Shown here in pieces: positions 1-64,000 of a stretch of DNA of 64,000 nucleotides (the stretch's first letter is position 1; every line of letters starts with the position of its first letter). The position numbers were made by a program, and so were the translations under genes. The stretch lies in contig NC_015556.1 of NCBI RefSeq assembly GCF_000213805.1, forward strand, positions 4,789,001-4,853,000. The letters are read 5' to 3'. This stretch comes from Pseudomonas fulva 12-X. GTDB lineage: Bacteria; Pseudomonadota; Gammaproteobacteria; Pseudomonadales; Pseudomonadaceae. Under the pieces are notes generated by a model. The model was not told the origin of the DNA. It did not search any database and saw only the letters and a list, made by a program, of their open reading frames with translations.

Positions 1-1779
1 GGTTACTACCTGAGCGAGCAATCCGGCATACGCAGCCTGGTCGACAGCGGTGAGCGCCAGCTCGAGCTCAATGCCCGGGCAGTGGAAAGCGAGATAAACA
101 AGTACATCTACCTGCCCAGCCTGCTGGAGCTGGAATCCAACGTCAGCCGCCTGCTGCTGACCCCCGACGCCTACCGACGCCAACGCGTCAACGACTACCT
201 CGAAGGTCTCAACCAGCGCAGCGGCAGCCTGGCCATCTACGTGATGGACACCGAAGGCCGGGTGCTGGCCACCAGCAACTGGCGCCAGGCCGACAGCTAT
301 CTGGGCGAGGATCTGTCGTTCCGCGCCTATTTCCAGGATGCGCTCAAAGGCGAACAGGGGCGCTTCTACGGCATCGGCAGCACCACCGGCGAGCCCGGCT
401 ATTACCTGTCCCATGGCCTGCGGGCCAACGGCCGGATCATCGGCGTGGCGGTGGTCAAGGTGCGCCTTGACCCACTGGAGCAGCGCTGGCAACGGGCGCG
501 GCTGGAAGCCTACGTCAGCGACGAGAACGGCATCATCATCCTTTCCAGCGACCCGATGCGTCGGCTCAAGGCCGTGCGCCCGCTGGACCCGGACACCAAG
601 GAGCGCCTGGCGCGCAGCCTGCAATATCACTGGTCGTCGCTCGATGAGCTGATGCCCCTGGCGCGCGAGCAGTTGGCCGACGGCGTCGAGCAGGTCAGCT
701 TCGCCGGCCACAACGGGCAGGATGCCAGCGAGGTCACCCACTACCTGGCCCAGAGCCGCCCGCTGGAAGACACGCCCTGGCACCTGACCCTGCTCAGCCC
801 GCTGCAGGACCTGCGCCGCGAGGCGGTCAGCCACGGCATGCTGGCCGCCGCCGGCTTCGCCCTACTGGCCTTTCTGCTGATCGCCTGGAACGAGCGCCGC
901 AAGGTGATCGCCACCCGCCTGGCCGCCCGCGAAGCTCTGCAGCGCGCCAACAGCGAGCTGGAGCGCAAGATCACCGAGCGCACCGCCGACCTGCGCGCCA
1001 GCAACGAGCGCCTCAAGGCGCAGATTCGCGAGCGCCGCCAGGCCGAGGAAACCCTGCGTCTGGCCCAGGACGAGCTGGTGCAGGCCGGCAAGCTGGCGGT
1101 GATCGGACAGATGTCCACCAGCATCGCCCACGAGCTCAACCAGCCGCTGGCGGCGCTACGCACGCTGTCCGGCAACACCGTGCGCTTTCTGTCCCGCGGC
1201 GCCTATGACGTGGCCACCACCAACCTGCAGACCATCAACGAGCTGGTCGATCGCATGGGCAGAATCACCGGCAGCCTGCGCGCCTTCGCCCGCCGCGCCA
1301 ACGACGGCGGTGAAGCCAGCCTGGGCAAGGCCGTGGACGCCGCGCTGCAGGTGGTGCAGCCGCGTCTGGAGCGCACGCCACTGACCATTCACCGCGAGTT
1401 CACCGACGCCCGCCTGGCGATCAACCAGACGCGCCTGGAGCAGATTCTGGTCAACCTGATCGCCAACGCCGCCGATGCCATGAGCGCCCAGACCGACCGC
1501 CAGCTGTGGTTGCAGGGCGGCGCCGAGGGCGAGCGCTATCGCCTGCGCGTGCTCGACAATGGCCCGGGTATCGCCCCCGAAGACCGCTCGCACCTGTTCG
1601 AGCCGTTCTTCACCACCAAACCGGGTGAGCAGGGCCTCGGGCTTGGTCTCACGCTGTCCGCCAGCCTCGCCGCGGCCGCCGGCGGCAGCCTCAGCGCCGA
1701 CCATCCGCCCGAGGGCGGCACCGCTTTCGAACTCAACCTGCCGCAGGTTGCCGCTGCTTTGGAGACACCCGATGAATGA
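1..1779 (+). CDS. dctB: C4-dicarboxylate sensor histidine kinase DctB (5' end outside the window)
   Basis: Membrane sensor kinase that responds to C4-dicarboxylates such as succinate, fumarate and malate and phosphorylates DctD. The frame is open from base 1, so the N-terminus and first membrane segment are missing. The visible part shows a periplasmic sensing domain, a hydrophobic segment near base 840-890, a coiled-coil linker rich in Glu/Arg, the HisKA motif HELNQPLAAL (His codon near base 1130), an N-box (ILVNLIANAADAM) and G-boxes (DNGPGIAP, GLGLGL). The last codons overlap the dctD start by 8 bases, so the two are translated as a pair. The DctB assignment rests on the DctD-type partner and on the general sequence character. 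dctA, the usual target, is not in the window. Confidence 0.9.
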   Translation, partial: GYYLSEQSGIRSLVDSGERQLELNARAVESEINKYIYLPSLLELESNVSRLLLTPDAYRRQRVNDYLEGLNQRSGSLAIYVMDTEGRVLATSNWRQADSYLGEDLSFRAYFQDALKGEQGRFYGIGSTTGEPGYYLSHGLRANGRIIGVAVVKVRLDPLEQRWQRARLEAYVSDENGIIILSSDPMRRLKAVRPLDPDTKERLARSLQYHWSSLDELMPLAREQLADGVEQVSFAGHNGQDASEVTHYLAQSRPLEDTPWHLTLLSPLQDLRREAVSHGMLAAAGFALLAFLLIAWNERRKVIATRLAAREALQRANSELERKITERTADLRASNERLKAQIRERRQAEETLRLAQDELVQAGKLAVIGQMSTSIAHELNQPLAALRTLSGNTVRFLSRGAYDVATTNLQTINELVDRMGRITGSLRAFARRANDGGEASLGKAVDAALQVVQPRLERTPLTIHREFTDARLAINQTRLEQILVNLIANAADAMSAQTDRQLWLQGGAEGERYRLRVLDNGPGIAPEDRSHLFEPFFTTKPGEQGLGLGLTLSASLAAAAGGSLSADHPPEGGTAFELNLPQVAAALETPDE

Positions 1780-3094
1780 CGACCTCACCGTGCTGATCGT
1801 CGAAGACGACCCCCACGTGCTGCTCGGTTGCCAGCAGGCCCTGGCCCTGGAAGACATTCCCTGCGAAGGCGTGGGCAGTGCCGAAGACGCCCTGCAACGC
1901 ATCGGCGCGGACTTTCCGGGCATCGTCATCAGCGATATCCGCCTGCCCGGCATGGACGGCCTGCAACTGCTCGGCGAGCTCAAACGCCGCGACCCGAGCC
2001 TGCCGGTGGTGCTGATCACCGGCCACGGCGACATCGGCATGGCGGTCGGCGCCATGCGCGACGGCGCCTACGATTTCATGGAAAAGCCCTTCTCGCCCGA
2101 GCGCCTGGTCGACGTCGCCCGCCGCGCCCTGGAGCAACGCGGCCTGGCCCGCGAGGTGTCGTCGCTGCGCCGCCAGCTGGCCGGCAAGCAGGCCCTGGAG
2201 CAGCGCCTGATCGGGCGCTCGCCGGCCATGCAGCAACTGCGCGAACTGATCGCCAATGTCGCCGACACCTCGGCCAACGTGCTGATCGAAGGCGAGACCG
2301 GTACCGGCAAAGAGCTGGTCGCGCGCTGCCTGCACGACTTCAGCCGTCGGCAGAGCAAGGCCTTCGTGGCGCTCAACTGCGGCGGTCTGCCGGAAAACCT
2401 GTTCGAGAGCGAAATCTTCGGCCACGAAGCCCATGCCTTTACCGGCGCCGGCAAGCGCCGTATCGGCAAGATCGAGCACGCCAACGGCGGTAGCCTGTTT
2501 CTCGACGAAATCGAAAGCATGCCGCTTAACCTGCAGATCAAACTGCTGCGCGTGCTGCAGGAACACAGCCTGGAGCGTCTGGGCTCGAACCAGCCCATCG
2601 ACGTCGATTGCCGGGTGATCGCCGCCACCAAGGCCGACCTCGACGAAGCCGGCAAGGCCGGGCAGTTTCGCAGCGACCTCTACTACCGCCTCAACGTGGT
2701 AACCCTGGAATTGCCGCCATTGCGCGAGCGCCGCGAAGACATCGCCCTGCTGTTCGAGCACTTCCTGCAGCTCTCGGCCCTGCGCTTCGACCGCGCCGCC
2801 CCGGAGCTGGATCGCCACACCCTGGCCGCACTGATGGCCCACGACTGGCCCGGCAACGTGCGCGAACTGCGCAACGTCGCCGAACGCTTCGCCCTAGGCC
2901 TGCCGGCCTTCAAGAAGAGCGGCGCCCAGGAAGGCAACGCCGCCACCTTCGCCGAAGCCGTGGAAGCCTTCGAGCGCAACCTGCTGGTCGACGCCCTCGA
3001 ACAGCACGCCGGCAACCTCAGCCAGGCCGCCCAGGCCCTCGGCATGGCCAAGACCACACTGTTCGACAAGGTGAAGAAATACGGGCTGCAGTGA
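1772..3094 (+). CDS. dctD: C4-dicarboxylate response regulator DctD, sigma-54 activator
   Basis: A 440-residue NtrC-type response regulator. The receiver domain has the phospho-acceptor Asp55 in [10 protein letters not shown] and Lys105 in MEKPF. A sigma-54 AAA+ domain follows, with Walker A GETGTGKE (174-181), Walker B LFLDEIE and the WPGNVREL motif. A Fis-type helix-turn-helix closes the protein ([21 protein letters not shown]). It should activate sigma-54 promoters such as that of the dicarboxylate transporter dctA. The ATG at 1772 overlaps the end of dctB by 8 bases. An oddity is the sigma-54 contact loop, which reads HAFTGA at 221-226 instead of GAFTGA. The stop codon sits in the loop of the terminator hairpin that follows. 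Confidence 0.92.
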
Positions 3095-3108
3095 CGCAGC
3101 CCGTTTCC
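3081..3108 (+). terminator. Terminator of dctBD
   Basis: A 9-bp perfect stem, ACGGGCTGC (3081-3089) and GCAGCCCGT (3096-3104), with a 6-base loop that contains the dctD stop codon. The T run that follows is short (TTCCC). It ends the operon against the convergent receptor gene. Confidence 0.7.
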
Positions 3109-3134
3109 CGAATGCCGGCTTTACCGCAACGCGG

Positions 3135-5642
3135 TCAGAACCGGTAGGTGGCCGACACCTGGAAGTTGCGTGGCGCGCCGTAGAACGTGGTGGGCCAGCT
3201 GGAAATGTTCTGCCCGATCGTCTGGTAGTAGGTCTTGTCGAACAGGTTGTTCAGCGCGAAGCGCATGTCCAGGTGCTCCGAGGCCTGGTAGGTGCTCATC
3301 AGGTCCACCAGGTTGTAGCTGCCCTGCTCGATTTTCCAGGACTGGCCACCCGTTACGCCCTCATTGAACACCGAGCTCTGGCGGTAGAAGCTGCCCCCGA
3401 CCCGCCAACGATCCAGCGCACCAGGCAACCGGTACATGGTCGTCAGCTTTATCAGGTGCCGTGGAATGTCGGTATCGAACAGCCGCCCCTCGTTATCCGC
3501 GTTGGCGTCCTTGCGGATCTTCGCCTCGGCAAAGGTGTAACCGGCCGACAGCTGCCAATCGGGCGTGATGGCTCCGCTGATTTCCGCCTCGATGCCTCTG
3601 CTCTGCACCTTGCCCGTCGCTTCATAGCAGGTCGAGCTGGGATAGGTGAAGCAACTGGTGGGGTCGTCGACCTCGCTGGCGCGGTTCTGCTGATCGATCT
3701 GGAAGACGGCGATGCTGGCATTCAGCGCACCGTCGAAATACTCGCCCTTGATCCCCAGCTCGTAGTTCTTGCCCTCGATCGGCTCGATCAGCTGGCCGCC
3801 GGCATCGCGGCTGGACTGCGGCTGGAAGATATCCGTGTAGCTGGCATACAGGGTGTGCCATTGATCAAGATCGTAGAGCAGTCCGGCATAACGGGTGAGG
3901 TGGCGGGTCGCCTTGGCCTCGGTGGTGCTGATATCGCCGCGCCAGTTGTAGATGTACTGGTAGTCATACCAGTCCAGGCGGGCGCCGGTGATCAGCTTCA
4001 AGCGGTCGGTGAGGGAAAAACGCGCCGTGCTGTAGACACCCTGCTGGGTCATGTCACGGTTATCCCGGAAGTCGTAGAGGCTGACGTTGGGCTTGACCCA
4101 GCTACCCGGGTCGGGTGCGCCCGGATTGCCGATGACACCCGCGTTCGTCGCGGCCGAGCCATGGCTGTTGTAGTCGACGTCGCGATAGCTGTAGCCCAGC
4201 ACCAGCTCATGGGTTCTGCCGAGCAGCTGGAACGGCCCGCTCAGGTAGGCGTCGTAACTGCTCTGCGTGTCATCGTATTTGCCGCCCGACACCCGATAGG
4301 CGAGCGTGCCCAGGTTACTGGCGGTGCGGCCGGGGTAGCCGCCGAAATAATCGAGCGTCGACCAGGTCCTGTTGGCGGCCACGCGCACCGACCAATCGTT
4401 CGCCAGCTCATGCTTGAGCTCCACGAAGAGCGCGTCCATCTCCTTGTCCCAATAATCCCAGTCGGTCAGGAACGAGGTCGACCGGGGCAGGTGCAGGTCG
4501 CTGCCATCCACCGCGGTGGGCAGCCCGCCGCCCCAGGCCACGTCGTTGTTCTCGTTCTGATGGGTGTAACTGACCGCCAGCGTGGTCATGTCGGTGATGT
4601 CCAGCTCACCGATCGCGTAGAACAGGCTGTGCTCCTTGCCGAGCTTGTCCTGAAAGGAATTGCCATCCTGGTAGGTCGCGACCGCGCGGCCACGCAGCTT
4701 GCCGCTCTCGCTCAACGGGCCCGACACATCCAGCTCGCTGCGGTAGTTGTCCCAGCTGCCGGCGCTGAGGCCGAGCGATGACTGAAAACTGCTGGTGGGG
4801 CGTTTGCGCACCAGGTTGATGGCCGCCGACGGGTTGCCACTACCCTGAACGAGACCATTGGCGCCGCGCACCACCTCGACGCGATCGTACATCGCCAGGT
4901 TGGCCGGGGTGATGGTATCGGCCGACGCATCCAGCACGCTGGGCAAACCGTCGTACATGATGCTGTCCACCGCGAAACCACGCGAGTAAAGGTTGTAACG
5001 CTCGGCGCCGATTTTCTGCATGCTCAGGCCAGGCGTCTTCATGGCGACATCGTTGATGGTCGCAAGGCCCTGGTCGTCGATCTGCTGGCGGCCGATCACC
5101 GAAACCGACTGCGGTGTCTCGCGGATGGAAAGCGGCAATTTCGTGGCGGTGCTCATCGAGCCGGTGGTGTAGGAACCCGAGCCCTCTGTGGTCTGGCCCA
5201 GTGCGCTGCCGGTAATGCTGGTGGCGCCCAGTTGCAGCGCCGCCGAGTCGTCCATCGCGGGCACCAATCGGTAGCCGCCCTCGCCCAGCGCCATGGCCTG
5301 TAACCCGCTGCCCGCCAGCAGGCGATTCATCGCCTCGGCGATGCTCAGGTCGCCCTGTACGGCCGGGCTGCGCTTGCCCGCCAAGTCGGACTGCTCGAAG
5401 GCGATACTCACGCCGGTATCGCGGCTCAGGCGAGTCAGCGCCGCATCCAGCGGCCCCGCAGCGATGGACAGGCTGTAGGTCTTCATTGCGCTGGCCGGCT
5501 CGGCTGTCGCGACAGCAGGGATAATGCACAGGCCGAGGCCCAGACAGAACAGTGCGTGGCCAATGGCGACACGCAGCGGTTGGTGACGGATCGGGTGGCT
5601 CACTGAAGGATTCTCGTTGGCAGTTATGGCGATGTTCTGCAC
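3135..5642 (-). CDS. TonB-dependent ferric-siderophore receptor with N-terminal signalling domain
   Basis: Outer-membrane receptor of 835 residues. It has a signal peptide (hydrophobic stretch FCLGLGLCIIPAVATA) and then a secretin/TonB short N-terminal domain (YSLSIAAGPLDAALTRLSRDTGVSI), typical of receptors that signal through FecR. The plug domain carries ETPQSVSVI, GLSMQKIGAERYNLYSRGF and VEVVRGANGL. A long 22-strand-type barrel ends in the classic YRF terminus. The plug resembles FpvA/FoxA/FhuE-type receptors, but the siderophore cannot be told from sequence. It is the last gene of a sigma factor, anti-sigma factor, receptor unit. The start used is GTG at 5642; a second in-frame GTG at 5603, preceded by GAGAA, is a real alternative and leaves the signal peptide intact. 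Confidence 0.9.
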   Translation of the reverse strand: MQNIAITANENPSVSHPIRHQPLRVAIGHALFCLGLGLCIIPAVATAEPASAMKTYSLSIAAGPLDAALTRLSRDTGVSIAFEQSDLAGKRSPAVQGDLSIAEAMNRLLAGSGLQAMALGEGGYRLVPAMDDSAALQLGATSITGSALGQTTEGSGSYTTGSMSTATKLPLSIRETPQSVSVIGRQQIDDQGLATINDVAMKTPGLSMQKIGAERYNLYSRGFAVDSIMYDGLPSVLDASADTITPANLAMYDRVEVVRGANGLVQGSGNPSAAINLVRKRPTSSFQSSLGLSAGSWDNYRSELDVSGPLSESGKLRGRAVATYQDGNSFQDKLGKEHSLFYAIGELDITDMTTLAVSYTHQNENNDVAWGGGLPTAVDGSDLHLPRSTSFLTDWDYWDKEMDALFVELKHELANDWSVRVAANRTWSTLDYFGGYPGRTASNLGTLAYRVSGGKYDDTQSSYDAYLSGPFQLLGRTHELVLGYSYRDVDYNSHGSAATNAGVIGNPGAPDPGSWVKPNVSLYDFRDNRDMTQQGVYSTARFSLTDRLKLITGARLDWYDYQYIYNWRGDISTTEAKATRHLTRYAGLLYDLDQWHTLYASYTDIFQPQSSRDAGGQLIEPIEGKNYELGIKGEYFDGALNASIAVFQIDQQNRASEVDDPTSCFTYPSSTCYEATGKVQSRGIEAEISGAITPDWQLSAGYTFAEAKIRKDANADNEGRLFDTDIPRHLIKLTTMYRLPGALDRWRVGGSFYRQSSVFNEGVTGGQSWKIEQGSYNLVDLMSTYQASEHLDMRFALNNLFDKTYYQTIGQNISSWPTTFYGAPRNFQVSATYRF

Positions 5643-5744
5643 TACATGCCGGACCAGATTGAAAATCCCCTCAGGCGGATGAGCATTTTTTTCATTTCAT
5701 CCACAGTCCCGCTTGGGCCCCACAGGCTCGCGGACCGGCGCCCG

Positions 5745-6716
5745 CTATGCCGAAACCCTTATCCAGTAACGGGTCAGGTAATGCAGCTGCAGGTCGTGGG
5801 CCTGGGCCAGAAAGGTCAGGGTGGCGTCGATGTTGGCGAGGCTGAAGTTGCCGCTGATGCGCCTGCCGGCGATCTGCGGATCGCAGCCCAGGTGACCATG
5901 GCGATAACGACCGAGCTCATCGAGCACCTCGGCCAGCGGCCTGTCACGTGCAACCAGGAGGCCGTCGCGCCAGGCGGCGCTATCGGCGGGCTCATGGGCC
6001 TCGCGCCGCGCCTCCCTGGCATCGAGCAGCCAGCTTTCACCGGCCTGCGCCACCACCGCAGTGCCCGCCACGGGCTGCAGGCGCACCGCGCCTTCGGTCA
6101 CCCCAAGGCGACAGCTGCGCGCCTCCAGCCGCACGCTCAATCGCGTGCCCAATGCCTCGAACGCACCAAACGCTGTACGTACCAGCAGCGTGCGCTTTTG
6201 CGCATGGCCAGGGTCGGCACCGCTGATCAGATGCAGCTCGCCACGCAACAGCTCGAGTTCGCGCTGGCGCTCGTCGAAGTGCAGGCGCACCGCACTGTCG
6301 GTATTCAGATCCAGCAGGCTGCCATCGGCAAGGCTCCAGCGATTACGCTCGCCCACTCGGGTGCTGTAGTCGGCCACCAGGCGTTGCCAGGGCGTCACTT
6401 CCCGCACGCCCAGCGTGGTCGCGCCGATGCCGGCGAACAGCACCAGCAGCCGTGTCATCTGCCGCCGGCGCAGGCGCGCCTCAGGCAGTTTGCCCAGGGT
6501 TTGCAAGGCCAGCTCGCTCGGCATGCTGGCGAACCGGCCGCCCAGGCTCTGGACACGCTGCCAGGCCAGACGATTCTCCTCGCGCCCTTGCAGCCAGTCG
6601 GCAAAGGCCGTCTGGGTCGCGGCATCCGCGCTGTTGTAATTGAGCTTGATCGACCAGTCGATGGCCTGGTCGACCACCTCGCCAGGCAGCGCGGTCAGCG
6701 GGGTGTCAGTCATCAT
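5745..6716 (-). CDS. FecR/PupR-type anti-sigma regulator
   Basis: Inner-membrane regulator (323 residues) that would pass the signal from the TonB receptor to the ECF sigma factor encoded just before it. The N-terminus is a cytoplasmic DUF4880-like region (DQAIDWSIKLN, WLQGREENRLAWQRVQSL) that binds sigma. A single membrane segment follows (RLLVLFAGIGATTLGV), then a periplasmic FecR domain (RNRWSLADGSLLDLNTDSAV) and a C-terminal STN-like part (VLDELGRYRHGHLGCDPQIAGRRISG). The ATG at 6716 overlaps the sigma factor stop as ATGA, and a second ATG follows at once (6713), so either may be used. Confidence 0.88.
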   Translation of the reverse strand: MMTDTPLTALPGEVVDQAIDWSIKLNYNSADAATQTAFADWLQGREENRLAWQRVQSLGGRFASMPSELALQTLGKLPEARLRRRQMTRLLVLFAGIGATTLGVREVTPWQRLVADYSTRVGERNRWSLADGSLLDLNTDSAVRLHFDERQRELELLRGELHLISGADPGHAQKRTLLVRTAFGAFEALGTRLSVRLEARSCRLGVTEGAVRLQPVAGTAVVAQAGESWLLDAREARREAHEPADSAAWRDGLLVARDRPLAEVLDELGRYRHGHLGCDPQIAGRRISGNFSLANIDATLTFLAQAHDLQLHYLTRYWIRVSA

Positions 6717-7210
6717 GGCTGCTCGAACGTCAGCCGGTAGCAATGGCGCAGTGCCTTGGCGATGTAACGCTCGACAGTGGACAGCGACACGCCCAGGCGC
6801 TGGGCGATTGCCGGGCAGGTCATGCCGTCCAACTGGGCCAGCAGAAAGGCTTCGCGCACTGCAGCCGGCAGCTCGTCCAGCAGACTGTCGATGGCGACCA
6901 GCGACTCGATGATCAGCAGGCCGGTTTCCGGAGAGGGGGCCTGGTGCTCCGGCAACTGAGCGATGGTTTCCAGCCAGGCGCGCTCGATATCACGACGGCG
7001 CCACAGGTCGATGACCAGCCCGCGTGCCACCGTGCGCAGGTAGGCGCGCGGCTCAGCCAGCTCGCCGATGCGGCGCTGCAGCAGACGCAGGAAGGTGTCC
7101 TGGGCCAGGTCGGCAGCATCGGCGCGGTTGTTCAGGCGCGCCTGCAGCCAGCCCTGCAGCCAGCCGTGGTGTTCGATATACAGCCTATCGAGGGCGAGTC
7201 CGGATGGCAT
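6713..7210 (-). CDS. FecI-type ECF RNA polymerase sigma factor
   Basis: A 165-residue extracytoplasmic-function sigma factor. Region 2 is recognisable (ADAADLAQDTFLRLLQRR, RAYLRTVARGLVIDLWRRR) and region 4 holds the helix-turn-helix (AIAQRLGVSLSTVERYIAKALRHCY). It probably directs transcription of the downstream siderophore receptor when the receptor and FecR-like protein sense ligand. The ATG at 7210 has an AAGGA ribosome site 8 bases upstream. A Fur-box-like site lies 33 bases ahead of the start, which fits iron control of the whole unit. Confidence 0.9.
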   Translation of the reverse strand: MPSGLALDRLYIEHHGWLQGWLQARLNNRADAADLAQDTFLRLLQRRIGELAEPRAYLRTVARGLVIDLWRRRDIERAWLETIAQLPEHQAPSPETGLLIIESLVAIDSLLDELPAAVREAFLLAQLDGMTCPAIAQRLGVSLSTVERYIAKALRHCYRLTFEQP

Positions 7211-7242
7211 GGCGAATCCTTGTCGAACAGACGGCCACAGAT

Positions 7243-7261
7243 GATAAGAAGTCGCATTATC
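7243..7261 (-). promoter_or_regulatory. Candidate Fur box of the ECF sigma factor gene
   Basis: On the minus strand the 19 bases read GATAATGCGACTTCTTATC. The outer halves GATAATG and TTATC match the classical Fur consensus (GATAATGATAATCATTATC) while the centre diverges. The site lies 33-51 bases before the sigma factor ATG, where a Fur repressor would block its promoter. The call is from the motif alone. Confidence 0.55.
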
Positions 7262-7300
7262 GTCAAAAACCTGCGGTCGACAAGTCGCTGTGCCTCGCCA

Positions 7301-8236
7301 TTACATTTTTCCGGCTTGCTGCTCGATGGCCTCCAGTTGCCCCACGCCCCCTTCCAGCTTGCGCCACAACAGCCGCACCGCCGCCTTGCGCGACATGCTC
7401 CAGCGGTACAGGCGGATCTCCAGCGGGATGTGCCAGTGCTCTTTGCCGCACACCACCAGCTCGCCACGTGCCAGCTCGGCGTTCATCGACAGGCGCGGCA
7501 CCCAGGCCACGCCCAGGCCTTGCAGGGCCATGGCCTTGAGGCTGTCGGCCATGGCCGTTTCGTGCACGGTGGTCGAGCGCAGGGCGCGCTGGCGCAGCAG
7601 CAGGTTCACCGAACGGCCCAGATAGGTGCCGGCGCTGTAGGCCAGCAGCGGCACGCTCTGCCCGGCGTCCAGATCGAACAGGGGCGCGCCCTGCTCGTCC
7701 ACGGCGCACACCGGCAGCATCTCGCTGACACCCAGGGGCAGCGACGGGAACAGATCGGGGGCCAGTTGCACGGCGGCGTCCTGGTCGTGGTAGGCGAGGA
7801 TCAGGTCGCAGGTGCCTTCGCGCAGCGAATGCACCGCCTCGCCGACGTTGGTCGCCACCAGCCGGGTGGTCAGCGGCAGGCCGTCACGGCGCAAACGGGC
7901 GATCCACTCCGGAAAGAAGCCGAACACCAGGGAGTGGGCCGCGGCGATCTGCAGCGCCTCGCCCTGCTGCCCTTCGAGGTGATGCAGGTGACGCACCACT
8001 TCGCCGAGCTGCTCGACCATGCTGCGCGCCGTGAGCAGGAACAGCTGGCCAGACTCGGTCAGCTCGATCGGCGTGCGCGAGCGGTTGACCAGCGTCAGGC
8101 CGAGCGCTGCCTCCAGGCTCTGGATGCGCCGGCTGAAGGCCGGCTGGGTCACGAAACGCTTTTGCGCCGCGGCGGAGAAGCTGCGGGTAGCGGCCAGGGT
8201 GACGAAGTCTTCCAGCCATTTGGTTTCCAGGTTCAT
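7301..8236 (-). CDS. LysR-family regulator, HypT (YjiE)-like
   Basis: A 311-residue LysR regulator, divergent from aspA. The N-terminal wHTH reads LETKWLEDFVTLAATRSFSAA and FVTQPAFSRRIQSLE. Several stretches recall E. coli HypT: ETKWL.DF at the start, the IAAAHSL motif, the YHDQDA segment and the G.AWLP-like GVAWVPRLS. HypT is a hypochlorite-responsive activator in E. coli. Whether this protein senses oxidants or simply controls aspA is not visible. Upstream in-frame ATGs exist at 8269 and 8242, but the ATG at 8236 has GAGGA 8 bases before it and begins at the conserved MNLETKW, so it is preferred. Confidence 0.82.
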   Translation of the reverse strand: MNLETKWLEDFVTLAATRSFSAAAQKRFVTQPAFSRRIQSLEAALGLTLVNRSRTPIELTESGQLFLLTARSMVEQLGEVVRHLHHLEGQQGEALQIAAAHSLVFGFFPEWIARLRRDGLPLTTRLVATNVGEAVHSLREGTCDLILAYHDQDAAVQLAPDLFPSLPLGVSEMLPVCAVDEQGAPLFDLDAGQSVPLLAYSAGTYLGRSVNLLLRQRALRSTTVHETAMADSLKAMALQGLGVAWVPRLSMNAELARGELVVCGKEHWHIPLEIRLYRWSMSRKAAVRLLWRKLEGGVGQLEAIEQQAGKM

Positions 8237-8413
8237 AGGCATCCTCGATTCGCATGGCCTTGTGCACACGTTTGGTGCAAAGGAATAGTCACGGCCACAT
8301 TATGCCGATTGTGCATAGGCCAGCAAACAACAGCATTGGCCTCCAAAGACCCGCAGCCCTTATTCTTTGGCCCATCGCGGTATCTTCCGCCCAACTAAGA
8401 GAATCGAGACATC

Positions 8414-9871
8414 ATGTCCGCTGCTGCATCGTTCCGCGTCGAAAAAGACCTGCTCGGCACCCTCGAAGTCCCGGCAGATGCCTATTACGGTATCCAGACC
8501 CTGCGTGCGCTGAACAACTTCCGCCTCTCCGGCGTGCCCCTGGCCCACTACCCGAAACTGGTCGTGGCCCTGGCGATGGTCAAGCAGGCCGCCGCCGACG
8601 CCAACCGCGAGCTGGGCCACCTGCCCGCCGAAAAACACGCGGCCATCAGCGAAGCCTGTGCACGCATCATCCGCGGCGATTTCCACGAGCAGTTCGTGGT
8701 GGACATGATTCAGGGCGGTGCCGGCACCTCGACCAACATGAATGCCAACGAGGTGATCGCCAACATCGCCCTGGAAGCCATGGGTCATGCCAAAGGTGAA
8801 TACAAGCACCTGCACCCGAACAACGACGTGAACATGGCGCAGTCGACCAACGACGCCTACCCGACCGCCATTCGCCTGGGCCTGCTGCTGGGCCACGACA
8901 CCCTGCTGGCCAGCCTGGAAAGCCTGATCCAGTCGTTCGCCGCCAAGGGCGAAGAATTCGCCCACGTACTGAAGATGGGCCGCACCCAGCTGCAGGACGC
9001 CGTGCCGATGACCCTCGGCCAGGAATTCCGCGCCTTCGCCACCACCCTGGGTGAAGACCTGGCGCGCCTGCGCAGCCTGGCGCCGGAGCTGCTGACCGAA
9101 GTGAACCTGGGCGGCACCGCCATCGGTACCGGCATCAACGCCGATCCGGGCTACCAGCACCTGGCCGTGCAGCGCCTGGCGCTGATCAGCGGCCAGCCGC
9201 TGGTGCCGGCTGCCGACCTGATCGAAGCCACCTCCGACATGGGCGCCTTCGTGCTGTTCTCCGGCATGCTCAAGCGCACCGCGGTCAAGCTGTCGAAGAT
9301 CTGCAACGACCTGCGCCTGCTGTCCAGCGGCCCGCGTACCGGCATCAACGAGATCAACCTGCCGGCTCGCCAGCCGGGCAGCTCGATCATGCCGGGCAAG
9401 GTCAACCCGGTGATCCCGGAAGCGGTCAACCAGGTGGCCTTCGAAATCATCGGCAACGACCTGGCGCTGACCATGGCAGCCGAAGGCGGCCAGCTGCAGC
9501 TGAACGTGATGGAGCCGCTGATCGCCTACAAGATCTTCGACTCGATCCGCCTGCTGCAACGCGCCATGGACATGCTGCGCGAGCACTGCATCAACGGCAT
9601 CACCGCCAACGAAGCCCACTGCCGCGCCCTGATGGAAAACTCCATCGGCCTGATCACCGCGCTGAACCCGTACATCGGCTACGAGAACTCCACCCGTATC
9701 GCCAAGGAAGCGCTGGTCAGCGGCCGCGGCGTGCTGGAGCTGGTGCGTGAAGAGCAACTGCTGGACGACACCACCCTGGCCGAGATCCTGCGCCCCGAGA
9801 ACATGATCGCCCCGCACCAGCTCAAGCCCCTGACCCCGCCAGTCAAGGACGCGGTCGAGCAGCAGCGCTAA
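8414..9871 (+). CDS. aspA: Aspartate ammonia-lyase
   Basis: Cytoplasmic enzyme that converts L-aspartate to fumarate and ammonia. The length (485 residues) is normal for the fumarase/aspartase superfamily. Conserved regions seen are the substrate-binding TSTNMNANEVIAN, the N-terminal FRVEKDLLGTLEVPADAYYGIQT that separates aspartases from fumarases, and the catalytic-loop signature PGSSIMPGKVNP (about residues 321-332). It is transcribed away from the HypT-like regulator and ends in a strong intrinsic terminator. With the nearby asparaginase and glutaminase it fits a block devoted to using Asp, Asn and Gln as nitrogen and carbon sources. Confidence 0.95.
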   Translation: MSAAASFRVEKDLLGTLEVPADAYYGIQTLRALNNFRLSGVPLAHYPKLVVALAMVKQAAADANRELGHLPAEKHAAISEACARIIRGDFHEQFVVDMIQGGAGTSTNMNANEVIANIALEAMGHAKGEYKHLHPNNDVNMAQSTNDAYPTAIRLGLLLGHDTLLASLESLIQSFAAKGEEFAHVLKMGRTQLQDAVPMTLGQEFRAFATTLGEDLARLRSLAPELLTEVNLGGTAIGTGINADPGYQHLAVQRLALISGQPLVPAADLIEATSDMGAFVLFSGMLKRTAVKLSKICNDLRLLSSGPRTGINEINLPARQPGSSIMPGKVNPVIPEAVNQVAFEIIGNDLALTMAAEGGQLQLNVMEPLIAYKIFDSIRLLQRAMDMLREHCINGITANEAHCRALMENSIGLITALNPYIGYENSTRIAKEALVSGRGVLELVREEQLLDDTTLAEILRPENMIAPHQLKPLTPPVKDAVEQQR

Positions 9872-9928
9872 GGTCTCTTGAGGTTGCCGCGCAAGCCGCG
9901 CGCAAACCTCGACTGCACCACCAGACCC

Positions 9929-9969
9929 GAAGCCCCGTACCGTTCAGCGGTACGGGGCTTCGCTTTGTT
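9929..9969 (+). terminator. Terminator of aspA
   Basis: A perfect 14-bp stem, GAAGCCCCGTACCG (9929-9942) against 9948-9961, with a 5-base loop, followed by the T-containing tail GCTTTGTT. Confidence 0.9.
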
Positions 9970-9978
9970 AGGGACTGA

Positions 9979-10007
9979 TTGCCGTTTGCCCGCGCGCAGG
10001 CTAAAAG
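9979..10007 (+). promoter_or_regulatory. Sigma-70-type promoter of the first binding-protein gene
   Basis: The -35 is TTGCCG (9979-9984), the spacer is 17 bases and the -10 is TAAAAG (10002-10007). Exactly the same hexamers and spacing recur in front of the paralogous gene at 10964, while the spacer differs. That conservation supports the call. Confidence 0.55.
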
Positions 10008-10038
10008 GGCGGCAGTCCTAATAAAGAGAAGTCGCCCC

Positions 10039-10806
10039 ATGACCGTCAAAACCGCGTGGCTGCTGTGCCTGCTGTCCCTTTCAGGTGCTGTCGCACTCCC
10101 CGCCCAGGCCGAATTGCCGGTCGGCTACCAGGTCGTGTTACAAACGGAAAACTTTCCGCCGTTCAACATGGCGGACAACGAGAAGAACTTCGCCCGCGAC
10201 GCCAACATCCAGGGCGTCAGCACCACCATCGTGCGCGAGATGTTCAAACGCGCCGGCATCGACTACACCCTGACCCTGCGCTTCCCCTGGAGCCGCATCT
10301 ACGACGCCACCCTGGCCAACGCCAACCACGGCCTGTTCTCCACCTCGATGAACGAGGCGCGCCGCCCGCTGTTCAAGTGGGTCGGCCCGATCGCCAAGGT
10401 CGAGCGCGTGCTGCTCGCAGCGCCCGGCTCCAATATCCCCAACCTGACCGGCCTGGAGCAGGCGCGCCAGTACCGCATCGGCAGCTACAAGGACAGCGCC
10501 GCCGCCCAGGCCCTGGAAAAGGCCGGCCTGCAGCCGAACAACACCCTGCGCGATCAGGAGAACATCGCCAAGCTCACCAGCGGCAAGATCGATCTGTGGG
10601 GCACTACCGATCCGGTATGGCGCTACCAGGCCCGCCAGGAAGGCGTGACCGGCCTGCGCAACGTGCTGACTTTCGACCGCGCCGACCTCTACCTGGCCCT
10701 CAATCTGGATACACCGGACGAAGTAGTCACCCGCCTGCAACAGGCTCTCGATCAGATGAAGACCGAAGGCTACGGCACCTGCAACAAGCACCCGGAACTG
10801 TGCTGA
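10039..10806 (+). CDS. Periplasmic solute-binding protein, SBP_bac_3 family (copy 1)
   Basis: A 255-residue secreted protein with a signal peptide (LLCLLSLSGAVALPAQA, cleavage after AQA) and a family-3 solute-binding fold starting at LQTENFPPFNMA. Such proteins usually deliver amino acids or similar small polar solutes to ABC permeases. Some orphan family members bind other ligands. The C-terminus GYGTCNKHPELC has two Cys that could form a disulfide. It is followed by its own terminator and then by a close paralogue. No permease or ATPase gene is adjacent. The ATG at 10039 begins the signal peptide; an upstream in-frame start would add residues that do not look secretory. Confidence 0.8.
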   Translation: MTVKTAWLLCLLSLSGAVALPAQAELPVGYQVVLQTENFPPFNMADNEKNFARDANIQGVSTTIVREMFKRAGIDYTLTLRFPWSRIYDATLANANHGLFSTSMNEARRPLFKWVGPIAKVERVLLAAPGSNIPNLTGLEQARQYRIGSYKDSAAAQALEKAGLQPNNTLRDQENIAKLTSGKIDLWGTTDPVWRYQARQEGVTGLRNVLTFDRADLYLALNLDTPDEVVTRLQQALDQMKTEGYGTCNKHPELC

Positions 10807-10857
10807 GCATCGCGCCACGAACGCCTCACACCGCACTCTAGAGCGGCCGCACCACGC

Positions 10858-10892
10858 AAAAGCCCCAGACCGGTTCACAGTCTGGGGTTTTG
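10858..10892 (+). terminator. Terminator between the paralogous binding-protein genes
   Basis: The stem CCCCAGAC/GTCTGGGG is extended by A-T pairs around one bulged G and is followed by TTTTG. The flanking A and T runs suggest it works in both directions. Confidence 0.8.
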
Positions 10893-10906
10893 CTCGTGGC
10901 GGCTCA

Positions 10907-10935
10907 TTGCCGTTTGCGCAGAGGCGCGCTAAAAG
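10907..10935 (+). promoter_or_regulatory. Sigma-70-type promoter of the second binding-protein gene
   Basis: TTGCCG (10907-10912), a 17-base spacer and TAAAAG (10930-10935), a copy of the promoter at 9979 with the same spacing. The start codon follows 29 bases downstream, with the AAGGAG ribosome site before it. Confidence 0.55.
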
Positions 10936-10963
10936 GGCAGCGGCCTAACAAGGAGCTGTTCCG

Positions 10964-11731
10964 ATGAGAGTCAATGCCGCATGGTTTGCCGGCCTGCTGG
11001 CCGTTTCCAGCCTGTTCGCCCTGCCCGCCCACGCCGACCTGCCGGCGGACTACAAAGTGGTGCTGCAGACCGAGAATTTTCCGCCCTTCAACATGGCTGA
11101 CGGTGAGAAGAATTTCGCCCGCGACGCCAATATCCAGGGCGTCAGCACCACCATCGTGCGCGAAATGTTCAAGCGCGCCGGCATCGGCTACACCATGACC
11201 CTGCGCTTCCCGTGGAGCCGCGTGTACGACGACACCCTGGCCCACGCCAACTACGGGCTGTTCTCCACCTCCATGAGCGAGGCGCGCCGCCCGCTGTTCA
11301 AGTGGGTCGGGCCGATCGCCAAGGTCGAAGGCGTGCTGCTCGCGGCACCGGGCTCGAAGATCGAAAACCTGAGCAGCCTCAAGGAGGCCGCCAAGTACCG
11401 CATCGGCGCTTACAAGGACGGCGCCGTCAGCCAGGCCCTGGAGCGCGCCGGCCTGCAAGCGACCAATGCCCTGCGCGACCAGGAGAACATCGCCAAGCTC
11501 ACCGGCGGCAAGATCGACCTGTGGGCCACCACCGACCCGGTATGGCGCTACCACGCCCGCCAGGCCGGCGTGACCGGCCTGCGCACCGTGCTGGTCATCG
11601 ACCGCTCGGACATGTACCTGGCGCTCAACCTCGAGACCCCGGACGAAGTGGTCACTCGCCTGCAGCAGGCCCTCGACCAGATGAAGAACGAGGGCTACGG
11701 CACCTGCAACAAGCATCCGGAGCTGTGCTGA
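10964..11731 (+). CDS. Periplasmic solute-binding protein, SBP_bac_3 family (copy 2)
   Basis: Paralogue of the preceding gene with identical length (255 residues), the same plan and long shared stretches (NFPPFNMAD, NFARDANIQGVSTTIVREMF, KWVGPIAKVE, and the identical end GYGTCNKHPELC). The signal peptide is AGLLAVSSLFALPAHA. The two must come from a tandem duplication that included the promoter. Differences in the ligand-side loops (for example GLEQARQYRIGSYKDSA versus SLKEAAKYRIGAYKDGA) leave room for different ligands. AAGGAG precedes the ATG. No transporter genes adjoin it. Confidence 0.8.
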   Translation: MRVNAAWFAGLLAVSSLFALPAHADLPADYKVVLQTENFPPFNMADGEKNFARDANIQGVSTTIVREMFKRAGIGYTMTLRFPWSRVYDDTLAHANYGLFSTSMSEARRPLFKWVGPIAKVEGVLLAAPGSKIENLSSLKEAAKYRIGAYKDGAVSQALERAGLQATNALRDQENIAKLTGGKIDLWATTDPVWRYHARQAGVTGLRTVLVIDRSDMYLALNLETPDEVVTRLQQALDQMKNEGYGTCNKHPELC

Positions 11732-12128
11732 TAGCCCACTGCAAGGGCATGCCTTCACGGATAAAGCCAATAGCGGTTGGTGAGCAGAATTCATTTTGTA
11801 GGAGGGGCTTTAGCCCCGAGCGTTATTAGGGTGCAAAGAGCTCGCGGCTAAAGCCACTACGCATTGCGCAAACGACGGCTCTCGTCTTGAAATAGATCGT
11901 AGGGTGGGTGAGCGGCGCCAACCACAGGCAGCCGATGGCCACGCTCTCGGCACGCCGCGTAACCCACCGAGCGATGTATAGCGTTGAACCCGTGGTGGGT
12001 TACGGCGCGCCGAGCCCACCGTCATGTTCAAAGCGTAACAAGCGCCTCCACCCTCCCTACGAAGCGTGCGCCAACGCTCAGGCTGTAGGATGGGCGCCAG
12101 CCCATCACCTGGTGAACTCCCATACCCA
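11732..12128. repeat. Intergenic block of palindromic repeats
   Basis: No gene is seen in these 397 bases. They hold three palindromic units. The first, at 11798-11860, pairs GTAGGAGGGGCTTTAGCC with the complementary GGCTAAAGCC...CTAC. The second, at 11899-12060, begins GTAGGG and ends CCCTAC and contains inverted copies of a GGTGGGTTACG-type module. The third is a hairpin at 12089-12106 (GATGGGC/GCCCATC), which could also end transcription of the minus-strand regulator. Confidence 0.6.
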
Positions 12129-12941
12129 TCACTCCACCTCGAACAACCCTTCGCGCACCGGCGCATGGGCCAGGCGCTGGCGGATGTCTTCGTCGATGCG
12201 TGGGTCGTCCGGCTGGTAGAGCATCACCTGGCGGTAGGTGCTGATGCGGTTGATTTCGGTACCGAGAAATTCCCACACCACCCGGGTGCAGGCCGGCGTG
12301 CGGCGGTCGCCGCTGGATACCCCGGTCTTAAGGCCATTGAGGCGGGTGATGCGGCTCTTGAAGCTGGGGATCAGGATGGTCTGGCTCATCTCGTTGACGG
12401 TCAGCGACTCGTAGTCGATGAGAAACAGCCGGTCCTGCAGCTGGAAGGCGGCGCCCAGGTAGCGGCAGCGCGCCGAGTCGTCGGCCAGCCCGCCTGTGGA
12501 TAACACCTGACGCTCCTGGCGCTCGAACAGGAAGTTGCCGCCCTCCTCGCGCATGTGCACCAGCGACAGCAGGATAGTGCCCGGCACCGACATGCAATTG
12601 GCGTATTCGAAGTAATAGCCGCAATAGCGCGACAGGTCACCGGAGCTGTCACGTAGCGGCTGTAACAACGCGTGTAACGGATCCTGCTGCGCCGGTGCGC
12701 CGATCTGCGTGCCGCGGGCGCCGATCAGGCGCGCGAACTGCTCACCCGGCAGGCCCAGCTCGTAGCCCTCGACGCCAAAGAAATCCCCAATCCTTTTGAG
12801 GTTATAGGCCGTGGGCTGGCTCTCTCCGGAGAGGTACTTGTTGAACTGGGCGCGGTTGATGCCGACCTTGCGGCACACCTCCGCAATGGACCGGTAGTGG
12901 CTGCAAAGCAGCCGCAGATTCTCACCGAGGTGATTGGACAT
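12129..12941 (-). CDS. XRE-type helix-turn-helix transcriptional regulator
   Basis: A 270-residue protein with an N-terminal helix-turn-helix of Cro/XRE type (SIAEVCRKVGINRAQFNKYLSG, then LKRIGDFFGVEGYEL). A large C-terminal domain follows that I do not recognise, possibly for ligand sensing (CGYYFEYANCMSVPGTILLSLVH). It is divergent from the sodium:alanine symporter gene, and a spaced inverted repeat lies in the shared region. Control of that symporter is therefore the simplest inference. The ATG at 12941 starts at MSNHLGENLRLL, directly ahead of the DNA-binding domain. An earlier ATG at 12992 would place the inverted repeat inside the coding region and is less likely. Confidence 0.7.
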   Translation of the reverse strand: MSNHLGENLRLLCSHYRSIAEVCRKVGINRAQFNKYLSGESQPTAYNLKRIGDFFGVEGYELGLPGEQFARLIGARGTQIGAPAQQDPLHALLQPLRDSSGDLSRYCGYYFEYANCMSVPGTILLSLVHMREEGGNFLFERQERQVLSTGGLADDSARCRYLGAAFQLQDRLFLIDYESLTVNEMSQTILIPSFKSRITRLNGLKTGVSSGDRRTPACTRVVWEFLGTEINRISTYRQVMLYQPDDPRIDEDIRQRLAHAPVREGLFEVE

Positions 12942-12960
12942 GATGGGCTCAGATGATGCG

Positions 12961-12993
12961 AGTGACGTGATTCTAGCATCAGGTCGCGTCACT
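12961..12993. promoter_or_regulatory. Inverted repeat between the XRE regulator and the symporter (candidate operator)
   Basis: AGTGACG (12961-12967) and CGTCACT (12987-12993) are perfect 7-base arms whose centres are 26 bases apart. They lie in the 165-base divergent intergenic region, so a dimeric regulator such as the adjacent XRE protein could bind here. No experimental support is implied. Confidence 0.45.
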
Positions 12994-13106
12994 TAGTATC
13001 GACCCGCGAAATTGTTCGAGGGACCACCTTGCTCAAACATTAGCCACCGCATCTCGCGTCAGCGTTCGCCTGCGAACAATCACAATAAGAATCGAGGATT
13101 CTCATC

Positions 13107-14555
13107 ATGCTCGAAGTACTGAACGACTTCCTTTCCGGGAAAGTGTTGATCGTGCTTATCGTCGGCCTGGGTAGCTACTTCACCCTGCGCTCGCGTTTCG
13201 TCCAGTTCCGCCATTTCGCCCACATGTTCAGCGTGTTCAAGGACTCGATCCGCAGCAGCGGTGGCCAGCTCAGCTCCTTCCAGGCCCTGATGCTCAGCCT
13301 CGCCGGCCGGGTTGGCGCCGGTAACATCGCCGGTGTCGGCATCGCCGTGACCCTCGGCGGCCCAGGCGCCGTGTTCTGGATGTGGGTGACCGCTCTGGTC
13401 GGCATGTCCAGCAGCTTCTTCGAATGTACCCTGGCTCAGGTCTACAAGCGCAGCGACGGCGATGGCCTGTACCGCGGCGGCCCGGCCTACTACATTCAGC
13501 ACGGCCTGAAGCTGCGCTGGATGGCGATGGTCTTCGCCGTACTGCTGCTGGTCACCTACGGCTTCGCCTTCAACGGCCTGCAGTCGTTCACCGTGACCCA
13601 CTCGCTGGAAAACGCCTTCAACATCCCGGTCCAGTACAGCGGTATCGCCCTGGCCGTACTGCTGGGCCTGGTATTCATCGGCGGCATCAAGCGAATCGCT
13701 TCGGTGTCCGACCTGCTGGTTCCGGTCAAGACCCTGGCCTACATCGCCGTCACCGTGTACGTGATCATCAGCCAGATCGACCTGGTGCCGGGCATGCTGG
13801 CCACCATCGTCAAGAGCGCCTTCGGCCTCGAGCCGGCCTTCGCCGGTCTGCTGGGCAGCGCCATCGTCATGGGCGTGAAGCGCGGCGTGTTCGCCAACGA
13901 AGCCGGTCTGGGCAGCGCCCCGAACGTGGCTGCCGTGGCTTCGGTCAAGCACCCGGCCGCTCAGGGCGTGGTTCAGGCGTTCAGCGTGTTCCTCGACACC
14001 TTCGTGATCTGCACCTGCACCGCGCTGCTGATCTTGCTGTCGGGCTTCTACACCCCGGGCTTCGAAGGTGACGGCATCGTCCTGACCCAGAACTCCCTGG
14101 CTGCAGTGGTTGGTGACTGGGGCCGCACCTTCATCAGCGTCGCGCTGAGCCTGTTCGTGTTCACCTGCATCCTTTACAACTACTACCTCGGCGAGAACGC
14201 GCTGCAGTTCCTGGTTGGCCGCAGCAAGGTCGCCCTGCTGACCTACCGCGGCCTGGTCCTGGCGCTGATCTGCTGGGGTTCGATGCAGAACCTGGGCACC
14301 GTGTTCGCCTTCGCCGACATCACCATGACCTGCCTGGCGTTCGTCAACCTGACCGCCCTGGCCATGCTGATCAAAGTGGGCCTGCGCGTCATGAAGGACT
14401 ACGACGAACAGCGCAAGGCCGGTATCGAACAGCCGGTATTCGACGGCTCCAAGTTCGCTGACCTGGACCTGGATCGCGCCTCCTGGCCGACCGCCAAGCC
14501 AGCCGTTGACGCTCAACCGCAGAGCGCACCGGAACTGCTGTCGACTCAGCGCTGA
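13107..14555 (+). CDS. Alanine/glycine:cation symporter (AGCS family)
   Basis: Inner-membrane sodium-coupled carrier for alanine or glycine, 482 residues with about ten hydrophobic segments. The family signatures are LAGRVGAGNIAGVGIAVTLGGPGAVFWMW near residues 65-95 and GVFANEAGLGSAPN near 263. The C-terminal 50 residues are hydrophilic and unlike the membrane part. A GAGGA site precedes the ATG. The gene is divergent from the XRE regulator and ends in a strong hairpin. A second AGCS gene lies at 21277-22650; the two differ enough to be old paralogues with separate roles. Confidence 0.9.
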   Translation: MLEVLNDFLSGKVLIVLIVGLGSYFTLRSRFVQFRHFAHMFSVFKDSIRSSGGQLSSFQALMLSLAGRVGAGNIAGVGIAVTLGGPGAVFWMWVTALVGMSSSFFECTLAQVYKRSDGDGLYRGGPAYYIQHGLKLRWMAMVFAVLLLVTYGFAFNGLQSFTVTHSLENAFNIPVQYSGIALAVLLGLVFIGGIKRIASVSDLLVPVKTLAYIAVTVYVIISQIDLVPGMLATIVKSAFGLEPAFAGLLGSAIVMGVKRGVFANEAGLGSAPNVAAVASVKHPAAQGVVQAFSVFLDTFVICTCTALLILLSGFYTPGFEGDGIVLTQNSLAAVVGDWGRTFISVALSLFVFTCILYNYYLGENALQFLVGRSKVALLTYRGLVLALICWGSMQNLGTVFAFADITMTCLAFVNLTALAMLIKVGLRVMKDYDEQRKAGIEQPVFDGSKFADLDLDRASWPTAKPAVDAQPQSAPELLSTQR

Positions 14556-14567
14556 GTCGCCTTGCCT

Positions 14568-14598
14568 GACCGGATGGCGCGCCACGCGCCATCCGGTC
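14568..14598 (+). terminator. Hairpin after the symporter gene
   Basis: A perfect 13-bp stem, GACCGGATGGCGC (14568-14580) against 14586-14598, with a 5-base loop. No T run follows, so it may be a weak terminator or an RNA-stabilising hairpin. Confidence 0.55.
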
Positions 14599-14761
14599 CT
14601 GCCGCCCTCAGGCGGCTTTCCCTTTCCTGCCGATGCCCTTGCTCGATAGCGAGCGAGTCGGGATCGGCTTGGCCTGGAGATTGCCTCCCAGGTCTTTAAC
14701 GAGTGGCGATCGGATGTATCCTGCCCCTTTCCATACCCATTCTTTCAATAAGGAAAAAGGC

Positions 14762-15763
14762 ATGCCTGCCGTACAAAAACTCCTCGTGCTGTATACCGGC
14801 GGCACCATCGGCATGCAGGCCAGCGCCAGCGGCCTGGCCCCCGCCTCCGGCTTCGAGGCACGCCTGCGCGCACAGCAAGCCGAGCAGCACGAACAGGTGC
14901 CGACGTGGGTATTTCGCGAGCTGCTGCCGCTGATCGACAGCGCCAACATGACCCAGGCCAACTGGCTGGCGATGGTCGCGGCGATCCGTCAAGGCGTCGA
15001 GCAGGACGACTGCGACGGCGTGCTGGTGCTGCACGGCACCGACACCCTGGCCTATAGCGCCGCGGCCCTGAGCTTCCTGCTGCTGGGGCTGCCGGTACCG
15101 GTGGTGATGACCGGCTCGATGCTGCCGGCCGGCGCCGACAACAGCGATGCCTGGCCCAACCTGTTCGGCGCCATGCAGGCGCTGCACGATGGCGTGGCAC
15201 CTGGCGTGCACCTGTACTTCAACGGTGCGCTGATGCACGGCGCGCGGGTCAGCAAGCTGAGCAGCGATGCCTTCGATGCCTTCCAGGTCGTACCGCGCCT
15301 GCGCCAGGGCGAACGCCTGGCCGAACTGCCGGCGCACATCGACTTCCGCCAGAGCCGCCAGACGGTCAACCTGCTCACCCTGCCGCTGGTGCCGGGCCTG
15401 CGCGCCAGCCACCTGCGCGCCCTGCTGGACAGCGGCGTGCAGGGTTTGCTGCTGGAGTGCTACGGCAGCGGCACCGGCCCGTCGGACAACGCCGAACTGC
15501 TCGACGTACTGCGCGAGGCCCATGGCCGCGGCGTGGTGCTGGCAGCGATCAGCCAGTGCGCGCGCGGCCATGTGGAATTCGGTGTCTACGCGGCCGGCAG
15601 TCAGCTGGCCTCGGTGGGCCTGATCTCGGCGGGCGGCATGACCCGCGAGGCGGCGCTGGGCAAACTGTTCGCCCTGCTCGGTGCCGGCCTGGCGCAGGAT
15701 GAAGTGGAGCGGCTGTTCAGCCTCGATCTGTGTGGCGAGCGTGTGGAGTATGGCATGGATTAG
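14762..15763 (+). CDS. ansA: L-asparaginase
   Basis: Hydrolyses L-asparagine to aspartate and ammonia. The protein has 333 residues and no signal peptide, so it is a type I (cytoplasmic) enzyme. The first catalytic motif is YTGGTIG (11-17, nucleophile Thr12 or Thr15). The second is LHGTDTLAY near 90-98, with the Thr-Asp pair of the second triad. The C-terminal allosteric-type region (GLLLECYGSGTGPSDN, GVVLAAISQCARG) is present. The ATG at 14762 follows AAGGAAAAAGGC. Its product feeds AspA encoded 5 kb upstream. Confidence 0.9.
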   Translation: MPAVQKLLVLYTGGTIGMQASASGLAPASGFEARLRAQQAEQHEQVPTWVFRELLPLIDSANMTQANWLAMVAAIRQGVEQDDCDGVLVLHGTDTLAYSAAALSFLLLGLPVPVVMTGSMLPAGADNSDAWPNLFGAMQALHDGVAPGVHLYFNGALMHGARVSKLSSDAFDAFQVVPRLRQGERLAELPAHIDFRQSRQTVNLLTLPLVPGLRASHLRALLDSGVQGLLLECYGSGTGPSDNAELLDVLREAHGRGVVLAAISQCARGHVEFGVYAAGSQLASVGLISAGGMTREAALGKLFALLGAGLAQDEVERLFSLDLCGERVEYGMD

Positions 15764-15839
15764 GGCGTGACCAATCGGTATAGTCGCGCCCCGCTGACGG
15801 TAAGCCAGCTTCTTTTCCCCTCATTCACAAGGACGTTCC

Positions 15840-16238
15840 ATGCCTTTGTTCCGCTCCGCCGTATTCGTTCTGCTCGCCCTGGCCATCACCGGCTGCTCGA
15901 CCAAAGCCTTCTTCAAACTGCCGGAAAACAGCACCGTTGCCATCAACGAGCGCGCCGAGCAGCACCCGCAAGGCCTGGTCAAGATTCGCCCGTTCTTCTG
16001 GAACCGCGCCGGCGGCGTGCCGTACCGTCTGACCAGCACCACCACTGGCCAGCCGATCTCCGAAGGCAAGCTGAGCACCCGCTTTCGCGTGGTGTCGATC
16101 TTCTGGCCGCCGTACAGCATCATCTACTGGCCGATGGGCTTCCGTCACCCGTGCTATGACCTGACCGCCCCGGTGGCAGGCACCTGCACCGACCAGGACC
16201 TGCAGATGCTGCGCAAAGCGCACCGCGACGCCCAGTAA
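15840..16238 (+). CDS. Hypothetical lipoprotein
   Basis: A 132-residue protein with a lipoprotein signal peptide (FVLLALAITGC, lipidated Cys19). The mature part is small and rich in aromatic residues (FWPPYSIIYWPMGF) and has two further Cys (HPCYDL, GTCTD) that could form a disulfide. It is preceded by an AAGGA site. I do not recognise the family. It lies between asparaginase and the convergent glutaminase gene, with no obvious functional link to either. Confidence 0.75.
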   Translation: MPLFRSAVFVLLALAITGCSTKAFFKLPENSTVAINERAEQHPQGLVKIRPFFWNRAGGVPYRLTSTTTGQPISEGKLSTRFRVVSIFWPPYSIIYWPMGFRHPCYDLTAPVAGTCTDQDLQMLRKAHRDAQ

Positions 16239-16245
16239 ACCGCGC

Positions 16246-16298
16246 GGCTGCCGCTCAGGCAGCCCACGCCTGCCGGGACCGAAGTGCGCTTCGATCCC
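16246..16298. terminator. Two hairpins between convergent genes
   Basis: GGCTGCC/GGCAGCC (16246-16252 with 16258-16264) and GGGACCGAAG/CTTCGATCCC (16275-16298, one mismatch, TGCG loop) lie between the lipoprotein gene and glsB. They probably end transcription from both sides. No T run is present. Confidence 0.45.
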
Positions 16299-16304
16299 GC
16301 GCCC

Positions 16305-17213
16305 TCAGAATACAGACCAGCCGATCCGATCGCTGAGCACCTCCAGCGCTGCCATGCCCGCCAAGGAATTGCCCGCCTTGTTGAGGCCCGGCGACCACAC
16401 ACAGATGGTGTACTGCCCCGGCACGATGGCGACGATGCCGCCGCCCACGCCGCTCTTGCCCGGCAGGCCGACGCGGTAGGCGAAGTTGCCGGCCTCGTCG
16501 TACAGACCGCTGGTGGCCATGATCGAATTGACCTGCTGGGTCTGCCGGGCGCTGAGAATCTGCTCACCGCTGTGCTTGCAGAAGCCGTCGCGGGCCAGGA
16601 AGCAGAACGCCTTGACCAGGTCCACGCAGCTCATGCTCAGCGCGCAGTAGCTGAAGTAGTTGCGCAGCACCATTTCCACATCGTTGTGAAAATTGCCGAA
16701 GGACTGCATCAGGTAGGCCATGGCCGCGTTGCGCGCGCGGTGCTGGTATTCGGAGTCGGCGATATGCCGGTCGATCACCACATGGGGGTTGCCCGACAGG
16801 CGCCGCACGAAGTCGCGCATCGACAGGGCCGGGGCGGCGAAGCGCGACTGGTTGATATCGCTGATCACCAGCGCGCCGGCATTGATGAACGGGTTGCGCG
16901 GCCGGCCGTTTTCCAGCTCCAGCTGCACCAGGGAGTTGAACGGCTGGCCCGACGGCTCGTGGCCCAGGCGCTCCCAGATGCTCTCGCCGGAATGCTGGAT
17001 GGCCTGCACCAGGCTGAACACCTTTGAGATGCTCTGGATCGAGAACGGCGTGTGCGCATCGCCGGCGGTGAACAGCTCGCCATCATTGCCGTAGACGGCG
17101 ATACCCAGCTGGTCCAACGCCACATCGGCCAAGGCGGGAATATAGGTGGCGACCTTGCCCTGGGCGATCAGTGGGCGAACCTGGTCGAGGATTTCATTCA
17201 ACAACGCTTGCAT
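16305..17213 (-). CDS. glsB: Glutaminase
   Basis: Converts glutamine to glutamate and ammonia. It is a serine-dependent beta-lactamase-fold glutaminase of 302 residues, the usual length for the bacterial single-domain type. The catalytic motif [10 protein letters not shown] (Ser-x-x-Lys) lies near residue 65. Further conserved stretches are [22 protein letters not shown] and [14 protein letters not shown] at 17219 is a possible earlier start two codons upstream; the ATG at 17213 has GAG 8-10 bases ahead and is preferred. Confidence 0.92.
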
Positions 17214-17296
17214 GGACACGCTCGCAATCCGGCCCGGCGGCTGCCGGGCTCAATCAGCCATAGACGCCACGACTGACCCGCAAAGCACAGCGACGT

Positions 17297-18193
17297 TCAC
17301 AGGCGCCGGGCCAATTCGGCGATGTGCTCCGGGCCGATGCCGCAGCAGCCGCCCAGGTGGCTGGCACCACGGGCGCGCCAGTCGGCAACCCAGCGCAGGT
17401 AGCCCGGCGGGTCGAGGTCTTCGCGCAGCGGGTCGAGGCCGTCGTTGGCGGTGGCTTCTTCAGGTTGCGGCGGGAAGGCGTTGGCATAGGCGCCGATGGC
17501 GATGTTCGCACCGAGGCTGGTGAACACGTCGCGCGCCGCGTCGATGGCATCGCCGATCACTTCCGGCTGGCTGCAGTTGAATAGCAGCACTTCCACGCCC
17601 AGCTCGGCCGCCGCGCGGGCTGCCTCGGCCACCGGCTCGCCGGAGCGCAGGCGTGGCACTTCATCCACGTCTTCATCGCGCAGGGTGAAGGACAGCCAGA
17701 ACGGCTTGCCGTCTTTGGGCAGGTGGGCGTGAATGGCCCGCGCCTCGGCGATGGCGCTCTGGGTTTCCGCCAGCCACAGGTCGACGTGAGGGGCGAGGCC
17801 GTCGAGCAGCGGCGTCAGCACTTCGGTGACGCGCTCGGGCTGGAACAGATCCGGGCGATACGAGCCGAACAGCGGCGGCAGCGAGCCGGCGACGCGCACG
17901 CCATTGCCCGCCTTGTCCGCCGCGCTGCGGGCCAGCTGGCCGGCACGCTCGGCCAGGGCACGGCCTTCGGCGGCGAAGCGCTGTTCACCGATATGAAAGG
18001 GCACCACGGCGTAGCTGTTGCTGGTGATCACCCGGCTGCCGCTGGCGATATAGGCGGCGTGCACGGCCTCCACCTGCTCCGGCGCCTCGGTCAGCGCCAG
18101 GGCCGACCACTCCGGCTGGCGAAACGGCGCGCCACGGCGCTGCAGCTCCCGGCCCATGCCGCCATCCAGCAAAATCAGAGGTTGCTCGCTCAT
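17297..18193 (-). CDS. Homocysteine S-methyltransferase family protein
   Basis: A 298-residue pterin-independent methyltransferase of the MmuM/BHMT type, which moves a methyl group to homocysteine from donors such as S-methylmethionine. The N-terminal LLDGGMGRELQRRG and the three zinc-binding Cys (one in LLFNCSQPEV, two in GGCCGIGPEHI) are all present, so it should be active. The ATG at 18193 has GGAG 7 bases before it; an earlier ATG at 18220 has none. It is divergent from an ABC importer operon, which raises the possibility that the importer brings in the methyl donor. Confidence 0.85.
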   Translation of the reverse strand: MSEQPLILLDGGMGRELQRRGAPFRQPEWSALALTEAPEQVEAVHAAYIASGSRVITSNSYAVVPFHIGEQRFAAEGRALAERAGQLARSAADKAGNGVRVAGSLPPLFGSYRPDLFQPERVTEVLTPLLDGLAPHVDLWLAETQSAIAEARAIHAHLPKDGKPFWLSFTLRDEDVDEVPRLRSGEPVAEAARAAAELGVEVLLFNCSQPEVIGDAIDAARDVFTSLGANIAIGAYANAFPPQPEEATANDGLDPLREDLDPPGYLRWVADWRARGASHLGGCCGIGPEHIAELARRL

Positions 18194-18304
18194 ATAAGCT
18201 CCAGTCATATCGATATGCATTCAATTCATTTGGATGCCGCTGTTTATAACTATTTAATACGCCGAAATTGCCGCTCACAACCTTTTTCGCGCCCAAGGAT
18301 TTCC

Positions 18305-19126
18305 GTGAAAACCACCCTGCTCGCCGCCCTCGGTCTGACCCTCGCTTCCGTCTGCAACCTGGCCCTGGCCGGCCCAACCCTCGACCGCATCGAGAAGAAC
18401 GGCGAGCTGGTCAACGTGCTTATGGAAAACTACCCGCCGTTCTCCTTCCTGAACGATCAGAACCAGCTCGACGGCTTCGACGTCGATGTCGCCAAGGCCG
18501 TGGCCGACAAGTTGGGCGTCAAGCTGCGCCTGGAAACGCCGTCCTGGGACGTGATCGCCGCCGGCCGCTGGAACGGCCGTTACGACATCTGCATCTGCTC
18601 GATGACGCCCAGCCAGGCGCGTGCCCAGGTGTTCGACTTCCCGGTGACCTACTACGCATCGCCGGCGGTGATCGTGGTCAACGCCAGCGATGATCGCATC
18701 CACTCGGCCAAGGATCTCTCGGGCCTGAAGGTCGGCGTCACCAGCGCCTCCTCCTACGAGGGCTACCTGAACAAGGATCTGGTCATCGAAGGCGCCGAAG
18801 ACAAGCCGCTGACCTACCCCTTCGACGCCGTGCAGGTCGCGCCCTACGACAACGACACCGTGGCGTTCCATGACCTGGCCCTGGGCGCCGGCGTACGCCT
18901 GGACGCCATCCTCACCAACCTGGTGACCGCTCAGCCGCGCATCGATCAGGACAAGCGCTTCAAGCTGGCGGGCGACGCGCTGTACGCCGAACCGAATGCC
19001 GTGGCCATCGAGAAGGACGACGCCGAGTGGCGCGCCAAGGTCGAGAGCGTCTTCGCAGAGCTGCGCCAGGACGGTACCCTGGCGGCCATCTCCAAGAAGT
19101 GGATCGGTTCCGATATCAGCCAATGA
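18305..19126 (+). CDS. ABC transporter substrate-binding protein, SBP_bac_3 family
   Basis: Periplasmic receptor of an amino-acid-type ABC importer, 273 residues. The start is GTG at 18305 with AAGGA 5 bases upstream; it opens directly into a signal peptide (LLAALGLTLASVCNLALAG). The family-3 core begins at NYPPFSFLNDQNQLDGFDVD and includes WDVIAAGRWNGRYDICICSM and the hinge PVTYYASPAVIVV. Its stop overlaps the permease start (ATGA), so the two are translationally coupled. The substrate is unknown. S-methylmethionine or another sulfur amino acid is a guess from the divergent methyltransferase. Confidence 0.85.
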   Translation: MKTTLLAALGLTLASVCNLALAGPTLDRIEKNGELVNVLMENYPPFSFLNDQNQLDGFDVDVAKAVADKLGVKLRLETPSWDVIAAGRWNGRYDICICSMTPSQARAQVFDFPVTYYASPAVIVVNASDDRIHSAKDLSGLKVGVTSASSYEGYLNKDLVIEGAEDKPLTYPFDAVQVAPYDNDTVAFHDLALGAGVRLDAILTNLVTAQPRIDQDKRFKLAGDALYAEPNAVAIEKDDAEWRAKVESVFAELRQDGTLAAISKKWIGSDISQ

Positions 19127-19959
19127 CGCCTCCACCTGAAACCCCTCGCCCGCCGCCCCAGGCGGGCGAGTCGTTACTGCAGCGCCTGTTCGGTTTTCGC
19201 ACCCGCCTGTACGTCACCTGGGCGATCATGTTCGCCCTGTGCGTGGCGTTCTTCCTGAGCTTCGACCTGAAGTTCTCGATCATTCTCGACAAGCTGCCCA
19301 ACCTGCTGGGTACCAGTCTGGCGCCCAATGGCTTTCTGCAGGGCGCGGCGCTGACCCTGTTCCTGTGCTTCTGCTCGATCTGGGCGTCCCTGGCGCTGGG
19401 CTTCGTCACCGCTCTGGCGCGCCTGTCGAAAAGCGCCGTGGCGTTCGGCATCGCCACCTTCTACGCCTCGTTCTTTCGCGGTACGCCACTGCTGATCCAA
19501 ATCCTGCTGATCTACCTGGGCCTGCCGCAGCTCGGCCTGGTGCCGGGCGCAGTCACCGCCGGGATCATCGCCCTTTCGCTGAACTACGGTGCTTATCTGA
19601 GCGAAATCTTCCGCGCCGGCCTGCTCGGCGTGCCGCCCGGCCAGCGCGAGGCTTCCCTGGCCCTGGGTCTCAAGCCGGTGGTGATCTTCTGGCGGGTGAC
19701 CCTGCCCCAGGCGATGCGCACCATCATCCCGCCGACCACCAGCCAGTTCATCTCGATGCTCAAGGACTCGTCGTTGATCTCGGTAATGGGCGTCTGGGAA
19801 GTGATGTTCCTGGCTCAGTCCTACGGGCGTTCGTCGTACCGCTATATCGAGATGCTGACCACCGCCGCAGTGATCTACTGGCTGCTGTCGATCGGCCTCG
19901 AGCTGATCCAGACGCGCCTGGAGCGGCATTACGGCAAGGCCTACCTGAACGGGCGATGA
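19123..19959 (+). CDS. Amino-acid ABC transporter permease
   Basis: Inner-membrane permease of the HisM/GlnP family, 278 residues. A Pro-rich N-terminus precedes about five to six hydrophobic segments. The EAA loop contacts the ATPase and reads REASLALGLKPVVIFWRVTLPQAMR. The region RGTPLLIQILLIYLGLP is typical of this family. The start overlaps the previous gene by 4 bases and the stop overlaps the next start by 4 bases. No ATP-binding subunit follows in this operon, so it must borrow one encoded elsewhere. Confidence 0.9.
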   Translation: MTPPPETPRPPPQAGESLLQRLFGFRTRLYVTWAIMFALCVAFFLSFDLKFSIILDKLPNLLGTSLAPNGFLQGAALTLFLCFCSIWASLALGFVTALARLSKSAVAFGIATFYASFFRGTPLLIQILLIYLGLPQLGLVPGAVTAGIIALSLNYGAYLSEIFRAGLLGVPPGQREASLALGLKPVVIFWRVTLPQAMRTIIPPTTSQFISMLKDSSLISVMGVWEVMFLAQSYGRSSYRYIEMLTTAAVIYWLLSIGLELIQTRLERHYGKAYLNGR

Positions 19960-20426
19960 GCATGCAGATACCCGCCGCCGCCATCGAGCGCCTGTTGCGC
20001 ATCGACTGGTTCGCCAACATCGGCAAACCTGCGTCGCTTGCCGGCGTGCGCCAGATCGAGCAGGGCGATCTGGGCTCGTCGCTGGCCAGCGACGCCTGGG
20101 AAGCCACCACGCTGGAGGCGCGCAACGCCATCACCGGGCGCCTGGCGCGGCTGCATCCGATCAAGTATCAAGCCTGGAACGAACTGGCCGGCCAGGCCAA
20201 GACGGCGCTGCAACCGCTGTGGCAGAAATTGCCGGTCGCCCTCGCCGATAACGCCACCCTCGCCGACCTGCAGTGGATCCTGCACGCCTACCTGATGGAG
20301 GCCGCCTACCGCGAGGTGCTGCTGCAGCCGCTATTCTTCGACAGCCTGATCCAGGTCTACGAGGCCGGGCATATCCCCTGCGGCTGGGACGGCGAATGGC
20401 CGAACGGGCAGCTGGTCATCTGCTGA
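19956..20426 (+). CDS. Hypothetical protein in the ABC importer operon
   Basis: A 156-residue soluble protein with no signal peptide or membrane segment and no motif I recognise. It is rich in Trp, Leu and Ala (IDWFANIGKPASL, LQWILHAYLMEAAYREVLLQPLFFDSL, CGWDGEWPNGQLVIC). It takes the place where an ATPase gene would normally be. Coupling to the permease by ATGA makes a role in handling the imported compound likely. A second ATG two codons later is an alternative start. Confidence 0.75.
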   Translation: MSMQIPAAAIERLLRIDWFANIGKPASLAGVRQIEQGDLGSSLASDAWEATTLEARNAITGRLARLHPIKYQAWNELAGQAKTALQPLWQKLPVALADNATLADLQWILHAYLMEAAYREVLLQPLFFDSLIQVYEAGHIPCGWDGEWPNGQLVIC

Positions 20427-20495
20427 GCCTCTGCGCTTGCGGTGAACGGCGCCACCACGCAGGATGACCCTCGACCGAATTCAGGAGACCTGCCG

Positions 20496-20951
20496 ATGAC
20501 CGTTCGCATTCCCGTGGACATCCGCGCTGTCAGCGCCGCCGACCATGCCGCCTGGCTGCCGCTCTGGCAGGGCTACCAGCGCTTCTACATGACCGAGATC
20601 GATGCTGCGACCAGCGACCTGACCTGGCAGCGCTTTCTCGACCCGAGCGAACCGATGTTCGCCGCCCTGGCCTGGCGCGACGGCGAAGCCATCGGGCTAG
20701 TGCACTGGATCTACCACCGTTCCTGCTGGACCACCGGCGACTACTGCTACCTGCAGGATCTGTTCATCGGCAAGGACGTGCGCGGCAACGGCATCGGCCG
20801 CCAGCTGATCGAGCACGTCTACGCACAGGCCGCACAAGCCGGCTGCTCGCGGGTGCACTGGCTGACCCACGAAACCAACGCCAAGGCCAAGCTGCTCTAC
20901 GAGCGCATCGGCGAACGCTCGGGCTTCGAGCAGTACCGCAAGCTGCTCTGA
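20496..20951 (+). CDS. GNAT-family N-acetyltransferase
   Basis: A 151-residue acetyl-CoA-dependent N-acetyltransferase. The acetyl-CoA-binding motif reads VRGNGIGRQLIEHVY (Q/RxxGxG type), preceded by the strand YCYLQDLFIG and followed by HETNAKAKLLYERIG. The acceptor is unknown. It has a strong ribosome site (CAGGAG) and is the last gene of the ABC importer operon, ending in a perfect terminator. Confidence 0.85.
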   Translation: MTVRIPVDIRAVSAADHAAWLPLWQGYQRFYMTEIDAATSDLTWQRFLDPSEPMFAALAWRDGEAIGLVHWIYHRSCWTTGDYCYLQDLFIGKDVRGNGIGRQLIEHVYAQAAQAGCSRVHWLTHETNAKAKLLYERIGERSGFEQYRKLL

Positions 20952-20971
20952 GTCGACAGCACCGCGAAACT

Positions 20972-21002
20972 AAAACGCCCCGCTGATCAGCGGGGCGTTT
21001 TT
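20972..21002 (+). terminator. Terminator after the GNAT gene
   Basis: AAAACGCCCCGCT (20972-20984), loop GATC, then the exact complement at 20989-21001, running into T residues. It is fully symmetric and probably works in both directions. Confidence 0.92.
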
Positions 21003-21034
21003 GCATTGGAGATTGCGCAAGGTAGCTACAGGCC

Positions 21035-21080
21035 CGTGGGAGCGGGCCATGCCCGCGATTCGGCGCGGCGCACTCCCACG
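21035..21080. repeat. REP-type palindrome
   Basis: The outer arms CGTGGGAG (21035-21042) and CTCCCACG (21073-21080) enclose GCGGGC-CAT-GCCCGC. The head is the common Pseudomonas REP sequence GTGGGAGCGGGCCATGCCC. Similar copies occur at 25965, 31217 and 42109. Confidence 0.75.
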
Positions 21081-21123
21081 TGGTGCCAACTCATACACAG
21101 AGCCTGGGCATGATCGCTGGCTA

Positions 21124-21265
21124 AGAACCTGTTCAAAGTCTGCTGCGCCTCGGCACTGCGGCGTTAAAAACAAGCTCGGACTGCTCATTTACAGCTCGTA
21201 AACTCCGCGTCCTCGCCTGTTTTTGCCTTGCATTGCTCTAGCTCGCGAGACTTTGAACAGGCTCT
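21124..21265. repeat. 142-bp palindromic repeat element
   Basis: The terminal inverted repeats AGAACCTGTTCAAAGTCT (21124-21141) and its complement at 21248-21265 match at 17 of 18 positions. There is no coding capacity. The interior holds GCGTTAAAAACA and GCTCATTTACA..CGTAAACT, which also occur inside the larger palindromic element at 38084-38318. It lies directly behind the minus-strand symporter gene and could form a long hairpin in its transcript. Confidence 0.65.
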
Positions 21266-21276
21266 AAGGCCCGCTG

Positions 21277-22650
21277 TCAGTCCTCGGTCTTCCAGTTCTT
21301 GCGGCTCATGTAGTCGCGGGTTTCCTTGACCACGACGCCGGAGAGCAGCAGCAGGCCGATCAGGTTGGGCAGCGCCATCAGGCCGTTGGCGATATCGGAG
21401 AAGGTCCACACCACCTCCAGCGAGGTCACCGCGCCGACGAACACCACCACCGAAAAGATCAGCCGGTACGGCATCACCGCCACGCGGCCCATCAGGCGCT
21501 CCATGCAGCGCTCGCCGTAGTACGACCAGCCGAGGATGGTGGTGAAGGCGTAGACCAGCACGCCGATGGTCACCGTGTAGATGCCCCAGCCGCCGCCCAG
21601 GCCTTGCTCCAGCGCCCAGGCGGTCATCGGCGCGCCTTTCAGGCCTTCCTGGGTCCAGGCGCCGGTGACGATGATCGCCAGCGCGGTGAAGGTGACCATC
21701 ACCAGGGTGTCGAGAAAGGTCTGGGTCATCGACACCATGGCCTGGCGCACCGGCTTGTCGGTCTTCGCCGCAGCCGCCGCGATCGCACCGGTACCCAGGC
21801 CCGACTCGTTGGAGAAGATGCCGCGGGCCACGCCCATCTGCACCGCCAGGATGATGCTCGAACCGAGGAAGCCACCGGCCGCCGCGCTACCGCTGAAGGC
21901 ATCAGTGAAAATCAGGGTAATGGCGTCCGGCAGGCGGTCAGCGAACACCACCAGCACGGCGACGTTGCTGATGATGTACAGCACGATCATCACCGGCACC
22001 ACACCGGCGGCGAAACGGCCGATGCTCTTGATGCCACCGATGATCACCACAGCGGTACCGATGGCCAGCACCAGGCCGCTGAGCGTTGGCGAGATGCCCC
22101 AGGTGTCCTGCAGCTGATGGGCCGCCGTGTTGGCCTGCACCATGTTGCCGATACCGAACGAAGCCACCGCACCGAAGATCGCGAAGGCGATGCCCAGGGT
22201 CCTGCCCAGGGTGCCGCCAACACCGTTAGTGAGGTAGTACATCGGCCCGCCGCTCTGCTCGCCCTTGGCGTCGGTGACCCGGTACTTCACGCCCAGCAAG
22301 GCTTCCGAGTATTTGGTGGCCATCCCGACCAGGCCGGTCATCCACATCCAGAACAACGCGCCCGGGCCGCCGATACCGATGGCCGTGGCCACCCCCGCGA
22401 TGTTGCCGACGCCGATGGTCGCCGCCAGTGCGGTGGCCAGGGCCTGGTAGTGGGAAACGTCACCGGGTACGTCGCCCTTTTCCGAGCGCTTGATGAAGGC
22501 CAGCCAGAAGGCGTGGCCGAGCACGCGGAACTGGATGCCACGCAGGCGGATGGTCAGGTACAGGCCGGTGAGCAACAGCAGGGGGATGAGCAGAAACGGC
22601 CCCCAGATGAAGCTACTGATGGCCGTGAGCACAGCGAGAAATTGATCCAT
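21277..22650 (-). CDS. Alanine/glycine:cation symporter (AGCS family), second copy
   Basis: A 457-residue sodium:alanine/glycine symporter with multiple membrane segments. The signatures are ATIGVGNIAGVATAIGIGGPGALFWMW near residue 78 and GIFSNESGLGTG near 265. The N-terminus (WGPFLLIPLLLLTGLYLTIRL) and the long hydrophilic insert YRVTDAKGEQSGGPMYYL are typical of the AlsT/DagA branch. The ATG at 22650 has AAGGA upstream; an earlier in-frame start at 22704 has none and would prepend hydrophilic residues. Confidence 0.9.
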   Translation of the reverse strand: MDQFLAVLTAISSFIWGPFLLIPLLLLTGLYLTIRLRGIQFRVLGHAFWLAFIKRSEKGDVPGDVSHYQALATALAATIGVGNIAGVATAIGIGGPGALFWMWMTGLVGMATKYSEALLGVKYRVTDAKGEQSGGPMYYLTNGVGGTLGRTLGIAFAIFGAVASFGIGNMVQANTAAHQLQDTWGISPTLSGLVLAIGTAVVIIGGIKSIGRFAAGVVPVMIVLYIISNVAVLVVFADRLPDAITLIFTDAFSGSAAAGGFLGSSIILAVQMGVARGIFSNESGLGTGAIAAAAAKTDKPVRQAMVSMTQTFLDTLVMVTFTALAIIVTGAWTQEGLKGAPMTAWALEQGLGGGWGIYTVTIGVLVYAFTTILGWSYYGERCMERLMGRVAVMPYRLIFSVVVFVGAVTSLEVVWTFSDIANGLMALPNLIGLLLLSGVVVKETRDYMSRKNWKTED

Positions 22651-22957
22651 GGCGGGTGTCCTTGTTGTTCTGTCCAGTGCGGCTCGTGGCCAGCAGGAAG
22701 GCACCGCTGGCTGGTAGAGCCGCGGTGCCGAGCGAGTGAACGCAAATGCGTCCGTGCAACATCGGATGGTCTGTCACAGGCCCAAGGGCGTAACAAAATG
22801 TTCAGGCGAATCAATCGATTGCAACGCGGGCGATTGTTGCCAGGTCGGCAAGGCTATAACAACTTGGCCGCGAAAGGGCCGGAAAAAACAGGCAATTCAG
22901 CTGCGCGGCGGGATTCGCACAGGTGATCGGCGCGCCCCGGCACCACTAACCAGACAA
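22651..22957. other. Intergenic region upstream of the second symporter
   Basis: These 307 bases lie between the symporter start and the end of the next minus-strand gene. I see no gene, clear hairpin or repeat in them. They should contain the symporter promoter, but no convincing -35/-10 pair was found. Confidence 0.5.
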
Positions 22958-23791
22958 TCAGTCGTTGCACGCTATCGGCTGTGAACGCCAGGTCGCCCAG
23001 GCCTGCTCCCAGCCCGTGTGGTGGGATACCTGCGTCAGGCTGACGGTTTGCACGCAGCGCGCTTTACCGAGGCTATCCAGGTAGTGACGCAACACGCCAG
23101 CCGGCACCACGCTATCCGCGTCGCCGGCCAGATGCCGCTGGGTGATGTTGCGCAGCCGCTCGCGATAATCCAGCGGTTCCAGCGAACCTTCGAGGGTACT
23201 CAGTTGCAGCAGCTGTGCCCAGTAGCGGGGGCTGAGATTGCCGGCGAGGGTCTGCACGCTGGTGACGTCATCGCGCCGCGCCGCCAGCAACAACGCCAGC
23301 GCGGCACCGCCGGAATAGCCGACCAGCTCGAACGTCTGGTTGCCATAGCGAGCCTTGATCAGATCGAGCGCCCCGTCGAGGCTGCCCAGCACGTCACTGC
23401 CGAAGCGCCGACTTGTCCACAGGCTCGTGCTGCACCCAGGCGCGGTGACGAATTGACAGGGCCGCGCCAGGTACAGGCTGGGCGTCGGATCGGCGAACGC
23501 CAGGCGCGCCACCAGCAGATCGCGCGGCGAGGGGTCGAGGCTGGGCTGCGACGGCGTCGCCCAGGCCTGGCCATCGCCTTCCAGATAAACGCGCATACGC
23601 GCCGCCGCCGGCATCTGGGCTGGGGCACCGAGCAATAACGGAAAGGGTTTGCTGTCGAGCGTTTGCAAGCGATGGTGCTGACCGGCCAGCTCGCCAAGCC
23701 GCTCTTGCGGCGACTGGCAACCGCCCAAGGCAAAGACCAGCAGCGCGCCAAGAAGCAACGCAGCCGGCTTTGCAGGACGAGCTGTCAGCAT
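22958..23791 (-). CDS. Lipoprotein with alpha/beta-hydrolase fold
   Basis: A 277-residue protein with a lipoprotein signal (LLVFALGGC, Cys25) and an alpha/beta-hydrolase core. The nucleophile elbow is GYSGG (Ser160). Candidate acid and base residues are in AGDADSVVP and SHHTGW near the C-terminus. The substrate is unknown; the membrane-anchored location suggests lipids or periplasmic esters. Its ATG overlaps the end of the YeeE/YedE gene by 7 bases, so the two are co-translated. Confidence 0.78.
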   Translation of the reverse strand: MLTARPAKPAALLLGALLVFALGGCQSPQERLGELAGQHHRLQTLDSKPFPLLLGAPAQMPAAARMRVYLEGDGQAWATPSQPSLDPSPRDLLVARLAFADPTPSLYLARPCQFVTAPGCSTSLWTSRRFGSDVLGSLDGALDLIKARYGNQTFELVGYSGGAALALLLAARRDDVTSVQTLAGNLSPRYWAQLLQLSTLEGSLEPLDYRERLRNITQRHLAGDADSVVPAGVLRHYLDSLGKARCVQTVSLTQVSHHTGWEQAWATWRSQPIACND

Positions 23792-24999
23792 CCGGTCAGC
23801 TTCGCCTCGCGGCGCTCGCCCGGGAAGAAGAACGGCCGCAGACGCACGCCCACGCCGTTACCGACGAACGCCGCCACCAACCACAGCCAGCCGTGCAGGC
23901 TGCCGGAGGCGATGCCGCTGAAGTAGGCGCCGATGTTGCAACCGTAGGCCAGGCGCGAGCCGTAGCCGAGCAGCAGACCACCGATCACCGCCGCCACCAG
24001 CGAGCGCAGCGGAATGTTCAGGTTCGGCGCGAAGCGTCCGGCCAGGCCGGCGGCCAGCAGCGCGCCGATGACGATGCCGATATCCATCACGGTGGTGATG
24101 TCTTCCCACAGCGGCGCGGCCAGCGCCTGGGCATTGGCCGGCTGCTGCCAGAACACCCAGGACGACACCTCGACACCGGTGCCTTGCAGCACCTTGGCAC
24201 CCCACAGCGCGAACGCGGAGGTGATGCCCCAGGGGCGACCGGCCAGCGCCAGCGTGGCGAAGTTGAGCAGCGCCAGCAGCACCGCGCCCCAGATCAGCGG
24301 CCAGGGGCCGCGCAGGAAACGCTGCCAACCCTGGTGCTCGCTCGGCTCCGCTCGCTCCAGGCTGCCGTGGCGACGCAACTCCAGGCGCGCGCTCAATGCG
24401 GCGATGGCGGCGAACAGCGCCAGGCTGACGATCAGCGCCGGCACCAGGCCCAGACTGGTGACGATGGAGGTCGGCGGCAGGCTCGGCAGTGCCGACCACC
24501 ACTCCAGATGATGGGTGGCGATAACCCCGCCGATGATGAAGAACAGCAGGGTCACCAGCATCCGCGCGTTGCCGCCGCCCACGGTGAACAGCGTGCCGGA
24601 TGCACAACCGCCGCCCAGCTGCATGCCGATGCCGAAGATGAAGGCGCCGACGATCACCGAGGTGCCCGCTGGCGCCACCAGCCCCTTGACCGGCGTACCG
24701 AACAAGGTGCCTGCCGACAGTGCCGGGAAGAACAGCAGCACGGCGATGGCCAGCATCACCATCTGCGCACGCAGACCGGCGCCACGGCGCTCGTTGAGCA
24801 GCACGCGCCAGGCCGAGGTGAAGCCGAAGGCGGCGTGATAGAGCACCAGGCCCAGCGCACCACCGACGATGAACAACAACGCCTGACGACCGCTGACCGC
24901 GAAGGTGAGGGCCAGCGCACCGGCCAGCAACAGCGCCACGGCCACCAGCGGCGTACCCGAGCGATTGGCCGGCGCCGCAGCAGGGATGGAAAGATTCAT
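23785..24999 (-). CDS. YeeE/YedE-family sulfur compound transporter
   Basis: A 404-residue inner-membrane protein with about ten hydrophobic segments in two pseudo-repeats. Each repeat carries a conserved Cys loop, GMQLGGGCASGT and YGCNIGAYFSG, the layout of the TsuA/YeeE thiosulfate-type channels in which Cys residues pass the ligand across. A central hydrophilic linker (LERAEPSEHQGWQRFL) joins the halves. The usual TsuB/TusA-like partner is not next to it; its partner here is the lipoprotein hydrolase. The substrate could be thiosulfate or another sulfur species. Confidence 0.82.
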   Translation of the reverse strand: MNLSIPAAAPANRSGTPLVAVALLLAGALALTFAVSGRQALLFIVGGALGLVLYHAAFGFTSAWRVLLNERRGAGLRAQMVMLAIAVLLFFPALSAGTLFGTPVKGLVAPAGTSVIVGAFIFGIGMQLGGGCASGTLFTVGGGNARMLVTLLFFIIGGVIATHHLEWWSALPSLPPTSIVTSLGLVPALIVSLALFAAIAALSARLELRRHGSLERAEPSEHQGWQRFLRGPWPLIWGAVLLALLNFATLALAGRPWGITSAFALWGAKVLQGTGVEVSSWVFWQQPANAQALAAPLWEDITTVMDIGIVIGALLAAGLAGRFAPNLNIPLRSLVAAVIGGLLLGYGSRLAYGCNIGAYFSGIASGSLHGWLWLVAAFVGNGVGVRLRPFFFPGERREAKLTGC

Positions 25000-25114
25000 A
25001 TAGACCTTCGAATAACCAATTGAAACGGTCGGCTATTCTAGCCCGTCCCGCAGGCGCCAGTGAGCGGATGCTTAGAACGAATGCTGAAAAGGTTATGCCC
25101 GCAAGCGGCAGTGC

Positions 25115-25786
25115 CTAGAACACGCCATCACGGGCAATCGGCGGCGTGAACAGACCGGCCGGATCACGACGTACCGAGCCCTCTTCGATCTCCGCCGCCT
25201 CGACCACTTCGACCTGCTCGCCGTTCAGCGCCTGGCGAACCTGCTGCTGGGTCAGCACGCTGGAAAGGATCGCCTTGCCGGAATCGGTGAAGTCATAAAC
25301 GCTCGATGAGCCCTGCAGTGGCACCGAGGCCAAGCGCTGGCCTTGGCTGTCCAGCACATCAGCGGTCAGTGCGTGAGTCAGCACCACGCCCATGAAGCTT
25401 TCGCTTTTCCACTCACGCACGCGAATCGACAACAACATGGTATCGGCAGAAGAGGCCTGGCGTGCATTGCCATCGACGGCGCGGGCAGTAACTCCCTTGC
25501 GCTGGAAGCCGCCGAGCAGCGACTTCTGCAGCTCCAGAGCCAGCGGCTCGCCGGAGCGGGTGTTGACGTCATAGGGGATGTAATAGCTGCCACGGATCAG
25601 ACCGACGAAGTGGCCCTTCTTGTTGCCCGACACCACGTAAGGGCGCTCGTCGATCACCTGCACCTCGACGGCCTTGGCGAAGGTTTGCGGCACCACGGGG
25701 TAGGCCTGGGAATAGTCGACTTTGCGGCCGTTGGAGCAGGCGGCCAGGCTGAACAGGAGGAAAAGAAGAACACAGCGACGCAGCAT
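25115..25786 (-). CDS. YajG-type lipoprotein
   Basis: A 223-residue lipoprotein with signal LLFLLFSLAAC (Cys17). The mature protein has the YajG-family layout: an N-terminal VDERPYVVSGNKKGHFVGLIRGSYY region, then a mixed alpha/beta domain with DTMLLSIRVREWKS and VLTHALTADVLDSQG, and a Glu-rich tail. The biological role of the family is unclear. It stands alone on the minus strand. Confidence 0.75.
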   Translation of the reverse strand: MLRRCVLLFLLFSLAACSNGRKVDYSQAYPVVPQTFAKAVEVQVIDERPYVVSGNKKGHFVGLIRGSYYIPYDVNTRSGEPLALELQKSLLGGFQRKGVTARAVDGNARQASSADTMLLSIRVREWKSESFMGVVLTHALTADVLDSQGQRLASVPLQGSSSVYDFTDSGKAILSSVLTQQQVRQALNGEQVEVVEAAEIEEGSVRRDPAGLFTPPIARDGVF

Positions 25787-26103
25787 GGAATGTCCCTATA
25801 AGCGAGGTTGGCCGGCACGTTGAAAATGCCGGCAGGCGGATAGCAAACCGCTATCCGTAACGGTTCCCACGGGCAACACCCGCGAGGCCGGGCATGGTGC
25901 AAAAGCCTCGGGGCCATTGCAAGCGCTGGCGGCTGAGCGAAGTGCCTGGGGCTTTGTGGACGTCTGTGGGAGGGCGCCATGCGCCCGAAAAGATTCGTGG
26001 GCATGGCCCACTCCCGAGGCTCTGCCCCTAACCGCTCCCAAGAGATCAGGGCCGACAGACAAAAAAAGGGGCCTCACGGCCCCCAGAGGTTAATCGGTGG
26101 TGA
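25787..26103. other. Intergenic region with a REP palindrome and the pycB terminator
   Basis: The 317 bases between the YajG gene and pycB contain a REP-type palindrome (25965-26015: TGTGGGAG head, GGGCGC-CAT-GCGCCC core, CTCCC tail) and the pycB terminator (26061-26083). I see no gene. Confidence 0.6.
26061..26083 (-). terminator. Terminator of the pycA-pycB operon
   Basis: Read on the minus strand: stem GGGGCC, GTGA tetraloop, GGCCCC, then a run of seven T. It is a textbook intrinsic terminator 20 bases past the pycB stop. Confidence 0.92.
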
Positions 26104-27915
26104 TCAGGCTTCGACTTCGATCAGCACTTCGCCCGGGTTGACGCGGTCGCCCTTGGCCACGTGCACGGCCTTGACAGTGCCGGCGATCGGCGCCTGCACT
26201 TCGGTTTCCATCTTCATGGCTTCGGTGATCAGCACGGCCTGGCCGGCCTTGACGGTGTCGCCTTCCTTGACCAGCACGTCGACGATATTGCCCGGCATGC
26301 TGGTGCTCACGTCACCCGGCGCGCTGGCGCTGCGGCGCCTGCCGCTGGCACCGCCGGCGACATAGTCGTTGAGTGCTTCGAACACCACTTCTTCCGGCAT
26401 GCCGTCGATGGACAGGTAGAAGTGGCGCTTGCCGTCGCCCTTCACGCCGACACCGGTGATGTCCACGCGGTAGCTTTCGCCATGCACGTCGACCACGAAC
26501 TCGGTCGGCACGCCTTCACCACCGACCGGCGCAGCGCCCTGGCCATTGGGCAAGGGCAGCAGCTCTTCCGGTTTGAGGGTGCCGGCCGCGCGCTCTTCGA
26601 GGAACTTGCGACCTATATCGGGGAACATGGCGAAGGTCAGCACGTCTTCCTCGGATTTGGCCAGGCTGCCGATCTCTTCACGCAGGCGTGCCAGCTCGGG
26701 CTTGAGCAGGTCGGCCGGGCGCACGTCGATCACTTCCTCGCTACCGATGGCCTGCTTGCGCAGTTGCTTGTCGACCTTGCCCGGCGCCTTGCCGTAGCGA
26801 CCTTGCAGGTACAACTTCACTTCGTTGGTGATGGTCTTGTAGCGCTCGCCGGCCAGCACGTTGAAGAACGCCTGGGTGCCGACGATCTGCGAAGTCGGCG
26901 TTACCAGCGGCGGGAAGCCAAGGTCGGCACGCACGCGCGGAATCTCTTCCAGCACTTCGTTCATGCGGTTCAGCGCACCCTGCTCCTTGAGCTGGTTGGC
27001 CAGGTTGGAAATCATCCCGCCCGGTACCTGGTTGACCTGCACGCGGGTGTCCACGCCGGTGAACTCGCTCTCGAACTGGTGATACTTCTTGCGCACGGCA
27101 TGGAAGTACATGCCGATTTCCTGGATGAGCTCCAGGTCCAGGCCGGTGTCGTACTGGCTGCCCTTGAGCGCGGCGACCATCGACTCGGTGCCCGGATGGC
27201 TGGTGCCCCAGGCCAGGCTGGAGATGGCGGTGTCGATGTGGTCGGCACCGGCTTCGATGGCCTTGAGCTGGCACATGGCGCCAAGGCCAGCGGTGTCATG
27301 GCTGTGGATAAATACCGGCAGGTCGACTTCGCTCTTCAGGGCCTTGACCAGCTCGAAGGTGGCGTAAGGCGTGAGCAGACCGGCCATGTCCTTGATGGCG
27401 ATGGAGTCGATGCCCATCGCCTGCATGGCCTTGGCCTGGGCAACGAAGGCCTCGTTGGTGTGCACCGGGCTGGTGGTGTAGGCGATGGTGCCCTGGGCGT
27501 GCTTGCCGGCGGCCTTCACCGCCTCGATGGCCACGCGCAGGTTACGCACATCATTCATCGCATCGAAGATGCGGAACACGTCGATACCGTTGACCGCCGC
27601 CTTGGCCACGAACGCCTTGACCACGTCATCGCTGTAGTGGCGGTAGCCAAGCAGGTTCTGCCCGCGCAGGAGCATCTGCAGACGGGTATTGGGCAGCGCC
27701 GCCTTGAGCTGACGCAGACGCTCCCACGGGTCTTCCTTGAGGAAGCGCACGCACGCGTCGAAGGTGGCGCCACCCCAGACTTCCAGCGACCAGTAGCCGA
27801 CGCGGTCGAGCTTGTCGCAGATCGGCAGCATGTCCTCGGTGCGCATGCGCGTGGCCAGCAGCGACTGGTGAGCATCGCGCAGGACGGTATCGGTAACGGT
27901 GATCTTCTTGCTCAT
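26104..27915 (-). CDS. pycB: Pyruvate carboxylase subunit B (carboxyltransferase and biotin carrier)
   Basis: A 603-residue subunit with an N-terminal carboxyltransferase TIM barrel (TVLRDAHQSLLATRMRTEDML, EVWGGATFDACVRFL) and the HSHDTAG metal region. A C-terminal biotinyl domain follows, with the biotinylated Lys568 in EAMKMET. With PycA it forms two-subunit pyruvate carboxylase, which makes oxaloacetate from pyruvate. The same architecture is called oadA in decarboxylase systems, but no oadB/oadG genes are near, and the neighbouring biotin carboxylase and LysR gene match the Pseudomonas pyc locus. The gene starts 8 bases after pycA ends. Confidence 0.92.
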   Translation of the reverse strand: MSKKITVTDTVLRDAHQSLLATRMRTEDMLPICDKLDRVGYWSLEVWGGATFDACVRFLKEDPWERLRQLKAALPNTRLQMLLRGQNLLGYRHYSDDVVKAFVAKAAVNGIDVFRIFDAMNDVRNLRVAIEAVKAAGKHAQGTIAYTTSPVHTNEAFVAQAKAMQAMGIDSIAIKDMAGLLTPYATFELVKALKSEVDLPVFIHSHDTAGLGAMCQLKAIEAGADHIDTAISSLAWGTSHPGTESMVAALKGSQYDTGLDLELIQEIGMYFHAVRKKYHQFESEFTGVDTRVQVNQVPGGMISNLANQLKEQGALNRMNEVLEEIPRVRADLGFPPLVTPTSQIVGTQAFFNVLAGERYKTITNEVKLYLQGRYGKAPGKVDKQLRKQAIGSEEVIDVRPADLLKPELARLREEIGSLAKSEEDVLTFAMFPDIGRKFLEERAAGTLKPEELLPLPNGQGAAPVGGEGVPTEFVVDVHGESYRVDITGVGVKGDGKRHFYLSIDGMPEEVVFEALNDYVAGGASGRRRSASAPGDVSTSMPGNIVDVLVKEGDTVKAGQAVLITEAMKMETEVQAPIAGTVKAVHVAKGDRVNPGEVLIEVEA

Positions 27916-27923
27916 GATGTCCC

Positions 27924-29339
27924 CTACAGGCCCGCGTGGGCAGCGATGGCGGTGGCGATGGCGATGGCCAGGTGCGACGGGTTGCGCTTGATCGAGTATT
28001 GGGTCAGTTCCGGGTGGCTTTCGACGAAGCTGGTATTGAACTGGCCGCTACGGAACTCTGGGTTACGCAAAATTTCCTGGTAATAGGGCGCGGTGGTGCG
28101 CACGCCCTGCACGCGCATGTCGTCCAGTGCGCGCAGGCCACGATCCATCGCCTCTTCCCAGGTCAGCGCCCAGACGATCAGCTTCAGGCACATCGAGTCG
28201 TAATAGGGCGGAATGGTGTAGCCGGTGTAGATCGCCGTGTCGGTGCGCACGCCAGGGCCGCCGGGCGCGTAGTAACGGGTGATCTTGCCGAACGAGGGCA
28301 GGAAGTTGTTCTTCGGGTCCTCGGCGTTGATACGGAACTGCAGGGCATAACCGCGATGGATGATGTCTTCCTGCTTGACCGACAGTGGCAGGCCGCTGGC
28401 GATGCGAATCTGCTCACGAACGATATCGATGCCGGTGATTTCCTCGGTAATGGTGTGTTCCACCTGCACCCGGGTATTCATCTCCATGAAGTACACCTCG
28501 CCCTCGGCGAGCAGGAACTCCACGGTACCGGCGTTCTCGTAGCCCACGGCCTGTGCCGCACGCACGGCCAGGTCACCGATGTAGGCGCGCTGCTCGGGGG
28601 TGAGCTGCGGGCTGGGGGCGATTTCGATGAGTTTCTGGTTACGGCGCTGAATCGAGCAATCGCGCTCGTACAGATGCACGGTGTTGCCGAAGCTGTCGGC
28701 GAGGATCTGCGCCTCGATGTGCTTGGGGTTGACGATGCACTTTTCCAGAAAGACTTCGGCGCTGCCGAAGGCCTTGGTCGCCTCGGAGATCACCCGCGGA
28801 AAGGCTTGCTCCAGTTCTTCGCGGCTGTTGCAACGGCGAATGCCACGGCCGCCACCACCGGAGGTGGCCTTGAGCATGACCGGGTAGCCGATGCGGTCGC
28901 CCTCGCGCAGCGCCTCGGCGATATCCGCGACGTTGCCCTCGGTGCCCGGCGTCACCGGCACGCCGGCCTTGATCATGCTGCGTCGCGCTTCGGTCTTGTC
29001 GCCCATACGGCGAATGACGTCGGCGCTCGGGCCGATGAACTTGATGCCGCGCTCGGCGCAGATTTCCGCCAGCTCGGCATTCTCGGAAAGAAAACCATAG
29101 CCGGGGTGCAAGGCATCACAACCGGTTTCCACGGCCAGGTTCACCAGCTTGCGCGGGTTGAGGTAGCCGGCCAGCGGATCGTCGCCGATGCTGTGAGCTT
29201 CATCGGCGCGCTTCACATGCAGGGCATGACGGTCAGCGTCGGAGTAGATGGCCACCGAACGGATGCCCATTTCGGCGCAGGCCCGCACGATGCGCACGGC
29301 GATCTCACCACGGTTGGCAATCAGGATTTTCTTGATCAC
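27924..29339 (-). CDS. pycA: Pyruvate carboxylase subunit A (biotin carboxylase)
   Basis: A 471-residue biotin carboxylase. It starts VIKKILIANRGEIAVRIVRA and has the ATP-grasp signature KATSGGGGRGIR and the active-site region EMNTRVQVEHTITEEITGID. It carboxylates the biotin of PycB using ATP and bicarbonate. The start is GTG at 29339 with GAGGA upstream; the reading frame stays open further upstream, but that region is AT-rich and non-coding in character. Transcription is divergent from a LysR gene whose homologues adjoin pyc in other pseudomonads. Confidence 0.92.
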   Translation of the reverse strand: MIKKILIANRGEIAVRIVRACAEMGIRSVAIYSDADRHALHVKRADEAHSIGDDPLAGYLNPRKLVNLAVETGCDALHPGYGFLSENAELAEICAERGIKFIGPSADVIRRMGDKTEARRSMIKAGVPVTPGTEGNVADIAEALREGDRIGYPVMLKATSGGGGRGIRRCNSREELEQAFPRVISEATKAFGSAEVFLEKCIVNPKHIEAQILADSFGNTVHLYERDCSIQRRNQKLIEIAPSPQLTPEQRAYIGDLAVRAAQAVGYENAGTVEFLLAEGEVYFMEMNTRVQVEHTITEEITGIDIVREQIRIASGLPLSVKQEDIIHRGYALQFRINAEDPKNNFLPSFGKITRYYAPGGPGVRTDTAIYTGYTIPPYYDSMCLKLIVWALTWEEAMDRGLRALDDMRVQGVRTTAPYYQEILRNPEFRSGQFNTSFVESHPELTQYSIKRNPSHLAIAIATAIAAHAGL

Positions 29340-29472
29340 GAGCCAACATCCTCGATCATGTGAACAGGCAACCCAAAGAGGGTCGAGATATGACCGGATA
29401 TGTCCGCCCGGCCTTATGAGCAACCCTACGCCGCTGTAACAATTAACCAAAATCAATATTTGTTGGGTTATG

Positions 29473-29490
29473 CATAAGTAAAAACTTATG
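29473..29490. promoter_or_regulatory. Palindrome in the pycA/LysR intergenic region (candidate LysR operator)
   Basis: CATAAGT, four A, then ACTTATG: perfect 7-base arms in the AT-rich divergent region. Size and symmetry suit a LysR-type recognition site and the position suits control of both pycA and the regulator. It covers an upstream ATG (29488), which argues that the true LysR start is downstream. Confidence 0.5.
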
Positions 29491-29547
29491 ATCTGCGAAC
29501 AAGAAATCACCGAAGTGGTGAATAAAATTCGCAAGTCATTGTTACGC

Positions 29548-30477
29548 ATGACCTTTCGGCAGCTTCAGGTATTTCGCTCGGTGTGCGATCACCATTCCTA
29601 CAGTCGCGCCGCCGAAGAAATGGCCCTCACTCAGCCGGCCGTGAGCCTGCAGATTCGCCAGCTCGAAGAGCTGCTCGGCCAGCCGCTGTTCGACTACGTG
29701 GGCAAGAAGCTCTACCTGACCGAGGCTGCCGAAGCGCTGCAGGTGGCCAGCGAGGATATCTTCGGACGCCTGGAGAGCCTCGACATGCAACTGGCCGACC
29801 TCAAGGGCTCGCTGCAGGGGCAACTGAGCCTGGCCATCGAATCCAGCGCCAAGTACTTTGTTCCCCACCTGTTCGCCGCTTTTCGCCGCGAACACCCGGA
29901 AGTCAGCCTGCAGCTCACGGTGGTCAATCACTCCCAGGCGGTCCGGCGGTTGAGCGCCAACCGCGACGACCTGTTGATCATGTCCCAGGTGCCGTCGGAC
30001 ATGGCCCTGGAATTTCTGCCCTTTCTCAACAACCCGATCATCGCCGTGGCGCCCCCGGATCACCCGCTGAGCCAGGCCGAAAGCCTGCAACTGCAGGACT
30101 TGTGTGACTGGCCGCTGCTGGTACGCGAACCGGGCTCGGGCACCCGGCGCGCCTGCGAGGAGTACTGCCACCAGAAGCGCGCGCATTTCGCGCAGATCCA
30201 GGAGGTCGGCTCCATGGAGGGCCAGCGTGAAGGGGTGCTGGCTGGCTTGGGCCTGGCGCTGATCCCGCGCCACGCGGTGCGCCGCGAGCTGCAGCTGGGC
30301 CTGCTGCGCGAACTGCCGGTAGCCGAGCTGCCGCTGCTGCGTAGCTGGTGCGTGATGCACCCGCGCGGCAAATACCTGTCGCCGGTGGCCCAGGCGTTCT
30401 TCAATTTCGTGCGCGACCAGCGCAAGCAGATCGGCGTGCTGGCCGAGCAGTTCAGTGGCGTGAGCAATTCACTGTAG
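29548..30477 (+). CDS. LysR-family regulator adjacent to pycA
   Basis: A 309-residue LysR regulator with the N-terminal helix-turn-helix FRQLQVFRSV, SYSRAAEEMALTQPAVSLQIRQLEELLGQPLF and a periplasmic-binding-type effector domain (LSLAIESSAKYFVPHLF, PDHPLSQAESL, REPGSGTRRACEEY). The position next to pycA suggests control of pyruvate carboxylation, as in other pseudomonads. The start is not certain. The ATG at 29548 opens at the conserved MTFRQLQVF but has no clear ribosome site; an in-frame GTG about 30 bases upstream and the ATG at 29488 are alternatives. Confidence 0.85.
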   Translation: MTFRQLQVFRSVCDHHSYSRAAEEMALTQPAVSLQIRQLEELLGQPLFDYVGKKLYLTEAAEALQVASEDIFGRLESLDMQLADLKGSLQGQLSLAIESSAKYFVPHLFAAFRREHPEVSLQLTVVNHSQAVRRLSANRDDLLIMSQVPSDMALEFLPFLNNPIIAVAPPDHPLSQAESLQLQDLCDWPLLVREPGSGTRRACEEYCHQKRAHFAQIQEVGSMEGQREGVLAGLGLALIPRHAVRRELQLGLLRELPVAELPLLRSWCVMHPRGKYLSPVAQAFFNFVRDQRKQIGVLAEQFSGVSNSL

Positions 30478-30522
30478 GGCTTTCGTATATGATGGCGAGG
30501 GTTCTCTTCCGGCAGGTGCCCT

Positions 30523-31194
30523 TTGCCCTTATCCCCTGAAAATGCGCCCAACCTGGGCATAGTGCCGTCCATGTCGGAGGTAATAACCCGGCACCTGCGC
30601 GACGCCATCGTGGCCGGCCGCTTCGCCGAGGACGAGCCGATCCGCCAGGACGAAATCGCCCGGCTGTTCAACGTCAGCAAGATTCCCGTGCGCGAGGCGC
30701 TCAAGCGCCTGGAGGCCGAGGGGCTGGTGGTGTTCCAGCGCAACCGCGGGGCGATGGTCACACGTATCGCCGAGGCGGAGCTGGCGCAGATGTTCGAGGT
30801 GCGCATCCTGCTCGAGGACAAGGCGCTGCGCCTGGCGATCCCCAACATGACTGACGCGACCTTCGCCGAGGCCGAGCGCATCTGCGAGGCGTTCATCGGC
30901 GAGCACGACGTCGGCCGCTGGGCTGCACTCAACTGGGCGCTGCACGCCTGCCTTTACGAGCCGGCGCAGCGGCCTTATCTGGTCAACCTGATCCGCTCGA
31001 TCCACGACAAGCTGGAGCGCTACCTGCGCCTGCAGATGAGCCTGTCCGAGGGCAAGGATCGCGCCGACCAGGAGCACCGCGAGATCATCGCCGCCTGCCA
31101 GGCCAGGGACGTGGAGCGCGCCGCGGCGCTACTGGAGCAGCACATCACCGGTGTGTGTCGCAGCCTGTTCGAGCATTTGCCTGGACGAAAGTGA
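30523..31194 (+). CDS. GntR-family regulator with FCD domain
   Basis: A 223-residue FadR-subfamily regulator. The winged helix contains ITRHLRDAIVAGRFAEDEPIRQDEIARLF, VSKIPVREALKRLEAEGLV and RGAMVTRI. The C-terminal FCD domain is all helical with a candidate metal site: Asp/Asn in LNWALHACLY, and His in DQEHREIIAAC and EQHITGVC. Such proteins respond to organic acids. The start is uncertain: TTG at 30523 follows a GGCAGG sequence, while GTG at 30562 and ATG at 30571 lie further in and keep the DNA-binding domain whole. Confidence 0.8.
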   Translation: MPLSPENAPNLGIVPSMSEVITRHLRDAIVAGRFAEDEPIRQDEIARLFNVSKIPVREALKRLEAEGLVVFQRNRGAMVTRIAEAELAQMFEVRILLEDKALRLAIPNMTDATFAEAERICEAFIGEHDVGRWAALNWALHACLYEPAQRPYLVNLIRSIHDKLERYLRLQMSLSEGKDRADQEHREIIAACQARDVERAAALLEQHITGVCRSLFEHLPGRK

Positions 31195-31216
31195 ATCGGC
31201 GGGTATTGTGATAACC

Positions 31217-31286
31217 CCTGTGGGAGCGGGCCATGCCCGCGAAAAGTCGCGGGCATGGACTGGGCGTCCCCGCTTGCTCCCACGGG
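31217..31286. repeat. REP-type palindrome
   Basis: The arms CCTGTGGGAG and CTCCCACGGG enclose the internal hairpin CGGGCCATGCCCGCGA and the inverted module CGCGGGCATGGACTGGGCG. The same module is found at 42109-42174. It lies between the convergent GntR and L,D-transpeptidase genes. Confidence 0.75.
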
Positions 31287-31294
31287 ATCAGTCG

Positions 31295-32908
31295 CTAAAT
31301 CCGATTCGACGCCTCCAGCGCCCTGAGCAAACGCGCATCGTGCCCATAGATATCCGGCCGGAACTGCACCGTACCGTCAGCACCGACCTGGGCCGTCCAG
31401 TAGGCCATCAGGATCGGCACCGGTTGTGGCAGGTCGGCGCGCAGGGTGCGGCCGCTTTCCCACTGCCTGGCGATGCGCGCACGCTCGGTTGGCGAGGCGC
31501 CAGCGAGCAACTGATCGACCAGCTCGGTGACCCGCTCGACGCGCACGCAGCCCGAGCTGAACAACCGCGGCAGGTTGTCGAACAGGCGCTGGCTCGGTGT
31601 GTCGTGCAGGTACACCGAGAAGGGGTTGGGGAAGCGGATCGCCACCTTGCCTAGCGGGCTGTGCTCACCCGCCGACTGCCGGATCATCACCCGGCCGGGG
31701 CGCTCCCAGTCGACGCCGCGCGGGTCTACCGGATTGCCTTCGTAGTCGATCACCTGCATGTGGTTGGCAGCCAGGTAGCCGGCCGCGTCACGGCGCAGCT
31801 CGGGCAGCTTGTCTTCCTTCAGGATGGTCGGCGGAATGGTCCAGGTCGGGTTGAGGGTCAGGTGGGTGATGCGCGAACGCAGCAGCGGCGTCGGCCGGGC
31901 CGGGCGACCGACCTGGGTGCGCGCCTGCCAGGCGACGGCGTGGTCACGCAGGAACATCACTTCGGCGCCCGCCACGTCGATCAGCACGCTGGTCGGCTCG
32001 ATCTCGTGGGACAGCCAGCGCAGGCGCTCCAGGTTGATGCGGATCTGATCCATGCGCTCGCTGGCGGAACGGTTCAACTCGGCCAGGGTGCCGGGGCCGA
32101 CCACGCCGTCGGGCTTGAGCAGGTGGTTGCGCTGGAACGCCTTGACCGCCTCGACCAGCGCCGTGGAATACACCGAGGTTTGCTCGGCGACCAGCGTCGG
32201 CGCGCCCTGGGACAGGTCACCGTGTAGCTGCAGCCGCTGCTCCAGCAAGGGCACCCGGCCATCCACGGCGCCGGGCTTGAGCAACGTGCCGCCGGGAATC
32301 GCCAGCCACTGCGGCAACTCCTGGCGGCGCAGTTCGGCGTAGCGCTGACGCAATTGCTGGTAGGGGCCAAAATCCGGTCGCGCCTGGGCGAAAGCCTGCG
32401 CCGGGTCGGCCAGCCCCGCCTGGGCAATGGCCAGCAGCGGCGCCTGGCTCTGGGGCGCGGCCATGCTCTCAGGCTCCCACAGCGGCTCGACCTTGGCCTG
32501 CTCCAGGCGCCCGTAGGACAGATCCCGCAGGGCCCGCAGATACGCCGTGGTAGCGAGCACGTCGACACAGGCCGCCAGGCGCGGCGACGGATCATCGACC
32601 TCCGCCAGTTGGCGCAATGGCTCCAGATGATAGGCGCGCGGCTCCAGGCCATCGTCGGCCAATGCCTCCAGCTGAGCGAACAGCATCGGCAGGTTTTCCT
32701 TGTTCCACGCTGGTTGCGTGCCGCGCAGCAGATAGAACGGATCCAGCCACTCGCGATCCTTGGCGGACAGCTCAAGCACGGGCGTTACGCAGTTCAGCGC
32801 GGGCTCGGCGAGCTGCTCCTGCAGCGGGCTCGGTGGCGGGGTATCGGCCAGCGCCAGGGGTGCCACCAGGGCCAACGCCCAGGCAGCAGATACAGAGGGA
32901 GAAAACAA
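31295..32908 (-). CDS. L,D-transpeptidase of the YcbB (LdtD) type
   Basis: Periplasmic peptidoglycan cross-linking enzyme of 537 residues. It has a signal peptide (SAAWALALVAPLALA), an N-terminal scaffold domain, a peptidoglycan-binding repeat (LVEAVKAFQRNHLLKPDGVVGPGTL with its neighbouring residues) and a YkuD catalytic domain. The active-site motif is FSSGCVRVE, with catalytic Cys, and there is an upstream His in SVYLHDTP. The start chosen is TTG at 32908 with GGAG 8 bases before; it begins just ahead of the signal peptide. The frame is open to an ATG at 33034, but that would add 42 charged residues in front of the signal and overlap the divergent promoter. Confidence 0.85.
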   Translation of the reverse strand: MFSPSVSAAWALALVAPLALADTPPPSPLQEQLAEPALNCVTPVLELSAKDREWLDPFYLLRGTQPAWNKENLPMLFAQLEALADDGLEPRAYHLEPLRQLAEVDDPSPRLAACVDVLATTAYLRALRDLSYGRLEQAKVEPLWEPESMAAPQSQAPLLAIAQAGLADPAQAFAQARPDFGPYQQLRQRYAELRRQELPQWLAIPGGTLLKPGAVDGRVPLLEQRLQLHGDLSQGAPTLVAEQTSVYSTALVEAVKAFQRNHLLKPDGVVGPGTLAELNRSASERMDQIRINLERLRWLSHEIEPTSVLIDVAGAEVMFLRDHAVAWQARTQVGRPARPTPLLRSRITHLTLNPTWTIPPTILKEDKLPELRRDAAGYLAANHMQVIDYEGNPVDPRGVDWERPGRVMIRQSAGEHSPLGKVAIRFPNPFSVYLHDTPSQRLFDNLPRLFSSGCVRVERVTELVDQLLAGASPTERARIARQWESGRTLRADLPQPVPILMAYWTAQVGADGTVQFRPDIYGHDARLLRALEASNRI

Positions 32909-33060
32909 GACGCCGCTCCAATTTACGACAGAGTGAATGACAGCCCGTCGGAATAGCCCGCGGGACAAGGGAACTCGGCTGCTAGAATTCCGAGCTTTGT
33001 TGTGCCCGTATCGCCTGGCGAAGGCGCGCCCCATCGAAGGCCAAAGCTCAGAGACTTGAA

Positions 33061-33774
33061 ATGATGACCACGATTCAGCGCATTTGCTTAGCCTTTATTT
33101 GCCTGGCGTTGCCCGTTCCGTCCGTAATCGCCGCCACCTTGGCGCCGGATCCGCTGCTCGAAGGGCTGTCCGCACAAGCGCCGGCGCTCGATCGCCAGGT
33201 CCTCAATCACGCCCTCGACGCGATGCGCTGCGCCATCAACAATGGTGCCGTACCTGCCCAGCGCCTGGCCGTGATCGACTTCTCCAAACCTTCCAGCGAC
33301 CGTCGCCTGTGGATCTTCGATCTGACCAAGAAGCGCGTGCTGCTGCACGACCTGGTCGCCCACGGCCAGCAGTCCGGCGACAACTTCGCCACGCGATTCT
33401 CCAATCGCGAAGGCAGCCATCAATCGAGCATCGGCCTGTTTCGCACTAGCGAAAGCTACACCGGCAAACACGGCTACTCGCTGCGCATGGACGGCCTGGA
33501 ACCCGGCTTCAACGACCTGGCCCGCCAGCGCGCCATCGTCATCCATCCCGCCGATTACGTGAACCCGGCCTGGATCAAGACCCAAGGCCGCATCGGCCGC
33601 AGCCAGGGCTGCCCCGCAGTACGCCCGGAAGTCGCACGCATGGTGGTAGACAGCCTCAAGGGCGGCCAATTCATGTTTTCGTACTACCCCGACAAACGCT
33701 GGCTGAAGGGCTCGGCGTTCATCAATTGCAAGCCGGGTCTGGTGGCGGGGCTCGTCAGCGCCAAAGACGGCTGA
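33061..33774 (+). CDS. Secreted L,D-transpeptidase-like protein (YkuD_2 type)
   Basis: A 237-residue exported protein with signal peptide (ICLAFICLALPVPSVIAA) and a murein L,D-transpeptidase-like catalytic domain. A conserved His is in AIVIHPADY and the Cys motif is GRSQGCPAVRPE. Members of this family are exported and act on peptidoglycan or are of unknown substrate. It is divergent from the YcbB-type gene with 152 bases between the start codons, so the two wall-modifying enzymes may share regulation. Confidence 0.82.
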   Translation: MMTTIQRICLAFICLALPVPSVIAATLAPDPLLEGLSAQAPALDRQVLNHALDAMRCAINNGAVPAQRLAVIDFSKPSSDRRLWIFDLTKKRVLLHDLVAHGQQSGDNFATRFSNREGSHQSSIGLFRTSESYTGKHGYSLRMDGLEPGFNDLARQRAIVIHPADYVNPAWIKTQGRIGRSQGCPAVRPEVARMVVDSLKGGQFMFSYYPDKRWLKGSAFINCKPGLVAGLVSAKDG

Positions 33775-33872
33775 AATTCGATAGCGGCCGAGCTGGAGGG
33801 CGCGGAGAGTTGACGTAGGACGGGCTTCAGCCCACCAAGCGGAGACGGATAGCGTCCACACCGGACCTGAGG

Positions 33873-33896
33873 ATCGGCATCAGCCACTATGCCGAT
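33873..33896. promoter_or_regulatory. Palindrome upstream of the hydroxyproline operon
   Basis: ATCGGCAT, 8 bases, ATGCCGAT: perfect 8-base arms about 90 bases before the lhpA start. It could be an operator for the operon or a small leader hairpin. Confidence 0.35.
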
Positions 33897-33987
33897 TTCG
33901 TCATCACCCTCGCGCAAAACCTTCAAGCCCTCAACAACGCCCCGCGTCACCCTGTAGCCATTCAACCGGCATACAGGCGCAGCGCCC

Positions 33988-34920
33988 ATGAAACGCATTC
34001 AGGTAATCGACTCCCACACTGGCGGCGAGCCTACGCGGTTGGTGGTCAGCGGCTTTCCGGATCTCGGCAGCGGCAGCATGGCCGAGCGCAAGCGACGGCT
34101 GGCCAGCGAGCATGACGACTGGCGCGCTGCCGCGGTGCTCGAGCCGCGTGGCAGCGATGTGCTGGTCGGCGCCCTGCTCTGCGAACCCGTCGATCCCGAT
34201 GCCTGTGCCGGGGTGATCTTCTTCAACAACACTGGCTACCTCGGGATGTGCGGCCACGGCACCATCGGCCTGGTGGTGTCGCTGGGCCACATGGGCCGCA
34301 TCGGCCCCGGCGTGCACCGGATCGAAACGCCGGTGGGCACCGTGGAGGCGACCCTGCACGAGGATCGCTCGGTGAGCGTGCGCAACGTGCCGTCCTACCG
34401 CTATCGCCAGAACGTCGAGCTGCAGGTGCCGGGCTATGGCCTGGTGTGTGGCGATATCGCCTGGGGCGGCAACTGGTTCTTCCTGATGGCCGAGCATGGC
34501 CAGCGCATTGCCGGCGACAACGTCGAAGCGCTGACCGCCTACACCTACGCCGTACAGAAGGCGCTGGAAGATCAGGGCATTCATGGCGAGGACGGCGGCC
34601 TGATCGACCATATCGAGCTGTTTGCGGATGACGATAAAGCTGACAGCCGCAATTTTGTGCTTTGCCCAGGCAAGGCCTACGACCGCTCGCCCTGCGGCAC
34701 CGGCACCAGCGCCAAGCTGGCCTGCCTGGCCGCCGACGGCAAACTTCAGCCCGGTGAAATCTGGCGCCAGGCCAGCGTGATCGGCAGCCTGTTCGAGGGC
34801 TCGTACCAGTGGCAGGGCGACAAGGTGATCCCGACCATCCGCGGCCGCGCCCATATCAGCGCCGAGGCAACGTTACTACTCGAACAGGACGACCCCTTCG
34901 CCTGGGGCATCCGCCCGTGA
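33988..34920 (+). CDS. lhpA: 4-hydroxyproline 2-epimerase
   Basis: Converts trans-4-hydroxy-L-proline to cis-4-hydroxy-D-proline, the first step of hydroxyproline catabolism. The 310-residue protein belongs to the proline racemase family and has both catalytic Cys, Cys88 in GMCGHGT and Cys236 in SPCGTGTS. Two Cys mark epimerase or racemase and not the dehydratase subgroup, which has Thr at one position. The following genes encode the D-hydroxyproline dehydrogenase subunits and the later pathway enzymes, which fixes the substrate. Confidence 0.92.
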
Positions 34921-36032
34921 CGCCGACGCGGGTCGCCGATGTGATCGTCATCGGCGCCGGCATCATCGGCGCCGCCTGTGCCCGTGAACTGGCGCGCCGC
35001 GGCCAGCAGGTACTGGTAATCGACGCCGGCCTGCACGGCGCCACCGCAGCCGGCATGGGCCACCTGCTGGTAATCGATGACAACCAGGCCGAACTGGATA
35101 TCAGCCGCTACTCGGTGCGCCGCTGGCGCGAGCTGGGCCCGCAGCTGCCGGACGACTGCGCCTACCGCAACAACGGCACGCTGTGGCTGGCCGCCAACGA
35201 GCAGGAGCTGGCGGCGGCCGAGGCGAAAAGCCTCAATCTGCAAGGCGAAGGCGTGCGCAGCGAAATGATCGCAGGTCACCGCCTGCAGCAGCTCGAGCCA
35301 ATCCTGCGCGACGGCCTGCACGGCGCCTTGCGCCTGCCGGATGACGGCATTGTCTACGCGCCGAACACCGCCCGCTGGCTGCTCGACGAGCAACGCATCC
35401 ACCAGCGCCGCGCCCGCGTTGTCGAGCTGGACGGCAATCGCCTGCGCCTCGACGACGACAGCTGGCTGAGCGCCGGCGCGGTGATACTCGCCAACGGCAT
35501 CCAGGCCGTGGAGCTGTGCCCGGAGCTGCCCATCGCGCCGAAGAAAGGTCACCTGCTGATCACCGATCGTTACCCGCACCCGGTTACCCACACCATCACC
35601 GAGCTGAGCTACCTGACCAGCGTGCATAACACCAGCGGCGCCTCGGTGGCCTGCAATATCCAGCCACGGCCGACCGGCCAGTTGTTCATCGGCACCTCGC
35701 GACAATTCGACAATGACGACCCCGAGGTGGACGGCTGGCTGCTGGCGCGCATGCTCAAGCATGCCGTGACCTACGCCCCAGGCCTGGCGGAGCTCAACGG
35801 TATCCGCGCCTGGGCGGGGTTTCGCGCCGCGACGCCTGATGGCATGCCGCTGATCGGCGAGCACCCTGCGCAGCCCGGTCTGTGGCTGGCGGTCGGTCAT
35901 GAAGGGCTGGGTGTTACCGCCGCTCCAGCGACCGCCGACCTGCTCGCCGCACTGTTATTCAACGAGGCCGAGCCGATACCCGCAGCTGCCTACTCACCGC
36001 GGCGTTACCTGGGAGCGCCCGCCCATGCCTGA
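34917..36032 (+). CDS. lhpB: D-hydroxyproline dehydrogenase, FAD subunit (DAO family)
   Basis: A 371-residue flavoprotein of the D-amino-acid oxidase/GlpO family. The N-terminal Rossmann motif is [18 protein letters not shown], and the C-terminal [23 protein letters not shown] closes the FAD site. It would oxidise cis-4-hydroxy-D-proline to the pyrroline carboxylate and pass electrons to the partner subunits encoded next. The start is GTG at 34917, overlapping the lhpA stop (GTGA). It is coupled by overlap to the small 2Fe-2S gene. Confidence 0.88.
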
Positions 36033-36261
36033 GTTGCATCTCGATGGCCGGCCGCTCAGCGTGGCGCCAGGCACCACGGTCGCTGCCGCCCTCGCGCTGG
36101 GCGGCGACGGCAGTTCGCGCACATCGCTCAACGGCACACGCCGGGCGCCACTGTGCGGCATGGGCGTGTGCCAGGAGTGCCGGGTGACCATCGACGGCCG
36201 GCGCCGCCTGGCCTGCCAGACCCTGTGCCGCGACGGTATGCAGGTGGAGACGCGGCCATGA
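36025..36261 (+). CDS. lhpF: D-hydroxyproline dehydrogenase, small 2Fe-2S subunit
   Basis: A 78-residue ferredoxin-like protein. Cys residues in CGMGVCQEC and a further Cys in LACQTLC match the plant-type 2Fe-2S binding pattern seen in the small subunits of heteromeric amino-acid dehydrogenases. It overlaps the FAD subunit gene by 8 bases and the next gene by 4 bases, which fits a fixed subunit stoichiometry. The letter assignment (F versus E) follows my memory of the Pseudomonas lhpBEF naming and is less certain than the function. Confidence 0.8.
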   Translation: MPELHLDGRPLSVAPGTTVAAALALGGDGSSRTSLNGTRRAPLCGMGVCQECRVTIDGRRRLACQTLCRDGMQVETRP

Positions 36262-37517
36262 AGCAGAGCACCGACGTGCTGATCATCGGCGCCGGCCCGG
36301 CCGGTCTGTCGGCCGCCCTGGCTGCCGCCAACGACGGCGCGCGGGTGGTGCTGGTCGACGACAACCCGCTGCTCGGCGGGCAGATCTGGCGCGATGGAGC
36401 ACAGGCCAGGTTGCCGGCCCAGGCCCGCCAGTTGCGTGACGCTGTGGATAACCACGCCACCATCCAGCGCCACGAGGCCACGCGGGTGGTCGCCAGAGCC
36501 GGCAAGAACGGTCTGCTGGTCGAGGATGTCGAGCGCGGCTGGGTGATCGACTATCACCGCCTGATCCTGTGCACCGGCGCGCGCGAGCTGCTGCTGCCCT
36601 TTCCCGGCTGGACGCTGCCCGGTGTTACCGGCGCCGGCGGCCTGCAGGCATTGATCAAGGGCGGGCTGCCGGTGGCCGGCGAGCGCATCGTGATTGCCGG
36701 CAGTGGCCCGCTGCTGCTGGCCTCGGCAAGCACCGCGAAGCACAGCGGCGCTCAGGTGCTGCGTATCGCCGAGCAGGCAACCGCCCGCTCGGTCGCCCGC
36801 TTCGCCTTGCAGCTGCCGCGCTGGCCACACAAGCTGCTGCAGGCCTTTGCCCTGTTCGATGCCAACTACCACACACGCACGCGGATCATCGCCGCGCTGG
36901 GCTCCGATCGCCTGGAAGGCGTGCGCCTACAGCGTGGCGATCAGATCGAGGAACTGCAATGCGAGCGCCTGGCCTGCGGCTTCGGCCTGATCGCCAACAC
37001 CGGGCTCGGCCAGGCTTTCGGCTGCGCACTGGTCAACGACGCCATCGGCGTGGACACCTGGCAGGCGACCAACGTAGCGGGCCTTTACGCAGCTGGCGAA
37101 TGCACCGGCTTCGGCGGTAGCGAACTGGCGCTGGTGGAAGGCCGTATCGCCGGGCATGCCGCGGCCGGCAACCGCGGCGCAGCGCAGCGACTATGGCCGG
37201 CACGCGCACGCTGGCAGCGCTTCGCCGATGCCCTGCACGAACACTTCGCCCTCGACCCGGCGCTCAAACGCCTGGCCGAAGCGGACACCCTGCTGTGTCG
37301 CTGCGAAGATGTGCCCTACGCGGCCGTGGCCGCACACGCCAGCTGGCGCGAAGCGAAACTGGCGACCCGTTGCGGCATGGGCGCCTGCCAGGGTCGGGTG
37401 TGCGGGGCCGCGGCTCAGCATCTGTTCGGCTGGCAGTCGCCGGCGCCGCGCCCACCCTTCAGCCCGGCGCGCATCGACACGCTCACGCGGTTGGGCGAGC
37501 CAGAACAGAGCGCTTAG
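36258..37517 (+). CDS. lhpE: D-hydroxyproline dehydrogenase, FAD/NAD(P)-binding subunit
   Basis: A 419-residue flavoprotein with the N-terminal dinucleotide motif DVLIIGAGPAGLSAALAAA and a second nucleotide-binding motif IVIAGSGPLLLASAS. The C-terminal Cys cluster (CRCEDV and CGMGACQGRVCG) is of the BFD-like 2Fe-2S type. It looks like the third subunit of the dehydrogenase, carrying electrons from the FAD subunit and the 2Fe-2S protein to the respiratory chain. The ATG overlaps the previous stop (ATGA). The letter assignment is tentative. Confidence 0.82.
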   Translation: MKQSTDVLIIGAGPAGLSAALAAANDGARVVLVDDNPLLGGQIWRDGAQARLPAQARQLRDAVDNHATIQRHEATRVVARAGKNGLLVEDVERGWVIDYHRLILCTGARELLLPFPGWTLPGVTGAGGLQALIKGGLPVAGERIVIAGSGPLLLASASTAKHSGAQVLRIAEQATARSVARFALQLPRWPHKLLQAFALFDANYHTRTRIIAALGSDRLEGVRLQRGDQIEELQCERLACGFGLIANTGLGQAFGCALVNDAIGVDTWQATNVAGLYAAGECTGFGGSELALVEGRIAGHAAAGNRGAAQRLWPARARWQRFADALHEHFALDPALKRLAEADTLLCRCEDVPYAAVAAHASWREAKLATRCGMGACQGRVCGAAAQHLFGWQSPAPRPPFSPARIDTLTRLGEPEQSA

Positions 37518-37690
37518 GAATGGACGCGATATTTTTCTCAGCCCGTCAGCCGCACACCTCAAACGGTAACAAAGCGGGTAGCGAGGTAACGCTTTTGTGC
37601 CACGCAGCACAGTTGGAAAAATTCTGAAAATCGTAAATCATTGATAAATATAGATATTCAAAAACTGGCACAGCTTATGCTCTATGTTCC
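37518..37690 (+). promoter_or_regulatory. Sigma-54 promoter with IHF site and upstream half-sites
   Basis: Between lhpE and the small RNA lie three elements. GGTAAC half-sites stand in direct orientation at 37565-37570 and 37585-37590. An exact 13-base match to the IHF consensus (WATCAANNNNTTR) is on the minus strand at 37634-37646. TGGCACAGCTTATGC (37666-37680) satisfies the GG-N10-GC rule of -24/-12 promoters. The layout of enhancer, bend and promoter is that of an enhancer-dependent promoter. CbrB, which recognises GTAACA-type sites, is the natural candidate activator. Confidence 0.75.
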
Positions 37691-38030
37691 GCACAACAAA
37701 AATAACAAGACACATCTGATAACAAGAACAAGACAACGGCTCTAGCATAAGAAAGACAAAAACGCAGAGACGCAGCTAACTGATTTCTTTGGAGAGGACC
37801 GCCCTCGGGCTTGTACCGCAACCGGGTCGAGAACAATAAAACTGCTTTGCAAGGCAGCGACAGACGGGTTGGATCTACGGATCACGGCAACATCAGCGTC
37901 CAAACAAATCCGTTCGCTCTTGGCCTCGCTTGGAGGCCTTGGCTAAAACAAGAACAACAGGCCAGTAGTACTAATAAGAACGACGATACGAACAAGACTT
38001 GGGGGAGCTTCGGCTCCCCCTTCTGCTTTC
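37691..38030 (+). ncRNA. CrcZ-family small RNA that sequesters Hfq/Crc
   Basis: About 340 nt starting near GCACAACAAAAATAACAAG, 11-12 bases after the -12 GC of the sigma-54 promoter, and ending in a terminator with stem GGGGGAGC/GCTCCCCC and a UUCG loop (38001-38020). It contains repeated A-rich CA motifs (AACAAGAACAAGACAA, GAACAATAAAAC, AAAACAAGAACAACAGG, ACGAACAAGAC), the sites by which CrcZ, CrcY and CrcX bind Hfq with Crc to relieve catabolite repression. In P. aeruginosa crcZ follows cbrB; here the flanks are hydroxyproline genes, so this may be a CrcY- or CrcX-like paralogue. The 85-codon open frame inside has no ribosome site. Confidence 0.8.
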
Positions 38031-38031
38031 T
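38001..38031 (+). terminator. Terminator of the CrcZ-like RNA
   Basis: GGGGGAGC, TTCG tetraloop, GCTCCCCC, then TTCTGCTTTCT. The stem is a perfect 8 bp capped by a very stable UUCG loop. Confidence 0.85.
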
Positions 38032-38083
38032 GGCGTTTATGCCGACTTCTCCCAGCCCTTGCTGCTGATTGCCGCCAGACGCG

Positions 38084-38318
38084 CTAGCAGGCCGTTGAAA
38101 AACGTAGGCGAGGCAGCCAGGCAAGGCCTGGGCGACCCCACAAAAACAGCCGAAACGTAGCGCAGCGGAGTAACAGCCGAAGACTGGCCCGCAGGGCGAA
38201 CGAAGTGAGTCAAAAGCGCAGTTTACGTGTTGTAAATGAGCATTTTGACTGGGCTCGCAGGCGAGGCTGTTTTTAACGCGGCAATGGCAACGTAGGTAGT
38301 TTTTCAACGGCCTGCTAG
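38084..38318. repeat. 235-bp palindromic repeat element
   Basis: The terminal inverted repeats are a perfect 20 bp (CTAGCAGGCCGTTGAAAAAC and its complement at 38299-38318). There is no open frame of note. The interior, read on the minus strand, contains GCGTTAAAAACAGCCTCG and TGCTCATTTACA..CGTAAACT, shared with the 142-bp element at 21124. It lies between the small RNA and the AraC regulator start, only 33 bases ahead of the latter, so it may carry or disturb that promoter. Confidence 0.7.
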
Positions 38319-38351
38319 GCTCTGCAACTCCTCACTGCCCACCTGAACGCC

Positions 38352-39101
38352 ATGCACAGCTTGCTCCCCCGCTCGCCCCATACCGACCTGCACGGCGTGA
38401 TCGAGACCTTGCGGCAGATCGAGCCGCTGCTCGATGCGATGCCCGAGGTGGTGTTCTTCATCAAGGACACCGCGACCCGTTACGCCCTGGTCAACCAGAC
38501 CCTGGTGCAGCGCCTGGGCGTCCGGAGCAAGCAGAGTCTGCTGGGCATGACCGCCGAACAGGTGTTTCCGGCCAGCTTTGGCCCGTCCTACACGGCCCAG
38601 GATAGGCGGGTGCTGAAGGACGGCAGCCAGCTCGACGACCAACTGGAGCTGCACCTTTATTACGGCAGCCAGCCGGTCTGGTGCCTGACCCACAAGCTGG
38701 CGCTGCGCAACCCGGCAGGCGAGATCATTGGCCTGGCCGGCATTTCCCGCGACGTGCAGCTGCCGCAATCGAGCCACCCGGCGTACCCGAAGCTGGCGGC
38801 GGTGGATGCCCATATCCGCGAGCACTTCGCCCGGCCCATCAGCCTGGCTGAACTCACCGAACTGGCCGGGCTTTCGGTGGCGCAGCTGGAGCGTCACTGC
38901 AAGCGCATCTTTCAGCTCACCCCGCGGCAGATGATCCACAAGGCGCGCCTTGGCGAGGCCAGCCGCCTGCTGCAGCAGGACTTGCCGATCACCGAGATCG
39001 CCCTGCGCTGCGGTTACACCGACCACAGCGCTTTCAGCCGCCAGTTCCGTGCGCTAACCGGGCTGACACCCAGCCAGTTTCGCTTCTCCCATCAGCGCTG
39101 A
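38352..39101 (+). CDS. lhpR: AraC-family regulator with PAS domain, probable hydroxyproline regulator
   Basis: A 249-residue regulator with an N-terminal PAS-like sensor (LDAMPEVVFFIKDTATRYALVN, then GEIIGLAGISRDV) and a C-terminal AraC double helix-turn-helix (ISLAELTELAGLSVAQLERHCKRIF and EIALRCGYTDHSAFSRQFRALTG). It sits between the dehydrogenase genes and the deaminase gene, so control of hydroxyproline catabolism is the obvious job; LhpR of P. aeruginosa is also an AraC-type protein. The name is given by context, not by sequence comparison. Confidence 0.75.
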   Translation: MHSLLPRSPHTDLHGVIETLRQIEPLLDAMPEVVFFIKDTATRYALVNQTLVQRLGVRSKQSLLGMTAEQVFPASFGPSYTAQDRRVLKDGSQLDDQLELHLYYGSQPVWCLTHKLALRNPAGEIIGLAGISRDVQLPQSSHPAYPKLAAVDAHIREHFARPISLAELTELAGLSVAQLERHCKRIFQLTPRQMIHKARLGEASRLLQQDLPITEIALRCGYTDHSAFSRQFRALTGLTPSQFRFSHQR

Positions 39102-39245
39102 CGCGCCATTAGGGCGCAACGCCGATAAGAGCGCTCCCTTGGGTAACAGCCGCAAGGTAGTCAGGCGCATCACTTCCCGGCGCAAAGCCTCAAGCACGCC
39201 ACTTTCAGCGAAACCCGCCGCGCAGGCACAGGCATTGCTTAAAAA

Positions 39246-39255
39246 TCGTATACGA
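39246..39255. promoter_or_regulatory. TCGTATACGA palindrome upstream of the deaminase gene
   Basis: A perfect 10-base palindrome in an A/T-rich patch 45 bases before the ATG at 39300. The central GTATAC is typical of operators bound by FCD-type GntR proteins. The known regulator of this locus is AraC-type, so the true binder is open. Confidence 0.35.
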
Positions 39256-39299
39256 AATACGTAATAGTTCTCCCACCCGCTATCCACCCGGAGCCAAGC

Positions 39300-40217
39300 A
39301 TGAGCAGAGCAGTTAACTGGAGCGGCGTTTTCCCGGCCGTTACCACGCAGTTCAACGACGATTTCTCCATCAATCTGGAAGAAACCCACAAGGTGATTTC
39401 CAATGTGATCCGTGATGGCGTATCGGGCCTGGTGGTGTGCGGCTCGGTGGGCGAGAACACCTCGCTGAGCGCCGAGGAGAAGATCGCCGTCACCGAGGTC
39501 GCGGTGGACGCTGCCAAGGGTCGGGTGCCGGTGATCTGCGGGGTCGCCGAATTCACCAGCGTCACCGCTGCCAAGACCGCCAACCTGGTGCGCAAGGCCG
39601 GCGTCGACGGGGTGATGCTCATGCCCGCACTGGTCTATGGATCCAAGCCCTACGAGACCGCCGAGCACTTTCGCTATGTGGCCCGGCATGCCGACGTGCC
39701 GCTGATGGTTTACAACAATCCGCCCATCTACAAGAACGACGTGACGCCGGACATCCTCATCTCCCTGGCCGATTGCGACAACGTGGTGTGCTTCAAGGAC
39801 AGCTCCGGCGACACCCGCCGCTTCATCGACGTGCGCAACGAAGTCGGCGATCGCTTCGTGCTGTTCGCCGGCCTCGACGACGTGGTGCTGGAAAGCCTGG
39901 CCGTCGGCGCCGAAGGCTGGGTGTCGGGGATGAGCAACGTGTTCCCGAAAGAGGGCGAAACCATCTTCCGCCTGTGCAAGGCCGGGCGCTTCGCCGAAGC
40001 CATGCCGATCTACGAGTGGCTGATGCCGATCCTGCACCTCGATGCCCGCGCCGACCTGGTGCAGTGCATCAAGCTGTGCGAAGCCATTGCAGGGCGAGGC
40101 CGCGAACTGACTCGACCACCGCGCCTGCTGTTGCGCGGTGAGGACCGCGCCCACGTGGAAGCCATCATGGCCAAGGCGCTGGCCAACCGGCCGCACCTGC
40201 CGGACGTGGGCTTGTAA
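39300..40217 (+). CDS. lhpC: 1-pyrroline-4-hydroxy-2-carboxylate deaminase
   Basis: A 305-residue member of the dihydrodipicolinate synthase/N-acetylneuraminate lyase family. It has the Schiff-base Lys166 in CFKDSSGD and the catalytic Tyr138 in MVYNNPP. In the hydroxyproline route it removes ammonia and water from the pyrroline made by the dehydrogenase to give alpha-ketoglutarate semialdehyde. The family also includes lysine-biosynthetic DapA, but the gene order (epimerase, dehydrogenase, this gene, semialdehyde dehydrogenase) decides the call. GGAG precedes the ATG. Confidence 0.9.
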   Translation: MSRAVNWSGVFPAVTTQFNDDFSINLEETHKVISNVIRDGVSGLVVCGSVGENTSLSAEEKIAVTEVAVDAAKGRVPVICGVAEFTSVTAAKTANLVRKAGVDGVMLMPALVYGSKPYETAEHFRYVARHADVPLMVYNNPPIYKNDVTPDILISLADCDNVVCFKDSSGDTRRFIDVRNEVGDRFVLFAGLDDVVLESLAVGAEGWVSGMSNVFPKEGETIFRLCKAGRFAEAMPIYEWLMPILHLDARADLVQCIKLCEAIAGRGRELTRPPRLLLRGEDRAHVEAIMAKALANRPHLPDVGL

Positions 40218-40412
40218 GACCACACACGAAGTTGCCGGCACCCCTGCCGGCAACCGCCATAAGCCGATTCGCCCCTCGTTTTTCAGCAGATATCGCCGCT
40301 GCGGACGTACCCATTACGGGCAACTTGCGGCCGCGCACTTGCGCTACTGATCAGACATCGTACAATCAAAGCCTTTCCGTACGTGTTCATACGTCCCCCA
40401 CAGGAGCTAACA

Positions 40413-41993
40413 ATGCCCGCTACCATCGGCCACAACATCATCGGCGGCGCGTTCAGCGCAGCCGGCTCCGTCGTTCACAAGAGTCATGACGCTACCACTG
40501 GCGAAGCCCTGCCCCACGATTTCATCCAGGCCACGCCCGAAGAAGTCGACGCTGCCGCCAAGGCCGCTGCCGCTGCCTATCCGACTTACCGCAGCCTGTC
40601 GGCTGAAAAGCGCGCCGCGTTCCTCGACGCCATCGCCGATGAGCTGGACGCCCTGGGTGACGAATTCGTCGCCACCGTAACCCGCGAAACCGCCCTGCCG
40701 ACCGCCCGTATCCAGGGCGAGCGTGGTCGTACCAGTGGCCAGATGCGCCTGTTCGCCAAGGTGCTGCGCCGCGGCGACTTCTATGGCGCGCGCATCGATC
40801 GTGCCCTGCCGGATCGCCAGCCCCTGCCGCGTCCGGATCTGCGCCAGTACCGCATCGGCCTGGGCCCGGTCGCCGTGTTCGGCGCCAGCAACTTCCCGCT
40901 GGCCTTCTCCACCGCCGGTGGTGACACCGCCGCCGCCCTGGCCGCCGGTTGCCCGGTGGTGTTCAAGGCCCACAGCGGCCACATGACCACCGCTGCTCAC
41001 GTTGGCGAAGCCATCCTACGCGCTGCCGAGAAAACCGGCATGCCCAAAGGCGTGTTCAACATGATCTACGGTTCGGGCGTCGGCGAGGCGCTGGTCAAGC
41101 ACCCGGCCATCCAGGCCGTCGGCTTCACCGGCTCGCTCAAAGGCGGTCGTGCCCTGTGCGACATGGCCGCGGCGCGCCCGCAGCCAATCCCGGTATTTGC
41201 CGAGATGAGCAGCATCAACCCAGTCATCCTGCTGCCGGAAGCCGCCAAGGCCCGTGGCGAGAAGATCGCCGGCGAGCTGGCCGGCTCCGTGGTCATGGGC
41301 TGTGGCCAATTCTGCACCAACCCGGGCCTGGTGATCGGCATTCGTTCGCCGGAGTTCAGCGCCTTCCTGGAAACCTTCACCGCCAAGATGGCCGAGCAGC
41401 AGCCGCAAACCATGCTCAACGCCGGCACCCTGAAGAGCTACGTGAAAGGCCTGGAAGCGCTCAACGCACATTCGGGTATCACCCACCTGACCGGTGCCAA
41501 GCAGGAAGGCAACCAGGCGCGCCCGCAGCTGTTCAAGGCCGACGTCAGCCTGCTGCTGAACGGCGACGAATTGCTGCAGGAAGAAGTCTTCGGCCCGACC
41601 ACCATCGTCGTCGAAGTGGCCGACAAGGCCGAGCTGCTGAAAGCCATCGATGGCCTGCACGGTCAGCTGACCGCGACCCTGCTCACCGAGCCGGGCGACC
41701 TGGCCGGCAGCGAAGAGTTGTTCGCGCTGCTCGAGCAGAAAGTCGGCCGCGTGCTGTTCAACGGCTACCCGACCGGCGTGGAAGTCTGCGACTCCATGGT
41801 CCACGGCGGCCCGTACCCGGCAACCTCCGATGCTCGCGGCACCTCCGTCGGCACCCTGGCCATCGACCGTTTCCTGCGCCCGGTGTGCTACCAGAACTGC
41901 CCGGACGCCCTGCTGCCGGACGCGTTGAAAAACGCCAACCCGCTGGGCATCGCCCGCTTGGTGGATGGAGCCAGCAGCCGTGACGCGCTGTAA
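40413..41993 (+). CDS. lhpG: Alpha-ketoglutarate semialdehyde dehydrogenase
   Basis: A 526-residue NAD(P)-dependent aldehyde dehydrogenase that oxidises 2,5-dioxopentanoate to 2-oxoglutarate, the last step of hydroxyproline catabolism. The catalytic Cys lies in GQFCTNPG near residue 300 and the Glu in FAEMSSINP near 265. The long N-terminus and the cofactor region (FGASNFPLAFSTAGGDTAAAL) are typical of this subfamily. CAGGAG lies before the ATG at 40413. A strong terminator follows. Confidence 0.92.
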   Translation: MPATIGHNIIGGAFSAAGSVVHKSHDATTGEALPHDFIQATPEEVDAAAKAAAAAYPTYRSLSAEKRAAFLDAIADELDALGDEFVATVTRETALPTARIQGERGRTSGQMRLFAKVLRRGDFYGARIDRALPDRQPLPRPDLRQYRIGLGPVAVFGASNFPLAFSTAGGDTAAALAAGCPVVFKAHSGHMTTAAHVGEAILRAAEKTGMPKGVFNMIYGSGVGEALVKHPAIQAVGFTGSLKGGRALCDMAAARPQPIPVFAEMSSINPVILLPEAAKARGEKIAGELAGSVVMGCGQFCTNPGLVIGIRSPEFSAFLETFTAKMAEQQPQTMLNAGTLKSYVKGLEALNAHSGITHLTGAKQEGNQARPQLFKADVSLLLNGDELLQEEVFGPTTIVVEVADKAELLKAIDGLHGQLTATLLTEPGDLAGSEELFALLEQKVGRVLFNGYPTGVEVCDSMVHGGPYPATSDARGTSVGTLAIDRFLRPVCYQNCPDALLPDALKNANPLGIARLVDGASSRDAL

Positions 41994-42014
41994 GCGCTCG
42001 CTGCCTCGCTAGAG

Positions 42015-42041
42015 AAAGCCGACCTCAGGGTCGGCTTTTTT
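42015..42041 (+). terminator. Terminator of lhpG
   Basis: AAAGCCGACC (42015-42024), a 4-base loop, the exact complement at 42029-42038, then a T run. Confidence 0.92.
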
Positions 42042-42389
42042 GTGGGCGGTGGTTTCCCGGGTATCGCTGCGCTCGACCCGGGCTACGGTAGAGCAATCGC
42101 GCAGTTCTTCTGTGGGAGCGCGCATGGGCGCGAATCGCGGGCATGAACTGGGCGTCCCCGCCCGCTCCCACAGACTCAGTGTTGCCAGCCAGTAGGGTGG
42201 ATAACGCAAAGCTTATCCACCACAGAGCTTGTAGCCCCAAGCTATCCGAGCGTCCTCTGTCGTTCACGACTAACCCCAGGTCGCACCCGAATCCCGCCAT
42301 TGACCGCGAGCCACGTAGGTTATCCACAGATGGATGCCAAGGCCCGCGCCAGACGCGTCCGACTGTGCGGAAAACGGCGGGAGGCAGCC
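42042..42389. repeat. Intergenic repeats between lhpG and the MHS transporter
   Basis: These 348 bases contain no gene. They hold a half-copy of the GGGTATCGCTGCGCTC repeat (42057-42088) that also appears at 51316-51387 and a full REP palindrome at 42109-42174 (TCTGTGGGAGCG/CGCTCCCACAGA). Scattered TTATCCAC motifs occur near 42211 and 42319. A clear promoter for the transporter was not found. Confidence 0.6.
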
Positions 42390-43706
42390 ATGAGCGTAAC
42401 CACTTATCCACAATCGGCTACGCATGTCGATCTCGGCACCTTGCGCAAGGTGATCGCCGCTTCGGCCATCGGCAACTTCGTCGAGTGGTTCGATTTTGCG
42501 GTCTACGGCTTTCTCGCCGTGACCATCGCCTCGCTGTTCTTTCCGCCGGGCAACCCGACCCTGGCCCTGCTGCAAACCTTCGCGGTGTTCGCTGTGTCGT
42601 TCGCGCTGCGCCCGCTGGGCGGCATCGTGTTCGGCATTCTTGGCGACCGCATCGGTCGCAAGCGCGTGCTATCGATCACCGTGCTGCTGATGGCCGGTGC
42701 CACTACCCTGATCGGCCTGCTGCCGACCTACGCCAGCATCGGCCTGGTCGCCCCGCTGCTGCTGGCCCTGGCCCGCTGCCTGCAGGGCTTCTCCGCCGGC
42801 GGTGAATACGCCGGTGCCTGCGCCTTCGTCATGGAGCACGCGCCCACGGAGCAGAAGGCGCGTTACGGCAGCTTCGTGCCGGTCTCCACCTTCGCCGCCT
42901 TCGCCTGCGCGGCGGGGCTGGTGTTCGGCATGGGAATCTGGCTGGACGAAGCGCAAATGCAGGCCTGGGGCTGGCGCGTACCCTTCCTGATCGCCGCGCC
43001 GCTGGGCCTGGTCGGCCTATACATGCGCCTGCGTCTGGACGAATCGCCGGCCTTCCAGGCCCTGGCGGCGCAAGCCCATCCCGAACACTCGCCGCTGCGC
43101 GAAACCTTGCGCGAGCATGGCGGCACCGTGCTGTGCCTGTCGGCGTTCATCTCCGCCACGGCGCTGTCGTTCTACATGTTCACCACTTACCTGACCACCT
43201 ACATGCAGGTGGTCGGCGGTGCTGCACGGCCGACCGCCCTGCTCGCCAGCCTGGTGGCGCTGTTCTTCGCCGCCCTGCTGTGCCCATTCGTGGGGCGCTA
43301 TTCTGATCGCGTCGGCCGTCGGCGCACCATACTCACCGCTGGCATCGCACTGATCGTCGCGGTCTATCCCGCCTTCACCCTGGCTGCTTCCGGCACCCTG
43401 TGGGCCTCGGCGGTGGGCGCCATGCTGCTGGCCGTCGGCGCGGTGATCTGCGGCGTGGTGACCGCCGTACTGCTCTCCGAGCAGTTCCCCACCCGCGTGC
43501 GCTACACCGCCTCGGCCTTCACCTACAACCTGGCCTACACGGTGTTCGGCGGCACCGCGCCGCTGGTCGCCACCTGGCTGATCGAGGCGACCGGCAACCG
43601 CATGTCGCCGGCCTTCTACCTGATCGCCATCGCCCTGCTCGCGCTGGCTGGGGGCCTGGCGCTGCCAGAGTCGTCGAAGCGCTCGCTGGATGAGCCGATG
43701 AAGTAA
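42390..43706 (+). CDS. MFS transporter of the metabolite:proton symporter (MHS) family
   Basis: A 438-residue, twelve-segment transporter. The MHS signature is visible at IGNFVEWFDFAVYGFLAVTIASLFF, with the loop motif GDRIGRKR and its second-half equivalent SDRVGRRR. The family includes KgtP, ProP and ShiA and moves organic acids, betaines or amino acids with protons. The position after the hydroxyproline genes makes uptake of hydroxyproline or proline a reasonable guess, but a terminator and 350 bases separate it from lhpG. The ATG at 42390 follows GGGAGG. Confidence 0.85.
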   Translation: MSVTTYPQSATHVDLGTLRKVIAASAIGNFVEWFDFAVYGFLAVTIASLFFPPGNPTLALLQTFAVFAVSFALRPLGGIVFGILGDRIGRKRVLSITVLLMAGATTLIGLLPTYASIGLVAPLLLALARCLQGFSAGGEYAGACAFVMEHAPTEQKARYGSFVPVSTFAAFACAAGLVFGMGIWLDEAQMQAWGWRVPFLIAAPLGLVGLYMRLRLDESPAFQALAAQAHPEHSPLRETLREHGGTVLCLSAFISATALSFYMFTTYLTTYMQVVGGAARPTALLASLVALFFAALLCPFVGRYSDRVGRRRTILTAGIALIVAVYPAFTLAASGTLWASAVGAMLLAVGAVICGVVTAVLLSEQFPTRVRYTASAFTYNLAYTVFGGTAPLVATWLIEATGNRMSPAFYLIAIALLALAGGLALPESSKRSLDEPMK

Positions 43707-43750
43707 CGGCCACGCTATGATGCAACCCATTCAATCTCGGTGGGCCTGCC

Positions 43751-44506
43751 ATGCGACTCGAACTCGATCCCCAAGCCGACGACAGCCTGCTCGGCCAGTG
43801 CTACAGGCTTCATGGCCCGATCAGCCAGGCTGAGCTGCTCAAGGCATACGACGAGGCGCCAGCCGGCCACCAGCACCTGTTTACCCTGGAAGATCTCGGC
43901 CAGGCGCTCTACACCTCGATGCACGCCAGCCATTACCACGACCTCGACAGCGGTGACTGGCTGGAGCCCGCCGGTATCGAGCCGAGCTGGTTGGAAAACG
44001 GCTATCCGCGGGAAGACCTTACGGTGGCGCAACGTCTGCACATTCGCCGCCTGGGCTTTGGGCGACTGTTGCCGCAAACCTCGTTCGACAGCATCTTCGA
44101 AAAGGATCTGCGCCTGAACGAAGAGAGTCTGTCAGAACTGCAGGCCGCCAATAAGGATCTGGCCTCGCAACTTGACAGCGAATGCTATCTGCTGCGTATT
44201 CCGGCGCAGCGCGCTTGCGAGTCGCTCTACGGGTTCGCCAACGGCTACTTTTCCTGCGACCTTTCGCCGATGGAGAACTTCCGTCTGGCCGAGCACCTGG
44301 AAGATAACTACGGCTACCGGCTGTTCGGCCTTGGCGCCAGCCTGATCGCCTTCCGCCGTACACACTCGCTTGACGCGCAGCAGGCCTCGACGCTGCTCGA
44401 CCTGCTGGTACGCCTGTATGCCGGCGAGGAAAACACCTCCCAGGTTCGCGAGCTGTTCAAAGACAGCCTCGAGCGCGAGCTACTGGTGCTGCGCTATACC
44501 GAGTAA
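43751..44506 (+). CDS. Hypothetical protein
   Basis: A 251-residue soluble protein without signal peptide or membrane segments. I do not recognise the family. It is acidic, rich in Leu and Glu, with stretches such as ASHYHDLDSGDWLEPAG, LQAANKDLASQLDSE and MENFRLAEHLEDNYGYRLFGLGASLIAF. Codon use is normal for the genome. It converges on the LRR-kinase gene with a single base between the two stop codons, which has no terminator space and may make the two antagonistic in transcription. Confidence 0.7.
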   Translation: MRLELDPQADDSLLGQCYRLHGPISQAELLKAYDEAPAGHQHLFTLEDLGQALYTSMHASHYHDLDSGDWLEPAGIEPSWLENGYPREDLTVAQRLHIRRLGFGRLLPQTSFDSIFEKDLRLNEESLSELQAANKDLASQLDSECYLLRIPAQRACESLYGFANGYFSCDLSPMENFRLAEHLEDNYGYRLFGLGASLIAFRRTHSLDAQQASTLLDLLVRLYAGEENTSQVRELFKDSLERELLVLRYTE

Positions 44507-44507
44507 C

Positions 44508-45824
44508 TCAAACCTGTTGCTCAAGAAGACCTGCAAGCGCCCAATCGATCTCGACGAAGTCCGGACGGGCGCCGACCTCCGCTTGCTGGCAGCGCCGAAT
44601 CAGCTCGGCCAATTGCGCCCCATGCGCTACTGGCACCTCGCAGCGCTGCATCAACTCTTCGAGCAGAATGCCGAACGCACGCACCTCGATGCGCTGCAGC
44701 AAGGCCCGTTGCGCCGGTGCGGCGGCAGGCAGCAAAGACGCCGCGCCGAAGTCACCGAGCAGCGCGTTGCCGGCCTCGTCGATCAGGATGTTATGGCCGT
44801 AGAGATCGCCATGGGTGACGCCGCGCTCGTGCAGGTGACGCAGCGCCGAGGCGATGCCACTGGCAGTGCGCAGCGCCTTCACGAACGACGCGCGCCCGTC
44901 GCTCGGATAGACATCGCGGCTACAACTTTCCAGGCTAGGCGGCCCAGCGAGGATGCTGAAACGCGGCTCGACCAGGCTCAGCAGCAAGCCCTGCTCGCCT
45001 TGCGGATGGTCGACGACGCGGCCAATCGCGCCGATCAGATTGGCATGCTGGCCGACCGTGAGGCACGCGGCCATTTCGCTCTGCGGCGTACCATCGCTGG
45101 TCATCTGCCCCTTGAACAGTTTCAGGGCAACAGCTTCGCGCTGGCTGTCGGCCCGCTGCCAGTCGGCGCGGTGGATGATGCCCGATGCGCCCTGGCCCAG
45201 TACCTCGCCGAGCTGCAGGTCGGCCCAACGCACATCGGGCGCGTGGGACTCGGCGGCGTCCGCTTCATCGAAGGGGTTTCCGGCATGGGCCAGCCAGGCC
45301 AGGCTGGGCAGTTGCAGCAGGAAATCCGGCAAGGCGGGCAGTTGGTTGGCGCCGATGCGCAGCAGCTCCAGCTTGTGCAACCGCGCCAGGCTCGCCGGCA
45401 GCTCACGCAGGCGGTTACCGGCCAGCATCAGCTTCTGCAGCTCGCTGCAGTCGCCCAGCTCGGCAGGCAGGGTTTCCAGGCAGTTGTCGGTGAGAATCAG
45501 CCAACGCAGACGCGGCGGCAGCGCCCCCGCACTCAACTGGCGAATACGGTTGGACTTGAAGCCGAGCATACGCAGCGACGGGCAGCGGCCCACGGATTCG
45601 GGCACATGCTCGAAGCGGTTGTTCGAGCAGAACAGCACCTGCAGGCGATGCAGCCGGTGCAGATCCTCGGGCAGATCGCTGAGCTGGTTATCGCTCAGGT
45701 TGAGCACTTCCAGGCTGTCGGCCAGGCTGAATATTTCCCCGGGAAAGTGCGTGAGCGACGCGGACAGATCGAGGCGGCTGATGCCCTTGAGCTGGCCGAA
45801 ACGCAATTGGTCGAGGGTGTGCAT
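44508..45824 (-). CDS. Leucine-rich-repeat protein kinase
   Basis: A 438-residue cytoplasmic fusion. The N-terminal half (about 1-195) consists of eight or so leucine-rich repeats (LEVLNLSDNQLSDLPEDL, LQVLFCSNNRFEHVPESV, LRWLILTDNCLETLPAEL). The C-terminal half is a short Hanks-type kinase with Gly loop LGQGASGIIHRA, ATP Lys in AVALKLF, catalytic loop HGDLYGHNIL (Asp and Asn kept, Arg of HRD replaced by Gly) and DFG in LGDFGAASLL. It should be able to bind ATP. The substrate is unknown; the repeats may recruit a protein partner. ATG 45824 is preferred over an upstream start at 45884 because the repeats begin right after it. Confidence 0.82.
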   Translation of the reverse strand: MHTLDQLRFGQLKGISRLDLSASLTHFPGEIFSLADSLEVLNLSDNQLSDLPEDLHRLHRLQVLFCSNNRFEHVPESVGRCPSLRMLGFKSNRIRQLSAGALPPRLRWLILTDNCLETLPAELGDCSELQKLMLAGNRLRELPASLARLHKLELLRIGANQLPALPDFLLQLPSLAWLAHAGNPFDEADAAESHAPDVRWADLQLGEVLGQGASGIIHRADWQRADSQREAVALKLFKGQMTSDGTPQSEMAACLTVGQHANLIGAIGRVVDHPQGEQGLLLSLVEPRFSILAGPPSLESCSRDVYPSDGRASFVKALRTASGIASALRHLHERGVTHGDLYGHNILIDEAGNALLGDFGAASLLPAAAPAQRALLQRIEVRAFGILLEELMQRCEVPVAHGAQLAELIRRCQQAEVGARPDFVEIDWALAGLLEQQV

Positions 45825-46003
45825 CGAGGGTTGGCCTTGTTGCGGAGTTGGCGCGCCAGTGTACGCAATTACGATCTCAGCCACGCATAACTACATCTAT
45901 AAATATTCACAGGTGTAAGTCTGCCAGTGGTAAAAAGTCGAGGCAATGCTACTATCGGGGCAGCCTTATCCCAACTGGTAAACAATAATAGGACGTAGTT
46001 TTC

Positions 46004-46861
46004 ATGGAGCCAGTGAACCCATTGCCTGGACAATTACCACTGTTTTCAGACAGTCCAGAGGCTTCTTTTGATACTCAAGAGCCGTCACAGCCAGACAAGC
46101 AGTTTAGTAAATATGTTGTTTATGTGGATGAGAGCGGTGACCATGGATTGGAAAATATAGATGCGAACTATCCTGTGTTCGTACTCGCCTTTTGCGTATT
46201 CCATAAAAGCCACTATGCGCAACGCGTGGTTCCGTCAATTGAGAATTTTAAATTTAGGCATTTTGGCCACGATCTGGTTGTGTTGCATGAAACCGACATT
46301 CGAAAGGAGAAGGGACGCTTTAGGTTTGATAGTCGTCAGCACAAAGAGATGTTTCTTGACCAATTGACTGACATCATAGAAACCAGCAACTTTATCTTGA
46401 TCGGCTGTGTAATTGACAAAAGACACTTACGTGAGCGCAGTAGCAATCCTTATCACATTGCACTTGGCTTTTGCCTTGAAACACTTTATGAGTTAGTCGA
46501 GGAAAAGGATCAACATGATTTGACTACGCACGTTGTAGTAGAGTGCCGCGGAAAGCGCGAGGATGCTGAGCTTGAATTGGAATTCCGACGCATCTGCGCT
46601 GGAGATAATAAATTTGGCAAGCTCTTACCCTTTGAAATCGTTTTCGCAGATAAGAAAACCAACTCGTCAGGTCTCCAGTTAGCCGATTTGGTAGCACGGC
46701 CTATTGGACTCTCCGTAGTAAAGCCAAATCAACCGAATCGTGCGTTCGACTTACTAACTCGGAAATTCTTTTGTAGCGGCGGGCGTATGCACGTGGGGAT
46801 AGGTTTTGATGGCTGGGGGCTGAAAATTCATCCTCCCCTAGAAAGCGAAAGGCCCCGGTGA
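46004..46861 (+). CDS. DUF3800 domain-containing protein
   Basis: A 285-residue protein with the DUF3800 hallmarks YVDESGDHG near residue 41 and SGLQLADLVARPIGL near 225. These conserved acidic residues recall RNase H-like nucleases, though the family has no settled activity. The gene is far richer in A/T than all neighbours and uses many rare codons (TTT, ATA, AAA), which points to recent horizontal transfer. DUF3800 genes are often found in mobile or defence islands; here it stands alone, with no transposase, integrase or toxin partner visible. Confidence 0.85.
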   Translation: MEPVNPLPGQLPLFSDSPEASFDTQEPSQPDKQFSKYVVYVDESGDHGLENIDANYPVFVLAFCVFHKSHYAQRVVPSIENFKFRHFGHDLVVLHETDIRKEKGRFRFDSRQHKEMFLDQLTDIIETSNFILIGCVIDKRHLRERSSNPYHIALGFCLETLYELVEEKDQHDLTTHVVVECRGKREDAELELEFRRICAGDNKFGKLLPFEIVFADKKTNSSGLQLADLVARPIGLSVVKPNQPNRAFDLLTRKFFCSGGRMHVGIGFDGWGLKIHPPLESERPR

Positions 46862-46877
46862 TCGCACCGAGGCCATG
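46854..46877 (+). terminator. Hairpin at the end of the DUF3800 gene
   Basis: GGCCCCGGTG, ATCG loop, CACCGAGGCC with one mismatch. It begins inside the last codons of the DUF3800 gene. There is no T run, so terminator function is only likely. Confidence 0.45.
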
Positions 46878-46984
46878 ACGCCGACCGGGAACCCCCAGTC
46901 CATTTCCGGTAATTCTAGAGCCTACTCTTCAGCAAGCGCAAGCCTATATCCTTGTTTAGCGCTGTGATATTTCTCAGTTTGAAG

Positions 46985-47740
46985 CTAGCGGTAGCTGTCT
47001 TCCGTGAGAGGTATGGCCTCAATGTGGCAGTAATCCGCACCCAGCTCACCCGCCAGTTGCACGGCACGCCCCAGACGGATCGGCGCGCACTCGATATCCA
47101 CCAGGGTGGCCGGGCATGGGCTGGGCGCCAGCGCCGGCCATTCGCGCAAACGCCCATCCGTGACCACCAGCAGGCGTCGCGCCTCGCTCGGCTTGAGGCG
47201 TTGCCGGCGCTGCAGCCAGTCGTGGGCCTGCTGCAGCGCCGGGATCAGCGGGCTGCCACCGCCTGCGCCGAGGTCGCTCAACCAGCCTTGTAGAGCGCCA
47301 GAGGCTTTCTGGCCCTGCCAGTGCCATTGCGGCTGCGCGCCGTGGGCGTCGAGCACGGCGATGCGGGCACGCTCCCGGTAGGCCCGCTCGAACAGCTCGG
47401 CGAGCAGGCCCTTGGCCTTGCTCAGGGCGCCGTGGCGACGGGTGGAGGCCGAAGCATCGACGACGATCAGCCAAAGCTGTGTAGGTGCATTGCTGCGCGG
47501 TCGACGTTGCAGGTCGGCACGACGCCTGGGCTTGCCTTGCAGCAAGGTGGCGAGCCAGTCGATGGCGCCGCTGTCGCCGCGCCGCTTGGCTCCGCTGCGC
47601 CCGCCTGCCTGTTTGCCTGGTGTCGGTCTGGCATCCGTCCCCGCCTTGGCGCGCGGGGGAATGCCTAGGGCTTTTTTGCCCAGCGCGGCGGCTCGCGGCG
47701 CTCGCCGGTATTTTGCGTTTGCGCGGGCAGCTCGCCCCAC
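46985..47740 (-). CDS. VWA-domain protein, chelatase D-type subunit
   Basis: A 251-residue protein. A basic, low-complexity N-terminus (about 1-85) is followed by a von Willebrand A domain with an intact metal-dependent adhesion site: DASAS (95-99), GGGSPL and TDGR. It matches the C-terminal half of magnesium/cobalt chelatase D subunits, without their N-terminal AAA part. With the ChlI-like ATPase it probably energises CobN in cobalt insertion. The start is GTG at 47740 with GAAGGG upstream; it lies 76 bases inside the end of the ATPase gene in another frame, an unusually long overlap. Confidence 0.8.
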
Positions 47741-48672
47741 TGCCCTTCGCCTGCAGCGGGTTGTTCGCTCGGCGCCTGGGGCGGCGGGCTGGCTGGCGGT
47801 TGCGCCTGTTGCTGCGGCGGCGTGTGGCGACGACGGTGGCGCAGCACGAAGTCGGCCACGGCCTCGATATCTTCCTCGCCGATGGCGTCGGCGCCGCGCC
47901 AGGCGGCATGGGCGCGGGCGGCGCGCAGCCAGACCAGATCGGCACGCAGGCCATCGACGCCAGCGGCGAAGCAGCGCTCGGTGATCGCGTCGAGCGCCCG
48001 GTCATCGAGGGCGATGCTCGCCACGCGCGCGCGCGCCTGCCCGCAGCGCGCGGCCAGGGCCTGCTGCTGCTCGGCCCACCTGGCAACGAACGCCTGGGGG
48101 TCGGCATCGAAGGCCAGGCGACGGCGGACGATCTCGGCGCGCGCTCCCGGCTGCGGCTGGCCATCCAGGGCCAGGTTGAGGCCGAAGCGGTCGAGCAGTT
48201 GCGGGCGCAGCTCGCCTTCTTCGGCGTTCATGGTGCCGATCAGGACGAAGCGCGCAGCGTGGCGGTGGGAAATGCCGTCGCGCTCGACGTGGTTGACGCC
48301 GCTGGCCGCCGCATCGAGCAGCAGGTCGACCAGATGATCGGGCAGCAGGTTGACCTCATCGACGTACAGCACGCCGCCATGAGCCTTGCTCAGCAGGCCC
48401 GGCGAGAACTGCGCGCGGCTTTCGCCCAGGGCCGCGTCCAGGTCGAGGGTACCGACGATGCGCTCTTCGCTGGCGCCTAGCGGCAGGGTGACGAACACGC
48501 CGCTTTCCAGCAGCGCGGCCAGGCCGCGGGCCAGGGTCGACTTGGCCATGCCCCGCGGGCCTTCGATCAGCACGCCGCCGATCGCCGGATCGACCGCCAC
48601 CAGGCACAGCGCCAATTTCAGGGAGTCGGCGCCGACCACGGCGGCGAGGGGGAAATGGACGGTGTCGGTCAT
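47665..48672 (-). CDS. ChlI-like AAA+ ATPase, chelatase I subunit
   Basis: A 335-residue AAA+ ATPase of the magnesium-chelatase I class. Walker A is GPRGMAKST (38-46), Walker B is LYVDEVNLL near 107, and the [20 protein letters not shown] region is typical of BchI/ChlI. The C-terminus is a Pro/Gln-rich tail. In pseudomonads such ChlI/ChlD pairs stand in for CobS/CobT as partners of CobN. The ATG at 48672 is chosen because the conserved domain begins there; an upstream in-frame ATG at 48768 would overlap the divergent LOG promoter. Confidence 0.85.
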
Positions 48673-48785
48673 GGGGCGATCCGGGCTGGGCAAAGGCGGC
48701 ATTGTAGCAGCGGGCGGTCGAATCGCTCGCAGCTGATCTGCTAAGGTCGGCGGCTTCGTTTGCGCCATCCACTAGGGAGAACTCG

Positions 48786-49364
48786 ATGCGCCTGTGCATT
48801 TTCTGTGGCTCCAACGCGGGCTCAAATCCCGTTTACCTCGAGGCCGCCACGCGCCTCGGCAAAACCCTCGCCGAGGCCGGCATCGGCCTGGTGTACGGCG
48901 GCGCTTCCGTCGGCCTGATGGGCGCCGTGGCCAACGCCGCGCTCGAAGCCGGTGGCGAAGTGATCGGGGTGATCCCGCGTTCGCTGTGGGAGAAGGAAGT
49001 CGCCCACACCGGCCTCGACGACCTGCGCATCGTCGACTCCATGCACCAGCGCAAGGCGCTGATGGCCGAACTGTCGGATGGCTTCATCGCCCTGCCCGGC
49101 GGTGTCGGCACCCTGGAAGAGCTCTTCGAGGTATGGACCTGGGCGCAACTGGGCCATCACCAGAAGCCCTGCTCGCTGCTCAATATCAACGGTTACTACG
49201 ACCGCCTCGCGGCATTCCTCGATCACATGGTCGACGAAGCCTTCGTCAAGGCGCCGCACCGCGAGATGCTGATCGTCGAGCAGGATATCGACGCGCTGCT
49301 GGCGGCGATCGATGGCTATGAGGCGCCGCAGGTGGGTAAATGGATCGGTCGCAAGGAGACCTGA
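48786..49364 (+). CDS. LOG-family nucleotide phosphoribohydrolase (TIGR00730)
   Basis: A 192-residue Rossmann-fold enzyme with [14 protein letters not shown] at the N-terminus, the [13 protein letters not shown] loop and the signature [12 protein letters not shown] (102-113). LOG proteins cleave the N-glycosidic bond of cytokinin nucleotides or AMP-like nucleotides. The bacterial role is often purine salvage or housekeeping. It is divergent from the chelatase genes and coupled to a Nudix hydrolase gene through a TGATG overlap. Confidence 0.88.
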
Positions 49365-49792
49365 TGAGCGCGCAACCACGACTGGGCTGCGGCGCCGCCA
49401 TCGTGCAGGACGGCCGTCTGCTGCTGGTACGCCGCCTGCGTGAGCCGGAAGCCGGCTGTTGGGGGCTGCCCGGCGGCAAGGTGGACTGGCTGGAGCCGGT
49501 CGAGCAGGCGGTGCGCCGCGAAATCGAGGAAGAGCTGGCCATCCGCCTGACGTCGCTGAGCCTGCTCTGCGTGGTCGATCAGATCGACGCGCAGCGCGGC
49601 GAACACTGGTTGGCACCGGTCTACCTGGCCGATACCTTCGACGGTGAAGTGCGCAACGTCGAGCCCGAGAAACACAGTGACATCGGCTGGTTCGACCTCG
49701 ATGGCCTGCCAGAGCCGCTGACCGTGGCGACGCGCAAGGCAGCGTGCGCGCTCAACGAACGGCGCTTGCAATCGACCACCGCGATGAATTAA
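49364..49792 (+). CDS. Nudix hydrolase
   Basis: A 142-residue pyrophosphohydrolase. The Nudix box runs from the GLPGGKVDWLE strand through the helix REIEEEL (52-58), so the catalytic Glu residues are intact; the usual Gly after the EE pair is Ala. It resembles the CTP-pyrophosphohydrolase/MutT-like group. The substrate is unknown. The ATG shares bases with the LOG gene stop (TGATG) and has AAGGAG upstream, so the two nucleotide-processing enzymes are made together. Confidence 0.85.
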   Translation: MSAQPRLGCGAAIVQDGRLLLVRRLREPEAGCWGLPGGKVDWLEPVEQAVRREIEEELAIRLTSLSLLCVVDQIDAQRGEHWLAPVYLADTFDGEVRNVEPEKHSDIGWFDLDGLPEPLTVATRKAACALNERRLQSTTAMN

Positions 49793-49819
49793 CGTCGAGC
49801 CCATTCAACGGAGCCGCAC

Positions 49820-49951
49820 ATGTCCACATCCCCGATCCTGAACGCTACCCGCCTCGATGCAGCCTGCATCGTGATCGCGCGTGCCCAGGCATCCGTGGTC
49901 GCCGCCGCCTCGTATTTTTATGGGTATTGGTTTAGCCACAGGCGCGCCTGA
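49820..49951 (+). CDS. Leader peptide 1 upstream of the DAHP synthase (aromatic codons)
   Basis: A 43-codon ORF with a ribosome site (CGGAG) 7 bases before ATG. Its product is MSTSPILNATRL... and near the end comes a cluster of aromatic residues, YFYGYWF (49913-49933), then SHRRA and stop. A strong terminator begins 50 bases after the stop. GGGTAT within the aromatic codons (49922-49927) can pair with ATACCC just past the stop (49951-49956). This is the layout of a ribosome-mediated attenuator that senses Tyr, Phe or Trp supply. The peptide itself probably has no other function. Confidence 0.7.
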   Translation: MSTSPILNATRLDAACIVIARAQASVVAAASYFYGYWFSHRRA

Positions 49952-50001
49952 TACCCCACAGGCGCCCTAGCAACTCAGGGTCGCCACCAGACAGTTTCTC
50001 G

Positions 50002-50041
50002 AAACCCCCGGTCGGCCTCCCGACCGGGGGTTTTGTTTTTT
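50002..50041 (+). terminator. Attenuator terminator in the aroF leader
   Basis: A perfect 14-bp stem AAACCCCCGGTCGG (50002-50015) with its complement at 50020-50033, a CCTC loop, and a T-rich tail (TGTTTTTT). It sits between two aromatic-rich leader ORFs and 180 bases upstream of the DAHP synthase start. It can only be meant to stop or regulate readthrough into that gene. Confidence 0.85.
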
Positions 50042-50074
50042 CCGGCACATCGATCGTTCACAGAGGATTTCACC

Positions 50075-50179
50075 ATGACTGCATACGCCACCTACCAGAC
50101 CTATTACCGCTACAGCTGGCGATTTACCGGCGCTCAAGCCGCTCAACCACTCAATCGAACATCCCATCGAGCCCGATAG
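50075..50179 (+). CDS. Leader peptide 2 upstream of the DAHP synthase (Tyr-rich)
   Basis: A 34-codon ORF with AGAGGA before the ATG. The first half is dense in Tyr codons: MTAYATYQTYYRYSWRF contains five Tyr, one Trp and one Phe within 17 residues. It then runs on with ordinary residues to a TAG 43 bases before the DAHP synthase ATG. Ribosome stalling at the Tyr codons could change folding of the GC-rich segment just past the ORF (GCGCCGCGCGCGG and CCGCGCC), possibly exposing the synthase ribosome site. No T run follows here, so control of translation is more likely than termination. Confidence 0.65.
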   Translation: MTAYATYQTYYRYSWRFTGAQAAQPLNRTSHRAR

Positions 50180-50222
50180 TGCGCCGCGCGCGGTAACGTC
50201 CGCGCCGGCCGAGGAAATCACC

Positions 50223-51311
50223 ATGTCCGTAGCCGTCAATTCCCGCTCCACCGCCAAAGCCGCCGACTTGCACCTGGTCGCCGCCCCGAGCCGTCGCCAC
50301 ACCACGCCTCTGCCTTCCGCCGCCCAATTGCGCGAAGAGCTGCCACTCTCGACCGCCCTCGCCCGCCAGGTGCAGCAGCAACGCCAGTCGATCCGCGCCA
50401 TTCTCGATGGCCATGACCCGCGCCTGCTGGTGGTGGTCGGCCCCTGCTCCCTGCACGACGATGCCGCCGTACTCGAGTACGCCGAGCGCCTGACCGCACT
50501 GAGCCAGCGCGTGGGCGATCGCCTGCTGCTGGTGATGCGCGCCTACGTCGAGAAGCCGCGCACCACGGTGGGCTGGAAGGGCCTGGTCTACGATCCGGCA
50601 CTGGATGGCAGTGGCGACATGGCCGAAGGCCTGCGCCGTTCGCGCAAATTGATGCTCAGGTTGCTGGAGCTGGGCCTGCCATTGGCCAGCGAGATCCTCC
50701 AGCCGCTGGTGGCCGGCTACTTCGACGACCTGCTCGGCTGGGCGGCCATCGGCGCACGCACCAGCGAGTCCCAGGTGCATCGCGAGCTGGTAAGCGGCCT
50801 GGAGATGCCGGTGGGCTTCAAGAACGGCACCGACGGCAGCCTCGGCATCGCCTGCGATGCCATGCGCTCGGCGGCCCACGCGCACCAGCACTTCGGCGTC
50901 GATACGCAGGGTCGCCCGGCCCTGGTGCAAACCCACGGCAACCCGGACACCCACCTGGTGCTGCGCGGCGGCCATGGCGCGCCGAACTACGACGCCGCCA
51001 GCGTCGCCACCGCGCGGGCCGAGCTGGAGCGCCAGGGCATCGCGCCACGGATCATGGTCGACTGCAGCCACGCCAACAGCGGCAAGAACCCGCTGCGCCA
51101 GCCCGAGGTACTCAGCGACGTGCTCGACCAGCGCCTGGCCGGCGATGGCTCGCTGCGCGCGGTGATGATCGAGAGCCACCTGCTCGACGGCGCCCAGAGC
51201 CTGGGCGGCGAACTGCGCTACGGCGTGTCGATCACCGACGGTTGTCTGGGCTGGGCCGGCACCGAACGCATGCTGATCGACGCCGCCATCCGCATGCGCC
51301 ACCTGGTCTGA
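50223..51311 (+). CDS. aroF: 3-deoxy-7-phosphoheptulonate (DAHP) synthase
   Basis: First enzyme of the shikimate pathway, joining phosphoenolpyruvate and erythrose 4-phosphate. The 362-residue protein is a type I alpha DAHP synthase with VVGPCSLHD (70-78), the active-site segment RAYVEKPRTTVGWKG, VGFKNGTDG, LRGG and the metal ligand region VDCSHANSGK. The N-terminal 45 residues are those that carry feedback regulation in this class. The two aromatic-rich leader ORFs and the terminator upstream point to end-product attenuation. It lies within the cobalamin region, as does a DAHP synthase gene near cobN in P. aeruginosa. The isozyme letter is by convention only. Confidence 0.88.
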   Translation: MSVAVNSRSTAKAADLHLVAAPSRRHTTPLPSAAQLREELPLSTALARQVQQQRQSIRAILDGHDPRLLVVVGPCSLHDDAAVLEYAERLTALSQRVGDRLLLVMRAYVEKPRTTVGWKGLVYDPALDGSGDMAEGLRRSRKLMLRLLELGLPLASEILQPLVAGYFDDLLGWAAIGARTSESQVHRELVSGLEMPVGFKNGTDGSLGIACDAMRSAAHAHQHFGVDTQGRPALVQTHGNPDTHLVLRGGHGAPNYDAASVATARAELERQGIAPRIMVDCSHANSGKNPLRQPEVLSDVLDQRLAGDGSLRAVMIESHLLDGAQSLGGELRYGVSITDGCLGWAGTERMLIDAAIRMRHLV

Positions 51312-51315
51312 CCTC

Positions 51316-51387
51316 GTAGCCTGGCGTTGAGCGTAGCGATACCCAGGACAGCTTTCCCGGGTATCGCTGCGCTCAACCACGGGCTAC
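51316..51387. repeat. Palindromic repeat after the DAHP synthase gene
   Basis: GTAGCC...GTTGAGCGTAGCGATACCC on the left is complementary, with a few mismatches, to GGGTATCGCTGCGCTCAAC...GGGCTAC on the right. A half-copy lies at 42057-42088. It separates the convergent synthase and ABC-F genes and may act as a terminator. Confidence 0.65.
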
Positions 51388-51403
51388 CACGTGGATTTAC
51401 GGA

Positions 51404-53014
51404 TCATGCCCGCTCGTACTGCCAGCCCTGGGCCGTCCACTCCAGGCGATCGGTGATGGCCAATGCCTCGATGAATGCGACGTCGTGGGAGACCACGATC
51501 AGCGCCCCGCGGTAGTCGCGCAGCATGGCTTCGACGGCCAACAGCGAGTCGAGGTCGATGTGGTTGTCGGGCTCGTCGAGCAGCAGCAGAGGCGCGCTCG
51601 GCTCACTGTCGATCACCCCGGCAAGCGCCAGCTTGAGGCGCTCACCGCCGCTGAGCTGGCGGCACGGCAGCACGGCACGCCGGGCATCGAGCCCCAGGTG
51701 AACCAGTCGCGTACGGGCGAGCGCCTCGGGCAGCCCAGGGCTGCAGCGACGCAGGTGATCCAGCGCCGCCTCATCGCCCGGCAGGCAGGAAAGCTGCTGA
51801 TCCAGATAGGCCAGCGGCACCTCGACCCGGCACTCGCCGGCAACAGCGGCCAGCCGCCCGGCAAGCATCGCCAGCAGGCTCGACTTGCCACAACCGTTAG
51901 GCCCGCTGATGGCCAGCCGGCGCGGGCCGAACAGCTCGATGTCCGGCAAGACGGCCCCTGAGTAGGGCGCCCGCACGCCCCGCAGGCTGAGCACCCGCTT
52001 GCCCTCGGCCAGACCGCCAGCCTTGCCGTGCAGTTGAATGGCGTGGCCTTCGTGCACCCGCTGCGCCGCATCGCGCACGGCGTCGTCGAGGTCGCGGCTG
52101 ACCGCTTGCAGGCGCTGCTGCAACCGGCCGGCGCTGGCCTCGCTGCGACCCTTCTGGCGATCCAGCAGAATCTGCGCCTGGTTGGCATGCCGTGCATCTC
52201 GGCTTGCGCTGGCGGTGCGGCGCTGCTGGCGTTGCTGCTGGGCCTGCAGTTCACGCTCGCCGCGTTTGCGTTCGCTACGGGCATGCGCCAGGGCCTGCTG
52301 GGCGGCTTGCTCATCGCGCTGTCGCGCCTCGCGGTAAAAACCATAGTTGCCGCCATACGCGCGCAGCCCGAGAGGCGACAATTCGACGATGCGCTGCATG
52401 CCCTCCAGCAGTTCGCGATCATGGCTGATCACCACCAGCCCACCCGGCCACTGCTGCAGGCGCTGATAGAGGCGCAGCCGGCTGGCCCGATCCAGGTGGT
52501 TGCTGGGTTCGTCGAGAATCAGCAGGTCGGCATCGCCCAGAAACGCGCCGAGCAGCGCCACCCGCGTACGCTCACCTCCGCTGAGCTGGGCGGCCGGGTC
52601 GTGCAACGCGAGATGCGCCAAGCCGTCATCCTGCAGCGCCAGATGCAAGTGCTCGGCGATATCCCAGCGACCTTCGAGCAGCTCGATATCGTTGTCCCCC
52701 ATGCGCCCGTCGGTCACCCGAAACAGCGCATCGTAAGGTGCCGCGAAGCCCATCAGGTCGACGACGCGAGTGGTGTCGTCCACGTCGATTGCCTGGGGTA
52801 GATAGGCGAGCCGGGCCTGCCGCACGATGCGCCCGGCGCTTGGCTGCAAGAGGCCAGCGGGCAGCCGACCGAGCACGCTCTTGCCGGCACCGTTGCGCCC
52901 CACCAGGCCGGTGTGGCGGGCATCGAAGGTTTCGCTCAGCTCATCGAACAGTGGCTGGCCATCGGGGAAATGAAAGGACACGCGCTCGAGCGCGATAACA
53001 GGCGAGTTCGTCAT
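51404..53014 (-). CDS. ABC-F family ATP-binding protein
   Basis: A 536-residue soluble protein with two ABC ATPase domains and no membrane segment. Walker A motifs are GRNGAGKS (39-46) and GPNGCGKSS; signatures are LSGGERTRVALL and LSGGERLKLALAG; Walker B regions are LILDEPSNHLD and LLLDEPDNHID. The linker between the domains is long, basic and Gln/Arg-rich (RKRGERELQAQQQRQQRR), as expected for ABC-F proteins that enter the ribosome. Substrate and drug range are unknown. The ATG at 53014 has GGAG 8 bases upstream. Confidence 0.88.
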   Translation of the reverse strand: MTNSPVIALERVSFHFPDGQPLFDELSETFDARHTGLVGRNGAGKSVLGRLPAGLLQPSAGRIVRQARLAYLPQAIDVDDTTRVVDLMGFAAPYDALFRVTDGRMGDNDIELLEGRWDIAEHLHLALQDDGLAHLALHDPAAQLSGGERTRVALLGAFLGDADLLILDEPSNHLDRASRLRLYQRLQQWPGGLVVISHDRELLEGMQRIVELSPLGLRAYGGNYGFYREARQRDEQAAQQALAHARSERKRGERELQAQQQRQQRRTASASRDARHANQAQILLDRQKGRSEASAGRLQQRLQAVSRDLDDAVRDAAQRVHEGHAIQLHGKAGGLAEGKRVLSLRGVRAPYSGAVLPDIELFGPRRLAISGPNGCGKSSLLAMLAGRLAAVAGECRVEVPLAYLDQQLSCLPGDEAALDHLRRCSPGLPEALARTRLVHLGLDARRAVLPCRQLSGGERLKLALAGVIDSEPSAPLLLLDEPDNHIDLDSLLAVEAMLRDYRGALIVVSHDVAFIEALAITDRLEWTAQGWQYERA

Positions 53015-53209
53015 GAATGACTCCAGGCAATGCCGTGAAAACGCGCGGCACAAGGCCACGGCGGACGATCACAGGTCGTGCGTACACGACGGCATTACTG
53101 GCGCATTGGACGAAACTCCGGCGGGGGATGGACGGTTAGGCTAAACCCAAGGTCAGGCCGGGGCAACCGAGGCGACCTGTAAAAACCGAAAAGGCGCTGA
53201 AGGTAGGCC

Positions 53210-53258
53210 GTAAGATGGGTGGAACCCATCGGCAATTGATGGGTTTCACCCATCCTAC
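53210..53258. repeat. Inverted repeat with GATGGGT modules
   Basis: GTAAGATGGGTGGAACCCATC (left arm, 53210-53230) and a complementary right arm at 53238-53258, differing at about two positions. Each arm also contains a small internal palindrome (GATGGGT/ACCCATC). Its type resembles the GTAGGGTGGGT repeats at 11.9 kb. Confidence 0.6.
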
Positions 53259-53272
53259 AGGCTGATGGGCGC

Positions 53273-53542
53273 TCAGCCCCAACCAAAGCCAAGCAGCGTA
53301 AGCGGGAACATAAGGACACCGACGAGACGAGGGAACACGGCGCCCAGCGCGGCGCAGACGACCGCCCCCGAAAGCGCCGAGCCTCCCCAGATCAGCAGGC
53401 TCACAGGTTCCGTAGTAATCACCATGCAAGTCAGCAGGCCAATCCATAGCCCTCCCATTGCACCGCACAGCGCGGCAAACCAGCGATCCTTTCGAGTGAT
53501 CGGCTGACGCCACCAGGCGGCGATTTTTCGTACAGCATCCAT
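53273..53542 (-). CDS. Small membrane protein downstream of cobN
   Basis: An 89-residue protein with a basic N-terminus (VRKIAAWWRQPITRKDRW) and two or three hydrophobic segments (FAALCGAMGGLWIGLLTCMVI, LLIWGGSALSGAVVCAALGAVF, LVGVLMFPLTLLGFGWG). The family is not recognised. The ATG at 53542 has AGGAG upstream and stands 32 bases after the cobN stop on the same strand, so it is probably the last gene of the riboswitch-controlled cobW-cobN operon. A link to cobalt or cobalamin handling is possible but unproved. Confidence 0.7.
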   Translation of the reverse strand: MDAVRKIAAWWRQPITRKDRWFAALCGAMGGLWIGLLTCMVITTEPVSLLIWGGSALSGAVVCAALGAVFPRLVGVLMFPLTLLGFGWG

Positions 53543-53574
53543 GTGTAGACTCCTTTGCCTGACGGCCAATTTGA

Positions 53575-56500
53575 TCAGGACTCTTCGCTATCGAGCAGCA
53601 GGTTTTCCAAGGCCTCGCGGTATTCGCCCGGCTCCTGCCACAGGCCGCGCTGCTGGGCTTCGAGCAGACGTTCGATGATGTCCTGCAGGGCGCCGGGGTT
53701 GTGCTGCTGGATGAAGTCGCGGGTGTCTCTGTCCATCAGGTAGGCGTCGGTGAGCAGGGCGTACTGGTGGTCGTCGACCAGCTCGCTGGTGGCGTCGAAG
53801 GCGAACAGGTAGTCGATGGTCGCGGCCAGTTCGAAGGCGCCCTTGTAGCCATGGCGCTTCATGCCCTCGATCCACTTCGGGTTGGCCGCACGGGCGCGTA
53901 CCACGCGGGCCAGTTCCTGCTTGAGGGTACGGATGCGCGGCGTGTCGGGCTGGCTGTTGTCGCCGAAGTAGCTAGCCGCCTTGCCCCCGCGCAAGGTTTC
54001 CACTGCCGCCAGCATGCCACCCTGGAACTGGTAGTAATCGTTGGAATCGAGGATGTCGTGCTCGCGATTGTCCTGGTTGTGCAGCACCGCCTGCATGCGC
54101 TCCAGGCGCTCGGCGAACTGCTCGCGCGCCGGTGCGCCCTCGACGCCCTTGCCGTAGGCGTAGCCGCCCCAATTCAGGTACACCTCGGCAAGATCCGCAC
54201 GGTTTTCCCACAGGCGCTCTTCGATGGCGTTCTGCACGCCGGCCCCGTAGGCACCCGGCTTGGAGCCGAAAATACGCCAGCCGGCCTGGCGCCGCGCCTG
54301 GTGTTCGTCCAACCCGCCGTCTTGCAGCGCCAGCGCTTCTTCCCAGACCCGGGCGGACAACGGATTCATGTCCGGTGCCTCGTCCAGATCGGCAACCGCC
54401 TGCACGGCGTCATCGAACAAGCGGATCAGGTTGGCGAAGGCATCGCGGAAGAAGCCGGACACCCGCAGGGTCACGTCCACCCGCGGGCGACCGAGCTGCT
54501 CCAGCGGCAGCACCTCGAAACGCTCTACCCGCTGGCTACCGGCCTGCCACACCGGGCGCACGCCCATCAGCGCCATGGCTTGGGCGATATCGTCACCGCC
54601 GGTGCGCATGGTCGCAGTGCCCCACACTGACAGGCCGAGCTGGCGCAGGTGGTCGCCTTCGTCCTGCAGGTGGCGTTCGAGCAGGCGGTCGGCGGCCTGC
54701 ACACCGAGGCGCCAGGCGGTGGGCGTGGGCAGGTTGCGCACGTCCACGGAGTAGAAGTTGCGCCCGGTGGGCAACACGTCGAGCCGCCCCCGGCTTGGCG
54801 CGCCACTGGGGCCGGAGGGCACGAAACGGCCTTCGAGCGCGCTGAGCAGGCCGTGCATCTCGGCGTCACCGCAGGCGTCCAGCAGCGGAGCGATATGGCT
54901 GCGCAGGCTGTCCAGCACCACGGCACTGCTTGATCCTACGGATTCGAAATCCGTTCCTTCAATCAGCTGTAATCCGAGCAGCTCAAGCCGTTCGCGGGTG
55001 TCACCCACCGTGCGCCAGGGCTCGTCGCCCAGGTTCACCAGCACTTCCGGCCGTGGGCCGGCCCAGGGCGCCGCCATGTCGCAATCGAGGGGATCAAAAT
55101 CGAGTGCCAGGTCGCTGGCCAGGGCGCGCAGCAGGCTGGCATTGCCGCCCTGCCCGTCGCCACGTGGAATGCGCAGCAGCGCCAGTAGCGTGTCGCGGCG
55201 CAACTGCCCGGCCGGCGACTCGCCGAACACGTGCAGGCCATCGCGGATCTGTGATTCCTTGAGGTCGCACAGGTAGGCATCGAGCTGCGGCAGCCAGCTG
55301 GCGGGATCATCGTTCAGCTGCAGGCCCAGTTCGCGATCCAGGCTGGCCTCGCGCACCTTCTGCAGGATCTCGCCACGCAGCTCGCTGGCGCGGCGCAGGT
55401 CGAGCTGGCTGGCGTCGTAATACTCGTCGGCCAGGCGCTCCAGATCGCGCAGCGGGCCGTAGCTTTCGGCGCGGGTCAGCGGAGGCATCAGGTGGTCGAT
55501 GATCACCGCCTGGGTGCGGCGCTTGGCCTGGGCGCCTTCGCCGGGGTCGTTGACGATGAACGGGTAGATGTTCGGCAGCGCGCCGAGAATGGCCGTTGGC
55601 CAGCAGCTTTCGGAAAGCCCGACGCTCTTGCCCGGCAGCCACTCCAGGTTGCCGTGCTTGCCGACATGGATCACCGCGTTGGCCCCGTAAACGTGGCGCA
55701 TCCAGAAATAGAAGGCCAGGTAGCCGTGGGGCGGCACCAGATCCGGGTCGTGGTAGACCGCAGCGGCGTCGACCTGATAGCCCCGTGCCGGCTGGATGCC
55801 GACGAAGGTCAGGCCAAAACGCAGGCCGGCGATCATCAGCCGCCCCTCACGGAACATCGGGTCGCTTTCCGGCGAGCCCCAGCGCTCCAGTACCGCCTGG
55901 CGATTGGCCTCGGGTAGGGCCGAAAAGCAGCGCTGGTAGTCGTCCAGCGCCAGGCTCTGGGCGCAAGGCCGCAGGTCGAGATTGTCGAGGTCGTTGGTCA
56001 CGCCGCCGAGCAGTTGGTGGATCAGCGCGGTGCCGCTGTCCGGCAGGCCCTCGACCGGATAGCCCTGGCTTTTCAAGGCTCGCAGGATATTCAGCGCCGC
56101 TGCCGGCGTATCCAGACCGACCCCGTTGCCGATGCGGCCATCGCGGGTCGGGTAGTTGGCGAGCACCAGGGCAATGCGCTTATCCACAGTTGGCAGGCGC
56201 TGCAGGTCGGCCTGACGACGTGCCAGTTCGGCGACGAAATCCATGCCAGGCAGGTGCGCGCGGTAACAGACCACGTCGCTCTGGCTACGCTCGCTGCGCC
56301 AGGCCAGGCCCTTGAAGCTGATCGGTCGGGTGATCAGCCGGCCATCCAGCTCCGGCAGCGCGATATGCATGGCCAGGTCGCGAGGGCCGAGGCCCTGGGC
56401 GTTGCCTTGCCACTGCTCTTCGCTGTCCAGGGCGCAAAGCGCCTGCAGCACCGGCACGTCGCGGCGGAACGGACGCGCCTGGGGCGACTCCGGGTTGGAC

Positions 56501-57309
56501 TGGGCGAAACCGGTGGTGTTGAGAATCACGCTGGCGCCCGCTTCGTCGAGCCAATCCTCCACCTGCGCCAGGCAGGCCGCCTCCTTGAGGCTAGCCACGG
56601 CGATGGGTAACGGGTTGAGGCCCTGGGCCTGCAGGCGCTGGCAGAAGGTGTCGACGAAGGCGGTGTTGGCCGCCTGCACATGGGTGCGATAGAACAGCAA
56701 GGCAGCCACCGGTGCATCCGCTTGCCAGTCGCCGCGCCAGTCCTGCAGCGAGGCGTTGCCGATACGCGGGTGGTAAAGGCCGACCCGCGGCAGGGCTTGC
56801 GGCGGCTGCCAGCCGTAGTCACGGCCCAGGTAATGATCGGCGATGCACCGGAAGAACTGCCGCGCGTTATCCACGCCGCCCTGACGCAGGTACTGCCAGA
56901 GCCGCTCGGCATCCACGGCGGCCACGTTACCCAGCCCGGTCAGCTCGGGATCGGGGCTGTCGTCGCCGGGCACCAGGATCAGCGTCTTGCCCTGCCCCGC
57001 CAGTTCCACCAGGCGCTGAATGCCGTAGCGCCAGTAACTGACGCCGCCGTGCACGGAAATCAGGATGACCTTGGCGTGCCTGAGCACCTGCTCGACGTAG
57101 AAATCCACCGAGGCGTTGTTGCTCAGCTGCGCCGGGCTGGCCAGGCGCAGGCTTGGATAATCCTCGGGCAAATGCCGGGCGACCTCGGCCAACAGCGACA
57201 GGTGCGAATCCCCCGTGCACAGCACCACCAGCTCGGCGGGCGTCTGGCCGAGGTCGGCGATGCTGTCGGCCGGCAGCGACTGGCCGGGCTGGGTACGCAG
57301 CAGGTGCAT
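53575..57309 (-). CDS. cobN: Cobaltochelatase subunit CobN
   Basis: Large subunit (1244 residues, the normal size) of the aerobic, ATP-dependent cobaltochelatase that inserts Co(II) into hydrogenobyrinate a,c-diamide. Conserved segments seen are RPISFKGLAWRSERSQSDVV, LANYPTRDGRIGNGVGLDTP, YWMRHVYGANAVIHVGKHGNLEWLPGK with its metal-binding His residues, and YLNWGGYAYGKG and SNDYYQFQGGM near the C-terminus. It begins 12 bases after cobW and is under the same minus-strand cobalamin riboswitch. Its ATPase helpers are most likely the ChlI-like and VWA proteins encoded 5 kb away. Confidence 0.95.
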   Translation of the reverse strand: MHLLRTQPGQSLPADSIADLGQTPAELVVLCTGDSHLSLLAEVARHLPEDYPSLRLASPAQLSNNASVDFYVEQVLRHAKVILISVHGGVSYWRYGIQRLVELAGQGKTLILVPGDDSPDPELTGLGNVAAVDAERLWQYLRQGGVDNARQFFRCIADHYLGRDYGWQPPQALPRVGLYHPRIGNASLQDWRGDWQADAPVAALLFYRTHVQAANTAFVDTFCQRLQAQGLNPLPIAVASLKEAACLAQVEDWLDEAGASVILNTTGFAQSNPESPQARPFRRDVPVLQALCALDSEEQWQGNAQGLGPRDLAMHIALPELDGRLITRPISFKGLAWRSERSQSDVVCYRAHLPGMDFVAELARRQADLQRLPTVDKRIALVLANYPTRDGRIGNGVGLDTPAAALNILRALKSQGYPVEGLPDSGTALIHQLLGGVTNDLDNLDLRPCAQSLALDDYQRCFSALPEANRQAVLERWGSPESDPMFREGRLMIAGLRFGLTFVGIQPARGYQVDAAAVYHDPDLVPPHGYLAFYFWMRHVYGANAVIHVGKHGNLEWLPGKSVGLSESCWPTAILGALPNIYPFIVNDPGEGAQAKRRTQAVIIDHLMPPLTRAESYGPLRDLERLADEYYDASQLDLRRASELRGEILQKVREASLDRELGLQLNDDPASWLPQLDAYLCDLKESQIRDGLHVFGESPAGQLRRDTLLALLRIPRGDGQGGNASLLRALASDLALDFDPLDCDMAAPWAGPRPEVLVNLGDEPWRTVGDTRERLELLGLQLIEGTDFESVGSSSAVVLDSLRSHIAPLLDACGDAEMHGLLSALEGRFVPSGPSGAPSRGRLDVLPTGRNFYSVDVRNLPTPTAWRLGVQAADRLLERHLQDEGDHLRQLGLSVWGTATMRTGGDDIAQAMALMGVRPVWQAGSQRVERFEVLPLEQLGRPRVDVTLRVSGFFRDAFANLIRLFDDAVQAVADLDEAPDMNPLSARVWEEALALQDGGLDEHQARRQAGWRIFGSKPGAYGAGVQNAIEERLWENRADLAEVYLNWGGYAYGKGVEGAPAREQFAERLERMQAVLHNQDNREHDILDSNDYYQFQGGMLAAVETLRGGKAASYFGDNSQPDTPRIRTLKQELARVVRARAANPKWIEGMKRHGYKGAFELAATIDYLFAFDATSELVDDHQYALLTDAYLMDRDTRDFIQQHNPGALQDIIERLLEAQQRGLWQEPGEYREALENLLLDSEES

Positions 57310-57321
57310 GATGGCCGCCGG

Positions 57322-58371
57322 TTACGCCAGCGCTGCTTTCAGCTCGGCGGCGATGGCGGTGTGATCCAGCTCCTGGCCGATCACGATCAGGCGGGTCACT
57401 CGGGCTTCGTCTGTTTTCCAGGCGCGGTCGAAATGCTTGTCGAACCGCTGGCCGACGCCTTGCAGCAACAGGCGCATGGGTTTGTTCGGCACGGCGACGA
57501 AGCCTTTCACGCGCAGAATGCCGTGTTTGCCGACCACCTCCTTCAGCGCAGCGAGCAGGCGCGCCTCGTCCGCTTCCGGTAGTTCCACGTGGAACGAGTC
57601 GAATTCATCATGATCGTGATCGTCGTCTTCATCGTCGTGGTGGGTGCGGCGGCCCTCGATGTGCAACTCGGTCTCGCTGTTCAGGCCCAGCAGCACATTG
57701 AGCGGCAGCGAGCCGCCATGGGCCTCGACCACCTTGACCGCCGGCGGCAGCTCCTCGGCCACTTCGGCGCGCACGGCATCCAGCGCCTCGGCATCGAGCA
57801 AGTCGGCCTTGTTGAGGATAACCAGGTCGGCGCTGGCCAACTGGTCGGCGAACAGTTCGTGCAGCGGCGACTCGTGGTCGAGATTGGGGTCGAGCTTGCG
57901 CTGGGCATCGACCTGATCCGGGAAGGCGGCGAAGGTGCCAGCAGCGACGGCCGGGCTGTCGACCACTGTGATCACCGCATCGACGGTGCAGGCATTACGG
58001 ATTTCCGGCCAGTTGAAGGCCTGCACCAGTGGCTTGGGCAGGGCCAGGCCGCTGGTTTCGATGAGGATATGGTCGAGGTCGCCGCGACGCTCCACCAGCT
58101 CGCGCATCACCGGGAAGAACTCTTCCTGCACGGTGCAGCACAGGCAACCGTTGGCCAGTTCGAACACCCGGCCATTGGCTTCTTCCTCGGTGCAGCCGAT
58201 GGAGCACTGCTTGAGGATCTCGCCGTCGATACCCAGCTCGCCGAATTCGTTGACGATCACCGCGATGCGCCGACCCTCGGCGTTTTCCAGCATGTGGCGC
58301 AGCAAGGTGGTCTTACCGGCACCGAGAAAGCCGGTGACGATGGTGACGGGAAGTTTGGCGAGCGTTTTCAT
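57322..58371 (-). CDS. cobW: Cobalamin-associated metal-binding GTPase CobW
   Basis: A 349-residue G3E-family GTPase. The P-loop is GFLGAGKTT (14-22), the conserved metal motif is NGCLCC (Cys76, 78, 79), the switch region is ETSGLALPKPL and the base motif is NKAD. An acidic and His-rich loop (HHDDEDDDHDHDEFDSFHVE) precedes the C-terminal CobW_C domain. CobW loads cobalt for the chelatase. The ATG at 58371 begins at MKTLAKLPVT; an upstream in-frame start would add 22 residues before the P-loop and has no ribosome site. It is the first gene after the minus-strand cobalamin riboswitch. Confidence 0.92.
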   Translation of the reverse strand: MKTLAKLPVTIVTGFLGAGKTTLLRHMLENAEGRRIAVIVNEFGELGIDGEILKQCSIGCTEEEANGRVFELANGCLCCTVQEEFFPVMRELVERRGDLDHILIETSGLALPKPLVQAFNWPEIRNACTVDAVITVVDSPAVAAGTFAAFPDQVDAQRKLDPNLDHESPLHELFADQLASADLVILNKADLLDAEALDAVRAEVAEELPPAVKVVEAHGGSLPLNVLLGLNSETELHIEGRRTHHDDEDDDHDHDEFDSFHVELPEADEARLLAALKEVVGKHGILRVKGFVAVPNKPMRLLLQGVGQRFDKHFDRAWKTDEARVTRLIVIGQELDHTAIAAELKAALA

Positions 58372-58487
58372 GGTGGCCCCTGGCGTCTGCAGAAACGGCG
58401 AGCGGGCGATAGGATGGCAGGCACGAGCAGGGCTCACGCGAAGGCATCACCGGATCACCCCGCCCGGTTGTCGAAAGCGTTATCGAG

Positions 58488-58662
58488 GCAGGTCTCCTGG
58501 CTGGCAGGTCATGGCGCGCGGCCGGCCTTCCCGGTCTCCCAGTGGCGATTGGCGACGCACTCGCTGCTTACAGTTGCGGGGGCAGCCACGGTTTGCCGTG
58601 TTCCCTCTTAGCTCCATGGCAACCATGGAGAACCTCGAAGACCGCAAGGCTACGCAGCCCCC
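58488..58662 (-). promoter_or_regulatory. Cobalamin riboswitch controlling cobW-cobN
   Basis: Read on the minus strand this region shows the B12-riboswitch landmarks in order: GGGAACACGGCAAACCGTG, CTGCCCCCGCAACTGTAAGC, GCCACTGGGAGACCGGGAAGG and, at the 3' side, GCCAGGAGACCTGCC. The last element ends about 116 bases before the cobW ATG. Binding of adenosylcobalamin should switch off expression of cobW, cobN and the small gene behind them. Confidence 0.9.
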
Positions 58663-58737
58663 GCGATACGGTCAATCGCGGCGCGACCTGCAACATGTTG
58701 ACGCACTTGCCGCTTCGTGGTGTTCTTGGCCCGTTGT

Positions 58738-58915
58738 TTCAGGTGTCTCACGCCGCGGTGCGTGAGGTGAAACGGGAAGCCGGTTCGAGTCCGGCGCTGC
58801 CCCCGCAACGGTAAGCGAATGCCAGGATCGTTTTGGCCACTGTGCGCACGCATGGGAAGGCCGATCCCCATCGCCGCAAGGTGATCATCGCGAGCCCGGA
58901 GACCGGCCTGGATCC
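58738..58915 (+). promoter_or_regulatory. Cobalamin riboswitch controlling cbtBA-cobE-cobM
   Basis: On the plus strand: a 5' stem CTCACGCCGCGGTGCGTGAG, GGGAAGCCGGT, CTGCCCCCGCAACGGTAAGC, the B12-box-like GCCACTGTGC...ATGGGAAGGC, and the 3' GCCCGGAGACCGGCC. It ends about 105 bases before cbtB. It faces away from the minus-strand riboswitch about 75 bases to its left, so one short region controls both halves of the cobalamin cluster. Confidence 0.9.
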
Positions 58916-59020
58916 TCTGTTTGGCAACCCGCGGTGGGCGGGCACGCGCCGATCGCTGCCTGCCTGTGCGGGCTGTCTCGCCGTGTCCTGCTGTGCCGTT
59001 TACCCCTGAGGTCTACGATC

Positions 59021-59206
59021 ATGTCCAGCAGCGTCATTTCCACCTCCAGCGTTTCCACATTGCCCCTGTCACAGCGCATCCTGCTTGCTTTTGGCAGCTG
59101 CGTGCTGGGCGCCGTGCTGATTTTCTTCGCCGGCTTCTCCCACGTCGAAGCCCTGCACAACGCCGCCCACGACACCCGGCACAGCGCCGCGTTTCCGTGC
59201 CACTGA
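59021..59206 (+). CDS. cbtB: CbtB-type cobalt transporter subunit
   Basis: A 61-residue membrane protein with a single hydrophobic segment (RILLAFGSCVLGAVLIFFAGF) and a His-rich C-terminus (SHVEALHNAAHDTRHSAAFPCH) that fits metal binding. This is the CbtB pattern of the cobalt uptake systems found behind cobalamin riboswitches. It lies 10 bases upstream of cbtA. GAGG precedes the ATG. Confidence 0.9.
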   Translation: MSSSVISTSSVSTLPLSQRILLAFGSCVLGAVLIFFAGFSHVEALHNAAHDTRHSAAFPCH

Positions 59207-59216
59207 GGGCTTGCTG

Positions 59217-59927
59217 ATGATCAAGCGTATCGCCCAGACCGCCGGCTTCGCCGGCCTGCTCGCCGCCATCGTGCTGACCTTGCTGCAGAGCCTATGGGTC
59301 ACCCCGCTGATCCTCCAGGCGGAAGGCTTCGAGGTCGCAGAGCCGGCAGTTATCGAACACAGCCATGACGCCACCGCAGCCCACGACCATGGCGCGAGCG
59401 GCCACAGCCACGACGGCGAAGCCTGGGCGCCCGAAGACGGCTGGCAGCGGCTGTTATCCACAGGCCTGAGCAATCTGGTCGTCGCCGTTGGCTTCGCGCT
59501 GATGCTCGCCGGCCTGTTCACCCTGCGCGCCCCGGAAAAAACCTGGCAGGGCCTGCTCTGGGGTCTGGCCGGATTCGCCACCTTTGTCCTGGCGCCCGCC
59601 AGCGGCTTGCCGCCGGAGCTGCCGGGCACTGCCGCAGCGGAACTGTTGCTGCGCCAGTACTGGTGGATCGGCGCGGCTGCTTCGACCGCTGCGGGCCTGG
59701 CGCTGCTGGCGTTCGGCGGCAACTGGATGCTGCGCATTCTCGGTGTGGCGATTCTCGCCCTGCCCCACCTGCTCGGTGCGCCGCAGCCCGACGTGCATGA
59801 AAGCCTGGCGCCCGAGGCGCTGGAGCATGAGTTCATCCTCGCCTCGCTGCTGACCAACGCGGCGTTCTGGGTGGCACTGGGTCTGGCTGCCGCCTGGTTT
59901 CACGGCCGTGGGCGCCAGCAACAATGA
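59217..59927 (+). CDS. cbtA: CbtA-type cobalt transporter subunit
   Basis: A 236-residue protein with five to six membrane segments. A His-rich loop after the first segment (EHSHDATAAHDHGASGHSHDG) is likely to bind cobalt, and the segment LGAPQPDVHESLAPEALEHEF is typical of CbtA. It should import Co(II) together with CbtB. The ATG at 59217 follows GAGGGC; a TTG two codons upstream is less likely. Its stop overlaps the cobE start (ATGA). Confidence 0.9.
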   Translation: MIKRIAQTAGFAGLLAAIVLTLLQSLWVTPLILQAEGFEVAEPAVIEHSHDATAAHDHGASGHSHDGEAWAPEDGWQRLLSTGLSNLVVAVGFALMLAGLFTLRAPEKTWQGLLWGLAGFATFVLAPASGLPPELPGTAAAELLLRQYWWIGAAASTAAGLALLAFGGNWMLRILGVAILALPHLLGAPQPDVHESLAPEALEHEFILASLLTNAAFWVALGLAAAWFHGRGRQQQ

Positions 59928-60331
59928 GTGAGCGGCCTGTTCTCGTCGCTGGCCTGGGTTGTCGGCGCGAGTGCTCGCTCGAAGAGTTGCTGAGCCTTCT
60001 CGACAACACCCTGGCTGAACATGGCTCGAGCACTCCCGAGCTGACGGCCCTGGCGAGCAGCGACCACAAGGCGAGCGAGCCAGGCCTGCTACAGATGGCC
60101 GCGCACCTGAACCTGCCGATCCACTTCCTGCCCGCCGAGGTGCTGGCGGGTTACCATGGGCGCCTGACCGATACCTCGACCAAGGCGTTGCAGCTGACCG
60201 GCACACCAAGCGTCGCCGAAGCCAGCGCCCTGGCCCTGGTCGAGCAGCTGAGCGACCGCCCCGCTCGCCTGTGGATAACCAAACGCAAGAGCGCCAACGC
60301 AACACTGGCCGTTGCCAGCAGCGATCCGTAG
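59924..60331 (+). CDS. cobE: Cobalamin biosynthesis protein CobE
   Basis: A 135-residue protein homologous to the C-terminal domain of CbiG. The N-terminus VAGLGCRRECSLEELLSLL and the middle ASSDHKASEPGLLQMA, then LPAEVLAG and TGTPSVAEASAL, are the conserved parts. CobE is required for aerobic cobalamin synthesis, possibly for handling intermediates around the ring-contraction and C11-methylation steps. It overlaps cbtA by 4 bases and is followed by cobM. Confidence 0.85.
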   Translation: MSERPVLVAGLGCRRECSLEELLSLLDNTLAEHGSSTPELTALASSDHKASEPGLLQMAAHLNLPIHFLPAEVLAGYHGRLTDTSTKALQLTGTPSVAEASALALVEQLSDRPARLWITKRKSANATLAVASSDP

Positions 60332-60413
60332 ATGTGTCGGGACGCGTAGTGCACGCTTTCTCGATCCACGGCATGGCGATCCCACGCTAACGACCGGATA
60401 AGCCGAACACCAC

Positions 60414-60439
60414 GGTGGAAGAGAGAAGCGTCTTCCACC
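60414..60439 (+). repeat. Hairpin directly before cobM
   Basis: GGTGGAAGA, 8 bases, TCTTCCACC: perfect 9-base arms ending 17 bases before the cobM ATG. It may be a REP-type repeat or a translational control hairpin; no T run follows. Confidence 0.5.
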
Positions 60440-60456
60440 CTACATCCAGGAACCGC

Positions 60457-61230
60457 ATGACCGTCTACTTTATCGGCGCTGGCCCCGGCGACCCCGAGCT
60501 GATCACCGTCAAGGGCCAGCGCCTTATCCACATCTGCCCGGTGATTCTCTACGCCGGCTCGCTGGTGCCCAAAGCGGTGCTCGATGGGCACCAGGCTCAC
60601 CAGGTGGTGAACACCGCCGAGCTGCATCTGAATGAAATCGTCGCCCTGCTGCGCGCCGCCCATGAGCGCGGCGAAGACGTGGCGCGGGTGCACTCCGGCG
60701 ATCCGTCGCTGTACGGCGCCATCGGCGAGCAGATTCGTCACCTGCGTGCGCTGGGCATCCCCTTCGAGATCATTCCCGGCGTCACCGCCACAGCCGCCTG
60801 CGCCGCGCTGCTGGAAAGCGAGCTGACGCTACCCGAGGTGTCGCAGACGGTGATCCTCACCCGCTACGCCAGCAAGTCAAAGATGCCGGCCGGCGAAGAA
60901 CTCCAGGATCTGGCGCGCCACGGTGCGACCATGGCGATCCACCTGGGCGTGCAGCATTTACCGAAGATCGTCGCCGAGTTGCTGCCGCATTACGGGGCCA
61001 GTTGCCCGATTGCGGTGGTGCATCGCGCCAGTTGGCCGGACCAGGATTGGGCAGTCGGCACCCTGGCGGATATCGAAGCCAAGGTCAGCGCCAAGGGCTT
61101 TCGGCGTACCGCGCTGATCCTCGTCGGCCAGGTGCTGGGGGCAGAAAATTTCGCAGACTCGGCGCTCTACAACGAAGGCCACCGCCACGTGTTCAGAACA
61201 GGTGCTGCAGACGATACAGGCTCTCGCTGA
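60457..61230 (+). CDS. cobM: Precorrin-4 C11-methyltransferase
   Basis: A 257-residue SAM-dependent tetrapyrrole methyltransferase that methylates precorrin-4 at C-11. It shows the family's N-terminal VYFIGAGPGDPELITVKGQRL, the ARVHSGDPSLYGA loop and the segment PFEIIPGVTATAACAALL, then ELTLPEVSQTVILTR, which is typical of CobM/CbiF. CAGGAA lies before the ATG at 60457. The last 38 bases overlap the end of the convergent minus-strand gene. Confidence 0.92.
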   Translation: MTVYFIGAGPGDPELITVKGQRLIHICPVILYAGSLVPKAVLDGHQAHQVVNTAELHLNEIVALLRAAHERGEDVARVHSGDPSLYGAIGEQIRHLRALGIPFEIIPGVTATAACAALLESELTLPEVSQTVILTRYASKSKMPAGEELQDLARHGATMAIHLGVQHLPKIVAELLPHYGASCPIAVVHRASWPDQDWAVGTLADIEAKVSAKGFRRTALILVGQVLGAENFADSALYNEGHRHVFRTGAADDTGSR

Positions 61231-61498
61231 CCTGGCCGCGATTATCGGCGATGACGATATGCGCGCCCTGGCGGGCGAGGCGCCCATTGAGATCGCTGGC
61301 GTACAGCTGCTTGATAAAAGCCGAGTATTCGACGGCAACACACTCGCCAAACAGCCAGGCATGCAGGGCCGGCAGGCGGAAATTCCAGTGCCCGTCATCG
61401 CAGTCGAACCCGGACTCACGCAATCGGGCGATCACCTGCTGATCGCCCTGCAGCACCGCCACGCAGCAATGGTGCAAGGTGTCGAGCCAGGCACTCAT
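61193..61498 (-). CDS. Hypothetical protein coupled to the sensor kinase gene
   Basis: A 101-residue soluble protein of unknown family, with the start MSAWLDTLHHCCVAVLQGD and a Phe/His-rich middle. Its ATG overlaps the stop of the upstream histidine kinase gene (ATGA), so it is translated together with it. Its 3' end overlaps the 3' end of cobM by 38 bases on the opposite strand. It may be a small partner of the kinase. Codon use is normal. Confidence 0.65.
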   Translation of the reverse strand: MSAWLDTLHHCCVAVLQGDQQVIARLRESGFDCDDGHWNFRLPALHAWLFGECVAVEYSAFIKQLYASDLNGRLARQGAHIVIADNRGQVSESLYRLQHLF

Positions 61499-64000
61499 TG
61501 GCCAGCGACCTCAGGCAGTTCGATACGGAAACAGGCGCCACCCTGCTGATTGCTCACGCTCAACTTGCCACCCATCTGATTGACCAGTCCGTAACTGACC
61601 GACAGCCCCAGCCCGGTGCCCTTGCCCACCGGTTTGGTGGTGAAGAAGGGGTCGAATACCCGATCCAGCAGCAGCGGATCGATGCCGCCGGCGTTGTCCT
61701 GAACCTGCACGATCACCTTGCCATCCTCGCAATCACTGCACAGAAGGATACTGGGCTCCAGCTCCGGGTGCTTGTCCCGCGCGCTGAGCAGCGCGTCCTT
61801 GGCGTTGACCAGGAGGTTGATGATCACCTGCTCGAGCTGGTCGGCGTGCCCGCGCACTTGGGGCGTACCGCACAGCTGCAGGGTCAGGTCGATGTCACGC
61901 AGCAGTTCGCCTTCGCGCACCAGGGTCAGGGCGCCTTCGATGGCTTCATCCGGGCTGAACAGGTCGTCCTCGACCTCGGAGCGCCGGCCGAAGATGCGCA
62001 TGTGGTTGATGATCTTCGCCGCGCGGGTGATCTGCTGCTCGATACGGCCAAGCTTGTTCTTCAGGTATTCGGGGTTGGCCGAGCCGTTTTCCACACCCTT
62101 GAGAGTGTTGGTCAGGGCGATGCGCATCACGTTGAGCGGCTGGTTGATCTCGTGGGCCAGGCCCGTGGCCATTTCGCCGAGCACCGCCATCTTGGCGCTC
62201 TGGTTGAGCATCTGCCGGGCTTTCTGTAGCTCGGTGTCGTCACGGCCGACGGCCTGTACTTCGATCAATTTGCCCTGCTCGTCGAACACACCGCGCTCGG
62301 ACAGCACCCACCAGATGTGCTCGCGGCCGGGCAGGTCCATGCGCACCAGCGCGGTACCGACCGGCTCATCGGGCGTCAATTGGCGGTGGCGTTCGCGGAA
62401 CTGAGTCAATTCCTGAGCCGACAGGTAGGTGGCCAGGCTGGTGCCGGGCAGGTTCTCCTGGCGAATGCCCAGGTAATGGGCCAGCGGCCGGTTGGCATAG
62501 ACCAGGGTAAGGTCCGGGCGGTAGCGGCAGATGATCGCCGGCGAATCCTCGACCAGGATGCGATAGCGCTCCTCGCTCTCGCGCACACGCTCGGCAGCCT
62601 GGGCGGCGTCGGTCACGTCCAGGCACAGGCCGACTGCCTCGAGGGGAATGCCGCGCTCGTCGCGTAGTAGCTTGGCCTCGTCCTGCAGCCAGTGATAGCG
62701 GCCCTCGCGGTCGATCAGTCGGTAACGGCAGCTGGCCAGGCCCTGGCTGAGCAGCGTGCGGGTATGGGCGAAGTAGATGTCGCGGTCATCGGGGTGGATG
62801 AAGTCGGCCATGCCGCGCTGCACGAAGTCGTCCAGTGTCCAGCCCAGCAACGCGCTGCTGCTGTCGCTGCAGAACACCGGCACGAACACGCCGTCGTCGT
62901 AGCGATGCACGTAGATCAGCGCCGGCGCACTGGCCACCAGGCTCTTCAGGCGCGTGGTGGCAGCGTCCGCCTCGACCTCCTTGAGCTTCATGTCGTTGAT
63001 GTCCAGCACCGCGCCGACGATACGCCTCTGGCCATTGGCATTGAGGATGCGTGTGTGGATGCGGAACCAGCACAGCGCATCGTCGGCATCACGCAGACGC
63101 ACCACCTGCTCGAAGGCGCGGCCGCTCAGTTCGGCATCGCCCAGACGGATGCGGAATTCGTCGCGATCCGCCGGGCTGAGCAGTTCCAGCCAGTCCGCGA
63201 GGGTCACCGCCTCATCCTGGCTGAAACCGAAACGCTGGGTCAGGCAGGGCGCCAGCAGGAAGGCACCGGTGCGCGGCACGTATTCCCACCAGCCGGTGCC
63301 CAGCAGGCTCTGCAGGATATCCACACGCTCGCCGTGCACCTTGCGATTCTGCTCATCGAGGCGTTGCAGCAGCGGCGCGGCGACGTGGGCGAACAGATCC
63401 AGCCAGTCACGGGTATTGAGCTCGGGCATGCTCTGGTGGGCGACGTAGGGCGAGCACAGCAGCCAGGCGCGGATGCCCTGGTGGTCGGCGTAGGGCACCA
63501 GCCACACCGAATCTGCGGCATGCCATTCGGTAGCCCCGGCATCACCGCGCAGCCACTGCACCGGCTGGTCGCCGGCATAGTGCTGCAACTCCCGTGGCAA
63601 GTGCTGGCCATCGTCCCAGAACACCGGTGTTAGCGCATCGCGATAATGGCCGACGACCTGCCAGCCGCCGCGCACGGCATCCGGCAGCGCCAGGGCAACG
63701 CAAGCCATGCGCAGGGCCTGGGCCATGGCACCCAGCCAGTCGTGAATATGGCGGGGCAATTCGACGCGCTCGGTGCCGCGCACGGTCTGCGCCACGGCAC
63801 TGATCTGCGAGAACACCTGCAGGCGCTGTTCGCAGGCGTGCAGCCGGGCCAGGAAGTCGCCCACCTCGAAGGCCTGCAGCGACCAGCCGTGCGCTTCGGG
63901 CTTGAGCCAGCCGCGGGTGTGCAGGATGCCGCCATCGCGGGTGACGAAGGACAGATCGAGCATCTGCTGCACGAAGGCCGCCAGGTCGGTGACCAGATAG
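61495..64000 (-). CDS. Multi-PAS sensor histidine kinase (5' end outside the window)
   Basis: The frame is open to the last base of the window, so the N-terminus is missing. About 835 residues are visible: an upstream segment that also looks sensory, then three PAS-type domains (around LGTGWWEYVPRTGAFLL, ALIYVHRYDDGVFVPVFCSDSSSA and SPAIICRYRPDLTLVYANRPL). The kinase core has the phospho-acceptor motif HEINQPLN about 219 residues before the end, the N-box LEQVIINLLVNAKDAL and G-boxes QDNAGGID and GTGLGLSVS. No membrane segment is visible. A GTG at 63972 could start a shorter protein but the frame upstream also looks coding. The signal and regulator are not evident. Confidence 0.88.
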   Translation of the reverse strand, partial: YLVTDLAAFVQQMLDLSFVTRDGGILHTRGWLKPEAHGWSLQAFEVGDFLARLHACEQRLQVFSQISAVAQTVRGTERVELPRHIHDWLGAMAQALRMACVALALPDAVRGGWQVVGHYRDALTPVFWDDGQHLPRELQHYAGDQPVQWLRGDAGATEWHAADSVWLVPYADHQGIRAWLLCSPYVAHQSMPELNTRDWLDLFAHVAAPLLQRLDEQNRKVHGERVDILQSLLGTGWWEYVPRTGAFLLAPCLTQRFGFSQDEAVTLADWLELLSPADRDEFRIRLGDAELSGRAFEQVVRLRDADDALCWFRIHTRILNANGQRRIVGAVLDINDMKLKEVEADAATTRLKSLVASAPALIYVHRYDDGVFVPVFCSDSSSALLGWTLDDFVQRGMADFIHPDDRDIYFAHTRTLLSQGLASCRYRLIDREGRYHWLQDEAKLLRDERGIPLEAVGLCLDVTDAAQAAERVRESEERYRILVEDSPAIICRYRPDLTLVYANRPLAHYLGIRQENLPGTSLATYLSAQELTQFRERHRQLTPDEPVGTALVRMDLPGREHIWWVLSERGVFDEQGKLIEVQAVGRDDTELQKARQMLNQSAKMAVLGEMATGLAHEINQPLNVMRIALTNTLKGVENGSANPEYLKNKLGRIEQQITRAAKIINHMRIFGRRSEVEDDLFSPDEAIEGALTLVREGELLRDIDLTLQLCGTPQVRGHADQLEQVIINLLVNAKDALLSARDKHPELEPSILLCSDCEDGKVIVQVQDNAGGIDPLLLDRVFDPFFTTKPVGKGTGLGLSVSYGLVNQMGGKLSVSNQQGGACFRIELPEVAGQ

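Follow-up and report, generated by a model that had tools for sequence, protein, structure and literature searches.

On the forward strand of the window (the whole stretch of 64,000 nucleotides of Pseudomonas fulva 12-X DNA analysed here), a Nudix-type gene that ends at position 49792 is followed by a small open reading frame rich in aromatic codons (ORF1, 49820–49951), an intrinsic terminator (50002–50041), a second small aromatic reading frame (ORF2, 50075–50179) and a gene for DAHP synthase (3-deoxy-7-phosphoheptulonate synthase, DAHPS; 50223–51311). The synthase, 362 residues long with its ATG at 50223, is assigned to class aroFGH by its NCBIfam profiles (TIGR00034, aroFGH, 427.7 bits; NF009395, 502.3 bits), and its likely Shine-Dalgarno (SD) sequence is GAGGAA at 50211–50216. 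Tyr- and Trp-inhibited DAHP synthases are known in upper-gamma proteobacteria (PMC1173090). The same genome encodes a second DAHP synthase (G000:C1:2748494-2749468), which is 52% identical to a halomonad query. Within 49364–49820, the stop codon of the Nudix-type gene and ORF1 are just 27 nt apart, and the leader promoter should therefore lie inside the Nudix-type gene, unless the leader is co-transcribed with that gene; a scan of 49600–50300 with the sigma-70 consensus gave no promoter match. Elsewhere in the window we noted the sRNA CrcZ (RF01675, 231.8 bits; 37693–38049, plus strand) and two back-to-back cobalamin riboswitches, 71 nt apart (58470–58652 on the minus and 58724–58925 on the plus strand). 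About 10 kb from these riboswitches lies a chelatase/MoxR-like ORF (47665–48768, minus strand), which by eye we take to be an AAA+ ATPase of the chelatase/MoxR kind and which adjoins a VWA-like ORF.

ORF1 starts with ATG, has GGAG 6 nt upstream and encodes 43 residues (MSTSPILNATRLDAACIVIARAQASVVAAASYFYGYWFSHRRA). A preliminary description of this DNA had the peptide ending in YFYGYWF; the aromatic run, SYFYGYWF (...SYFYGYWFSHRRA), is indeed there, but it lies five residues from the C-terminus, as SHRRA follows. Two hairpins are recognised from the P15 alignment introduced below and from folding, the first (49922–49956) with the Gly-Tyr-Trp codons in its 5' arm (GGGUAUUGG) and the ORF1 stop codon in its 3' arm, and the second at 49961–49985. 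The terminator stem AAACCCCCGGTCGG/CCGACCGGGGGTTT is perfect over 14 bp (50002–50015 with 50020–50033), reaches 16 bp by fold and pattern scan, and runs into a T-rich tail, which bears out the 14-bp stem previously described 50 nt past the ORF1 TGA. The 141 nt from 49905 to 50045 fold with an energy 4.7 s.d. below that of dinucleotide shuffles. In an alignment of 143 unique leaders, whose rows were selected for GGGTATTGGTTT (the 5' arm of the first hairpin) plus a terminator-like end, the 9-bp first hairpin GGGUAUUGG:CUGAUACCC is paired in 99% of cells, as is the 12-bp core of the terminator, which has two covarying pairs. An alternative pairing between the first two hairpins, GGCGC:GCGCC, is found in 97% of cells and has two covarying pairs, but the pairing of a candidate antiterminator to the terminator arm is weak and inconsistent in position among leaders. 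ORF1 has several of the features by which a peptide-leader attenuator is recognised, namely end-product codons, a ribosome site, a first hairpin whose 5' arm carries the control codons, and an intrinsic terminator downstream.

The Rfam family RF00627 ('Pseudomonas sRNA P15') matches positions 49909–50030 over its full model (1–119) with 105.7 bits against a gathering threshold of 70, taking in the ORF1 aromatic codons, both hairpins and the terminator. The original P15 paper is said to be that of Livny, 2006. Judged by this match, the aromatic codons of ORF1 together with the terminator are one and the same as the orphan RNA P15, which is most likely the terminated product of an aromatic attenuator. 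SIPHT work had proposed P15 as a riboswitch (PMC2527527), and in a 2017 study of P. fluorescens hfq, where the P15 level was raised without Hfq, its function was called 'currently unknown' (PMC5627042). P15 was found in 269 of 298 genomes of the genus (268 over the cut-off), and a DAHPS gene was present in all 110 examined loci located by P15 position, from 117 such loci fetched. Twenty of the 29 genomes without P15 were listed; 18 of these have a single, weaker DAHPS match (E values of 1e-105 to 1e-109) and thus seem to be without this paralogue, while G206 carries the paralogue with no P15 match and G123 has weak pieces only. Extra P15 copies in six genomes were dismissed as sub-threshold matches (29.4–33 bits) on the opposite strand, over the terminator end of the first match. 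The ORF1 codons GGG TAT TGG TTT AGC are present in 194 of the 218 loci that bear ORF1. In six of six halomonad loci tested, most of them with ORF1, the P15 model scored below threshold, and stage 1 there therefore rests on the aromatic ORF1 and not on P15. Since ORF1 and its terminator are identical to P15, we regard the first layer as a conserved aromatic transcription attenuator; the earlier proposal that termination is sensed by the Tyr, Trp and Phe codons of ORF1 thus appears strongly supported by conservation and by the identity with P15.

ORF2 encodes 34 residues (MTAYATYQTYYRYSWRFTGAQAAQPLNRTSHRAR, beginning MTAYATYQTYYRYSWRF...) and has AGAGGA 7 nt upstream of its ATG. Its codons 1–17 hold five Tyr, one Trp and one Phe, exactly as first reported, and at least seven aromatics within the first 18 codons occur only in ORF2 among the 1937 start codons of ORFs of 15–70 residues on both strands of the window. 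Across loci, the part of ORF2 from its start through Trp-Arg-Phe (WRF; median 17 codons) is 36.5% aromatic, with a median of six aromatics per ORF2 (range 4–8), or 30.1% (918 of 3049) if WRF, the search anchor that itself supplies two aromatics, is left out, whereas only 21 of 6168 residues beyond WRF are aromatic (0.34%). This segregation makes the decisive point whether a ribosome stands before or beyond WRF. The positions of the Tyr codons shift among loci while their number is constant, and WRF (within TGG CGA TTT ACC in the window, 50117–50128) is encoded TGG CGA TTT in 214 of 215 cases, against a background in the DAHPS genes of 4.3% CGA among Arg codons and 5.8% TTT among Phe codons; at the lone exception, L059, the true ORF2 has CGC TTT and the script scored a chance match further downstream. 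The suggestion that this second layer is sensed by Tyr codons was too narrow, as the aromatic stretch closes with Trp-Arg-Phe. A second unusual CGA near the end of ORF2 (CGAACA, Arg-Thr; 50156–50161) is widely kept, CGA accounts for 223 of 263 Arg codons within the last six codons of ORF2, and no pairing partner common to all clades was found for CGAACA. ORF2-like proteins gave 86 matches in public sets, the named ones being only hypothetical or uncharacterised, and no NCBIfam family matched the ORF1 or the ORF2 peptide.

How widely are the two leaders conserved? ORF1 was found in 218 and ORF2 in 215 of 220 DAHPS loci (L001–L140 and L148–L227, representing Pseudomonas in the broad sense and 18 named halomonad-side loci, not de-duplicated), and the five loci without ORF2 comprise four of Salinicola, which have ORF1, and one on a contig that starts inside the gene. 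With its sensing-codon leader ORF directly before the gene in these 215 of 220 loci, ORF2 fits the layout of a translational attenuator. It should be noted that loci from different sources were not de-duplicated unless called unique, that the genome sets overlap, and that the 80 stretches located by P15 lean towards Pseudomonas bearing the pseudoknot described below because they were drawn from the best-scoring listed P15 places. The Halomonas query L097 led to family f36, which contains Halomonas (best matches 77–87% identical), with the paralogue at E ≤ 1e-115 in 93 of 111 genomes. Among the 90 f36 loci read, 69 have ORF2 (57 of these with ORF1 recognised too), 16 have ORF1 alone and five have neither leader. 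In family f43, with the paralogue in 37 of 46 genomes and 32 loci from 30 genomes read, ORF2 is present in four loci, ORF1 alone in 27 and neither in one, and all five f20 loci have ORF1 alone. A one-leader form thus exists beside the two-leader form. No ORF2 was seen in 12 loci of other families, whose synthases are about 50–53% identical.

Based on these data, the presence of two small ORFs with ribosome sites before DAHPS is confirmed from the sequence and is conserved beyond the genus, and the second aromatic leader past the terminator can be taken as a strongly supported conserved element. The arrangement thereby withstands one refuting condition named in the preliminary description, the lack of both ORFs or of their aromatic codons in relatives. 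The two leaders may be a tandem duplicate. In some halomonads (L097–L110 and L228–L314) ORF2 reads YGYWRFS and ORF1 YGYWFS, with TATTGG(CGA)TTTAGC as the DNA. Downstream of the DAHPS gene of P. mandelii we also noted a TwoAYGGAY RNA (RF01731, 56.6 bits; L061:4223–4342).

Many relatives have, after WRF and inside ORF2, an H-type pseudoknot with an 8-bp stem 1 of the type CCGGUCGG:CCGACCGG and a 6-bp stem 2 in which GCC[AG]CC, within the loop of stem 1, pairs with GGUGGC downstream. Of the 293 loci in which an ORF2 was called, 225 show the knot pattern (139 unique sequences), and so do 61 of the 69 ORF2-bearing f36 loci. The 68 pattern misses come mainly from the clade of the window, from diverged forms and from chance matches to ORF2, but they include at least one true case (L109, where the knot is visible by eye). 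The spacing between WRF and the start of the stem-2 strand is constant throughout the 139 unique sequences and loop 1 has 8 nt in 137 of them, which places the start of stem 1 at 8 nt past TTT. Loop 3 has 9 nt and the single nucleotide between the stems is U, each in 135 of 139. Pairing of the knot was compared with shuffles that re-deal the 3' letters, with no correction for relatedness, on 36 rows chosen from 137 standard-length unique knots by at least seven differences: 95.6% of cells are paired (91.2 ± 0.6 shuffled), 19 cells are changed on both sides (5.7 shuffled) and the covariation score is 0.188 (0.115 shuffled), each reached by none of 500 shuffles, and five pairs have a two-sided change (2.9 shuffled; 16 of 500). 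When the 3' partners were slid, 20–54% of cells paired; the slide of +3, one codon, gave 20 two-sided changed cells against 19 for the knot, but with 54% pairing and a score of 0.085.

The encoded peptide does not explain the knot, since observed pairing lies far over that expected when synonymous codons are resampled by usage. Stem 1 has 7.84 of 8 pairs in 58 halomonad-side sequences (4.67 ± 0.18 resampled) and 6.95 in 81 Pseudomonas sequences (4.50 ± 0.16), where a mismatch is often found at the fourth pair, and stem 2 has 5.91 and 5.99 of 6 pairs, respectively (4.38 and 5.17 resampled). A pairing rivalling stem 2, UGGCG:YGCC[AG], was set aside; it is paired in 96.7% of cells but has zero two-sided changes. 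No Rfam family matched the knot region in seven loci. The knot model R1, which is sequence-heavy, describes nested stem 1 only and was run with strict filters above 40 genomes, found one place per genome in 28 of 57 relatives (28 of 36 in the genus, 0 of 21 others). By eye, 24 of these places adjoin a listed DAHPS or P15 place, and for the other four no such place is among the listed matches. R1 also gave no place in 229 class genomes, but as that set included no known positive, the result shows little.

The knot is absent from the genome of the window, as judged with R1, and from its clade, here 43 aligned loci of P. citronellolis-, Stutzerimonas- and Halopseudomonas-like organisms. This clade keeps the aromatic codons, TGGCGATTTA and mostly CGAACA(C) near the end of ORF2. 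A hairpin precedes the SD (50183–50209), its 5' arm beginning 3 nt past the ORF2 stop codon, and its helices covary in the 43 sequences, with CGCGG:CCGCG paired in 97% and GCCG:CGGC in 95%. The same hairpin is found in 146 knot-bearing, mostly Pseudomonas leaders (92% paired, one covarying pair). A further helix of the clade, CUGGCG:CGCCGG, is paired in 98% of the 43 sequences, but without covariation, and RNAalifold on the two groups added little.

We propose that a two-stage ribosome-sensing leader controls the DAHPS gene, a reading that we rate at about an even chance. Comparison among relatives supports its parts as far as sequence can, that is, both ORFs, their codon bias, the terminator, the pseudoknot of the relatives and the hairpin; from these we infer the stalling, the direction of the effect and the action of the second stage on translation. 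In stage 1, when charged tRNA-Tyr, -Trp and -Phe are plentiful, the ribosome would clear ORF1, transcription would terminate and the P15 RNA would be released, while a stall on the aromatic codons of ORF1 would let RNA polymerase read through the terminator. In stage 2, a second ribosome would translate ORF2 on the read-through mRNA, where the aromatic codons end in UGG CGA UUU. With UUU in the P site, we take the leading edge of the ribosome to lie at about the first base of knot stem 1. A stall at UGG CGA UUU would leave the remainder of ORF2 and the region before DAHPS ribosome-free and folded, into the pseudoknot in many relatives and into the pre-SD hairpin in the window and in other Pseudomonas. 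DAHPS would then initiate freely. With no stall, ORF2 ribosomes would traverse this fold, reach or pass the start region of DAHPS and so keep initiation low. As DAHPS relieves aromatic shortage, stalling should raise DAHPS synthesis.

In a more specific form, which we put forward tentatively, the leader would be a hybrid attenuator that senses one amino-acid family twice per mRNA, first through the P15 terminator attenuator and then through end-product codons frame-locked 8 nt upstream of an H-type pseudoknot. A stalled ribosome would abut the intact knot and a moving one would unwind it, and the knot, or the pre-SD hairpin in the clade of the window, would set DAHPS translation.

Ribosome-position-dependent sequestration of the SD, as one way in which stage 2 could act, was not borne out, as four tests, made with nested folds and single helices on rows with a recognisable start and SD, gave no signal over controls. 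In nested folds with ribosome masks (ViennaRNA, 188 unique loci pooled) the unpaired fraction of the SD was 0.42 on the free leader, 0.40 with a stalled ribosome and 0.37 with one at the stop codon. Blocking the knot raised this value from 0.32 to 0.40 in 55 halomonad-side rows (p = 0.0004), with 0.39 for a shifted control block, and lowered it slightly, from 0.33 to 0.29, in the first 60 of the 81 unique Pseudomonas rows, and knot and control blocks did not differ in SD accessibility (p = 0.76 and 0.42). A helix between GGUGGC and the vicinity of the SD was below the null in the 55 halomonad-side rows and no better in 80 Pseudomonas rows, and pairing of the control codons with the SD was not over the null in three groups (80, 43 and 55 rows). 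Thus, of the claim that the second layer acts on translation of the synthase, the positions of ORF2 fit, but the sequestration models lend it no signal over controls. The routes still to be considered are that ORF2 ribosomes occlude the DAHPS start region, that they reinitiate, with an effect of opposite sign, or that the output lies in transcription or decay.

Reinitiation underlies the strongest of the alternatives, in which ORF2 is a translational coupler whose finishing ribosomes reinitiate at DAHPS or open the pre-SD hairpin. ORF2 translation would then raise DAHPS and either DAHPS synthesis would track charged tRNA or the aromatic codons and the knot would be a speed bump. The spacing suits such a coupler: in nine of 16 loci (14 halomonad-side and two Pseudomonas) the end of ORF2 either shares 1 nt with the DAHPS start or lies at most 10 nt upstream of it, with the SD inside ORF2, the distance from ORF2 to the likeliest DAHPS start being 25–50 nt in the other seven. 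Moreover, in Pseudomonas the 5' arm of the pre-SD hairpin begins a few nt past the stop codon, where a ribosome terminating on ORF2 would cover it. Reinitiation was also proposed by Korolev in 2016, with a peak of leader-gene distances at 10–11 bp in Actinobacteria and a pronounced peak in Proteobacteria too (PMC4833913). However, under coupling, starvation would reduce an enzyme that relieves starvation, and the segregation of aromatic codons within ORF2 is left without explanation. We consider a coupler possible but rather unlikely.

A role of the ORF2 segment and its knot mainly in transcription or mRNA decay, with the position of the ribosome setting the exposure of the RNA to Rho, polymerase pausing or RNase E, is in our view unlikely. 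The modelled SD accessibility is unresponsive, which allows outputs other than initiation, and the conserved GAUUU presumably fits the RNase E consensus. Nevertheless, a pattern scan of 49600–50300 found no terminator-like site between ORF2 and DAHPS, and under Rho, starvation would lower expression.

It is very unlikely that stage 1 alone is regulatory and that ORF2 is a relic or duplicate of ORF1 whose codons were kept for another reason. The ORF1-only loci of f36, f43 and f20 and the YGYW(R)FS common to ORF1 and the halomonad ORF2 agree with such an origin, but the near-invariant CGA TTT, the aromatic segregation and the constant distance from WRF to the knot point to strong purifying selection on ORF2. 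Programmed frameshifting, in which slippery UUUAGC and the pseudoknot would fuse ORF2 to DAHPS or truncate ORF2, is highly improbable: we take the spacing and shape of the knot to resemble frameshift signals, and a stop within two codons of the -1 frame in 112 of 139 sequences makes a truncating shift conceivable, but the canonical slippery heptamer is absent, and a fusion is contradicted by the DAHPS frame relative to ORF2, which varies (73, 38 and 28 of 139), and by the shifted frame, which runs on without a stop as far as DAHPS in only 34 of 139.

If the hybrid attenuator is the true reading, it would represent a novel class of RNA switch gated by the ribosome and common to Pseudomonas and Halomonas relatives. 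The arrangement gives the orphan RNA P15 a likely function and places the entry enzyme of pseudomonad aromatic synthesis under two successive leaders rich in aromatic codons. The knot-in-leader design ties codon identity, rare codons and RNA tertiary structure together at a fixed spacing, and is thus well suited to studying, in a clean system, how a stalled ribosome signals via RNA structure. Control of DAHP synthase is, moreover, central to the engineering of aromatics in P. putida and halomonads.

How does this leader compare with known systems? P15 as listed in Rfam is the same RNA as the ORF1 codons, hairpins and terminator of the window; Rfam holds it as an sRNA gene, whereas here it would be the terminated leader of an aromatic attenuator, and the P15 model stops at the terminator, with ORF2 and the knot outside. 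Classical trp, phe and his peptide-leader attenuators resemble ORF1 in that the first hairpin carries control codons in its 5' arm and a terminator stands before the biosynthetic gene, whereas a second aromatic leader past the terminator is a feature of this locus. For Vibrio, predicted attenuators upstream of a DAHP synthase-tyrA operon are given in Table 7 of PMC1173090. The LEU element of actinobacterial leuA shares with ORF2 a leader ORF of end-product codons with a conserved pseudoknot before a biosynthetic gene, a likeness that holds for relatives (225 of 293 ORF2 loci) and not for the genome of the window, from which the knot is absent. In the LEU element the Leu codons base-pair with the Shine-Dalgarno box of leuA, a pairing whose analogue here was not over the null. 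The present leader also differs in that the knot, where it occurs, is embedded in the ORF at a set distance in codons and is preceded by a terminator attenuator; the leuA paper itself doubts classical attenuation (PMC1262725).

Two leader ORFs before one gene are also known. The mgtM and mgtP leaders of Salmonella mgtCBR are likewise two short ORFs, each with its own sensing codons; their output is transcription and their signals are ATP and proline (PMC3641672), whereas here both ORFs are aromatic-rich with one intrinsic terminator between them, and the pattern scan found no terminator-like site between ORF2 and DAHPS. The ermB gene has two leader peptides, ermBL and ermBL2, and uses translational attenuation, but through erythromycin-induced arrest and not end-product codons, and its abstract mentions no terminator stage (PMC8274638). 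In the open-licence literature we found no case of two leaders for the same amino acids flanking one terminator and none of a knot at a fixed codon distance inside a second leader; in its full texts we found nothing on a leader peptide of the Pseudomonas DAHP synthase, on P15 as an attenuator or on a pseudoknot in ORF2. Overall, two-ORF leaders and a pseudoknot with a leader peptide are known and an attenuator before a DAHP synthase operon has been predicted, and their combination, as seen here and in relatives, is, as far as we have searched, new.
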